Assembly (NCBI GenBank): GCA_030426085.1
Contig: JAUHYW010000002.1
Coordinates: 62,001-126,000 of the forward strand
Direction of reading: 5' to 3'
Source: a bacterium
GTDB taxonomy: Bacteria; Myxococcota_A; Bradymonadia; UBA7976; UBA1532
Length of the DNA: 64,000 nucleotides
A model generated the notes under the pieces. The model did no database searches. It had not been told where the DNA came from and was given only the letters and a program-made list of their open reading frames with translations. A program made the translations under genes and the position numbers. Shown in pieces: positions 1 to 64,000 of the stretch. How positions within the stretch are numbered: position 1 is the first letter of the stretch; every line of letters starts with the position of its first letter.

Positions 1-2
1 TG

Positions 3-524
3 GTCATCGAGATCAAGGTGACCGACATCCTCGGCGAAGAGGGCGACGGCGACCCGATCAAGCGCATGGTCTTCGAGTACCGCGACGGCACCTACCACGC
101 CGCCCGGCCGATGCCCGGGGTGAGCATCCTGCACCCGGTCTTTCAGCGGCACCGCACCGACAAGACCTACGACGCGGTCGACGTGCGCATCAGCCAGCTC
201 ACCGAGCGGGTGGCGGTCGACGACCTCGACAAGCACGCCGAAGAGGTCGACCTGCCGCCCAGCGAGATCATGCGGCGCGAGGTCTACGTCAAGGAGAGCA
301 AGAAGGGCACCGCGGTGCGCAAGCTGGTGCAGTGGCGCACCAACAAGCAGGACGTCGACCCCGACTACCCGGCGTTCGTGGTGCACTACACCGACTACAG
401 CCCGGGGCGGAAGCAGCCGCTGCAGCGCACGGTGCGGCTGGCGCCGACGTTCGACCTCGCCGAGCAGATCGCCGAGGAGATCCTGGCCGACAAGGTCAAG
501 CGGGGCTGGAAGCAGGTGAGCTGA
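3..524 (+). CDS. Hypothetical protein, 5' end cut by window edge
   Basis: The reading frame is open from the first bases of the window, so the gene starts upstream; a GTG at 18 is only an internal possibility. The visible ~173 residues are highly charged, soluble-looking and end KRGWKQVS before TGA at 522-524. There is no signal peptide, membrane segment or catalytic motif I recognise. It has a basic stretch around KESKKGT and a conserved-looking acidic C-terminus. It is convergent with the SLOG gene, with only 9 bp between stops. Function unknown; coding status is supported by strong GC-rich third positions and the absence of a better frame. Confidence 0.6.
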   Translation, partial: VIEIKVTDILGEEGDGDPIKRMVFEYRDGTYHAARPMPGVSILHPVFQRHRTDKTYDAVDVRISQLTERVAVDDLDKHAEEVDLPPSEIMRREVYVKESKKGTAVRKLVQWRTNKQDVDPDYPAFVVHYTDYSPGRKQPLQRTVRLAPTFDLAEQIAEEILADKVKRGWKQVS

Positions 525-533
525 GCGCCCCGC

Positions 534-1190
534 TCACCCCCGGCGCAGGGCGCGCAGCACGAGGCCGGTGAAGGTCTCGACGCTGTCGGTCCCCCACGCC
601 AGCGCCCGCGCCCGATCGTCGAGCCCGTCGTGCAGCGCGATGCGCCCCGCCCGCGCGGCGGGGATGAGCGCCTCGGCGGTGTAGCCTTGCAGCAAACCCG
701 ACAGATGGATCGGCCCCTCGGGCTGCGCCGCGCGGAAGAGGTCGAACTCTTCCTGCAAGCCAGGGGGATCGGTCTGCGAATGCTTCGAGTCCTCGCCGCC
801 GACGAAGACCGCCGCGTTCGCGTCGGCCGCCATCGCCCGCCGCATCGCCGTCAGCTCGCCCCCGATGGGCGGCAGCGCTTCGCCCGGTGTCCGCGCCGCC
901 CCGTGCCACCGGAACCCGCCCAACGCCGGCCACGCCGAGCCGCGGGGGAAGCGCCGGAGCTGGTGCAGCTCGACCTGCGCCGGCTCAGCCGCCGTGTGCC
1001 CGATCAGATGGTCGAGCAGCGGGGTGATGGTCGGGTGCCCCCCGCAGACGACGGTGCCCCCGCCGACGAGCAGCGCGCCCAGCAGATCCATCACCAGCGA
1101 GGGCGCGCGCACCGCAGCCGGATGGTCCTTCAGCGGCGTGGGGATGCTCGCCGAGAAGAAGAGACGGACGCCCTCGTACGGGCCCTTCAT
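534..1190 (-). CDS. SLOG-domain protein, partner of TIR protein
   Basis: A 218-residue soluble protein with a Rossmann-like SLOG fold signature. There is a Gly-rich nucleotide-binding turn at about residues 43-52 (VGGGTVVCGG) and a second conserved block at 128-150 (VFVGG...GLQEEFDLF), followed by PIHLSGLLQG. SLOG domains bind nucleotide-derived ligands and recur in prokaryotic conflict systems as sensors of signals made by TIR or nucleotidyltransferase partners (family knowledge). I chose ATG 1190 because it overlaps the upstream TIR stop by ATGA, indicating translational coupling; a longer upstream frame would run into the TIR gene. Role as sensor or effector is inference. Confidence 0.7.
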   Translation of the reverse strand: MKGPYEGVRLFFSASIPTPLKDHPAAVRAPSLVMDLLGALLVGGGTVVCGGHPTITPLLDHLIGHTAAEPAQVELHQLRRFPRGSAWPALGGFRWHGAARTPGEALPPIGGELTAMRRAMAADANAAVFVGGEDSKHSQTDPPGLQEEFDLFRAAQPEGPIHLSGLLQGYTAEALIPAARAGRIALHDGLDDRARALAWGTDSVETFTGLVLRALRRG

Positions 1191-2326
1191 GACGTGATCT
1201 CCTCGGTGGGGCGGGTCCACAGGTCTTCGAGCCAGGGGTACAGGCCGACCCGGGTGGTCAGATCCATCGGCACCTCGCGGGCGGCCCACCGGGCCGCCTC
1301 TCGTACGGAGGGATGCAGCTCACGGGCCTCGGTCACCAGGATCGAGTCGCCGCGGCCGCCCCCGAACTCCGCGTCGTGGGACTGCCACAGCCGGTGCCAG
1401 CCCTCGAGCGTCGGCCAGCTCGGGTCGGCGTGCACCAGGATCTGGCGCTCGGGGTGGCGCAGCAGCCAGCCCGCCCGCCCGCTCTCCCGGGTGCTCATCA
1501 CCCGGGCGTCCACCATCCCGGCGAAGTCGCGCAGCACCCGGGCGATCGCCTCGTCGAACAGGCGCCGGCGGGCCAGCCGCCCGTTGACGAACGCCCGCAC
1601 CGCGCAGTCCACCCCGCCGGGCCAGTCCAGCACCGGCGCCTGCACGAAGGCGAACCCCTCTGCGCCCGCGTCGATCCGCAGGCGACCGATGGGCACCCGC
1701 CAGCGCTGGGCCATCAGCATCTCCTCCCGCACCCAGCGCGAGCCGGTGGCCCCCTTCGACTCGAAGAGCAGGACCAGCCCGCTGTCTCTGATCGCCGCCT
1801 CGATCTCCCGCTGGACCGGATCGCCGCCCCGCAGCCGCCAGCGGTCGACGAAGACCCGGAAGCCGTCTGCCTCCAGCGCCGCGCGCGCCGCCTCGCACTG
1901 CGCGGTGGCGTCATCCCGGCGATAGGAGAGGAAGATCTGCTGGTCGTGGTCGGCCTCGCGCCCCAGCCGGAAGCGGACGAGCCGGGCGATGTCTGCGCGC
2001 GCGCCGATCGCCAGCGCGTTGCGCGCGCTCAGGGACGCCAGCGCCGACGGGACGGCCGAGAAGTCGTAGGTGTCGAGGTCGCGCACGACGGGGCAGATGG
2101 CATGGTCGGCGTGATGCAGGCGGGCGATCTGCTCGACGAAGGGCGCCCGGGCGAGGCCCGGGTCGAGCACGGCGAAGACCGCGACGCCCAGATCCCACGC
2201 GTCCGGCAAGGTACCCGGGTTGCGTTCGATGGTGGCATCGGGCGCGGCCTCTGCGGCGACATCGGCGATGTCACCTGCGATGGCATCGCCGCCATCGGGC
2301 GCGAGGATGATGACCCGGCTCTGCAT
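1187..2326 (-). CDS. TIR-domain protein (candidate NADase or signal synthase)
   Basis: A 379-residue protein with a central TIR domain at about 130-215. Box 1 is IFLSYRRDD at 131-139, then VFVDRWRLRGGD (158-169), AIRDSGLVLLFES (178-190) and RWVREEM (197-203), which places Glu202 where TIR NADases carry their catalytic Glu. The N-terminal ~120 residues look like a small alpha/beta domain (VIILAP at 5-10). The C-terminal ~160 residues are unrecognised and Trp/Arg-rich. There is no signal peptide or membrane segment, so it is cytoplasmic. A GGAGG ribosome site precedes ATG 2326. The SLOG gene follows with an ATGA overlap. This is consistent with a two-gene immune or stress-signalling module; the substrate is not shown by the sequence. 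Confidence 0.75.
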   Translation of the reverse strand: MQSRVIILAPDGGDAIAGDIADVAAEAAPDATIERNPGTLPDAWDLGVAVFAVLDPGLARAPFVEQIARLHHADHAICPVVRDLDTYDFSAVPSALASLSARNALAIGARADIARLVRFRLGREADHDQQIFLSYRRDDATAQCEAARAALEADGFRVFVDRWRLRGGDPVQREIEAAIRDSGLVLLFESKGATGSRWVREEMLMAQRWRVPIGRLRIDAGAEGFAFVQAPVLDWPGGVDCAVRAFVNGRLARRRLFDEAIARVLRDFAGMVDARVMSTRESGRAGWLLRHPERQILVHADPSWPTLEGWHRLWQSHDAEFGGGRGDSILVTEARELHPSVREAARWAAREVPMDLTTRVGLYPWLEDLWTRPTEEITS

Positions 2327-2391
2327 GGCGCCTCCGCGGGTGGCCGTCCCACGGGACAGTCACAGATCCGGTCCGGCGCCGCAAGCGCGGC

Positions 2392-3711
2392 TCAGGTGCC
2401 CGGATCGAAGACAAAGGGGAACTTGACCCGGCACATGCCGCCCTCGGGCTCGGGGAACCGCCATCGCTCGATCTGCCGCTTCACGCAGCCTTCCAACCGC
2501 TTGTGGCCCAGCCCGCTCTCGACGAGCACCTTGCCCACCTTGCCGTCGAGCATGATGCGCCACGACACCGAGAGCTTGCCCGACAGTTCGGGGTCCTGGG
2601 CCAGCTCCTTCTCGTAGCAATACTGGATGCCTTTGCGGCGCAGCGTCACCACCCGCAGGATGTCGGCCTCCTTGCAGAACGCGGTCACCGACCCGCCCGA
2701 AGTGCGGACCCGGGCCTTCTTCTCCCGCTGGGTCCTGCCGGTCAGGCGGGCCCGGGTGCGGCCGCCGCTGCCGGTGTCGATCGCGCCCATGCCCCGCACC
2801 CGGCCGAAGCCGGGCCCGCCGCCCCCGTCGCCGGTGCCCCGCAGCCCCATGCCATCGGTCCCCCGCCCCATCGCGAGGACCCCGTCGCTGCCGGCCATCG
2901 CCGCGCTGAGCTTGTCGGCGAAGCCCTGCCGATCGCCGAAGACGTTCTTCAGCGGCCCCCGCCCGATCAGATCGCTGCCGAGCGCCCGGTGCACCCCGGT
3001 GTCGGTCACCTTCTCGACCAGCTCGGTGTCCCGCTCGGGCACCTTGGTCTCGGTGACCTTCTCCGGCTCGCCGAAGACGCCCTCCTCGTCGCGGGCCCGC
3101 TTGCCGACGTCCTCGGCGACCGACTCCGAGGGCTCCGGCTCGTCGAACTCGTCGGGCGGCGGCTCGACGAAGATGTCCACGTAGCGCTCGGCGATGTCGA
3201 GGATGGTGAAGCGAGGGGCCTGATCCCAGACGAGGAAGGCTGCGACGAGCAGCCCGAAGTGCACGACGACCGCCCCGAGCAGCGCCGTGAGCAGCGATGA
3301 CTCCATCGCCCGCCACACCGGCCGCCGGGGCACCCGCTCGGGCGGCGCGACGCATTGAAAGAAGACCGCGAGGTCGTCGCTGAGGTCGACGATGCCCCAG
3401 TCGCGGCCGCCCACCGCGATGGCCGGGCCCCGCGCGCGGCGGACGCTCTCGAGGGACTGTTCGGGGGCGCCGGCGAGGTGCAGCCGGCCCCCCATCGCGT
3501 GGGTGGGCTGGAGCGAGAAGCCCCCGGCCTCGGGGGCGAAGAGCAGGTGCCGCTCGCCGACATCGGCCAGCTCGGGCACGACGAGCGCGTTGCTCGGGGC
3601 GGCGCCGATGGTCACCGGCGCCCGGCTGTCGACGAGAGCTTCGGAGATGAGCGTATCGCGCCACAGCAGGGCGATACGCATCCAGTGACGGTCGGTCTTG
3701 GGTTGGGCCAT
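2392..3711 (-). CDS. AgmX/PglI-family protein with FHA-like N-terminus and TonB-like C-terminus
   Basis: A 439-residue inner-membrane protein. Residues ~10-120 resemble a degenerate FHA-type beta-sandwich. One transmembrane helix lies at ~139-161 (LLTALLGAVVV...). It is followed by an acidic/Pro segment (EPPPDEFDEPEP) and a Gly/Arg-rich linker. The C-terminal ~100 residues match the AgmX/PglI C-terminal domain, a TonB-like periplasmic fold with Cys at about 365, 409 and 427. The family is common in Myxococcota and linked to gliding motility and envelope spanning (AgmX, PglI, GltG). I chose ATG 3711 (MAQPKTD) because the frame upstream has Arg-rich, noncoding-like composition. Exact partner complex unknown. 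Confidence 0.75.
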   Translation of the reverse strand: MAQPKTDRHWMRIALLWRDTLISEALVDSRAPVTIGAAPSNALVVPELADVGERHLLFAPEAGGFSLQPTHAMGGRLHLAGAPEQSLESVRRARGPAIAVGGRDWGIVDLSDDLAVFFQCVAPPERVPRRPVWRAMESSLLTALLGAVVVHFGLLVAAFLVWDQAPRFTILDIAERYVDIFVEPPPDEFDEPEPSESVAEDVGKRARDEEGVFGEPEKVTETKVPERDTELVEKVTDTGVHRALGSDLIGRGPLKNVFGDRQGFADKLSAAMAGSDGVLAMGRGTDGMGLRGTGDGGGGPGFGRVRGMGAIDTGSGGRTRARLTGRTQREKKARVRTSGGSVTAFCKEADILRVVTLRRKGIQYCYEKELAQDPELSGKLSVSWRIMLDGKVGKVLVESGLGHKRLEGCVKRQIERWRFPEPEGGMCRVKFPFVFDPGT

Positions 3712-4180
3712 GACGCTCGGACTCGCGACGCAGGGGTGCCCTGCCGATGGCATGTGTCCCATCGGTGGAGGCACGGTGATGGTGTCGGCGATGCCATCGT
3801 GGCGATGGCGCCCCCGCCCGGCCGCGATGGCCGGACGGTCGCTGCGACAAGCCGGGCGGGCGCGGGTTCCGAGAAAATCGACGGGCCCCTGGCCGCGGGG
3901 CCGCCTTCGGGCCTGGAAGCAAATTACTCGGATAGGCGAGGGCGTGAGGTCGGCCCCCAGTCGCCAGCGCCCCCGCAGCCGGCGACGCAGTCGCACCCGG
4001 GGTGCGGCGAGGGGGCCAAGCCCACGACCCGACGGGGCGTAGGCCCGGGTCGAGGCGCGCAGCGCGGAGAGCCGGCGAGGAGGAAAGCGGCGAATGGGGG
4101 TCGAGATCGCGGCCGCAGCCCGAGTAATTTGCTGACGGGCCCTTCGGCTATCACGGGGCCGCGCGCGACGAGGAGGACCC
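3712..4180. other. Divergent intergenic region, no gene seen
   Basis: 469 bp between the divergent AgmX-like and lipoprotein genes. It holds a pair of matching AT-rich inverted arms (see repeat) and a 7-bp-stem hairpin at 3744-3765 (CCGATGG/CCATCGG). Several further short ATGGC dyads lie close to the AgmX-like start. The region between the arms is very GC-rich and has no convincing start/stop/ribosome-site combination. It probably contains both promoters, but I could not read a confident -35/-10 pair. Confidence 0.6.
3903..4148. repeat. Imperfect 29-bp inverted repeat with 14-bp perfect core
   Basis: AGCAAATTACTCGG at 3918-3931 is perfectly repeated in inverse at 4120-4133. Outside each core, at identical spacing, the sequence GCC-N3-GGGCC recurs (3903-3913 and 4138-4148 in inverse), giving about 23 of 29 matches per arm. 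The interior of ~188 bp encodes nothing recognisable. The AT-rich core stands out in this GC-rich DNA. It could be a shared operator or upstream element pointing at both divergent genes, or the ends of a small non-autonomous mobile element; no clear target-site duplication was seen. Confidence 0.7.
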
Positions 4181-4717
4181 ATGCGCCCGATGCTCTGCCT
4201 GCTTCTGATCGCCCCGCTCTTCGGCTGCACCCCCGAAGGCGACTATCTCATCCCCGCCGGCGCGCACTACGCCGAGGGGGTCAACGCCGCCGCCCAGGGT
4301 GCGCCCGAGCTGCGCTTCGCGGCCGTGTTCGACGACAGCGCCGTCTACGAGACGGTCGACCCCCGCAACCAGGGTGACATCAACAAGCTGTATGGCTTCT
4401 CGGACTGCGGCAGCCACCACCACACGAACAGCGCCCGCTTCGGCTGGCGGTGGTTCGAGGGCGCGCTTCAGATCTTCGCCTACACCTACGCCGACGGCGA
4501 GCGGGCGTGGGCGTACCTGGGGGACGCGACCATCGGTGAGCGGGCCGACTACGCCCTCAGCGTCGACGGCGCGGCGTACGTCTTCACCTTCGGCGGCGTC
4601 ACCACCCGCCTGCCCCGAGGCTGCGCCGGCGACGGCGGGGTGAAGTACCGGCTGTACCCCTACTTCGGCGGGGACGAGGTCGCCCCCCACGACATCACCA
4701 TCCGCATCATCGACTGA
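4181..4717 (+). CDS. Hypothetical lipoprotein
   Basis: A 178-residue exported lipoprotein. A short hydrophobic signal (MLCLLLIAPLFGC) ends in a lipobox with Cys16 as the lipidation site. The mature part is rich in aromatic residues and Gly, includes a HHH motif near residue 80 and three Cys, and looks like a small beta-rich domain. A strong GAGGAGG ribosome site sits 6-7 bases before ATG 4181. It is divergent from the AgmX-like gene and convergent with nei. Family not recognised; the envelope location is the only supported statement. Confidence 0.7.
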   Translation: MRPMLCLLLIAPLFGCTPEGDYLIPAGAHYAEGVNAAAQGAPELRFAAVFDDSAVYETVDPRNQGDINKLYGFSDCGSHHHTNSARFGWRWFEGALQIFAYTYADGERAWAYLGDATIGERADYALSVDGAAYVFTFGGVTTRLPRGCAGDGGVKYRLYPYFGGDEVAPHDITIRIID

Positions 4718-4729
4718 CCGCCCCCGCGC

Positions 4730-5600
4730 TCAATCGGGCGCCGGCCCCCGCACCACGAGGCGCCGCCTGCGCGTCTCACGCTCGGGCGCTTCGCCGCCGA
4801 CCCCCTGGCAGCGCGGGCAGTAATAGGTGCTGCGCCCCAGATCACCCTGCCGCCGCATGCGGATGGCGTCCCCGCACTTGCCGCATGGCTGCCCGCTCTT
4901 GTCATAGACCCAGGTGCGCCGGCCGTGATCCCACCGGGTCCGTCGCCGGCCGGGACCCAGGTTGCGCCGCATCCAGGTCCGGGCGCTCTCCAGCAGCCGG
5001 CGCAGCGTCCCGTCGTCGCAGTCACCCACCGCTCGGAAGGGATCGAGTCGCTGCATGAACAGCAGCTCGCTCTTGTAGACGTTGCCGATGCCGGCCACCA
5101 GCCGCTGGTCCATGATGGCATCCCCCAGCGCGCGGCGGGGGTCGACCCGCAGCCGGGCGATCATGGCGTCGAAGTCGGCCGCGTCGGCGAGCAGATCGGG
5201 CCCCAGCGTCGAGAGCACGGGGTGGCGCCGCACCTGAAAGGCCGTGAGCCATTGCACCGTCGGCGCGTTGAAGCACACCGCCCGCCAGTCGCGGCCATCC
5301 GCGTCGCGCACGCTCAGGATCACCCGGGCCCGGCTGGATGGCTTCCGCCAATCACTGCCCGGCCGGTATAGATGCCAGCTCCCGCTCATGCGCAGGTGGG
5401 TGTAGATGGCATGGGATGGCTCGCCCGCGGCCTCGGCGCTCAACCAGATGAGCAGGTTCTTGCCCCGGGCCTCGACCTCTGCGACCCACGTGCCCGGGGC
5501 CCGGTCGACGGCGTCGGCCATCTCGGGCAGCGGCGAGACCAGCGACATGACGGCGCCCCCCCGCAGGCAGCCGAGCGCCTGCGCGATCTTGTAAAGGCTG

Positions 5601-5614
<14 letters not shown>
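4730..5614 (-). CDS. nei: Nei/Fpg-family DNA glycosylase (endonuclease VIII-like)
   Basis: A 294-residue base-excision repair enzyme that removes oxidised pyrimidines and nicks the abasic site. The N-terminus PEGDS is the Nei hallmark, with Pro2 as the Schiff-base nucleophile and Glu3 as general acid. Lys52 (ARGKNLL) fits the conserved beta-lobe lysine. The helix-two-turns-helix lies around DQRLVAGIGNVYKSELL. A C-terminal zinc finger uses Cys244, 247, 266 and 269. Its ATG overlaps the end of lhr by 14 bp, so the two are co-transcribed and translationally linked. The PEGD start rather than PELPE argues for Nei over Fpg/MutM. Confidence 0.9.
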
Positions 5615-10142
<4,528 letters not shown>

Positions 10143-10202
10143 GCTGCTGCTGACACCCCGCGGCCGGACCCGGTTACGCCGTGCGGGGTCACGGGCACGC
10201 GG

Positions 10203-11591
10203 TCACAGCCCGATGTCGCTGTGATCGATGCCCCACGCCTTGAGCTTGCGCTGCAGCGTCCGGCGGTTGATGTCGAGGATTCGGGCCACCTTGGTGATGT
10301 TCTTGTGGTGGGCGAGCAGGCGCTCGATGTGCCGCCGCTCCACCGTCTCGAGCGTCAGCTCTTCGAGCGGCGGTGGCGTCTGCGCGGCCGGCACGAGGGT
10401 CGCGCCGACCCGGGCGCCGGTCGATGCGCCGCTCGCGAAGGGGTTGGCCGCCAGCATGCGCCGGACCAGCTCGGCGTCGACCCGGCCTTCCTCAGCGAAG
10501 AGCGCGACCCGACGGGCCAGGTTGACGACCTCTCGCACGTTGCCCGGCCAGTCGTGCGCCAGCAGGACCGCCTCGGCGTCGGGGGTCAGCTCCAGCCCGT
10601 CGCCGACCACCGCCAGCCAATGCCGGGCGATCGGCAGGATGTCCGCCGGCCGCGCCCGCAGCGGCGGCAGCTCGAGCGGCAGCACCTGCAACCGATAGAA
10701 GAGGTCCTCCCGGAAGCGCCCGGCGCTCACCTCGTCGGCCAGACGGCGATGGGTCGCGGCGACGAGGCGGGCGCGGAACGGCCGCTCCCGGGTATCACCC
10801 ACCGGCCGGAACATCCGCGTCTCGAGGACCCGGAGCAGCTTGGCCTGATGTTCGAGCGGCAACTCGCCGAGCTCGTCGAGGAAGAGCGTGCCACCTTCGG
10901 CCTCTTCGAACAGGCCGGGCTTGCGCCGCTCGGCGCCGGTGAATGCCCCCCGGCAATGCCCGAAGAGCTCGCTCTCGACCAGGTCGCGGGGCAGACAGGC
11001 CATGTTGACCGGCACGAAGGGCTGCTCGGCCCGCTGGGACGCCTGATGTAGCGCGCGGGCCGCGACCTCTTTGCCGGTCCCGGTCTCACCGGTCAGCAGC
11101 ACCGGCTCGTCGGCGTCGGCGAGGCGCGTGATCAACCGCCTCAACTGGACCGTGGCCGGGCTCTCCCCGACGAGGCGGGACTCGCCCCCGCTCGGCCGCG
11201 CCGCCTGCATCAGCACCGGCGCCAGGTCGGCCGCGTCGACCGGCTTCGTCAGGAAAGTGTACGCGCCGAGCCGCATGGCCTCGACCGCGTCGGGTACCGT
11301 GCCATGACCGGTGAGCACCACCACCGGGACCCGGCGGCCGGGCGTGCGCCGCAGCACCTCCAGGCCGCCGATGTCGGGCATGCGCAGATCCAACACGGCC
11401 GCACCGGCGGGGTGCTCCCGGTCGACTCCACCCGCGTTGAGGGCCTCGACGCCGGCCCGACCACCGGGAATCGGGTCGACCGCGAAGCCACGTCGGCGCA
11501 GGGCCTTGCTCATCGCGGTTCGAAACGGCGCGTCGTCGTCGATCAGCAGCACCCGAGGTGGGGCGCCATTGCGTCCAGCGTCGGTCACCAT
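10203..11591 (-). CDS. NtrC-family sigma54-dependent response regulator
   Basis: A 462-residue enhancer-binding protein. Receiver domain at 12-125, with acidic pocket DDD 18-20, phospho-acceptor Asp68 (LDLRMPD) and Lys116. AAA+ domain at ~138-370, with Walker A GETGTGKE (168-175), an intact GAFTGA sigma54 loop (215-220) and Walker B LFLDE. A Fis-type HTH lies at the C-terminus ([11 protein letters not shown]). It therefore should activate sigma54 promoters after phosphorylation. No histidine kinase gene is adjacent, so it is an orphan here. I chose ATG 11591 (MVTDAG) just ahead of the receiver domain; ATG 11618 in the same frame is an alternative. Target genes unknown. Confidence 0.9.
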
Positions 11592-11669
11592 AGTCGACTG
11601 GATACCCCGACGGCCCATCGGGTCGCGAGGCCTTCGATTTCCCAGAGCCCATCCGGCGGCCCATCGCGC

Positions 11670-11698
11670 TTCCCGATTCGGGAGAGAGCGGATACCGT
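11670..11698 (+). promoter_or_regulatory. Possible promoter of lipoprotein at 11727
   Basis: TTCCCG (11670-11675), a 17-bp spacer and TACCGT (11693-11698) upstream of the GGAGG site and ATG 11727. Both boxes are weak matches, so this is a tentative call. Confidence 0.3.
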
Positions 11699-11726
11699 TC
11701 AAGGGTCACCGTGGCGCGGAGGGCCC

Positions 11727-12500
11727 ATGCCGATCATCCGACCCCGATCGACGCTGAAGGGGGCGCTGCTCCTCGTCGCGTGCGCCGTGGGCGCCTGCAC
11801 GGACGACGACGGGGCCAGCGAGCCCGCCCCATCCAATGACGCCGCGGCGCTCGACGCGACGCCGGCCGAAGCCGACATGATCGCCGATGGCGGCGCCCCG
11901 GACCTCGCCCCCGACGCCACGCCCGATGCCGAGCTGGCCCGGGTCCAACTCCAGAACGTGCTGGAGATCGGCCGCTGCGAGAACGCCCGCCGCATCTACC
12001 CGGCCCTGCCGGACGAGGTCGGCCACTGGGCCCTCGAACGCCTGACCCCGACCGACACCCCGACCCTCGTCGATGGCATCGTCTATCAGATGTTCGGCGT
12101 CGACGAGGAGGAGGGCCCGTTCTGCCGCAGCGGCCTGCCCCATCGCGTCTTCGCCCTGGTCGCCCCCGAGGGGCCGCCGCCCGAGGCGCCGTCGGACACC
12201 GACGACTACCGGACCTTCGAGATCACCTTGCCCGAGTCGCCGCTGGAAGCAGCCGACGTGCCGTTCGACCCCCCGTTCGTCCTCGATGAAGGCGACGCGC
12301 TGTTCGTAGGAGTCGAGATGGCCGCCGAGGCCGACACCTCGCTCTGCATCGCCGCCTGCCGCCCCCTGGGCGGGGCGCTGCGCAACCGCAGCTACTGGAG
12401 CAACGCCACCGCCGAGCCCTACCCCTGGGGCGATCTGGTCGTGGATTTCGGTCTGTCGGAGAATTTCACGATCCGGGCCTATGGGCGCGCCCCCCGCTGA
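11727..12500 (+). CDS. Hypothetical lipoprotein with Asp/Ala/Pro linker
   Basis: A 257-residue lipoprotein. It has a basic N-terminus (RPRSTLKG), a hydrophobic core (ALLLVACAVGAC) and lipid-accepting Cys24. A low-complexity Asp/Ala/Pro spacer (~25-65) follows, of the sort often seen in myxobacterial surface lipoproteins. The C-terminal ~190 residues form an unrecognised globular domain with several Cys (RCENA, FCRSGLP, LCIAACRP), perhaps disulphide-bonded. GGAGG precedes ATG 11727 by about 5 bases. It is divergent from the NtrC-type regulator, which may or may not control it, and convergent with rplQ. Confidence 0.75.
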   Translation: MPIIRPRSTLKGALLLVACAVGACTDDDGASEPAPSNDAAALDATPAEADMIADGGAPDLAPDATPDAELARVQLQNVLEIGRCENARRIYPALPDEVGHWALERLTPTDTPTLVDGIVYQMFGVDEEEGPFCRSGLPHRVFALVAPEGPPPEAPSDTDDYRTFEITLPESPLEAADVPFDPPFVLDEGDALFVGVEMAAEADTSLCIAACRPLGGALRNRSYWSNATAEPYPWGDLVVDFGLSENFTIRAYGRAPR

Positions 12501-12538
12501 ACTACACGGGCCCTGCCCGGTGTGGAGCCGTTGGGGGC

Positions 12539-12725
12539 ATGCCTTCGAATCGCAAAGCGCCCGCCTCGTCACCGCGCAGGCGCGACCTGAACCTGCACAC
12601 ACCCACGGAGCCGGAACTCACGCCGCCTCCGGAGCGTGATGCGCGCCCCACCCGACGAGCAGTCGACGGCCGGGAGATGCTTCGAAACGCAGAACGCCCG
12701 CGGCGTCGCCGCGGGCGTTTCGACC
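12539..12725. repeat. Two degenerate copies of a ~50-bp terminator-like module
   Basis: The stretch starting ATGCCTTCGAATCGCAAAGC (12539) reappears in degenerate form starting ATGCTTCGAAACGCAGAAC (12677), with about three quarters of bases matching. The second copy contains the strong hairpin; the first has only a weak 5-bp stem. They sit between convergent genes, the 11727 lipoprotein and rplQ. Confidence 0.55.
12693..12719. terminator. Hairpin terminator at end of ribosomal block
   Basis: Perfect 12-bp stem AACGCCCGCGGC / GCCGCGGGCGTT with a 3-base loop, 45 bp past the rplQ stop. The flank is TTT on the plus strand and weakly T-rich on the minus strand, so it may act in both directions between convergent transcription units. 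Confidence 0.75.
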
Positions 12726-12763
12726 GGCTGGAATCTACCGAATCAGCCAGAGCAGGTGCAGGC

Positions 12764-13201
12764 TCAGCTCGCCTTCTCGGCCCCGTAGCCCGGCGGCAGC
12801 AGCTCGATGATCGCCATCTCGGCGTTGTCGCCCAGCCGGTTGCCGACCCGAACGATCCGGGTGTAGCCCCCGGGGCGATCGATGAAGCGCTCTGCCAGCT
12901 CGCCGAACAGCTTCTGCAGGGCATCCCGGTTGCGCACCGTCTTGCCCGCCTGTCGCACGGCGGCCACCCGAGCCATCTCGAGGCGCTTGCGCTCCTCGGG
13001 CGCGGCGCCTTCCACGACGCTCAGCGCGTTGCGCCGACCCTGGGTGATGAGCTTCTCCGCGATGCGCCGCAGCTCCTTGGCCTTGGCGACGGTCGTCTGG
13101 ATCCGCTCTTCTTCGATCAGCGAGGTCACCATGTTGCGGAACATCGCATCACGATGGCTCGAATTGCGGCCGAGCTTTCGGCCCGATTTGCGGTGACGCA
13201 T
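12764..13201 (-). CDS. rplQ: 50S ribosomal protein L17
   Basis: A 145-residue L17, which sits near the peptide exit tunnel. The N-terminus [17 protein letters not shown] is the family signature. It has the usual length plus a short C-terminal tail (GYGAEKAS). It is the last gene of the alpha-type cluster, 32 bp after rpoA, and is followed by a hairpin terminator. Most likely translated from the rpsM-rpsK-rpsD-rpoA-rplQ message. Confidence 0.97.
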
Positions 13202-13233
13202 GACTCGTGACTCCTAAACCCGCCGCCGGACGC

Positions 13234-14238
<1,005 letters not shown>

Positions 14239-14344
14239 CTGATCCTCCAGATAGGAACCAGCCGGGGGAGACCACTCCTGACGCCCTTCCTCTCCTCGAA
14301 GGGCGCCGGCACCACCTCTCACCCGGCCGATGGGTTGTTGCTTG

Positions 14345-14971
14345 CTACTTGCTGTAGAGCTCGACGATGAGCTGCTCGTTGATCGGCAGCGTCAGCTCGT
14401 CCCGGACAGGCTCGCCCTTCACGGTGCCGGTCCAGTCCTTCTTGTTCATGTCGAGCCACGAGGGACGGGGGCGCCGATCGGCCGCCTCGAGCGAGGCGAC
14501 GATGCGACCCACCTTGCGGCTGCGCTCCTTGACCGCCACCACGTCACCCGGCCGCACGCTGTACGACGGGATGTTGACCTTGCGACCGTTGACCGTGAAG
14601 TGGTTGTGACGCACGAGCTGACGCGCCTCGGTCCGGCTCGAAGCCATGCCCAGGCGGTACACCACGTTGTCCAACCGACGCTCGAGCAGAGCCAGCAGAT
14701 TCTCGCCGGTCACGCCCTTGGCGCGGTCGGCGCGCTGGAAGTACAGCCGGAACTGCTTCTCGAGCACCCCGTAGATCCGCTTCACCTTCTGCTTCTCGCG
14801 CAGCTGGTCGCGGTAGTCGCTGGCGCGCATGCGCCCCTGCCCGTGCATGCCGGGCGGGTACGGACGCCGATCGAAGGAGCACTTCTCGCTGTAGCACCGC
14901 TCTCCCTTGAGGAAGAGCTTCGTGCCCTCCCGACGGCAGAGACGGCAGACGGGGCCGTTGTAACGGGCCAT
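14345..14971 (-). CDS. rpsD: 30S ribosomal protein S4
   Basis: A 208-residue S4, a primary 16S rRNA binder that nucleates 30S assembly. The N-terminus keeps four Cys (9, 12, 26 and 31) that form a zinc site, so this is the zinc-binding C+ form. The S4 RNA-binding domain is at ~97-160 ([22 protein letters not shown]). It is 10 bp after rpsK. In many bacteria S4 represses its own operon; no specific target structure was identified here. Confidence 0.97.
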
Positions 14972-14981
14972 GTTCGACCTC

Positions 14982-15377
14982 TCAGACCCGCCGCCGCTTG
15001 GGCGGCCGGCAACCGTTGTGGGGGATCGGCGTCACGTCACGGATGTGGGTGATCTTGAAGCCGGCGGTGTTCAGCGCCCGCAGGGCGGCCTCGCGACCGG
15101 CCCCAGGGCCCTTCACGTAGACCCCGATGGAGCGCATCCCATGCTCCTGGGCCTTGCGGGCGGCGTCCTCCGCGGCGAGCTGCGCGGCGAAGGGCGTGCT
15201 CTTTCGGCTGCCCTTGAAGCCTCGCGACCCGGCCGACGACCACGCCACGCAGTTGCCCTGCACGTCCGTGATCGTGACGATCGTGTTGTTGAAGGTCGCC
15301 TGGATGTGGGCGATCCCCGACTGGATGTTCTTGCGGACCTTCTTCTTGCCGCTCTTCGACGACGCGTACTTGGCCAT
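14982..15377 (-). CDS. rpsK: 30S ribosomal protein S11
   Basis: A 131-residue S11 of the 30S platform that helps form the mRNA exit channel. A Lys-rich N-terminus is followed by [15 protein letters not shown], with the family C-terminus [12 protein letters not shown]. Normal length, ATG 15377. It sits between rpsM (22-bp gap) and rpsD, the standard alpha-cluster order. Confidence 0.97.
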
Positions 15378-15399
15378 GCCGTTACCCCGTAGCCCGCAG

Positions 15400-15771
15400 C
15401 TACTTCTTCTTCTTCTTGGTCACGACGCGCCGCGGGCCCTTGCGGGTCCGAGCGTTCGTCCGGGTTCGCTGCCCGCGTACGGGCAGCCCTCGCCGATGGC
15501 GCAGACCGCGGTAGCACCCGAGGTCCATCAGCCGCTTGATGTTGAGCTGGACCTCACGCCGCAGATCACCCTCGACCTTGAAGTCGTCGTCGATGACCTG
15601 ACGGATGCGCCGTACGTCCTGCTCCGAGAGCATGTCGCTGCGCATGTTGGGGTCGAGCCCACACTTTTCGACGATCCGGACGGCGCTCGACCGTCCGATG
15701 CCGTGAATGTAGGTCAAAGCGATGACGATCCGCTTGTTTCGCGGAAGGTCGACGCCGGCGATGCGTGCCAT
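15400..15771 (-). CDS. rpsM: 30S ribosomal protein S13
   Basis: A 123-residue S13 of the 30S head, contacting the P-site tRNA and the 50S B1 bridge. Starts [14 protein letters not shown] and ends in the Lys-rich tail typical of the family ([12 protein letters not shown]). Contains the helix-two-turns-helix segment around [10 protein letters not shown]. It is the first large gene after rpmJ, 18 bp downstream of its stop. Confidence 0.97.
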
Positions 15772-15789
15772 CTTCGTGCCTCCTACGGC

Positions 15790-15903
15790 TCAGCCCTGCC
15801 GCTGCTTGTGCCGCGGGTTCTCGCAGATGACCCGCACATGACCGTGCCGGCGAATCACCTTGCACTTGTCGCAAATCCGCTTCACCGAAGCTCGGACCTT
15901 CAT
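15790..15903 (-). CDS. rpmJ: 50S ribosomal protein L36
   Basis: A 37-residue L36 read directly from the bases: [20 protein letters not shown], continuing to a C-terminus ending KQRQG. Zinc ribbon ligands are Cys11, Cys14, Cys27 and His32, so it is the zinc-dependent form. It lies between secY (91-bp gap) and rpsM, as in the E. coli arrangement; the adk, map and infA genes often found before it in other phyla are absent. Confidence 0.95.
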
Positions 15904-15994
15904 GGAAACTCCCTCGTTGCCGACCCTTGGACCCGTCGGCGCCAACCGCGGACGAGTTCGCCGCGTAGCGGCGGTCGGACCTCACACCGGGCCG

Positions 15995-17317
15995 TCAGAC
16001 GGCTCGGCGTTCGCGAATGCGGGGGCCCTTCTGCTCGGAGAAGCCCTCGTAGTCGCGGGTGATCATATGACTTTCGATCTGTTGCACCGTGTCGAGCGCG
16101 ACGGACACGATGATCAGCAGCGACGTCCCGCCGAAGTAGAACGACACCTTGAACATGTCCTGCACGAACATCGGCACCACGCACACCGCGGCGACATACA
16201 GCGCGCCGCCGAACGTGATCCGGGTCAGCACGTGGTCGATGTACTCGGCCGTCTTGGTGCCGGGGCGGATGCCGGGGATGTAGCCCCCGAACTTCTTCAG
16301 GTTCTCGGCCACGTCGACCGGGTTGAACATGACCGACGTGTAGAAGAAGCAGAAGAAGATGTTCAACGCGCTGAACAGGACCATGTAGCGCCAATCGCTG
16401 GGATTGAGCGCCGCCTGTACCGGCTGCATCCACTCCGCCTCGGTCCAACTCGCCACCGAGGTGGGGAACATCAGGATCGACGAGGCGAAGATCGGCGGGA
16501 TCACGCCCGCCATGTTGACCCGCAGGGGCAAGTGCGTCGACTGAGCCGCGCCCACCCGGTTCCCGACGAGCCGTTTCGCGTACTGAATCGGGATCCGTCG
16601 CTGGCCCCGCTCGATGAAGCAGATGAAGGCGATGACCCCAAACGCCATTCCGGCGAGCGCGATGAGCTGGAACGCCGACATCTGCTCGCCAGCGACCATC
16701 TCGCGAATCTGGAGCAGCGCGTCGGGTAGCCCCGCCACGATGCCGGCGAAGATGATCAGGCTCATGCCGTTGCCGACACCGCGCTCGGTGATCTGCTCAC
16801 CGAGCCACATGATGAAGGCAGCCCCGGTCGTCAGGGTCAGCACGGTCATGAAGCGGAAACCGATCGTCCCGGGGGCGTGCACGATCTGACCGCTGCCAGC
16901 CTGCGAGTTGAGGTTCTCCAAGTACAGCGCGATGAAGAAACCCTGAAGGATCGACAGCACGATCGTGGCGTATCGCGTCCACTGGTTGATCTTCTTGCGC
17001 CCCTGCTCGCCCTCTTTGTTGAGCCGGTCGAGCGTGGGGATCACGACCGTGAGCAGCTGGAAGATGATCGACGCCGAGATGTACGGCATGATGCCGAGCG
17101 CGAAGACGCTCAGCTGCTCGATCGCACCACCACTGAACATGTTGAACAGGCCCAGGAAAGTATTGGACTGACTTTCCATGAACCGGATCATCTCGCCGCG
17201 GTCGACACCGGGCAGGGTCACGAAGACCCCGATCCGATACACCGCGAGCAGCGACAGCGTGAAGATGATGCGCCGCCGAAGCTCGGTGATCTGGAATATT
17301 CTGATGATGGTGTTCAC
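15995..17317 (-). CDS. secY: Preprotein translocase channel SecY
   Basis: A 440-residue inner-membrane protein with ten predicted transmembrane segments, the first near 18-38 and the plug region around [17 protein letters not shown]. It forms the SecYEG channel with SecE, whose gene is in this block; secG is not. The start is GTG 17317 (GTG AAC ACC), 12 bp after rplO. The C-terminal cytosolic tail ends RERRAV. Position after rplO is the universal spc-cluster order. Confidence 0.97.
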
Positions 17318-17329
17318 GGCATCCTCGAG

Positions 17330-17782
17330 TCAGCTCTCGACGAGCTCGACCTGCCCACCGGCGGCGGTGATCTTGTCGATGGCCGCCTTGCTGAACTTGT
17401 GGGCCCGGATCGTCAGGGCCGTGTCGCAGTCCCCATGGGCGAGGATCTTGAGGAGATCCATCCCCTTCTTGACCATGCCCCGGGCCCGCAGCGCGTTGAT
17501 GTCCACCACCGCGCCGGCCTCGAAGTCAGCGAGCTGGCCGAGGTTGACGACGGCGTACTCGACCCGGTTGCGGGGGGTGAAGCCGCGCTTGGGCAGGCGG
17601 CGGGCGAGCGGCATCTGGCCGCCCTCGAAGCCGAGACGGGGCTTGGAGTTGCCGCGCCGGGCCTTCTGACCCTTGTGGCCCTTGCCGCTGGTCTTGCCCC
17701 AGCCGGAGGACTCCCCGCGGCCGACCCGCTTCTTCTTGCGGACGGCGCCGGGGGCGGGCGTTAGATTGCTCAGTTCGCTCAT
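17330..17782 (-). CDS. rplO: 50S ribosomal protein L15
   Basis: A 150-residue L15. The Gly/Lys-rich N-terminal extension (SNLTPAPGAVRKKKRVGRG) threads into 23S rRNA, followed by the HKGQKARRG motif and a globular C-terminus. It contributes to late 50S assembly. It lies 4 bp after rpmD and 12 bp before secY, in the same message. Confidence 0.97.
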   Translation of the reverse strand: MSELSNLTPAPGAVRKKKRVGRGESSGWGKTSGKGHKGQKARRGNSKPRLGFEGGQMPLARRLPKRGFTPRNRVEYAVVNLGQLADFEAGAVVDINALRARGMVKKGMDLLKILAHGDCDTALTIRAHKFSKAAIDKITAAGGQVELVES

Positions 17783-17786
17783 GGCT

Positions 17787-17969
17787 CTACTCGTTGACCT
17801 CTTGCCACTCCACGAGGTGAGCGACCTTGGCGAGCATCCCGCGGGTCGCCGACGTGTCGGGCAGGATCCGCTCCCGGTTCATCCGGGTGAGACCCAAGCC
17901 CTTCAGCGTCGCCCGCTGCTTCGGCGAGCGGCCGATGCCGCTCTTGGTCTGGGTGACCTTCAGCTTCAT
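17787..17969 (-). CDS. rpmD: 50S ribosomal protein L30
   Basis: A 60-residue L30: [18 protein letters not shown]..., with the family motif [13 protein letters not shown]. Full-length bacterial type without extensions. It sits between rpsE (14-bp gap) and rplO. L30 is dispensable or missing in some phyla, so its presence is a small taxonomic hint. Confidence 0.96.
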
Positions 17970-17983
17970 GGCACCGGTCCTCT

Positions 17984-18493
17984 TCAGGGCAGTTGGTGGC
18001 TCAGTTCGTCGACCGACTTGCCGCGCCGGGCCGCCATCTCGGACGGATCGACCAAGTTGCGGAGCGCGTCGATGGTCGCGTGGATCACGTTGTGCTGGTT
18101 GCTCGTGCCGAGCGACTTGGTCAGCACGTTGTTGATGCCGGCCGCCTCGAGCACGGCGCGCACTGCGCCGCCCGCGATCACGCCGGTACCAGGGCTGGCC
18201 GGGCGCAGCAGGACCCGACCGGCGCCATGGTGCCCCACGATCTCGTGGGGGATGGTGCCGTTGATCACGGGCACCTTGAACATGCTCTTACGAGCACGCT
18301 CATTCCCCTTCCGAATCGCCTCGGGCACTTCGTTCGCCTTGCCGAGAGCCGCTCCCACGCTGCCGGCGCCGTCCCCGACGACCACCAGCGCGCTGAAGCT
18401 GAACCGGCGGCCACCCTTGACGACCTTCGCGACCCGATTGATGTTGACGACCTTGTCGATCAGGTCGGGATCGTTATCTCTGAGCATCGCCAA
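17984..18493 (-). CDS. rpsE: 30S ribosomal protein S5
   Basis: A 169-residue S5, needed for decoding accuracy and mRNA unwinding at the entry channel. It contains [19 protein letters not shown] and the double-stranded-RNA-binding fold. The start is TTG 18493: GGAGC lies about 7 bases before this TTG, whereas the in-frame ATG two codons on is too far from it. Unlike its neighbours it is preceded by a 141-bp gap containing a strong promoter, so it can start its own message. Confidence 0.95.
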
Positions 18494-18557
18494 TTTGATA
18501 GCTCCGCTGCGAACGGCCGGGAAACAAGCAGACGCGCCCCTGTGTCGGGAGCGCCGC

Positions 18558-18587
18558 GTTCTACCCCAACCGTAGATTGCATGTCAA
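18558..18587 (-). promoter_or_regulatory. Internal promoter before rpsE
   Basis: On the minus strand, TTGACA (18587-18582, perfect -35), an 18-bp spacer and TAGAAC (18563-18558). Transcription would begin near 18550, leaving a ~57-nt leader to the rpsE TTG start. It sits in an unusual 141-bp gap inside the spc cluster. Confidence 0.7.
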
Positions 18588-18634
18588 CTGCGTGCGCGCT
18601 TCATTCTCGACCCCCCACATCGGGCGTCGCGAAA

Positions 18635-19000
18635 CTAGAAGCGCAGCCCGCCTTCACGGGCACCGTCGGCCAGCGCCTTGACCCGCCCGTGGTAGATGAA
18701 GCCATTTCGATCGAAGACGACAGCCTCGATGTTCTGCGCGAGGCAGCGCTGCGCGAGCAGCTTGCCGACCCGCGCCGCAGCCTCGGTCTTCTTCTCGTCC
18801 TTGGCGTCGGTCAACTCCGCATGCAGGGTCGACGCCGTCGCCAGGGTACGGCCGGAGCGATCGTCGATCACCTGCGCATAGATGTGCCGATTCGAGCGGA
18901 AGACGCTCAGGCGCGGCCGTTCGGCCGAACCGGAGATCCGCTTTCGAATCGAACGCTTGCGCCTGAGCCGCGCCGCGACTTTCTTGTTGCTCACCGCCAT
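18635..19000 (-). CDS. rplR: 50S ribosomal protein L18
   Basis: A 121-residue L18 that binds 5S rRNA together with L5. Basic N-terminus ([17 protein letters not shown]) and the conserved [18 protein letters not shown] core. It is 19 bp after rplF. The long gap and promoter before rpsE follow it, so the two halves of the spc cluster can be separately controlled. Confidence 0.97.
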
Positions 19001-19019
19001 TGCCGGTTCTCCTGGGGCC

Positions 19020-19559
19020 TCAGCGGGCGCCCGACTTGCCTTCCTTGCGCCGGATCGTCTCGTCGGCGTACTTGACGCCCTTGCCCTTGTAGGGCTCGGG
19101 CGGGCGGAAACTGCGGATCTCGGCCGCGGTCTTGCCGACGCGCTCCCGGTCGATACCGGAGATGGTCAACCGGGTCGGCGACTCGATCTTCGCCTCGATG
19201 CCCTCCGGGATCTCGTAGTAGATCGGATGGCTGTAGCCGAGGGTGAAGATCAGATATTCCTTCTTGCTCTCGACGCGGTAGCCGACGCCGACGATATCGA
19301 GCGTCTTGCTGAAGCCGGCGCTGACCCCGGTGATCATGTTCTGGATCAACGAGCGGGTCAGTCCGTGCATCGCACGCGCCGTGCGGCCGTCATTGTCCCG
19401 ACTCACCACCACATGGCCGTCCTCCTGACGGAGGCCGACATGAGGGGGCAGATCCCGCGCCAGGGTGCCTTTGGGCCCCTTCACGCTGATCTGGCTGTCG
19501 GAGAGCTCGACCGTGACGCCCGATGGCACGGGCACCGGCTGCTTGCCAATGCGCGACAT
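19020..19559 (-). CDS. rplF: 50S ribosomal protein L6
   Basis: A 179-residue L6 made of two duplicated alpha/beta domains. It starts [15 protein letters not shown] and contains the family C-terminal motif [15 protein letters not shown]. It lies near the factor-binding site of the 50S. 22 bp after rpsH, 19 bp before rplR. Confidence 0.97.
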
Positions 19560-19581
19560 GTCCTTCTCCTTACCGGCCGGC

Positions 19582-19980
19582 TTACCAGACCGAGCAGAGG
19601 TGCTCGCCGCCGATGTGCAGCGACCGCGCCTGCTTGTCGGTCATGACACCCCGCGACGTCGACAGGATGGCGACGCCGAGGCCATGGCGCACACGCGGCA
19701 GATTCTTGGCCTTCACATAGGCCCGCCGGCCGGGCTTGGAGACGCGCTCGAGGTGCGTGATCACCGGCAGATTGTCCGGGGTGTACTTGAGGTACACGCA
19801 GATCACGTCCTGCTTGTCATCCTGGATGACCTTGAAGTTGCGAACGAAACCCTCCTCGAACAGGAGGTTGACGATGCGCAGCTTCAGGTTCGAGGCCGGA
19901 ATGAGCACCTTGTCATGCCGGACCGCCGACGCATTGCGGATTCTCGTGAGCAGATCGGCGATCGGGTCGGTCATTCCCAT
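19582..19980 (-). CDS. rpsH: 30S ribosomal protein S8
   Basis: A 132-residue S8, an early 16S rRNA binder. It starts MGMTDPIADLLTRIRNA and ends in LSTSRGVMTDKQAR...GGEHLCSVW, the family signature. In E. coli S8 represses the spc operon by binding near rplE; here the rplE-rpsH spacer is 79 bp, has a hairpin and lacks rpsN, so the usual regulatory context is altered. Confidence 0.97.
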   Translation of the reverse strand: MGMTDPIADLLTRIRNASAVRHDKVLIPASNLKLRIVNLLFEEGFVRNFKVIQDDKQDVICVYLKYTPDNLPVITHLERVSKPGRRAYVKAKNLPRVRHGLGVAILSTSRGVMTDKQARSLHIGGEHLCSVW

Positions 19981-20059
19981 GGGTCTCTATCCTCAGTCCC
20001 GCGGTCGCCGTCGGCGACCGATTGAGGCGCAAGGCGCCGCTGATGTCGACGACTCGGTC
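19981..20059 (-). promoter_or_regulatory. rplE-rpsH spacer with hairpin; rpsN missing
   Basis: This 79-bp spacer is where rpsN (S14) usually sits. It encodes no S14-like peptide. It contains an 8-bp dyad CGGTCGCC/GGCGACCG around 20000-20020, which might be a translational operator or a processing site. Confidence 0.5.
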
Positions 20060-20617
20060 CTACCGAGCCCCGGCCGGCCGGCGGAACGGCATACCGAGAT
20101 GGCGCAGCAGCGCGCGGCTCTCCTCGTCGGTCTCGGCTGTCGTCACGATGGTGACGTTCAGCCCCTTGATCTTGTCCGTCTTGTCGTAGTCGATCTCCGG
20201 GAAGATGATGTGCTCCCGGATACCCAGCGAGTAGTTCCCGTGACCGTCGAAGCCCTTGGGGCTGACGCCGCGGAAGTCGCGCACTCGAGGCAGCGCCACG
20301 TTCAGCAGGCGGTCGAGGAACTCCCACATCCGCGCTCGGCGCAGGGTGACGGCGCAACCGATGGCCATGCCCTGCCGCAGCTTGAAGCCGGCGATGGAGC
20401 GCTTGGCTCGGGTGACCACGGCCCGCTGACCCACCAGGTCGCTCAGCTCCCGCTGTGCGCCCTCGATGATCTTCGGGTTCTGCACCGCCTCGCCGAGGCC
20501 CATGTTCGCCACGACCTTGACGATCTGCGGAACCTGGTGCGGGTTGCCGTACTTGAACTCCTCCTGGAGCGCCGGCACGACCGTCTCCCGGTACTTCGAC
20601 TGAAGCCGCGGAGTCAT
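20060..20617 (-). CDS. rplE: 50S ribosomal protein L5
   Basis: A 185-residue L5, which binds 5S rRNA and contacts the P-site tRNA. Contains [20 protein letters not shown] and [21 protein letters not shown]. The ATG at 20617 overlaps the rplX stop by ATGA (4 bp), so the two are coupled. Normal length with a short Arg-rich tail. Confidence 0.97.
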
Positions 20618-20988
20618 CGGAACACCTCACCGGTCTTGACGCACATACGGACCTTCTCGATCCGCGTCGGCGGCGTGTCGAAGCTCGCGAGGGCGGCCTG
20701 CTTGGTGGTGAAGTAGTCCCCACCGGCACCAACGTAGCGGTGGCTGGTGCGCACCCCATGCTCGAGCTTTTCCGAGTAGAGGAGGACGTTCGATGCGTGG
20801 ATCGCCGCCTCCTTCTCCTTGATTCCGCCTTCGGGGTCCGTCGGTCCCGGCCGCTGGTGCCGCTTGACGATGTTCAGACCCTCGATGACGACCCGGTTTC
20901 GCTTTCGGTCGACACGGAGCACCGTGCCGGTGCGGCCACGCTCTCTGCCGGCCATCACCTGGACCACATCACCGGTCTTGATGTGCAT
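20614..20988 (-). CDS. rplX: 50S ribosomal protein L24
   Basis: A 124-residue L24, which starts 50S assembly. The KOW motif occupies residues 2-32 ([19 protein letters not shown]). It is longer than the ~105-residue E. coli protein because of a C-terminal segment after SEKLEHG ([20 protein letters not shown]...). 27 bp after rplN, overlapping rplE by 4 bp. Confidence 0.95.
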
Positions 20989-21015
20989 CGATTCGTCCCC
21001 TCTTCTCGCCGGTCC

Positions 21016-21384
21016 CTACAGGACCTCGGGCGCGAGCGAAACGATCTTCATGAACCGCCGCGCCCGCAGCTCGCGGGCGACCGGTCCGAAGATGCGCGTT
21101 CCGATCGGCTCGTTGGCATCGTTGATGAGCACCGCGGAGTTGACGTCGAACTTGATATAGGAGCCGTCCGAGCGTCGGATTTCCTTCTTGGTGCGAACGA
21201 CCACCGCGCGCCTGACGTCGCCCTTCTTCACCCGAGAGTTGGGCAGGGCTTCCTTGACGCTGACGACGATGATGTCCCCGATGGACGCGTACTTGCGCTT
21301 CGAGCCGCCAAGGACCTTGATGCACTGCATCCTCTTGGCACCCGAGTTGTCCGCGGCCGTCAGGACCGTCTGCATCTGGATCAC
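21016..21384 (-). CDS. rplN: 50S ribosomal protein L14
   Basis: A 122-residue L14 at the subunit interface (bridges B5/B8). It starts [18 protein letters not shown] and carries [21 protein letters not shown], the family signature. Standard length, 43 bp after rpsQ. No unusual features. Confidence 0.97.
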
Positions 21385-21427
21385 GTCCGTCCTCCTCGCT
21401 CGCGCCGGGCGCGAACGTCATGGCCCC

Positions 21428-21703
21428 TCAGGCCGCGCGATGAGTGATCGCCTTCATCCGCCAGCGCTTGTGGCGGCTGAGGGGACGACACTCCTCGATG
21501 AGGACAGTGTCGCCGACCCGGGCTTCGTTGCGCTCGTCGTGGACCTTGTACTTCACCCGACGGCGCACGTACTTCTTGTAAATGGGGTGCATGACCATGC
21601 GGTCGATCTGCACGACGATGGTCTTCTCCATCTTGTCGCTGACGACCACGCCGGTCCGGGTCTTGCGATGACCCCGCTCCCCGCTGCTTGCCTCAGTCAT
21701 CAC
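21428..21703 (-). CDS. rpsQ: 30S ribosomal protein S17
   Basis: A 91-residue S17, an OB-fold 16S binder. After a short N-terminal extension ([11 protein letters not shown]) it has [18 protein letters not shown] and the conserved C-terminal block [22 protein letters not shown]. Its start overlaps the rpmC stop by 4 bp (ATGA), indicating coupled translation. Confidence 0.97.
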
Positions 21704-21921
21704 TTCGCCTCCGCACCGGCCGTCTGGCTGATCTCACGCTCGCGGATGATCGTCTCGATCCGCGCGATCGCCCGGCGCGCAGTGCGCAGGGCCGCCGTGT
21801 TCACCAGCTGCCCGGTGTAGTGCTTGAACCGCAGGTCGAACAGCTCGCGGCGACGCTCGTCGCTGAGCGCGTGCAGTTCGTCGAGGGTCTTTTCTCGAAG
21901 CTCACTGGCCTTCATGATCAC
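21700..21921 (-). CDS. rpmC: 50S ribosomal protein L29
   Basis: A 73-residue L29 at the tunnel exit, a docking site for SRP and trigger factor with L23. It is a two-helix hairpin: [20 protein letters not shown]... then [20 protein letters not shown]. It could start at ATG 21921 or two codons later (MIMK). It overlaps rplP upstream and rpsQ downstream by 4 bp each. Confidence 0.96.
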
Positions 21922-22328
21922 TGCCCCCGCTTGAGGAACCGGGTCTTGATGGGCAGCTTGTGCGACGCGAGCCGCAGCGCCTCGCGCGCGATCTCTTCGG
22001 GCACGCCCTGCATCTCGTACAGCACCCGGCCGGGCTTGATGACCGCAACCCAGGCTTCGACGCCGCCCTTACCTTTACCCATCCGAGTCTCGGCGGGCTT
22101 CTTGGTGACGGGCTTATCAGGGAAGATCCGGATCCAGATCTTGCCCTGGCGCTTGACGTGGCGGGTCATCGCGATACGCGCCGCCTCGATCTGCCGCGCG
22201 GTCAACCGACCACTGTCGATGGCCTGCAGGCCGTAGTCACCGAAGTGGATGTCGGTGCCACCCTTGGCCAGGCCGCGAATGCGCCCCTTGTGGCGCTTGC
22301 GGTACTTGGTCTTCTTCGGCGAAAGCAT
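21918..22328 (-). CDS. rplP: 50S ribosomal protein L16
   Basis: A 136-residue L16 that helps position A-site tRNA. It starts [16 protein letters not shown] and contains [21 protein letters not shown] and the [24 protein letters not shown] block. Full length. It ends with a 4-bp overlap with rpmC and starts 13 bp after rpsC. Confidence 0.97.
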
Positions 22329-22341
22329 GTCTCTCTCCTAC

Positions 22342-23007
22342 CTACCGTCGGCGCTCGGCGTTCCGCCCGGCCGCTCGCTGGTCATCGAGGATCTCGCCCT
22401 TGAAGATCCAGCACTTGATGCCAATGACACCGTAGGTCGTCTTGGCGATGGCGGTGCCGTAGTCGATGTCCGCCCGCAGGGTATGCAGGGGGACTCGACC
22501 GTCGTGATAGCGCTCGAAGCGACCCATCTCGGCCCCGCCGAGGCGCCCGCCGGCCGAGATCTTGAAGCCCTTGGCGCCGAACTTCATGCCGGTCTGCATG
22601 GCCTTCTTGAGCGCGCGGCGGAACGCCACTCGGCGCTCGAGCTGGGCGGCGACGTTCTCGGCCACCAGCGTCGCGTCGAGTTCGGCCTTCCGGACCTCCT
22701 GGATGTTGAGGTACACCTCACCGCTCGAGAGCTTCTCGACCTCGCGCTTGAGCTCGTCGACCCCCGCGCCGCGCTTGCCGATCACGATCCCCGGCCGCGC
22801 AGTGTACACGCTGACCTTGACCTTGTTGGCCATGCGCTCGATCTCGATCTTCGAGATCCCCGCGTGGTAGAGCTTCTTCTTGATGAAGCGCCGGAGCTTG
22901 ATGTCCTCGTGGAGCCACTCCGCGTAACGCTTCTCCTCGTACCACTTGGAGTTCCACGTCCGGATGATGCCCAGACGAAAACCGATCGGATGCGTCTTCT
23001 GACCCAC
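22342..23007 (-). CDS. rpsC: 30S ribosomal protein S3
   Basis: A 221-residue S3 at the mRNA entry site. It starts [14 protein letters not shown]. The KH domain at ~38-107 includes [16 protein letters not shown], and the C-terminal domain carries [31 protein letters not shown]. Standard length and position between rplV (9-bp gap) and rplP. Confidence 0.97.
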
Positions 23008-23016
23008 GGTTGACTC

Positions 23017-23343
23017 CTAGCCGCGCTCGGCGAGCACGCAGGTCACGTGGCTCGTCCGCTTGTTGATTCGGGTCGCCCGCCCCTGCGCACGGGGCCGGAA
23101 TCGACGAAGGGTCGGTCCCTCGTCGACGAAGATCTGCTCGACGAAGAGGTCGTCGATGTTGGCATCGACCGCCTCTGCGTTGGCCAGGGCGCTCTCGATC
23201 AACTTCCGCACCGGCTCACTCGCCGCACGCCGGGTGAACGTGAGGATGTTGATGGCTTCCTCGACGTCCTTGCCCCGGACCAGGTTGACCACGAGCCGCG
23301 TCTTGCGCGGCGCGACCCGCAGGTAGCGAAGCTTCGCACGCAT
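23017..23343 (-). CDS. rplV: 50S ribosomal protein L22
   Basis: A 108-residue L22 whose loop lines the exit tunnel near the macrolide site. I start it at ATG 23343 ([16 protein letters not shown]): GGAGG lies just upstream and rpsS ends 5 bp before, while a longer in-frame extension is non-homologous. Contains [22 protein letters not shown]. Confidence 0.96.
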
Positions 23344-23347
23344 TCCT

Positions 23348-23626
23348 CTACCTCCGCTTGGCCTTCTTGTCGGCGATATGCCCCCGGAACATACGGGTCG
23401 GGGCGAACTCACCGAGCTTGTGGCCGACCATGTTCTCGGTGACGAACACCGGGATGAAACTCTTGCCGTTGTGCACGGCGAAGGTGTGTCCGACGAACTC
23501 GGGCAGGATGGTCGAACGCCGGGACCAGGTCTTGATGACCCGCTTCTGACCGGCCTGGTTCATGTCTTCGACCTTGTCCCACAGGTGGACGTCGACGAAC
23601 GGGCCCTTCTTGATCGAACGCGGCAT
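23348..23626 (-). CDS. rpsS: 30S ribosomal protein S19
   Basis: A 92-residue S19 of the 30S head. It starts [15 protein letters not shown] and carries the family C-terminal motif [24 protein letters not shown] 23626 is chosen because the frame extension upstream lies inside the rplB end and is not S19-like. 11 bp after rplB. Confidence 0.97.
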
Positions 23627-23637
23627 CGTCCAGTCTC

Positions 23638-24465
23638 CTACTTCCGGCCGCGGCGACGGACGATGAAGCGATCGGTCCGACGGTTCTTCCGGGTCTTCTT
23701 GCCCTTGGTGGGCTTGCCCCAAGGGCTGACCGGGTGACGACCACCCGAGGTCCGCCCCTCACCACCACCATGCGGATGGTCGACGGGGTTCATGGCGACG
23801 CCGCGCACCTTGGGCCGCCGGCCCAGCCAGCGGCTGCGCCCGGCCTTGCCGAGCTTGATGTTGCCGTGCTCCTCGTTTCCGACCTGGCCGATCGTGGCCC
23901 GGCAGTTGAGGTGCACACGGCGGACTTCGCCCGAGGGCAGCCGGATCTGGCTCCAGTCGTCTTCCTTCGCCAGAAGCTGCGCGGCCACCCCCGCGGCGCG
24001 GCAGAGCTTCGCTCCACCGCCGATCTTCAGCTCGATCGCGTGGATCACGGTGCCGACCGGGATGTTGCGCAGCGGCAGGCTGTTGCCGGGCTTGATGTCT
24101 GCCTCGCGGCTCGACAGCAGCTCGTCACCCACCGAGACCCCCTTGGGGGCGAGGATGTAGCGCCGGTCGCCGTCGGCGTAGACCAGCAGCGCGATCCGGG
24201 CGCTCCGGTTGGGATCGTACTCGATGCTCTCGATGCGAGCCGGCACGCCGTACTTGTCCCGCCGGAAGTCGATGACCCGGTAGCGCCGCTTGTGGCCCCC
24301 GCCGCGACGGCGGACGGTGATCCGGCCGTAGACGTTACGCCCGCTCTGCTTGCGCAGGGCGCGGGTGAGCTTCTTCAGCGGGCCGGTCGCGGTCACGCCA
24401 GCGAAGTCCGAAGAACTCATGTTGCGCCGGCCGGGCGACGTCGGCTTGTACTTCTTGATCCCCAT
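23638..24465 (-). CDS. rplB: 50S ribosomal protein L2
   Basis: A 275-residue L2, essential for subunit association and the peptidyl-transferase centre. It starts [14 protein letters not shown], has the OB and SH3-like domains, and the highly conserved [19 protein letters not shown] near the C-terminus, including the functionally important His. 3 bp after rplW. Confidence 0.98.
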
Positions 24466-24468
24466 CGG

Positions 24469-24798
24469 TCATTCCTCCGGGATATCGAGTTCGCCCAGGT
24501 CGTCGAGCGCCTCGAAGAACTCGACTTCCTCGCCCGGGGCGAGGGTGACGATGGCCTTCTTCCAGTTGGGCCGCTGCCCGAAACGACGCCCCATGCGCTT
24601 GACCTTGCCGCGCACGATGGCGGTGTTCACCGAGAGCACCTTGACTTCGAGCAGACGCTCGACGGCCTCGCGGATCTGCACCTTGTTGGCGTCGGACCGC
24701 ACCCGGAAGACCACCTGGTTGTCGTCTTCCTTCTGGATGGTGGTCTTCTCGGTCACGATCGGGCGACGGAGAACGCTATGGATGTCGCTGCGCCTCAT
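24469..24798 (-). CDS. rplW: 50S ribosomal protein L23
   Basis: A 109-residue L23 at the tunnel exit, the trigger-factor and SRP docking protein. Contains [17 protein letters not shown] and the rRNA-binding loop [20 protein letters not shown]. It has a slightly longer acidic C-terminus ([16 protein letters not shown]). It overlaps the rplD stop by 4 bp, so the two are coupled. Confidence 0.96.
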
Positions 24799-25415
24799 TT
24801 CGCCAGCGTCCCTTCCAACCGTCGGACCATCGGCTCGGAGAGCACGAGGAAGCGATGGTTGAGCACGTCGTAGAGGTTGAAGCCTTCGACGTTGAGGTAC
24901 TTGACCTTGGGCAGGTTGCGCACCGAGAGCTGCAGGTTCTCGTTCGGCCCGTCCACGACGAGGGCGTTGCCCTCGGCGAGCAGGTCGAAGATGCCGGCGG
25001 CGACCTTCGTCTTGGGCTCGGCGAAGGTCAACTCCTGCACCACAATCAACCTCTCCTGGGAGGCACGCAGGCTGAGCGCCGAGCGCAGGGCGCCCCGACG
25101 GACCTTCTTGTTGAGGCGATAGGCATAGCTGCGCGGCCGGGGGCCATGCACGATGCCACCGCCGACGTGGTTCGGCGCGCGACGGCTGCCCTGACGCGCT
25201 CGGCCGGTCCCCTTCTGGCGATAGGGCTTGCGCCCACCACCGGAGACCTCGCTACGCCCCTTCGTCGAGGCGTTGCCGGCCCGTCGCTTGGCCATCTGCC
25301 ACTTCACCACCTCGTAGAAGAGGTGCTGGTTGACCTCGACCGCGAAGACAGCGTCGGACACGTCGATCGTGCCGACCTCTTCGCGACTCAGGTTATACAC
25401 CGGGAGGGTAGCCAT
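24795..25415 (-). CDS. rplD: 50S ribosomal protein L4
   Basis: A 206-residue L4 with an exit-tunnel loop ([20 protein letters not shown]). In E. coli L4 also represses the S10 operon. Here it directly follows rpsJ with only 14 bp between; the usual intervening rplC is absent. ATG 25415. The rest of the sequence, including [19 protein letters not shown], is normal. Confidence 0.97.
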
Positions 25416-25429
25416 CTCGACGATGCTCC

Positions 25430-25741
<312 letters not shown>

Positions 25742-25861
25742 TTCGAACGTCCTGCTCAGTCTACCGGTCGCCGGTGAGCCCCATGGAGCCACCAAGCGGA
25801 CCACAATGTCTGCCGTCGCCGCGTACCATGCGGCGGCTTCGTTTCACGGCCGCGGAGGCCG

Positions 25862-27976
<2,115 letters not shown>

Positions 27977-28013
27977 GACGTTTCGGGAGCCTCGAGGCGC
28001 GCAACAGGCGCGT

Positions 28014-28484
28014 TTACCAGCGGTAGTGGGCAAAAGCCTTGTTGGCTTCGGCCATCTTGTGGGTATCGTCCTTCTTCTTGGCCGCGTTGCCGCGACCGGC
28101 GGCCGCGTCCATGAGCTCGCCAGCGAGCTTCTCGGCCATCGTCTTCTCGTGCCGCTTGCGGGCGTACGAGATGAGCCAGCGAATGCCCAGCGCGGTGCGC
28201 CGCTCGCCCCGGATCTCGACCGGGACCTGGTAGGTCGACCCGCCGACCCGGCGGCTCTTGACCTCGAGCGAAGGCTTCACGTTCTCGACGGCCTTCTTGA
28301 AGATCCGCAGCGGGTCGTCCTTCGTCCGGCGCTCGATGATGTCGAAGGCGCCGTACAGGATCCGCTCGGCCACGGACTTCTTGCCCCGCAGCATGAGGCA
28401 ATTGATGAACTTGGCCACGAGCCGATCGCCGTACCGAGGATCGGGCTGGACCTTGCGCTTGGGAACGTCTCGACGACGCGGCAT
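28014..28484 (-). CDS. rpsG: 30S ribosomal protein S7
   Basis: A 156-residue S7 that nucleates the 30S head. It starts [20 protein letters not shown] and has the beta-hairpin region [16 protein letters not shown]. Standard bacterial length and C-terminus ([11 protein letters not shown]). It lies 13 bp after rpsL, so the wide E. coli-type regulatory spacer between rpsL and rpsG is missing. Confidence 0.97.
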
Positions 28485-28497
28485 CGCTCAGGTCTCC

Positions 28498-28872
28498 TTA
28501 CTTCTTCGGGCGCTTGGCGCCGTACTTGGAGCGCCCCTGCTTGCGGGCGTTGACGCCGGTGGCGTCGAGGGTGCCTCGGATGATGTGGTAGCGCACACCG
28601 GGCAGATCCTTGACACGCCCGCCGCGGATGAGCACCACCGAGTGCTCCTGCAGGTTGTGCCCTTCACCCGGGATGTAGCTGGTGACCTCGATGCCGTTGG
28701 TCAGCCGCACACGGGCGACCTTGCGCAGAGCCGAGTTCGGCTTCTTCGGCGTGGAGGTGTAGACCCGGACGCAGACCCCGCGCTTCTGGGGGCACTGCTG
28801 AAGGGCCGGAGCGGTCGCCTTCTTCGCCTTGCGCTTGCGGCCCATCCGGACCAGCTGGCTGATCGTCGGCAT
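28498..28872 (-). CDS. rpsL: 30S ribosomal protein S12
   Basis: A 124-residue S12 of the decoding centre. It starts [15 protein letters not shown] and contains [15 protein letters not shown] and [12 protein letters not shown]. Lys43 and Lys88, the classical streptomycin-resistance positions, are unchanged, predicting a sensitive-type S12. ATG 28872 has AAGGTGGG upstream. First gene of the str unit, with its own promoter and a structured ~220-nt leader. Confidence 0.97.
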
Positions 28873-29100
28873 TCGATTCCCACCTTCGTACGACTGCACA
28901 TCGCAGTCGTCGTGAACGAAACGGTCTTGCGGAAGTAGGGAGGGTCGCTGCGAGTCGCAGCAAGGGCATGTGCCGGAGCAGCATGCCATCCCCCCGAGGG
29001 TTCGGCCGGCGCGAGTCGCGTCGGCCGCCTTCCGGGAAGTCGCCCGGGCCCCCCTTTTGGGCGGTCCCTGACACCGTCCGACCGTTGGCGGACAGTGGCG
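28873..29100 (-). promoter_or_regulatory. Structured 5' leader of rpsL
   Basis: About 220 nt between the promoter and rpsL. On the minus strand it has a hairpin ACGACTGC/GCAGTCGT (8 bp, 5-base loop) ~20 bases before the ribosome site, a second GCTGCG/CGCAGC hairpin and a third built on CGGCC/GGCCG. No short leader peptide is convincing. The rest of this ~300-bp gene-free stretch holds the promoter and the rpoC 3' flank. Confidence 0.6.
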
Positions 29101-29102
29101 GC

Positions 29103-29130
29103 ATTATAGAGATTCCGGTTTCAGGGTCAA
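29103..29130 (-). promoter_or_regulatory. Promoter of rpsL-rpsG-fusA
   Basis: On the minus strand TTGACC (29130-29125), a 16-bp spacer and a perfect TATAAT (29108-29103). It is about 43 bp beyond the rpoC stop and would start RNA near 29096. Confidence 0.85.
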
Positions 29131-29172
29131 CCTCGAAGATCATTTTTCTCCGAGGCAGACGCCTACCGGGCC

Positions 29173-33309
<4,137 letters not shown>

Positions 33310-33334
33310 CGCGCGTCCTCTCTCACTGGGTGGA

Positions 33335-37501
<4,167 letters not shown>

Positions 37502-37597
37502 GCAGGGCTCCTGTTCGAGCAGAGGGTGCGGACGCGGAAGAATCGGACGTCGAACATCGGGCGCGGCCAATCAATTCCCGATGCCAAACGTGAAACG

Positions 37598-37664
37598 GCG
37601 TCATCGCGCAGCCGGCGCGATGACGCAACATGTTTTGACCGGCGGGCCCGAGAGCCCGCCGGTC
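37598..37664 (-). promoter_or_regulatory. Tandem hairpins in rplL-rpoB spacer
   Basis: Two perfect stems. The first is 10 bp at 37637-37664 (GACCGGCGGG/CCCGCCGGTC, 8-base loop); the second is 11 bp at 37598-37626 (GCGTCATCGCG/CGCGATGACGC, 7-base loop). Neither is followed by a U-run in the minus-strand RNA. This is the position of the attenuator and RNase III site in E. coli, so partial termination or processing between rplL and rpoB is likely. Confidence 0.75.
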
Positions 37665-37677
37665 GCGACAGCGAGAT

Positions 37678-38058
37678 CTACTTGATCTCGACGCTGCCGC
37701 CGGCTTCCTCGATCTGCGCCTTGACCGACTCCGCCTCTTCCTTGGAGATCCCCTCCTTGAGGGTGGTCGGGGCGCCGTCGACGGCGGCCTTGGCCTCCTT
37801 GAGGCCCAGGCCGGTCAGGCTGCGCACGACCTTGATGACCGGGATCTTCTTGGCGCCGGCGCTGGTCAGCACGACGTCGAACTCGGTCTGCTCCTCGGCG
37901 GCGGCCTCGGCCCCACCGCCGGCGGGACCGGCCACGGCCACCGCGGCCGCGGCGCTCACGCCCCACTTGTCCTCGAGCTCCTTCGTGATGTCGGCGATCT
38001 GGAGCACGGTGAGGTTGCTGAGCCAGTCGACGACCTGCTCGCGGGTGATATCGGACAT
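37678..38058 (-). CDS. rplL: 50S ribosomal protein L7/L12
   Basis: A 126-residue stalk protein that recruits translation GTPases. N-terminal dimerisation part, Ala/Gly-rich hinge ([22 protein letters not shown], ~33-55) and C-terminal domain with [27 protein letters not shown]. It follows rplJ by 51 bp. The spacer to rpoB carries tandem hairpins, consistent with higher L12 than beta synthesis. Confidence 0.97.
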
Positions 38059-38109
38059 TCTGCTTCTCCCTGGATGATTCGGGCTATTCGCGTTCAGCGA
38101 TGGTTGTGG

Positions 38110-38628
38110 TCAGCCTTCGAGCTGTTGCGCGCGGGCCTGGAGCACGCGCACGAACTGCGTAGGTCCTGCGATCAGCGTGCGGACGAACTTCGTCGGCACA
38201 CCGGCGATGACGCTCAACAGCTTGCCCCGCAGCTCGTCCTTGCCGGGCAGCTTCGAGAGCTGCTCGACCCCCGAGGGGTCCAGCAGCTTGCCGTCGAGCC
38301 AGGCCCCCTTGAGGACCAGCTTGTCGTTGTCCTTCGCGAACTCGGTCAGGATCTTCGCCGGAGCCGTCGGATCGTCGTCGTGGTAGGCGATGGCCGAGTT
38401 GCCCCGGAACATCTCCCCCAGGTTCTCCTTGGTCGAACCCTTGATCGCCTGACGCGCCAATGTGTTCTTGACGACCTCGAACTTGACGTCGGCCTTGCGC
38501 AGCTCGCTCCGGAGTCCAGTGACCTGCTCTACAGTCAGGCCCTTGAAGTCCGTCACGATCACCGCTGGGACGTCGGCCAAGGCAACCCTCAACCGTTCGA
38601 TGACCGCCGATTTCTCGGTGCGGTTCAA
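38110..38628 (-). CDS. rplJ: 50S ribosomal protein L10
   Basis: A 172-residue L10 that anchors L7/L12 dimers. It starts NRTEKSAVIERLRVALAD and has FKVVKNTLARQA-type sequence. The start is TTG 38628 with AAAGGGGG upstream; there is no nearer in-frame ATG or GTG. The long helical C-terminus ends LQARAQQLEG. Preceded by an L10-type leader, so it is probably autoregulated by L10-(L12)4 binding. Confidence 0.95.
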   Translation of the reverse strand: MNRTEKSAVIERLRVALADVPAVIVTDFKGLTVEQVTGLRSELRKADVKFEVVKNTLARQAIKGSTKENLGEMFRGNSAIAYHDDDPTAPAKILTEFAKDNDKLVLKGAWLDGKLLDPSGVEQLSKLPGKDELRGKLLSVIAGVPTKFVRTLIAGPTQFVRVLQARAQQLEG

Positions 38629-38639
38629 ATCGATCGACC

Positions 38640-38800
38640 CCCTTTACTCAATGGCCTTCCGCCGGGCCCGCCCCGAAGGACGAGCTGCAGCGGGGGGTGC
38701 TGCCACACGAACAGCCCGACCCCGCCTCGGCGGGCTCCCGGGGTGAATCCCCGTGGATTTGAGCACATGCACCCGCTGTCTCTGGCCGGTCGGCCCAATG
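38640..38800 (-). promoter_or_regulatory. L10 leader (rplJ autoregulatory RNA)
   Basis: The rplA-rplJ spacer of 184 bp contains, in minus-strand RNA, GCCAGAGACAGCGGGTGC (38786-38769), which matches the conserved core of the ribosomal L10 leader, and a downstream GCAGCACCCCCCGCTGC stretch able to pair with it. L10 leaders bind the L10-L12 complex and block rplJ translation (family knowledge). Confidence 0.7.
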
Positions 38801-38812
38801 TGTTCTCTCGAA

Positions 38813-39523
38813 TCAGAATCCGGCTTCCGCCTGGAGGCTCGGCACGTCGAGGCGGATGCCGGGGCCCATGGTCGAGGTCAGCGTGACCTGCTTCATGTAG
38901 ATCCCCTTCGCCGTCGACGGCTTGAGCCGCATGAGCGTCTCGATGAGCGCGATGAGGTTGCCCCGCAGCGCGCTCTCCTCGAACGACTTCTTGCCGATCG
39001 GGGCGTGCACGATGCCCGCCTTGTCGACCCGGAACTCGACCCGACCGGCCTTCATCTCCTGCACGGCACGCTGCACGTCGAACGTCACCGTACCGACCTT
39101 CGGGTTGGGCATCAGGCCACGGGGGCCGAGGATGCGCCCGATGCGACCCACGAGGCCCATCATGTCGGGCGTCGCGACCGCCTTGTCGAAGTCCAGCCAG
39201 CCCTCGTCCTTGATCCGGGCGACGAGATCATCGCCCCCGACGAAGTCGGCGCCCGCCTCGCGGGCCTCGGCGGCCTTTTCGCCCTTGGCGAAGACCGCGA
39301 CCCGCACCGGCTTGCCGAGCCCGTGGGGGTAGACGACCGCGCCCCGGACCATCTGGTCGGCGTGCCGGGGGTTGACCCCGAGGTTCACCGCAACCTCGAC
39401 GGTCTCGTCGAAGCGGGCGAAGCTGGTCTTCTTCAGCAGGGCGAGCCCGATCTCGGAACCATAGTTCTGGGTCCGATCGATCTGCTCGACCATGCGGCGA
39501 TAATTCTTTCCACGCCTGGGCAT
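38813..39523 (-). CDS. rplA: 50S ribosomal protein L1
   Basis: A 236-residue L1 of the mobile L1 stalk, moving deacylated tRNA to the E site. It starts [16 protein letters not shown] and includes [19 protein letters not shown]-type sequence and the second domain motif [18 protein letters not shown] 39523 is used; an extension to 39556 is Gly/Arg-rich. In E. coli L1 represses rplK-rplA. 79 bp after rplK. Confidence 0.97.
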
Positions 39524-39602
39524 GACTCTTCCTCTCGCGTGACCCGGTCCGAACACGCCGCCGCCGGCGCTCCCGGGTGGTTACATGGGCCAGCGTCCCC
39601 GC

Positions 39603-40028
39603 TCAGCCCTGAATGACGAGCCCCATCGACCGCGCGGTCCCCGACACGGTCCGGAAGGCCGAGTCCTCGCTGTCGGTGTTCAGGTCGGGCAGCTTGATGC
39701 GCGCGATCTCGCGGATCTGCTCCTCGGTGACCGTGCCGACCTTGGTCTTGTTGGGCTCACCGGAGCCCTTCTCGATACCGGCGGCCTTGAGCAGCAGCAC
39801 CGCAGCGGGCGGGGTCTTGGTGATGAAGCTGAACGAGCGATCGGCGAAGACCGTGATCACCACCGGGATGATCATCCCGATCTGGTCCGCCGTCCGCGAG
39901 TTGAACTCCTTGACGAACTGCATGATGTTCACGCCGTGCTGACCCAGCGCCGGGCCCACAGGGGGCGACGGGTTGGCCTTGCCAGCGGGAACCTGCAGCT
40001 TGATATAGCCGGTGACCTTCTTGGCCAT
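39603..40028 (-). CDS. rplK: 50S ribosomal protein L11
   Basis: A 141-residue L11 of the GTPase-associated centre, with thiostrepton-site Pro residues in the N-terminal domain ([20 protein letters not shown]). The C-terminal rRNA-binding domain includes [11 protein letters not shown]. Standard length; 29 bp after nusG. L11 also mediates stringent activation of RelA (family knowledge). Confidence 0.97.
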
Positions 40029-40057
40029 GGCGGAGACTCCTCAATCGGACGGATGAA

Positions 40058-40597
40058 TCAGGCCTTCTCGACCTGACTGAAATCGAGTTCGACCGGCGTG
40101 GCGCGGCCGAAGATGCTCACCAGGACCCGCAGCTTGCTCTTGTCGACGTTCACTTCGTCGACGGTCCCGTTGAAGTTGGCGAACGGACCGTCGGTGACCC
40201 GCACGGTCTCACCCTCTTCGAAGCGCTGCTTGGGCGCCGGGCTGGCGGTGCCTTCTTCGATCTGGTTCGTGATGCGCTGGACCTCGTGGTCGGGCACCGG
40301 CCGCACCGACCCCGGGTCCTTCCCACCCCCCACGAACCCCGAGACCCGCGGCGTATCGTTGACGATGTGCCAGGTCTGGGTGTTGAGCTCCATCTTCACG
40401 AAGATGTAGCCGGGGAAGAACTTGCGCGCCGGGCCCCGCCGACCCTCGCGCTGCGCGTCACCTTCGTTCTCCCGGGGCACGAGGATCTCGGAGAACAACT
40501 CCTCGGCATCGTGCTGCTTGATCCGCTCGGCGAGAGCGGTCTCGACCCGGTTCTCGTAGCCGGAGTAGGTGTGTACGACGTACCACTTGTGTGCCAT
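40058..40597 (-). CDS. nusG: Transcription antitermination factor NusG
   Basis: A 179-residue NusG. NGN domain at 1-~118 ([34 protein letters not shown]) binds the RNA polymerase clamp. The KOW domain at ~127-179 ([23 protein letters not shown]) contacts Rho or S10. Both partners' genes, rpoBC and rpsJ, are in this block. 39 bp after secE. Confidence 0.97.
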
Positions 40598-40636
40598 GGT
40601 TCCTCTCCGGGTGTCCGGGTACCGCGAGGCTCGACC

Positions 40637-41020
40637 TCAGCCGCCCAGGATGAGGTTGGTCAGGTTGCCGAAGACCTGGTCGAAGACCCAAAGGATCATC
40701 GCGACGATCATGGTCACCACGATGGTCATCTTGGAGTTGTTCTTGGTCTCTTCCCAGGTCGGCCAGGTCACCTTGACGAGTTCGTCGGCCACCTCGTTGA
40801 CCACGGGCCGCACCTGCGAACTGCGCCACGACCAGAAGAGCAGCGCGACGGCCGCGCCAGCTCCGAGAAGGGTCGTGGTGGTGAAGTCCTTGCCGAGCAG
40901 GTGGGCATTGCGCATGCCGGCCACGCCGAACAACAGCCCGAAGGTCTTGGCGAAGATCGCCCACGCGATGAGCGTCGAGCCCGCGTAGAACAGGTTGACC
41001 ATTCGCTTGCTGCGGTCCAT
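40637..41020 (-). CDS. secE: Preprotein translocase subunit SecE
   Basis: A 127-residue SecE with the long, E. coli-like three-helix plan: hydrophobic segments near 10-32, 50-64 and 98-118, and the conserved amphipathic stretch ELVKVTWPTWEETKNN just before the last helix. Most bacterial phyla have a short one-helix SecE, so the long form is notable. It sits between rpmG and nusG. Confidence 0.93.
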   Translation of the reverse strand: MDRSKRMVNLFYAGSTLIAWAIFAKTFGLLFGVAGMRNAHLLGKDFTTTTLLGAGAAVALLFWSWRSSQVRPVVNEVADELVKVTWPTWEETKNNSKMTIVVTMIVAMILWVFDQVFGNLTNLILGG

Positions 41021-41075
41021 GCGTCTCCCTCAATCGGGTCACGAGGCAGGGCGGCGTTCACGCCGGGATCCGAAC

Positions 41076-41237
41076 CTATTGACCTTCTCGATGCTCAGTG
41101 TGGCGCTGACAGGTCGGGCAGTACTTGTTGAGGACGAGCTTGCCTCGTACCGCGTCCCTGCTCTTCGAGAGCGAGTAGTTGCGCGTTCCGCAGATCGTGC
41201 ACTCGAGACCGATTCGAATTCGGCTCTTGCGGGGCAC
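41076..41237 (-). CDS. rpmG: 50S ribosomal protein L33
   Basis: A 53-residue L33 read from the bases, starting GTG 41237 and ending TAG 41076: PRKSRIRIGLECTICGTRN, continuing to KYCPTCQRHTEHREGQ. Four Cys (13, 16, 40 and 43) form the zinc ribbon, so it is the zinc-dependent type. An AGGAAAG ribosome site precedes the GTG. It lies between tuf and secE, the common tuf-rpmG-secE-nusG order. Confidence 0.92.
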   Translation of the reverse strand: MPRKSRIRIGLECTICGTRNYSLSKSRDAVRGKLVLNKYCPTCQRHTEHREGQ

Positions 41238-41262
41238 GGGCCTTCTTTCCTCAGACAGGCCG

Positions 41263-41324
41263 AAACCCGGTCAGCGACCGCCGACCGGGTTTCATGCGGG
41301 TGCGCTCGCTCGACAGGCGAGCGC
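41263..41324 (-). promoter_or_regulatory. Tandem hairpins between tuf and rpmG
   Basis: A 10-bp perfect stem at 41263-41292 (AAACCCGGTC/GACCGGGTTT, 10-base loop) and an 8-bp perfect stem at 41302-41324 (GCGCTCGC/GCGAGCGC, 7-base loop). They directly follow the tuf stop in the minus-strand RNA. No long U-run follows, so attenuation or 3'-end processing that keeps tuf above rpmG-secE-nusG is the best reading. Confidence 0.7.
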
Positions 41325-41332
41325 CCTGCGTT

Positions 41333-42517
<1,185 letters not shown>

Positions 42518-42590
42518 CTGAACGCGCCTCCTGATGTTCTGGCCCGACTCGCTCCGCGCGGAGAGGGCACCTTCTTGCCGTTCGTTTCAG

Positions 42591-42666
42591 TGGAGCCGAC
42601 GACCGGACTTGAACCGGTGACCCCGTCCTTACCAAGGACGTGCTCTACCTACTGAGCTACGCCGGC
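42591..42666 (-). tRNA. tRNA-Thr(GGT)
   Basis: Cloverleaf read on the minus strand with acceptor GCCGGCG/CGTCGGC (one G-U pair), D-arm TAGCTCAGTAGG, anticodon loop CTTGGTA within GTCCT...AGGAC (anticodon GGT) and T-arm GGTTCAAGTCC. The 3' CCA is encoded. It is the last tRNA before tuf. Confidence 0.95.
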
Positions 42667-42712
42667 GTCGTGCCCGACACAGGCAAGTCCGCGTCGGGCA
42701 AAACAAAAATTG

Positions 42713-42785
42713 AGCGGGAGACGGGGTTCGAACCCGCGACATTCAGCTTGGAAGGCTGACGCTCTGCCAGCTGAGCTACTCCCGC
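42713..42785 (-). tRNA. tRNA-Gly(TCC)
   Basis: Acceptor GCGGGAG/CTCCCGC, anticodon stem TCAGC/GCTGA with loop CTTCCAA (anticodon TCC) and T-arm GGGTTCGAACCCC. The 3' end reads T-CAA, so CCA is not encoded, unlike the other three tRNAs here. A 7-bp hairpin GCCCGAC/GTCGGGC lies in the spacer to tRNA-Thr(GGT). Confidence 0.95.
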
Positions 42786-42816
42786 AACGGCCCGAAAACC
42801 GGACCGAAAACGACCA

Positions 42817-42901
42817 TGGTGGAGGGGGCAGGATTCGAACCTACGAAGGCTGAGCCGGCAGATTTACAGTCTGCTCCCGTTGTCCACTTGGGTACCCCTC
42901 C
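42817..42901 (-). tRNA. tRNA-Tyr(GTA)
   Basis: Type II tRNA with a long variable arm. Acceptor GGAGGGG/CCCCTCC, anticodon stem GCAGA/TCTGC with loop CTGTAAA (anticodon GTA), T-arm GGTTCGAATCC and an encoded CCA. A36-A37-A38 makes it a substrate type for MiaA/MiaB and hence MiaE, whose gene is at 52577-53158. Confidence 0.95.
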
Positions 42902-42939
42902 ACAGGATACTCATCTCTCGGCGTTCGACCGCCCCGCTC

Positions 42940-43015
42940 TGGAGCTGGCGAAGGGACTTGAACCCGCAACCTGCTGATTACAAATCAGCTGCTCTACCAA
43001 TTGAGCTACGCCAGC
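42940..43015 (-). tRNA. tRNA-Thr(TGT)
   Basis: Acceptor GCTGGCG/CGCCAGC with D-arm TAGCTCAATTGG. The anticodon stem is GCTGA/TCAGC with loop TTTGTAA (anticodon TGT); T-arm GGTTCAAGTCC, encoded CCA. First tRNA of the cluster, ~88 bp after the predicted start of transcription. Confidence 0.95.
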
Positions 43016-43109
43016 CTGAGACGGTCGCGGACCGTAACAGAGCGGGCGCGGGCTTTCAAGGACCAATCGATCGGATGCGCACCCCGATCGAAACGCCAAA
43101 GTGCGGCGG

Positions 43110-43138
43110 TTTATAGGGCAGCCTCCGAGCGAGGTCAA
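43110..43138 (-). promoter_or_regulatory. Promoter of the tRNA-tuf cluster
   Basis: On the minus strand TTGACC (43138-43133), a 17-bp spacer and TATAAA (43115-43110), followed by a GC-rich discriminator as expected for a stringently controlled stable-RNA promoter. The -35 begins two bases after the rlmB stop. Confidence 0.85.
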
Positions 43139-43139
43139 C

Positions 43140-43922
43140 TCATTTCTGGAAATTTTCTGCAAGGGGCGTTCCCCCACGTTGCCGGGCTGCCTCGTAGACC
43201 AGGATCGCCGCGGCCGTCGCCGCGTTGAGGCTCTCGGTCAAGCCCCCGAGCGGGATCGTGGCGATCGCGTCGCAGCAGCTCCGGGTCAGCCGGCGCAGCC
43301 CCCGACCCTCGGCGCCGATCACGATCACGGTCGGCCGGGCGAGGTCGATCTGGTGGGGCGGCTGCCCGTCGAGGTCGGCCCCCACGATCTGCAGACCGGC
43401 GTCGCCCGCCGCGCGCAGGGCGCGGGCGAGGTTGGTCTCCATCGCGACCGGCAGGAGTTCGCTGGCGCCGGCGGAGGTCCGGGTGACCGTCGGCCCGAGG
43501 CGCGCGCAGCGGTTGGAGGTCAGCAGGGCCCCGGTGGCCCCCATCGCCTCGGCAGCCCGGAGGATCGCGCCGAGGTTACGGGGGTCGGTGATCTGATCAG
43601 CGGCGAGCAGCAACGGGGCGTCGGCTTCGAGCAGCGCGCTCCAGGAGCGGTAGCCGGCCGGCTCGACGACGGCGACCACCCCCTGGGTCCTGAGGTCGCC
43701 GAGGCGCTCGGCGATGGCCTTCTCGGTGGTCTCCCGAGTCTCGATGCCGAGTTCTTCGGCCCGCGCCAGCAGCCGCCCCCGGCTGCCGTCCCGGGCGCCG
43801 ACGTAGCGCAGGCTCTTCACCCGTCCGGGCTGGTGGTCGAGCATGGCCTCGACGGCGCGGATGCCGGGCACGAGCGCGGTGCCGCCCCGCCGGTCACCCC
43901 GGGTCTTGCGGCGGGCCTTCAC
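43140..43922 (-). CDS. rlmB: 23S rRNA 2'-O-methyltransferase RlmB (SpoU family)
   Basis: A 260-residue SPOUT methyltransferase. The N-terminal L30e-like substrate domain (~14-85) is followed by the trefoil-knot domain with LLAADQITDPRNLGAILRAA, VIVIGAEGRGLRRL and IPLGGLTESLNAATAAAI, the three SpoU motifs. It methylates a guanosine in the 23S P-loop region (RlmB) or a tRNA (TrmH relative); length favours RlmB. The start is GTG 43922, overlapping the pyrF stop by GTGA. The longer frame upstream is Arg-rich noise. Confidence 0.88.
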   Translation of the reverse strand: MKARRKTRGDRRGGTALVPGIRAVEAMLDHQPGRVKSLRYVGARDGSRGRLLARAEELGIETRETTEKAIAERLGDLRTQGVVAVVEPAGYRSWSALLEADAPLLLAADQITDPRNLGAILRAAEAMGATGALLTSNRCARLGPTVTRTSAGASELLPVAMETNLARALRAAGDAGLQIVGADLDGQPPHQIDLARPTVIVIGAEGRGLRRLTRSCCDAIATIPLGGLTESLNAATAAAILVYEAARQRGGTPLAENFQK

Positions 43923-44638
43923 GATGCACCGGCAGAGGTCGGCTGCGCGCCACAGGCGTCGCGCAGGGCATCGAGTGCCGCGTCGACGTCGGTGGCTGCG
44001 GTCACGGCGCGCCCGATGACGAGTCGGTCGGCGCCGTCGGCGAGGGCGCGACGAGGCGTGGTGGCGCGCTTCTGATCGCCCTCGGTGCCCGGCACGAGGC
44101 GGATGCCCGGGGTGATGAGTTCGAGCCGCGCGCCGAGCGTGGCCCGGAGTCGTGCGGCTTCCCGGGGGCTGCAGACGAGGCCCCCGAGACCACACTCGGC
44201 CGCGAGCCGGGCTCGCTGCACGACGAGCTCTTCGACCGAGCGCTCGACGCCGGTCGCGGCCAGCGCCGGCCCGTCGAGGCTGGTGAGCACGCTCACCCCG
44301 AGCAGGTGGATGTCGCCGGCCTCGGCGGCGCGCACGGCGGCCCGGAGCATGTCCGGTCCCCCGGAGAGGTGCACCGTCAGGTCATCGACCCCCAGGGGCG
44401 CCAAGCTCCCGATCGCCCCGGCGACGGTGTTGGGGATGTCGTGCAGCTTGAGGTCGAGGAAGATGCGGGCGGCGCCAGCGGCGCGCACCTGGCGCACCAC
44501 CGCCGGCCCCTCGGCGCAGAAGAGCCTCAGGCCGATCTTGAAGGTGCCGAAGGTGTCGCGGGTGCGGGCGACCCACCGCGCGGCGTCGGCGGCGGTGGGT
44601 ACATCCAGGGCGAGGCACAGTCTCGGGTCGGGGCTCAC
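43919..44638 (-). CDS. pyrF: Orotidine 5'-phosphate decarboxylase
   Basis: A 239-residue TIM-barrel enzyme converting OMP to UMP in pyrimidine synthesis. Active-site motif FLDLKLHDIPNTVAGA carries the Asp-Lys-Asp charge network; phosphate-binding TPGIRL and GADRLVIGRA are near the C-terminus. The start is GTG 44638, forming a GTGA overlap with proS. The end overlaps rlmB likewise, so proS-pyrF-rlmB is a tightly coupled operon. Confidence 0.95.
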   Translation of the reverse strand: MSPDPRLCLALDVPTAADAARWVARTRDTFGTFKIGLRLFCAEGPAVVRQVRAAGAARIFLDLKLHDIPNTVAGAIGSLAPLGVDDLTVHLSGGPDMLRAAVRAAEAGDIHLLGVSVLTSLDGPALAATGVERSVEELVVQRARLAAECGLGGLVCSPREAARLRATLGARLELITPGIRLVPGTEGDQKRATTPRRALADGADRLVIGRAVTAATDVDAALDALRDACGAQPTSAGAS

Positions 44639-46338
44639 GCCAGCCGGCTCCGGATCTCGTCGTGGAGCCGCTCGAGCGGGATCTTCTCGACCGCATCCCC
44701 GCCGCGCACCTTGAGCTCGACGATGCCTTCGCGCAGGCCGCGCCCGCCGATGGCGATGCGCAGCGGCGCCCCGATCAGCTCGGCGTCGGCGAACTTGGCG
44801 CCGGCCCGCTCGTTGCGGTCGTCGAGCAGCGTCTCGATGCCGGCGTCGCTCAGCCGGGTGTAGATCGACTCGGCGGCCTCGACGACGTCGGTCTTGTTCA
44901 TCTGAAGCGGTAGCACCGCCACTTGATACGGCGCGATGGCGCGGGGCCAGACGATGCCCCGGTCGTCGTGGTTCTGCTCGATCGCGGCGGCCATGATCCG
45001 GGTGACGCCGATGCCGTAGCACCCCATGACCATCGGCCGCTCACGCCCCGACTCGTCGAGGTAGTTGCAGCGCATGGCCTCGCTGTACTTCGTCCCGAGG
45101 AAGAAGACGTGGCCCACCTCGATGCCCCGGTAGCCCTTGAGGGCGCCGCCACAGCGGGGGCAGGGGTCGCCGTCGACGGCGAGGCGCAGGTCGGCGAAGC
45201 GGGCGACCCGGAAGTCGCGGCCTTCGTCCACATGCATGTGGTGGGCGTCGGCGGCGTTGGCCCCGACCACCGCGTCCCGCAGGCCGCGCACGGCGTGGTC
45301 GGCGATGATCGACTCGACCCCCTTCAGGCCGACCGGGCCGGCGAAGCCCACCGGAGCGCCGGTCGCGGCGACCACCTGGGCGTCGTCGGCGAGGCGCACC
45401 GCGTCGGCCCCGAGGACCTTGGCCAGCTTGATCTCGTTGAGGTCGTGGTCGCCCCGCACCAGGATCGCGTGCAGGGTGCCGTCGGCGTCGACGATGAGCG
45501 TCTTGACGAAGCGCGTGGCGTCGAGCCCGAGGAATTCGGAGACCTCGGCGATGGTGCGCTTGTCGGGCGTCTCGACGGTCTCGAGGGCCGGGCCGGCGGG
45601 GGCGACCTCGCGCTGCGCGGGCTCGAGCTCGGCCTGCTCGACGTTGGCCGCGTAGTCGCACGCGGTGCAGCCGACGATGGCGTCCTCACCGCTGTCGGCG
45701 AGCACCTGGAACTCGTGAGAGCGGGAGCCGCCGATCGCGCCGGTGTCGGCCTCGACCGGGCGGAAGTCGAGCCCGCAGCGCCGGAAGATGCGCTGGTAGG
45801 CCTCGAACATCGCGTCGTAGCTCTCGTTGGCCGCCGCCTCGTCCACGTCGAACGAGTAGGCGTCCTTCATGATGAACTCCCGCCCCCGCATCAGGCCCGC
45901 CCGGGGCCGGATCTCGTCCCGGAACTTGGTCTGGATCTGATACAGGTTCAGCGGAAGGCTGCGCCACGAGCGCACGTCGCGGCGCACGAGGTCGACGATG
46001 ACCTCTTCGTGGGTCGGGCCGAGGCAGAACTCACCGCCCTTGCGGTCGTTCATCCGCAGCAGCTCGGGGCCGTACTTGCTCCAACGCCCCGACTCCTGCC
46101 AGATCTCGGCCGGCTGCACCGCGGGCAGCAGCACCTCCTGGGCCCCGGCGCGGTCCATCTCCTCCCGCACGATGCGGCTGATCTTGTGCAGCACCCGCTG
46201 GGCGAGCGGCAGGAAGTCGTAGATGCCCGCGGCGAGCTTGCGGATGTAACCCCCGCGCACCAGGAGCTGGTGGCTGACCACCTCGGCGTCCTTGGGGGTC
46301 TCTTTGAGGGTCGGCGCGTGCAGTCGGGTCATGCGCAT
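44635..46338 (-). CDS. proS: Prolyl-tRNA synthetase (bacterial type)
   Basis: A 567-residue class II synthetase. Motif 2 is the FRDEIRPRAGLMRGREF block (~138-155), motif 3 is GCYGIGVTRIMAA, and an inserted editing domain at ~225-385 (KTLIVDADGTLHAILVRGDHDLNEIKL) hydrolyses mischarged Ala-tRNA(Pro). Anticodon-binding domain is at the C-terminus. ATG 46338 (MRMTRLH), with GGGAG upstream; a second ATG is two codons in. First gene of the long minus-strand block, with its own promoter. Confidence 0.97.
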   Translation of the reverse strand: MRMTRLHAPTLKETPKDAEVVSHQLLVRGGYIRKLAAGIYDFLPLAQRVLHKISRIVREEMDRAGAQEVLLPAVQPAEIWQESGRWSKYGPELLRMNDRKGGEFCLGPTHEEVIVDLVRRDVRSWRSLPLNLYQIQTKFRDEIRPRAGLMRGREFIMKDAYSFDVDEAAANESYDAMFEAYQRIFRRCGLDFRPVEADTGAIGGSRSHEFQVLADSGEDAIVGCTACDYAANVEQAELEPAQREVAPAGPALETVETPDKRTIAEVSEFLGLDATRFVKTLIVDADGTLHAILVRGDHDLNEIKLAKVLGADAVRLADDAQVVAATGAPVGFAGPVGLKGVESIIADHAVRGLRDAVVGANAADAHHMHVDEGRDFRVARFADLRLAVDGDPCPRCGGALKGYRGIEVGHVFFLGTKYSEAMRCNYLDESGRERPMVMGCYGIGVTRIMAAAIEQNHDDRGIVWPRAIAPYQVAVLPLQMNKTDVVEAAESIYTRLSDAGIETLLDDRNERAGAKFADAELIGAPLRIAIGGRGLREGIVELKVRGGDAVEKIPLERLHDEIRSRLA

Positions 46339-46368
46339 TGGGGCGGCTCCCGGACGGATGGTGGGCGG

Positions 46369-46397
46369 TGTATACCGGATGGCCGGGGCGGCGACAA
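46369..46397 (-). promoter_or_regulatory. Promoter of proS-pyrF-rlmB
   Basis: On the minus strand TTGTCG (46397-46392), a 17-bp spacer and TATACA (46374-46369), ending 31 bp before the proS ATG. Confidence 0.75.
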
Positions 46398-46417
46398 GGC
46401 GCCGCGCGGGGCGGACG

Positions 46418-48055
46418 TCAGCCGACCGGCCGGCCGACGCGCCACACGGTGCGGCCGATCATGACCGCGTCGCCGGTGTCGAGGGCGGCCCGACCCCGGA
46501 TGCGGACCCAGCAGCCGTTGCGGCTGGACAGGTCGCGCAGGAGGACGTCTTCGTCGCGCGGCACGAGCAGGGCGTGGGTCCCGCTCATGAAGGTGTCTTC
46601 GGTGAAGACGATGTCGCCCAGCCGGCGGCCGATGCGGCAGCCGTCACCGGGCAGGTGGTAGACGTCGAGGGGCTCGCCATCGTCGGCGAGTTGGGCGACG
46701 CGGAACCGGGTGCCGTTGCTGGCGATGCCCAGCCGCCGGGTGCCGTCTTCGGCGCCGTTGCCGCCCGAGCGCTGGGGAGCCGCCTCGACCCGCAGGAGCT
46801 GCTGGCCGATGAGGATTTCGTCCCCGCCTCGCAGGTGGGCGTCGACCCGGACCCTCAGCCAGACCCCGTTGAGGCTGTCGAGGTCGTCGACGAACAGCGT
46901 CGAGTCCTGCACCCCGAAGCGCGCGTGGCGCGGCGAGACGTAGTCGTCGTCGGTCACCCGGACGTCGCCATCCCGCCGGCCGATCACGACCGGGCCCTGG
47001 CCGATCGGGATCAGCTCGCGGTGCCCGTCTCGCTGGGAGAACGGCCGGAGCACGTAGCGCAGGCTGACGGCGGGCAGCGGCGGCGGGACCGCCCGCACCG
47101 CGGGGTGGGTCGAGCCGGGGTCGAGGTCGTCGGGGCCGTCGTCGACCGACAGATCGACGGTGTGCAGGTCGGACGTCGACAGCTCGAGTTCGTCCTCGAA
47201 GTCGTCGGCGTACGGGCTGTCGCTCGGCGGCTCGATGCGCACGTCGGCGTCACGGGCGAAGTCGTCGATCGCCTCGCCGAGGGAGTCCTCGGGCGAGGCG
47301 ATCTCGATCTCGCCCGAGTCCCCGGTGGGCACGTCGACCGGGGGTTCTTCGACGCTGTCCGGGCGCGCGGGGTCGACGAACTCGTCGAAGCCGTCCTCCT
47401 CCGCCGAGTCGCCCGGACCGGGCACGCCTTCGGCGACGACCGGATGGGGCTCGGTGTTGAGCTGCTCCACCTCGTCGTCCTCGGGATCCTCGACCGGCGG
47501 CGGGTCCGGCTCGGGGGTCGGCTCGGGTACGACGGCGATGGGGGTCTCGACGGTCACCGGCAACGCGTCGTCGGGGACCTCCAGATCGGCGGTGCTCGCC
47601 TCCGGGTCGGGCTCGGGCTCGGGCTCGGGCTCGGGTGGCGCCGACGCCGGCGGGGCCGGCACGATGTCGGCGCTCAGGACCTCGGCCGGGCGGATGTCGA
47701 CCGAGCTGGCCGCCTCGTCGGGCAGCAGCACCGGGCCGGTCGTGCGGCGGGTGATCGCGGCGTTGCGCGGTGGGGAGACCAGCGGCGAGGCACCCGCGGA
47801 CCCGTCCCGGGCGTCGTCGTCGAGATCGGGGGCGGGGAAGTCGACCAGCGTGCGGGCGAGCGGGCTCGCCGGCCCGGCGCTCGTCGGCCAGGCCGCGTCG
47901 ACCGAGCCTCCCGCGGGCTCGTCGATCTGATCGGTGAGCCCCAGGGCCCGAAAGCGGGGCCCGGTCGCGCGGCCCCGACCGAGGCCCGTGCCGCAATTGG
48001 TACAGAACGCTGCGATCTCGGGGTTTTCCCAGCCGCAGTGTCGGCAGACTTGCAT
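46418..48055 (-). CDS. Zinc-ribbon protein with two C-terminal FHA domains
   Basis: A 545-residue cytoplasmic protein. An N-terminal zinc ribbon uses Cys4, 7, 18 and 21 (CRHCGW...CTNCG). A long acidic, Pro-rich disordered region (~30-320) includes PEPEPEPEPDPE. Two FHA domains follow (~325-420 and ~450-545), each with the GRR...S..H...N pattern (VIGRRDGDV...SPRHARF...SLNG; IGRRLGDI...MSGTHALL...SRNG). FHA domains bind phosphothreonine, so this is likely a Ser/Thr-kinase signalling adaptor; no kinase is adjacent. ATG 48055 chosen at the zinc ribbon. Confidence 0.85.
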   Translation of the reverse strand: MQVCRHCGWENPEIAAFCTNCGTGLGRGRATGPRFRALGLTDQIDEPAGGSVDAAWPTSAGPASPLARTLVDFPAPDLDDDARDGSAGASPLVSPPRNAAITRRTTGPVLLPDEAASSVDIRPAEVLSADIVPAPPASAPPEPEPEPEPDPEASTADLEVPDDALPVTVETPIAVVPEPTPEPDPPPVEDPEDDEVEQLNTEPHPVVAEGVPGPGDSAEEDGFDEFVDPARPDSVEEPPVDVPTGDSGEIEIASPEDSLGEAIDDFARDADVRIEPPSDSPYADDFEDELELSTSDLHTVDLSVDDGPDDLDPGSTHPAVRAVPPPLPAVSLRYVLRPFSQRDGHRELIPIGQGPVVIGRRDGDVRVTDDDYVSPRHARFGVQDSTLFVDDLDSLNGVWLRVRVDAHLRGGDEILIGQQLLRVEAAPQRSGGNGAEDGTRRLGIASNGTRFRVAQLADDGEPLDVYHLPGDGCRIGRRLGDIVFTEDTFMSGTHALLVPRDEDVLLRDLSSRNGCWVRIRGRAALDTGDAVMIGRTVWRVGRPVG

Positions 48056-48135
48056 GGTCCATCCGCGGGCGTGAGCGCCGGGTGTGAACCCCGACCGCCG
48101 TGCGACGGGGCGGTCGTACACCCCACATCGTTTCC

Positions 48136-48164
48136 GGTTTACAGCAGCGTCCCCCCGTGGTCAA
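48136..48164 (-). promoter_or_regulatory. Promoter of the FHA gene
   Basis: On the minus strand TTGACC (48164-48159), a 17-bp spacer and TAAACC (48141-48136), 81 bp before the FHA-gene ATG and in the divergent spacer shared with the LppC-like gene. Confidence 0.6.
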
Positions 48165-48225
48165 GGTTCGCCCGGGCGCAGGTCGGGTTGCGGCGGGCGG
48201 CTGTACCGTGCGACACACACCGGCC

Positions 48226-50031
48226 ATGAAGCCCCCCCTGCTCGCTGCCCGACGCCCCCTCCTGCTGCTCGCCGCCGCTTGCCTGCTCGCGGCGTGTGGG
48301 ACCCGCCCCCCAGACCGCACGCTGGATCCGCCCGAGTCGGTCGACGCCGACCTGAAACGGCGCTACGAGGCGGCTGTCGCGGCGGTCGACGCCGGCCGTC
48401 ACGGCGACGCCGCGGGGCGCCTGGAGCGGCTGGCCCGGGAGGCGGCGGGCAGTGAGCTGGCGCCGTACGTCGAGCTTCAGGCGGGGCGGGTCGAGGCGGC
48501 GGCCGATCCGATCCGGGGCATGAACCGGCTGCGGGCGCTGGCCGAGGCCGAGGTCGAGGGCCCGGTCGCCCGCGAGGCGCAGCTGTACGGCGGGCTGGCG
48601 GCGGTGCGCGGCGAGCAGTGCATCACGGCCCGCCGCCTGCTGGGGCCGCTGGCGGGCGAGGACGCGCCGGACGCTCGGGCGGCGCGGGCGCTGTCCCGCT
48701 GCGAAGAGGGCCCGAAGGCGCTGGCCCTGCTCGACCGCGCGGCCCGCATCGAGCCGGACGAAGAGGACGCAGCGCGGGCCCAGGCGATCGCGGCGACCCT
48801 GCCCCTCGACGCGCTGGCCGCGGCCGCCGAGCGCTTCGCCGACGGCCCGCTGGCGGTGCCCCTCGCCCGCCGGCTGGCCGAGGTCGCCCGCGCGGCCGAC
48901 GATCGAGAGCGGCTCGCCCGCGCGCTGCGCATGCTGCCGGAGGGCGATCCGCTGGCCGCCGAAGCCCGAGCGGCGGTGAGCCGGGCCCCGCTGGGGGTCA
49001 TCCTGCCGCTGTCGGGGCGCTCGCGGCCCCTGGGCCGTGATCTGGAGCGGCTGGTCGGCGAGCTGTACCCCGGCGGCGAGGATCGGCCGGCGTCGGCCGC
49101 GGTCCGGGTCGAGGACGGGGGGGACGGGCCCAAGGCCGCGGCCGCGGTGCGGGCCCTCGCCGACGCGGGGGTCTTCGGGGCGGTCGGCGTCTTCGACTCG
49201 ACGTCGGCCTCGGCGGCGGCCCGGGCGGCGGCCGAGGTCGGGCTGCCGCTGGTCATGCTCACCCTCAGCGACGCGCCGCTGCAGGTCGAGGGGCCGGTCT
49301 GGCGCGCGCTGCACACGCCGACGCTCGTGGTCCGCACCGCGGCGGGGGTCGGGCTCGGCGCCGGAGGCAAGGTCGCGGCGGTGGCCCGCGGCTCGGACGC
49401 CTTCGGCAAGACCCACGCCCGGCTCTTCGCGGCGGCGTGGCAGGCGGGCGGCGGCACGGTGCTGGGCGAGATCGCGTGGAACGCGAAGAAGGCCGACTAC
49501 GCCGCGGTGGCGAAGCAGCTCGCCGGCGCCCGCTTCGACACGCTCTTCGTGCCGGCCGACGCCACCGGCGCGGCGCAGTTGATGCGGCATCTGGCGGCCG
49601 AAGGCATCTGGGCTCTCGGGTCGAAGCGCCGCTTCGAGGGGGAGAAGGGCGTGCGCGAGATCCGGATCATCGGGACCCCGTCCTGGTACAAGCCCGATCT
49701 GCCCCGACTGGGCGGGCGCTACGTGCGGGGGGTCTCGGTCCCGGTCCCCTTCGCCGCCGAGACCGCCCGGGGCGCGCCGTTCGCCGAGCGGGTCCGGGCG
49801 GCCATGGGGCGGGCACCCACGGCGTTCGACGCGCTGCTCGTCGACGCGCTGAGCGGGCTGGAGCAGGGCTGGGCGATTCACGCCCGCACCGGCGATGCGC
49901 CGACGGAGAGCATCGCCCGGGTGGGCCCGGTCGACGGGGTGAGCGCGGGGCTGGACTTCGGTGGCCGAGACGCGCTGCCGGCGCTCTTCGTGCTCGAGGT
50001 GACCGCGGACGGCTTCCGACTGCCGGAGTAG
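48226..50031 (+). CDS. LppC/LpoA-like lipoprotein (periplasmic-binding fold)
   Basis: A 601-residue lipoprotein. Signal MKPPLLAARRPLLLLAAACL with lipobox LAAC and Cys24. Residues ~45-255 are an Ala-rich helical region resembling TPR repeats. Residues ~262-600 form a type I periplasmic-binding fold (GVILPLSGRSRPLGRDLERLV; GVFDSTSASAAARAAAEVGLPLVML). TPR plus this fold is the plan of LpoA/YraM, the outer-membrane activator of PBP1A; a ligand-binding ABC role is less likely because no transporter genes are near. It is convergent with lon (12 bp between stops). Confidence 0.8.
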   Translation: MKPPLLAARRPLLLLAAACLLAACGTRPPDRTLDPPESVDADLKRRYEAAVAAVDAGRHGDAAGRLERLAREAAGSELAPYVELQAGRVEAAADPIRGMNRLRALAEAEVEGPVAREAQLYGGLAAVRGEQCITARRLLGPLAGEDAPDARAARALSRCEEGPKALALLDRAARIEPDEEDAARAQAIAATLPLDALAAAAERFADGPLAVPLARRLAEVARAADDRERLARALRMLPEGDPLAAEARAAVSRAPLGVILPLSGRSRPLGRDLERLVGELYPGGEDRPASAAVRVEDGGDGPKAAAAVRALADAGVFGAVGVFDSTSASAAARAAAEVGLPLVMLTLSDAPLQVEGPVWRALHTPTLVVRTAAGVGLGAGGKVAAVARGSDAFGKTHARLFAAAWQAGGGTVLGEIAWNAKKADYAAVAKQLAGARFDTLFVPADATGAAQLMRHLAAEGIWALGSKRRFEGEKGVREIRIIGTPSWYKPDLPRLGGRYVRGVSVPVPFAAETARGAPFAERVRAAMGRAPTAFDALLVDALSGLEQGWAIHARTGDAPTESIARVGPVDGVSAGLDFGGRDALPALFVLEVTADGFRLPE

Positions 50032-50043
50032 CCGGCCCCGTCG

Positions 50044-52539
<2,496 letters not shown>

Positions 52540-52576
52540 CCGTATGCGGATGACAGCGGCATTACACCGGGGCGGC

Positions 52577-53158
52577 TCAGCCGTGCATCCGGGCGGTGGG
52601 CGGCAGCTCGGCGAGCACCGTCGCCTCGTGGGCGCAGATCGCGTCCAGCCGCCGCCGGACCTCGGCCCGGTCGAAGAGGTGGTCGGCGAGGTCGACGTAC
52701 AGCGCGTGGTGCCGGGCCTCGCTGGCGAGCAGCCCCCGGTAGAAGCGGGACAGCTCGGCGTCGTGCTCCGCGAGCCCCTCGGCGAGCAGCTTCATGCGCT
52801 CGCAGCTCCGGGCCTCGATGACCGCGCAACACAGCAGCGTGTCGAGCAGCCGGGCCGGCTCGGCGGTGCGCACCGCCTTCAGGAGTCGCGCCGCGTAGCC
52901 CCCGGTGCCGATGCGACGGAAGCGGATCCCGCGGGCCTCGATGTGATCCAGCACCTGCTCGAAGTGCTGCATCTCCTCTCGGGCGAGCGCCGAGAGCGGC
53001 CGCAGCAGCGCGCCCCGCTCGGGGTAGCGGAACATCAGCGTCAGCGCCATCGAGGCGGCCTTCTTCTCGCAGTGGGCGTGGTCGACGAGCACCTCGTCGA
53101 GGTGGGCGATGGCCCGGTCGACCCAGGCGGGATCGGTGGTGGTCTTGAGCCGCAGCAT
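52577..53158 (-). CDS. miaE: tRNA-(ms2io6A37) hydroxylase MiaE
   Basis: A 193-residue non-haem diiron monooxygenase that hydroxylates the isopentenyl chain of ms2i6A37 in tRNAs reading U-starting codons. Ferritin-like helices carry the metal ligands: HAHCEKKAAS near 29-37, REEMQHFEQVLDHI near 64, VIEARSCERM and LASEARHHALYVDL. Full length for the family. MiaA and MiaB, which make its substrate, are not in the window, but a substrate-type tRNA-Tyr is. Confidence 0.9.
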   Translation of the reverse strand: MLRLKTTTDPAWVDRAIAHLDEVLVDHAHCEKKAASMALTLMFRYPERGALLRPLSALAREEMQHFEQVLDHIEARGIRFRRIGTGGYAARLLKAVRTAEPARLLDTLLCCAVIEARSCERMKLLAEGLAEHDAELSRFYRGLLASEARHHALYVDLADHLFDRAEVRRRLDAICAHEATVLAELPPTARMHG

Positions 53159-53200
53159 GGGCCGGCGTCATAGCACGGCGCCGGGGGTGCGGAGCGAGGA

Positions 53201-53230
53201 TTGTCCCGCATCGGGCGGGTCTGCTAGACC
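53201..53230 (+). promoter_or_regulatory. Promoter of the Gly-Glu-repeat lipoprotein
   Basis: TTGTCC (53201-53206), an 18-bp spacer and TAGACC (53225-53230), followed 20 bp on by GGGGAGAG and ATG 53260. Confidence 0.5.
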
Positions 53231-53259
53231 CAGGTGGTGCAAACCGGGGAGAGACTCGA

Positions 53260-54390
53260 ATGAAGCGTGCGCTGTGGGGAATGCTGCTGGCGCTGGTCGC
53301 CACCTGGGGCTGCGTGCCCGCCAACGACGGGGATGACGGCGCCGGCGGCGAGGGCGGCACCGGCGGGGTCGTGCCCGACGCGGCGGTGGACTCCGGTGGC
53401 GAGGGTGAGGGCGAGGGCGAGGGCGAAGGCGAAGGGGAGGGCGAAGGAGAGGGCGAGGGCGAGGGCGAGGGCGAGGGCGGCATGATGATGATGGAGCGCC
53501 CCATCGACGAGCGCTGCCCTCAGGCCCAGGCCGGCACCTACCTGCTGGTGTTGTTCCCCGATCGGGTCGACGCCTATCGCCAGCCGGACCTGAGCGCGGT
53601 CTACTCCTGCGAGTTCCTCGCGCTGGCCGACAACGGCATCACCAACGCGACGGGCATGGTCCAGAGCCGGGACGGCAGCACGTTCTACGTCGTGCAGCCG
53701 GAGGGCGACCGGGGGTCGGTCTACGCCTTCAACGCCAACGGCGAGTTCGAGCGCAAGGTGACGACCAACGTCAACCTGGAGGGCGTGGGCGGCATCTGGA
53801 ACACCTTCGGCGAGCGCTTCGTGGCCTGGAGCAGCGTCAGCCAGAACATGTTCGAGCTGGACAGCGACGGCACCTTCCGCACGCTCTTCGAGCCGCCGCA
53901 GTGGCAGGGCTCGCGGGTCGACAACATCACCGACATCCTCTTCCTCGATCAGGACGCGATGCTGGCCACCTTCTCCGACCGGCCGGCGCAGCTCTTCAAG
54001 GCGCCGTTCGCGCCGGAGTGGCCCGCCGACGAGGTGGGTCCGGGCAACGCGGTGGCCGGGGTCGAGACCGAAGACGGGCTGCAGATCCTGATGACCGCCC
54101 AGGTGGGCGGCGCGGGCAACGGCTACGGGGTGATGCTCTACGAGCCGGCGATCAGCGGCCGGGCCCCGCCCGAGCTGGAGACCATCCTGGTGCCGGCCTC
54201 GGAGGACGTGGTGGACGGCATCGGCCTCATCGGCCTGCCCAACGGCTTCCTCGTGCTCAACAGCAACCTGGCCGGGACGGCCCAGATCGTCGGCTACAAC
54301 GCGCAGGGCGAGCTGGACGGCCTCGTGCCCCTCCAGGGGGGCGGCAGCCCGCTCTCGATGATGCGGGTCCGGATCTTCCCCGACTTCTGA
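53260..54390 (+). CDS. Lipoprotein with (Gly-Glu)13 repeat and beta-propeller-like domain
   Basis: A 376-residue lipoprotein: signal MKRALWGMLLALVATWGC with Cys18 as lipid site. A Gly-rich spacer is followed by thirteen uninterrupted Gly-Glu dipeptides (47-72) and a run of four Met (75-78). The mature domain (~85-376) has recurring short blades such as GSVYAFNANGEFERKVTT and MFELDSDGTFRTLFE, suggestive of a beta-propeller like those in other myxobacterial surface proteins. Convergent with gpsA (9 bp between stops). No specific family recognised. Confidence 0.75.
   Translation: MKRALWGMLLALVATWGCVPANDGDDGAGGEGGTGGVVPDAAVDSGGEGEGEGEGEGEGEGEGEGEGEGEGEGGMMMMERPIDERCPQAQAGTYLLVLFPDRVDAYRQPDLSAVYSCEFLALADNGITNATGMVQSRDGSTFYVVQPEGDRGSVYAFNANGEFERKVTTNVNLEGVGGIWNTFGERFVAWSSVSQNMFELDSDGTFRTLFEPPQWQGSRVDNITDILFLDQDAMLATFSDRPAQLFKAPFAPEWPADEVGPGNAVAGVETEDGLQILMTAQVGGAGNGYGVMLYEPAISGRAPPELETILVPASEDVVDGIGLIGLPNGFLVLNSNLAGTAQIVGYNAQGELDGLVPLQGGGSPLSMMRVRIFPDF
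53398..53475 (+). repeat. 13-unit GGCGAG hexanucleotide repeat
   Basis: 78 bp of in-frame hexamers, mostly GGCGAG with GGCGAA, GGTGAG, GGGGAG and GGAGAG variants. Unit loss or gain would change linker length by two residues without a frameshift. Confidence 0.9.
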
Positions 54391-54399
54391 CCGGCGGCC

Positions 54400-55326
54400 C
54401 TACTCGGCGCGCGCGCTGCGGGTCATGAGGCCCCGCATCGCCGTCGGCGCGTCGACGTGCCCGTCGAAGAGCGCGTCGATCACCGAGAGCATCGGCGCCC
54501 GCAGCCGGTGGCGGGCGCAGCGGGCGGCCAGCGCCCGGGCCGCGGAGCGGATCTCGACGACCTCGGCCGCTTTCTCCCGGTCGCCCGCGGCCAGCGCGGC
54601 CCCAGCGGCGGCCGACGCGGCGGCAGGATCCAGAGCCAGCTCGGCCAGCAGCCCCAGGCCGGCGAGGCCGTAGGCGGTCTTTGCCGCGCCGCCGAGCCCG
54701 ACGACCACCCGGTCCATCTCGGCGACGGCCCGGGTCAGGGCGGTGGCCTCGGTGGATGGGCCCACCTCCAGCGCGCGGGCGATGCCCAGGGCGACCGCCA
54801 GCACCATCGCGACGATGCTCGCCAGCTCGGTGCCGACCGGATCGGTGTTGGAGTAGATGCGCAGCGAGGGCGCCACCAGCGCCTGCTGAAGCTCGTCGGC
54901 CAGCGCGGGAAACGCGGTGCCCACCACCAGCGCGGCGGGGGTCTTCTTGCGCAGCGCCCGGGCGTCGGCCGCCCCGGCGAGGACCGCGAGCTGGCGCGCC
55001 GGCGTATGGCGGCGCACGGCCTCCGACGGGCGCAGGTGGCTGCCCGGGGTCAGGCCGCGGATGGCGGTCGCGACGCAGTGATCGCCCCGCAGGTGCGGCG
55101 CGGCGTCGACGAGCAGGGCCTCGAGCCGATCGGCCGGCACCGCCAGGATCACCCGCTCGCCCGCTTCGAGGGCGCCGGGCAGGTCGATGGTGTGCTCGAC
55201 GTCCTTGGGCACCCGGTTGCCGATGCGCCGCTCGCCGACGAGCAGCGCGGCGTGGCCGTTGAGCACCAGCCGGCGGCTCAGCGCCCGGCCCCAGGCGCCG
55301 TCGCCCACGATGATCCACTGGCTCAT
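54400..55326 (-). CDS. gpsA: NAD(P)-dependent glycerol-3-phosphate dehydrogenase
   Basis: A 308-residue enzyme reducing dihydroxyacetone phosphate to sn-glycerol 3-phosphate, the backbone of phospholipids. The N-terminal dinucleotide fold is IIVGDGAWGRAL (5-16); central IRGLTPG and the C-terminal helical domain with the conserved catalytic Lys region ALALGIARAL-like follow. ATG 55326 (MSQWIIVGDG) overlaps the stop of the acyltransferase gene by ATGA; longer frames run through that gene and are spurious. Confidence 0.9.
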   Translation of the reverse strand: MSQWIIVGDGAWGRALSRRLVLNGHAALLVGERRIGNRVPKDVEHTIDLPGALEAGERVILAVPADRLEALLVDAAPHLRGDHCVATAIRGLTPGSHLRPSEAVRRHTPARQLAVLAGAADARALRKKTPAALVVGTAFPALADELQQALVAPSLRIYSNTDPVGTELASIVAMVLAVALGIARALEVGPSTEATALTRAVAEMDRVVVGLGGAAKTAYGLAGLGLLAELALDPAAASAAAGAALAAGDREKAAEVVEIRSAARALAARCARHRLRAPMLSVIDALFDGHVDAPTAMRGLMTRSARAE

Positions 55327-56939
55327 CGCCCCTCCCCCGCCCCGATCACCGGCCGCAGGTCGTCGGCCCAGCCGGCGAGCCGGTTGCCGTAGTAGTAGAG
55401 CAGCTTGGGGTCGCGCACCACGAGCGCGTCGGCCTCCCGCTCGACGGCCGCCCGCAGGTGGTACATGCCGAAGGCCCGCACCGCGTCGTCGAGCACCTCG
55501 TCGATCGGGCTGCCCCGCAGGCTCGGGTCGAGCCGCAGCCGCCCCCGATCCTCCATCTCGGCCAGCCGGGCCCGCAGGCGGTCGGCGTCGGCGCACAGCT
55601 CGGTCAGGTCGTGGCGGTCGCCGCTGGTGGTGCGCAGCAGCGCGAAGAGATCCAGGTGGGGGGCCGCCCGCCGCTCGCGCTCGAAGAGCAGCCAGCCGAG
55701 GAACTGGGTCGGTAGCAGCACCGTCTCCGAGAGGAACGCCTCGGCCACCGCCGCCCCCGCCTGCCGGGTGTAGGCCGCGTCCCGCGCCGGATCGTCGACC
55801 GCCACGCCGTCCCGCATGAGATACCGGGCGGGGTCGACGGGCGATCCGCCGGGCCCCAGGCTGCGCCCCTCGGGGCCCACCGGGTTGCCGAACACGTCCA
55901 GCGGCGTGCCGTAGCGGATGACCATCGTCGTCTGCAAGCCCATCACCTGCACCGCGAACTGCGCGATGCGCCCCAGGCGGCTGAACTCGTCGTCCTCGAT
56001 GATGTACCGGGCCTGCCCGGCGGCCTTGAGGTGATCCTCGATGAGCGTCTCGGCCTCGAGCACCAGCGGATAGTTGATGGTCACCGGGACGACGAAGATC
56101 GGCCGGGTGTCGCCCCGCTGGAGGCGCTCGGAGAACGCGGCCAGGGCGCTGCCGAGCAGGCCCAGCTTGAGCTTCTGCTCGACGGCGCCCGAGCGCCCGC
56201 GGGTGCCCCCGGGGAAGAACAGGCTGTGGTACCCCCGCTCGATGAGCACCTGCGAGTAGCACTTGAGCACGTCTTTGTAGAGCACATGCCGCAGGCGCCG
56301 GTCGACCCGGTAGGCGCCCAGGTTGCGCATGAAGTAGCCCACGAGCGGGTTGCCGAAGAGGTTCTTGCCCGCCCCGTAGGTGCAGGGGGGCAGCTCGGCG
56401 TGCAGCAGCGACCAGCCGAGCACGATGCTGTCGAGGTTGCTGGAGTGGGTCGGCACCACCACCAGGGTGCCCATCGCGGCCAGCCGGCGGAGCTGATCGA
56501 GCGGGCCCTCGACCCGGATGCGGTTCGACAGGTCGCGCATCGAGCGCAGCCCGCGGGCCAGATCAGTCGTATTGAACAGCGCGCCGAGGCCCACCGGCAG
56601 CACGCTCGACGCGAAGCGGTAGACCCGGCGGTCGAAGTGGCCGACGACGTCCTGCACGTACCACTCGGCCCGGCGGCGGGTCTCGTCGCGCAGCTCGTCG
56701 ACGGTCATGCGGCCGATGCGGCGGGCGAGGCGCTGCCAGTCGGCCAGCCGCTCAGCGCTGCCCCGGGCGCGCTCCAGGCGGTCGATCTCGTGGAACGCCG
56801 CGTCGTTGAGCACATATTGGAAGCCGCGGGCCGGGTCGTCGGCGCCGGCCCGCGACGCGAAGGCGTCGACGACCCGACCCGCGACCTCGCGCTCGATGTC
56901 TTCCCGGTGGCGGTTGAACTCGAAGATGGGCGCGTGCAT
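55323..56939 (-). CDS. PlsB-like glycerol-3-phosphate acyltransferase
   Basis: A 538-residue membrane-associated acyltransferase. The HX4D catalytic motif is PTHSSNLDSIVLGW. Acceptor-binding motifs are AGKNLFGNPLVGYFMRNLGAYRVDRR, FFPGGTRGRSGAVEQKLKLGLL and VVPVTINY. The third motif has Gly where most relatives have Glu (FPEGTR). It would transfer acyl groups to the glycerol 3-phosphate made by the coupled GpsA. ATG 56939 (MHAPIFEFNRHRED) chosen since upstream sequence is Arg-rich noise. An LPA acyltransferase role is the alternative. Confidence 0.8.
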   Translation of the reverse strand: MHAPIFEFNRHREDIEREVAGRVVDAFASRAGADDPARGFQYVLNDAAFHEIDRLERARGSAERLADWQRLARRIGRMTVDELRDETRRRAEWYVQDVVGHFDRRVYRFASSVLPVGLGALFNTTDLARGLRSMRDLSNRIRVEGPLDQLRRLAAMGTLVVVPTHSSNLDSIVLGWSLLHAELPPCTYGAGKNLFGNPLVGYFMRNLGAYRVDRRLRHVLYKDVLKCYSQVLIERGYHSLFFPGGTRGRSGAVEQKLKLGLLGSALAAFSERLQRGDTRPIFVVPVTINYPLVLEAETLIEDHLKAAGQARYIIEDDEFSRLGRIAQFAVQVMGLQTTMVIRYGTPLDVFGNPVGPEGRSLGPGGSPVDPARYLMRDGVAVDDPARDAAYTRQAGAAVAEAFLSETVLLPTQFLGWLLFERERRAAPHLDLFALLRTTSGDRHDLTELCADADRLRARLAEMEDRGRLRLDPSLRGSPIDEVLDDAVRAFGMYHLRAAVEREADALVVRDPKLLYYYGNRLAGWADDLRPVIGAGEGR

Positions 56940-56992
56940 GCCCGGACGGTACACCGTTTGCCGCCGACTGCCCAGCGCTCCCCGCCCCGCCG

Positions 56993-58486
56993 CTACTCGG
57001 CGCTGACGTCGAACGACACGCTGCGCACCACCTCGCCGTCGAGGCTGACGGTCACCGACCACTGCCCTTCTTCGAAGAGGCGCCGGGCCTCGGACCAGAC
57101 CCACCACGCGCTGCGGGGCAGGCGCTGCTGGGTGCGGACCCGGGGGCCGTCCGGCGGCGCCCAGATCCAGGCCGCTTCGAGGGGCCCGGGGCCGGGCGTG
57201 ATCAGGCTGGCGGCAACCGCGGCCCCCGGAGCGAACACCTCGGCGGCGGCGTTGGACCGGCAGACCGCCTGACCCTCGAGGCCGCCGGGCGCAGTGTCGC
57301 AGGCGTCCGAGGCGTCGGCCCCGAGCACCTCGGCGGTGGCCTCGCCGGGCGACGCCGGGGCCATCGGCGGCCACTCGATGCCGCCGAGCAGCGCGATCCA
57401 CGCCCGGGCGCCGAGGGCCCGGGTCAGGGCGTCGACCTCCTGCCCACCCGCGTTGAGCACCACCATCACGAACGATATGCCGCCCGGGGCCCGCACCCGA
57501 CCGGCCCAGTGGTGGCCATCCTCGGTGAGCCCCTCCATCGAGCCGGACCAGATGGTGGCCGGCAGTTCATCGTCGCCCCCGCCGCTGGCCCGGCCGCCGT
57601 CGAGCAGCGCTCGCACCCGAGCGTCGACCGCCGGCGAGATCAGCCCCCCCGCGTCGAGCAGCGCCAGCACTCGGGCCAGGCCCCGGGCGGTGAGCGTGCC
57701 CGCGCTGGCCCGGATGCGGGCCGCGGCGGCCATCTCCAGGGCGGCGTCGTCGAAGGTCGGCGGGCGGGCGAAGGGCATCGGGCTGAGCCCGGTCGTCACC
57801 CCGGCGTACAGCCAGCGCCCCAGGTCGTCGCAGCTCACCGAGGCGAAGCGGGCGTCGAGCGCCTCGGCGAAGACCCGGTCCCGGGCGCAGGGGTCGAGGT
57901 AGCTGCCGACGCCGTCGATGTCGAGGTCGGCCAGCACGGAGAGGGTCTCGTCCACCGCCTCGGCGCCGCCGATGGTCTCGACCAGCAGGTGCTCGGCGGT
58001 GCGGTCGCCGTTGAGGGCCAGGGTCGCCAACTCGGCGAGGGTGTAGACGCTGCCCGCGTCGGGGAGGCCGAGCCCCCGCCCGCGCGCGTCGTCCGGCCGG
58101 ATCTGCACCGAGCGGGTGGGCAGGACCTCGCCGGCCTCGACCCGGGCGGCGTAGGCGATGACCCCGAACAGGGCCGAGAGGCCGCCCGCGGAGAAGCGGG
58201 CCTGCTCGTCGAACCCGATGGCCGCGGCGGTCTCGAGGTCGACCGCGTAGAAGCCGACCTCGCCTTCGAATGCGTCGATGAAGCCCTGCATGCCGGCCGG
58301 GGGTTCGGCGGCGGGCGACGGCCCGAAGTCGGGGCGGCCGGTGACCACCTCGGCGTCGGGCATCATGTCCATCGGGGTCCCGATGGCGTTGTCGCCGTCG
58401 CAGGCGAGCAGGCACAGCCCGAGGGCGGCGACCGGCCAGGCGGGGTTCAGCCGCCGTTGGCCACCCGGCGCTCGGCGACGTCCCAC
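56993..58486 (-). CDS. Class A beta-lactamase-fold lipoprotein, catalytically dead
   Basis: A 497-residue lipoprotein. From GTG 58486 it has a basic start, hydrophobic core and lipobox LLAC (Cys29). Residues ~85-330 follow the class A beta-lactamase pattern: RFSAGGLSALFG...RVEAGE aligns with the SxxK helix, and LALNGDRTAEHLLVETIGG with the SDN loop. The nucleophile Ser, the Lys and the SDN triad are all replaced (Gly, Ala, NGD), so no penicillin hydrolysis is expected. A role as a muropeptide-binding or structural protein is inference. It overlaps the methyltransferase 3' end by 40 bp; the start is uncertain. Confidence 0.7.
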   Translation of the reverse strand: MGRRRAPGGQRRLNPAWPVAALGLCLLACDGDNAIGTPMDMMPDAEVVTGRPDFGPSPAAEPPAGMQGFIDAFEGEVGFYAVDLETAAAIGFDEQARFSAGGLSALFGVIAYAARVEAGEVLPTRSVQIRPDDARGRGLGLPDAGSVYTLAELATLALNGDRTAEHLLVETIGGAEAVDETLSVLADLDIDGVGSYLDPCARDRVFAEALDARFASVSCDDLGRWLYAGVTTGLSPMPFARPPTFDDAALEMAAAARIRASAGTLTARGLARVLALLDAGGLISPAVDARVRALLDGGRASGGGDDELPATIWSGSMEGLTEDGHHWAGRVRAPGGISFVMVVLNAGGQEVDALTRALGARAWIALLGGIEWPPMAPASPGEATAEVLGADASDACDTAPGGLEGQAVCRSNAAAEVFAPGAAVAASLITPGPGPLEAAWIWAPPDGPRVRTQQRLPRSAWWVWSEARRLFEEGQWSVTVSLDGEVVRSVSFDVSAE

Positions 58487-59367
58487 GGGCGGGTCGTCAC
58501 CATCACCTCGGGCACCGGCCCGCGCTTGCCGGCCTTGCTGTTGATGTTTCGGCGGGCGAACACCTGGTCGATGAACAGACCATGGCGCGCATACAACTCG
58601 AGGGTCTCTTCGGTCCACGAGTTGGAGAGTATGCCGAAAGCGCCCTGTTCTTCGAGTGCCGAAAACGCCTCAGCCAACCGAAGCTGCTCCGGCGGCCCGA
58701 AGGGCAGCCCGTCGTAGTTGTTGAACGACGACGTCTTGCTGACCGGCCAGTAGGGCGGGTCGCAGTAGACCAACGCCCCGTCGCCGGCCATTAGCAGGAT
58801 GGACTCGAAGTCGAAGTCGTGGATGGTGACATCCCGCAGCGCCCGGCTCACCGCCCGGATGTTCTCCGCGTCGGCCAGGTTGACCCGCTTGTACTTGCCG
58901 AAAGGCACGTTGAACTTGCCCTTGCGGTTCTTGCGGTACAGGCCGTTGAAGCAGGTCCGGTTGAGCCACAGCACCCGCGCCGCGCGGTCGACGTCGGACA
59001 GGGCCGCCGGCTCGATCTCGTCGCGTACGTGGTAGTAGGTCTCGCTGTCGACCGACCACTGCTGCACCGCCTCGATGAGCGCGTCGGGGGCCGCCTTGAC
59101 CATGCGCCAGGTGTGCACCAGCTCCGGGTTGCGATCGTTGAGGATCGCTTTGCCGATGCGCCCCTGCCGGGCGAGCTCGAGGAACACCGCCCCGCCCCCG
59201 AGGAACGGCTCGATGAACAGCTCGATGGGGCCGTCGGGGATGCGCTCGAGGATGTCACCCATCAGAGCGCGCTTGCCACCGGCCCACTTCAGGAAGGGGC
59301 GCGGGGTCGGTCGGGATGTGGTTCGCTTCGCCATCGAGAGCGACGCTACACCCACAATGTAGGTCAT
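58447..59367 (-). CDS. Dam-like N6-adenine DNA methyltransferase
   Basis: A 306-residue class-alpha (D12) adenine methyltransferase. The AdoMet motif is FLKWAGGKRALMGDI near the N-terminus, followed by FIEPFLGGGAVFLEL. The catalytic motif DPPY is in ALVYCDPPYWPVSKTSSFNNY. Target GATC is likely by family but not proved. No restriction enzyme is adjacent, so it is a solitary enzyme. I use ATG 59367, which overlaps the boxR stop as ATGA; ATG 59334 (MAKRTTSR) is an alternative start. Unusual as a passenger on a regulator transcript. Confidence 0.85.
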   Translation of the reverse strand: MTYIVGVASLSMAKRTTSRPTPRPFLKWAGGKRALMGDILERIPDGPIELFIEPFLGGGAVFLELARQGRIGKAILNDRNPELVHTWRMVKAAPDALIEAVQQWSVDSETYYHVRDEIEPAALSDVDRAARVLWLNRTCFNGLYRKNRKGKFNVPFGKYKRVNLADAENIRAVSRALRDVTIHDFDFESILLMAGDGALVYCDPPYWPVSKTSSFNNYDGLPFGPPEQLRLAEAFSALEEQGAFGILSNSWTEETLELYARHGLFIDQVFARRNINSKAGKRGPVPEVMVTTRPWDVAERRVANGG

Positions 59368-60176
59368 GCAAGCTTTTGTGCGAGATGTAGGATAATGTGC
59401 TCAAGCGGGTGGGCGCTGGTGTCCACGGTGTGGTCCGCCTGGGCGTAGAGCGGCCGCCGGGCGGCGAGCAGCGCCCGCAGCTCGGCCATCGCGTGGGGGT
59501 GATCGCGCATCGGCCGCTGGTCGCCCTGCTGGATCACCCGATCCCAGTGGTCCTCGGGCTCGGCCCGCAGCCAGACCGTCGTCGCCCCCGCCCGGAGCCG
59601 GGCGTACGCCTCGGGGTGGGTCACGATGCCCCCGCCCGTCGCCAGCACCGCCGGCGGCTCGCCGAGCACCGCGGCGAGCGCCTCGAGCTCGAGCCGGCGG
59701 TAGTAGGCCTCGCCGTGCACCGCGAAGATCTCGCCCAGGCCGAGGTCGGCCAGCCGCTCGACCCGCTCGTCGAGCTCGACGAACGGCCGCCCGAGCGTCT
59801 CGGCCAGCGGCCGCCCCACCGCCGACTTGCCCGCCCCCCGCACGCCGAGCAGCGCGATGTGGCGCGGCCCCCGCGGGGCGTAGCGGGCCCGCAGCCAGGT
59901 CGCGATCTCGGCCAGCTCGGACCGGCTGCGCCCGGCGAGCAGGGCGTCGATCTCGCCCCGCTCGGCGTCCGAGAGCAGCCACGCCATCGACAGGTCGAGC
60001 GCCCGGCAGAGCTGCTCCATCTTGTCCACCGACAGGTTGGCCCGCCCGTGCTCGGCGCTGATGACGTAGCGCGCGCTGAGGCCGCTCGCCTCGGCCAGCG
60101 CCTTGACGGTCAGCCCCCGGGCCAGCCGGCGGCTGCGCAGGCGGGCGCCCAGGCGGTTTCGGGTCTCGATCGACAT
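59364..60176 (-). CDS. boxR: BoxR/BzdR-type benzoyl-CoA-responsive regulator
   Basis: A 270-residue two-domain regulator. XRE-type helix-turn-helix at ~7-65 (LTVKALAEASGLSARYVISAE), a short linker, then a shikimate-kinase-like domain at 105-270 with P-loop GVRGAGKS (111-118) and ATGGG at 179-183. BzdR/BoxR proteins repress aromatic genes until benzoyl-CoA binds the kinase-like domain. It is divergent from boxC, with TGCA motifs in the spacer. ATG 60176 has no visible ribosome site. It is translationally coupled to the methyltransferase gene. Confidence 0.88.
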   Translation of the reverse strand: MSIETRNRLGARLRSRRLARGLTVKALAEASGLSARYVISAEHGRANLSVDKMEQLCRALDLSMAWLLSDAERGEIDALLAGRSRSELAEIATWLRARYAPRGPRHIALLGVRGAGKSAVGRPLAETLGRPFVELDERVERLADLGLGEIFAVHGEAYYRRLELEALAAVLGEPPAVLATGGGIVTHPEAYARLRAGATTVWLRAEPEDHWDRVIQQGDQRPMRDHPHAMAELRALLAARRPLYAQADHTVDTSAHPLEHIILHLAQKLA

Positions 60177-60184
60177 GAAGCATA

Positions 60185-60221
60185 ATGCATCACAAGAGCG
60201 CCCCTCGGTGCAATATGTTGC
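60185..60221. promoter_or_regulatory. Candidate BoxR operator (TGCA dyads)
   Basis: ATGCAT at 60185-60190 and TGCA at 60209-60212 within GCAATATGTTGC (60210-60221), an imperfect palindrome abutting the boxC -35 box. TGCA-containing sites are the reported targets of the BzdR/BoxR family. The first site lies only 9 bp from the boxR start, fitting autorepression. Confidence 0.5.
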
Positions 60222-60250
60222 TTGCGCCACCCCCGACGAGTGCCTAGACT
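60222..60250 (+). promoter_or_regulatory. Promoter of boxC-boxB
   Basis: TTGCGC (60222-60227), a 17-bp spacer and TAGACT (60245-60250), giving a ~40-nt leader with GAGG before ATG 60297. Confidence 0.55.
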
Positions 60251-60296
60251 GACGCCCTACGGTCGCCCCAGAACCCGAGCACCCGAGGCAGCGCCC

Positions 60297-61940
<1,644 letters not shown>

Positions 61941-61942
61941 AC

Positions 61943-63364
<1,422 letters not shown>

Positions 63365-63371
63365 TACCGGC

Positions 63372-63400
63372 TTGACCGGGCGCCGCCCCTCCCCTACGTT
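63372..63400 (+). promoter_or_regulatory. Promoter of ychF
   Basis: TTGACC (63372-63377), a 17-bp spacer and TACGTT (63395-63400), 39 bp before the ychF ATG. It suggests ychF is not merely a read-through of box. Confidence 0.55.
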
Positions 63401-63439
63401 CCGGCCCTTCCTTCACCCCCACCCTCAGCGGAGGCGCCC

Positions 63440-64000
63440 ATGAAGGCCGGGATCGTCGGTCTGCCCAACGTCGGCAAGTCCACCCTGTTCAACGCGCTGA
63501 CCGCCGCCGGGGCCGAGAGCGCGAACTACCCGTTCTGCACCATCGAGCCCAACGTCGGCATCGTGCCGGTGCCCGACGCCCGGCTGGCCCGCATCCAGGC
63601 CCACATCGCCACCCAGAAGGTCATCCCGGCGGTGGTCGAAGTCGTCGACATCGCCGGCCTCGTGCGGGGGGCGAGCAAGGGCGAGGGGCTCGGCAACCAG
63701 TTCCTGGGCCACATCCGCAACGTCGACGCGGTGCTGCACGTCGTGCGCTGCTTCGAGGACGCCGACGTGACCCACGTCGACGACAGCGTCGACCCGCTGC
63801 GCGACATCGAGACCATCGACACCGAGCTGATCCTGGCCGACCTCGACTCGATGGAGCGCCAGATCGACAAGCTGCGCAAGAAGGCCCGGGCCAATGACGC
63901 GCCGAGCAAGGAGCGGCTGGCGGTCTACGAGCCGGCCCTCGCGCTGCTCGAGGACGCCAAGCCCATCCGGGCCGGCGAGTGGGACGCGGCTCAGGCGAAG
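63440..64000 (+). CDS. ychF: YchF/OLA1 ATPase, 3' end cut by window edge
   Basis: The first 187 residues of a P-loop protein of the Obg family. It has [14 protein letters not shown] (7-20), the conserved [12 protein letters not shown] and the G3 motif [20 protein letters not shown], after which a coiled-coil begins ([15 protein letters not shown]). YchF prefers ATP and binds ribosomes; it affects oxidative stress responses in several bacteria. GGAGG lies 5 bases before ATG 63440. The remaining ~175 residues are beyond the window. Confidence 0.96.

What the first reader, a model, noticed from the sequence alone, without database searches (positions are those of the whole stretch)
19981..20059. 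rpsN (S14) missing from its conserved position
rplE is followed directly by rpsH; the 79-bp spacer has no S14-like peptide but does have an 8-bp dyad. S14 is essential, so the gene must be elsewhere. The spacer is also where S8 autoregulation acts in E. coli.
Basis: partly seen in the sequence, partly recalled or inferred. Interest (0 to 1): 0.5.

Follow-up and report, generated by a model that had tools for sequence, protein, structure and literature searches.

The report
Relocated zinc-free ribosomal protein S14 gene
This bacterium lacks the usual zinc-binding copy of a ribosome gene in its normal place and carries a zinc-free version elsewhere in the genome, a known kind of swap that also shows in about a third of the related genomes examined.

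Summary
rplE (20060-20617, minus) is followed directly by rpsH (19582-19980, minus) across a 79-bp spacer with no S14. The only S14 gene found in the draft genome lies on another contig (G000:C167, about 50071-50376, minus): an intact 101-aa zinc-free (C-) uS14, 147.4 bits against NCBI's non-zinc S14 model (cut-off 77). It is not an assembly gap: the same-genus genome and other relatives show the same junction. In the window's phylum, 49 of 146 genomes with both genes found have S14 away from rpsH; all 49 are C-. Of 97 with S14 beside rpsH, 32 were typed and 30 are zinc-type. So this is the known replacement of zinc S14 by a zinc-free form. In this order the zinc-free gene sits upstream of a DUF58 gene, behind a promoter-like motif; two family members that kept zinc S14 in spc lack it there. 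The 8-bp dyad is real but only mildly unusual (59 of 3000 shuffles match it). Ordinary in kind; mildly new are its frequency in this phylum and the two alternative gene slots within one family.

The parts
20060..20617 (-). rplE, ribosomal protein uL5
   Evidence: Pfam PF00673 142.9 bits and PF00281 81.9 bits
19981..20059 (-). rplE-rpsH spacer where rpsN lies in 78 of the 80 named loci; no S14 coding sequence here
20002..20020 (-). 8-bp perfect dyad with 3-nt loop; no special stability
20026..20038 (-). 5-bp hairpin GGCGC-CTT-GCGCC (mRNA sense); resembles one in the rpsN-rpsH gap of relative G006, possibly a remnant of the old rpsN-rpsH junction
   Evidence: 17 identities, 2 mismatches and 1 gap over 20 columns; 15 of 2000 shuffles score as high; no such match in G003
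19582..19980 (-). rpsH, ribosomal protein uS8
   Evidence: Pfam PF00410 162.8 bits. The relocated rpsN itself is outside the window: G000:C167 about 50071-50376, minus

Best explanation
The zinc-binding (C+) rpsN that once lay between rplE and rpsH was lost after a zinc-free (C-) rpsN, at a separate locus upstream of a DUF58 gene, took over. The single C- gene makes the cell's uS14 from a promoter of its own, so it no longer depends on the spc operon. Shown: absence from spc, one intact C- S14 elsewhere in the draft, the same state in relatives, the close link between C- type and off-operon location, and a promoter-like motif shared by relatives. Inferred: the order of events (gain first, loss second), that the motif is a working promoter, and that the protein is built into ribosomes.
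For: Only one S14 in the 10.1-Mb genome, 91.7 bits, no stops. Full-length match to NF006477 (147.4 bits, cut-off 77); below the cut-off of the type Z (zinc) model (64.1 against 77). The core holds 1 Cys instead of 4. Best PDB matches are 101-aa S14 chains. Same rplE-rpsH junction in G001, G002, G004, G005 and G011 of the family, in the named MAG record L031, and in G013-G015 of the sister family. In 19 of 19 held S8 loci of genomes with S14 elsewhere (18) or not found (G004), rplE lies directly upstream with no more than 181 bp between the hits. Phylum: S14 separate from S8 in 49 of 146, all 49 C-; beside S8 in 97, 32 typed, 30 C+ and 2 C-. rpsN and DUF58 in line, hits 71-529 bp apart, in 10 of 11 C- genomes of families f1 and f2; in the eleventh, G008, they are on different contigs. 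TTGC-N19-CANNNT upstream of rpsN in 8 of 10 tested (7 of 7 in f1, 1 of 3 in f2), 0.086 expected from shuffles; the motif was chosen after looking at the same sequences, so this is not an independent test.
Against: The genome is a draft of 178 contigs at 95% completeness, so a second S14 in unassembled sequence is not excluded. The phylum survey scored at most 40 candidates per genome, so second copies elsewhere could be missed; Table 1 of PMC3087516 (passage) lists Myxococcus xanthus with S14, L33 and L28 duplicates that sit together, a two-copy state that my survey did not show. Family f36 (G142, G168) has a C- S14 inside spc, so type and place are not perfectly linked. For G004 no S14 was found (81% complete). 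In G000 a cytochrome P460-like gene lies just upstream of rpsN on the same strand, so co-transcription with it is possible. No expression data.
Confidence: 0.9

Rival explanations
1. Assembly or sequencing deletion of rpsN in this contig.
For: Draft genome of 178 contigs.
Against: Other genomes share the junction, and an intact S14 lies elsewhere.
Confidence: 0.01
2. The C- gene is a Zur-repressed stress paralogue of the kind known in Bacillus, Streptomyces and mycobacteria, and a zinc S14 still exists but was missed.
For: C- S14 paralogues of this sort are documented, and Myxococcus xanthus is listed with duplicate S14, L33 and L28 (PMC3087516, passages). The genome does keep both L33 forms.
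Against: One S14 only in the deepest search (150 of 156 candidates scored); no spc copy; no zinc S14 found in any of the 49 genomes with a separate C- gene (at most 40 candidates scored per genome).
Confidence: 0.05
3. The spacer is kept as an S8-binding operator that replaced rpsN.
For: The spacers of several relatives hold hairpins; that of L031 folds better than all but 3 of 200 shuffles.
Against: The E. coli site is at rplE. The dyad is a perfect 8-bp stem with a 3-nt loop, without the internal loop and bulge that I recall for S8 sites (recalled, not tested). Fold z -0.56 here, -0.95 to -2.56 in four relatives. By eye the sequence is not conserved across the family. No 16S rRNA was found in the draft to compare with.
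Confidence: 0.04
4. Relocation of the original spc rpsN itself (same gene moved), not replacement by a different form.
For: The rest of the operon is in the usual order.
Against: The relocated gene is a longer, zinc-free type in 49 of 49 genomes, while the in-place gene is zinc type in 30 of 32 typed.
Confidence: 0.03

Closest known systems
Recurrent C+/C- replacement of zinc-ribbon ribosomal proteins (Brochier et al. on S14; Makarova et al. 2001), as summarised in PMC3087516
   Same: Two S14 forms; horizontal transfer, unusual gene order and duplications reported for S14 (passages read). The two original papers were not read: Makarova et al. is not held, Brochier et al. was not looked up.
   Different: That paper's Table 2 gives delta-proteobacterial S14 as zinc form only, with a 10% cut-off (section read); here 49 of 146 surveyed genomes of the window's phylum show only a separate zinc-free form.
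Zur-regulated alternative ribosomal proteins (rpsN2, rpmG2 and others)
   Same: C- S14 encoded outside spc.
   Different: Here the C- gene is the only S14 found, not a second copy.
Gammaproteobacterial-type non-zinc uS14 (NF006477)
   Same: 101 aa, zinc-free, full-length model match.
   Different: In the two gammaproteobacterial loci held here (L088, L102) it lies inside spc between L5 and S8.

Membership tests
Non-zinc (C-) uS14, NF006477 | Full-length match above curated cut-off | tested here: met
   147.4 bits, cut-off 77, positions 1-101 of 101
Non-zinc (C-) uS14, NF006477 | Zinc-ribbon cysteines missing | tested here: met
   1 Cys in the core where the zinc form has 4; zinc model NF005974 scores 64.1 against a cut-off of 77
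C- for C+ gene replacement | C+ copy absent from spc and from the genome | tested here: met
   within the limits of a draft genome
C- for C+ gene replacement | C- gene gained by horizontal transfer | tested here: inconclusive
   C- tree of 61 rows x 101 columns groups f1 with f2 (91/91), several deeper forks weak
Zur-regulated alternative ribosomal protein | Coexists with a zinc-binding paralogue | tested here: not met
   single S14 found in the genome
Zur-regulated alternative ribosomal protein | Zur box upstream | not tested
   only a promoter-like motif was searched
S8 operator of the spc mRNA | Located at the rplE initiation region | tested here: not met
   the feature is downstream of rplE; E. 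coli location from PMC10931766 passages
S8 operator of the spc mRNA | Resembles the 16S helix 21 S8 site | not tested
   no 16S rRNA found in the draft; no comparison with another 16S was made

The most novel reading that the evidence does not exclude
The common ancestor of this order carried both S14 forms, zinc type in spc and zinc-free upstream of DUF58, and descendants sorted them reciprocally: G003 and G006 kept the spc gene and have an empty DUF58 slot, the window's lineage kept the other. The family would then be a natural experiment on zinc-dependent against zinc-free ribosomes and on taking an essential ribosomal protein out of spc control.
Probability: 0.4. Interest if true: 0.35.

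Novelty: new member of a known kind. Interest (0 to 1): 0.22.

Why it matters
In the surveyed genomes of this phylum S14 replacement is not a rarity: 49 of 146, with 7 of 41 families holding both states. Anyone using spc gene order, or S14 in concatenated phylogenies, should expect it. It also gives within-family pairs that differ in zinc demand of the ribosome and in how S14 is coordinated with the rest of the operon.

Tried and rejected
Assembly artefact: rejected because relatives share the junction. Hidden S14 in the spacer: none. Second S14 match in G146: on reading the frame (L250) it looked like an excisionase-like protein, not S14 (my reading, no family search). Second weak match in G022: 22.5 bits, below the cut-off, with a stop; not pursued. 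Conserved RNA structure in the spacer: by eye the sequences differ across the family and fold z-scores are modest, -0.56 to -2.56 in the five folded; no alignment or covariation test was run. General zinc sparing: not supported, since S4 and L36 in the window and L31 keep their Cys; L28, L32 and S18 were not examined.

Whether G003 and G006 are nested within the C- genomes: unresolved. Holding the C- members of f1 and f2 (plus G004, type unknown) together as one clade is not rejected (p-AU 0.408), so a single gain after G003/G006 split off is also possible on these six proteins, although the tool assigns G003 and G006 to family f1 and not to the sister family. The tree used 27 of the 30 S8 loci; G031, G025 and G028 (family f4) were left out. 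The C- S14 tree left out G007, whose gene is cut by a contig end.

The reading of hairpin 20026-20038 as a remnant of the rpsN-rpsH junction rests on one relative (G006; 15 of 2000 shuffles as good); the other zinc-type relative, G003, shows no such match (860 of 2000).

Literature: judged by the titles and abstract starts listed (one search lists 20 of 43 papers, 15 of 565), show no paper on rpsN displacement in this group; subscription journals are not covered. Passages of PMC3353972 and PMC7247131 were seen and add nothing against or for.

Full report
Observation. The window holds an spc-type operon on the minus strand. Pfam identifies S17, L14, L24, L5, S8, L6, L18 and S5 in the usual order. 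L5 (20060-20617) and S8 (19582-19980) are separated by 79 bp without S14. The dyad at 20002-20020 is real, but 59 of 3000 dinucleotide shuffles and 18 of 809 window 79-mers hold one as long, and the spacer does not fold better than shuffles (z -0.56).

Where S14 is. A Pfam S14 search of the 10.1-Mb draft genome finds one match, on contig C167 (150 of 156 candidates scored). From the ATG it encodes 101 aa. It is the non-zinc form: NCBI model NF006477 at 147.4 bits over a cut-off of 77, zinc model NF005974 below its cut-off, and one instead of four cysteines in the core. The best-scoring solved chains are 101-aa S14 proteins.

Relatives. Among 57 nearest genomes, S14 was found in 48 and S8 in 46. 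Reading the two tables by hand, both were found in 45; S14 is away from S8 in 11 of them (G000, G001, G002, G005, G011, G013, G014, G015, G036, G045, G054) and on the same contig beside it in 34. In the window's own family (f1), G000, G001, G002, G005 and G011 have S14 elsewhere, G003 and G006 have a zinc-type S14 in the spc slot, and G004 has the same gap but no S14 found (81% complete). G007, G008 and G012 have a C- S14 but no S8 found, and G009 and G010 have neither. Of 80 named loci found with the window's L5, all 80 have L5 and S8 and 78 have an S14 match near S8; L031 and L035 have none. L031, the closest, is a TPA MAG, 'uncultured Myxococcales bacterium' (L5 81%, S8 86% identical), whose spacer is identical to that of G011.

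Phylum survey. Of 152 genomes (at least 90% complete), 148 have an S14 match and 146 an S8 match; in the 146 with both, S14 lies beside S8 in 97 and apart in 49. All 49 separate genes were read and none has four core cysteines (46 have one, 3 have two). Of the 97 adjacent genes, 32 were read: 30 have four, and 2 (G142, G168, family f36) have two and are C- in place. The other 65 were not read; their open frames are 62-94 aa. Of 41 families, 24 are adjacent only, 10 separate only, and 7 hold both states. In 19 of 19 held S8 loci from genomes without S14 beside S8 (18 with S14 elsewhere, and G004), rplE lies directly upstream. For comparison, Table 2 of PMC3087516 (2009; section read) lists delta-proteobacterial S14 as zinc type only, with a 10% cut-off. 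Its Table 1 lists Myxococcus xanthus with duplicates of S14, L33 and L28 that sit together (passage). No genome of my survey showed two true S14 genes, but at most 40 candidates were scored per genome.

The new home. In 10 of 11 C- genomes of families f1 and f2, rpsN lies upstream of, and in line with, a DUF58 gene, 71-529 bp from match to match; in G008 the two are on different contigs. In G000 a cytochrome P460-like gene lies just upstream of rpsN on the same strand. G003 and G010 keep the neighbourhood (a conserved gene divergent from DUF58, and beyond it the large gene that in G000 spans L208 11833-14367) without rpsN between, and G006 keeps DUF58 without rpsN upstream in the stretch held. 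So within one family the two gene slots are filled in alternative ways, and no genome of the family with both was seen. Upstream of the C- rpsN, TTGC-N19-CANNNT is present in 8 of 10 genomes (7 of 7 in f1, 1 of 3 in f2) against 0.086 expected from shuffles; the motif was chosen after looking at these sequences. It ends 47-60 bases before the start codon in 7 of them and 117 in G008. It looks like a sigma-70-type promoter (inference), which would make rpsN independent of spc. Promoter-like hexamers with an 18-base gap also lie upstream of DUF58 in G003, G006 and G010.

History. A tree of six ribosomal proteins joins f1 and f2 (100/99) and pairs G003 with G006 (99/99), but their place within f1 is open. 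A tree with the C- genomes of f1 and f2 (plus G004) as one clade is not rejected (p-AU 0.408). The C- S14 tree groups f1 with f2 (91/91), in line with one gain before they split, but has only 101 columns. Either the ancestor had both forms and they were sorted reciprocally, or G003/G006 split off before a single gain, or zinc S14 was regained.

The spacer. One 20-column stretch (17 identities, 2 mismatches, 1 gap) resembles the rpsN-rpsH gap of G006 (15 of 2000 shuffles score as high) but nothing comparable is found with G003 (860 of 2000). The spacer may therefore be what remained of the old rpsN-rpsH junction after a clean loss; this is suggestive only.

S8. The review PMC10931766 (passages read) puts the operator at the initiation region of rplE and states that the mechanism in B. 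subtilis or other species is unknown.

Verdict. A correct observation of an ordinary, known kind of event: replacement of zinc S14 by a zinc-free form encoded elsewhere. What is mildly new is its frequency in this phylum and the pair of alternative slots within one family.

Noticed in passing
window 41076-41237, minus strand: A zinc-type L33 gene (four Cys, GTG start), while the same genome also has a zinc-free L33 on contig C87; G001 shows the same pair, G003 and G006 only the zinc-free one.
   Followed up: partly
window 14345-14971 and 15790-15903, minus strand: S4 and L36 keep their zinc-ligand cysteines, so S14 was replaced without general zinc sparing.
   Followed up: partly
L145/L202 (G142) and L206 (G168): Family f36 has a zinc-free type S14 in the spc slot itself, with two of four cysteines left.
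   Followed up: no
G036 (L003), G045 (L005), G054 (L007): Other families of the class also carry a C- S14 away from spc. L003 and L005 show no DUF58 match beside it, which points to separate relocations; in L007 the downstream side is cut by the contig end.
   Followed up: partly
whole genome G000: No 16S rRNA gene was found in the 10.1-Mb draft (the same search also missed 5 of 14 control genomes).
   Followed up: no
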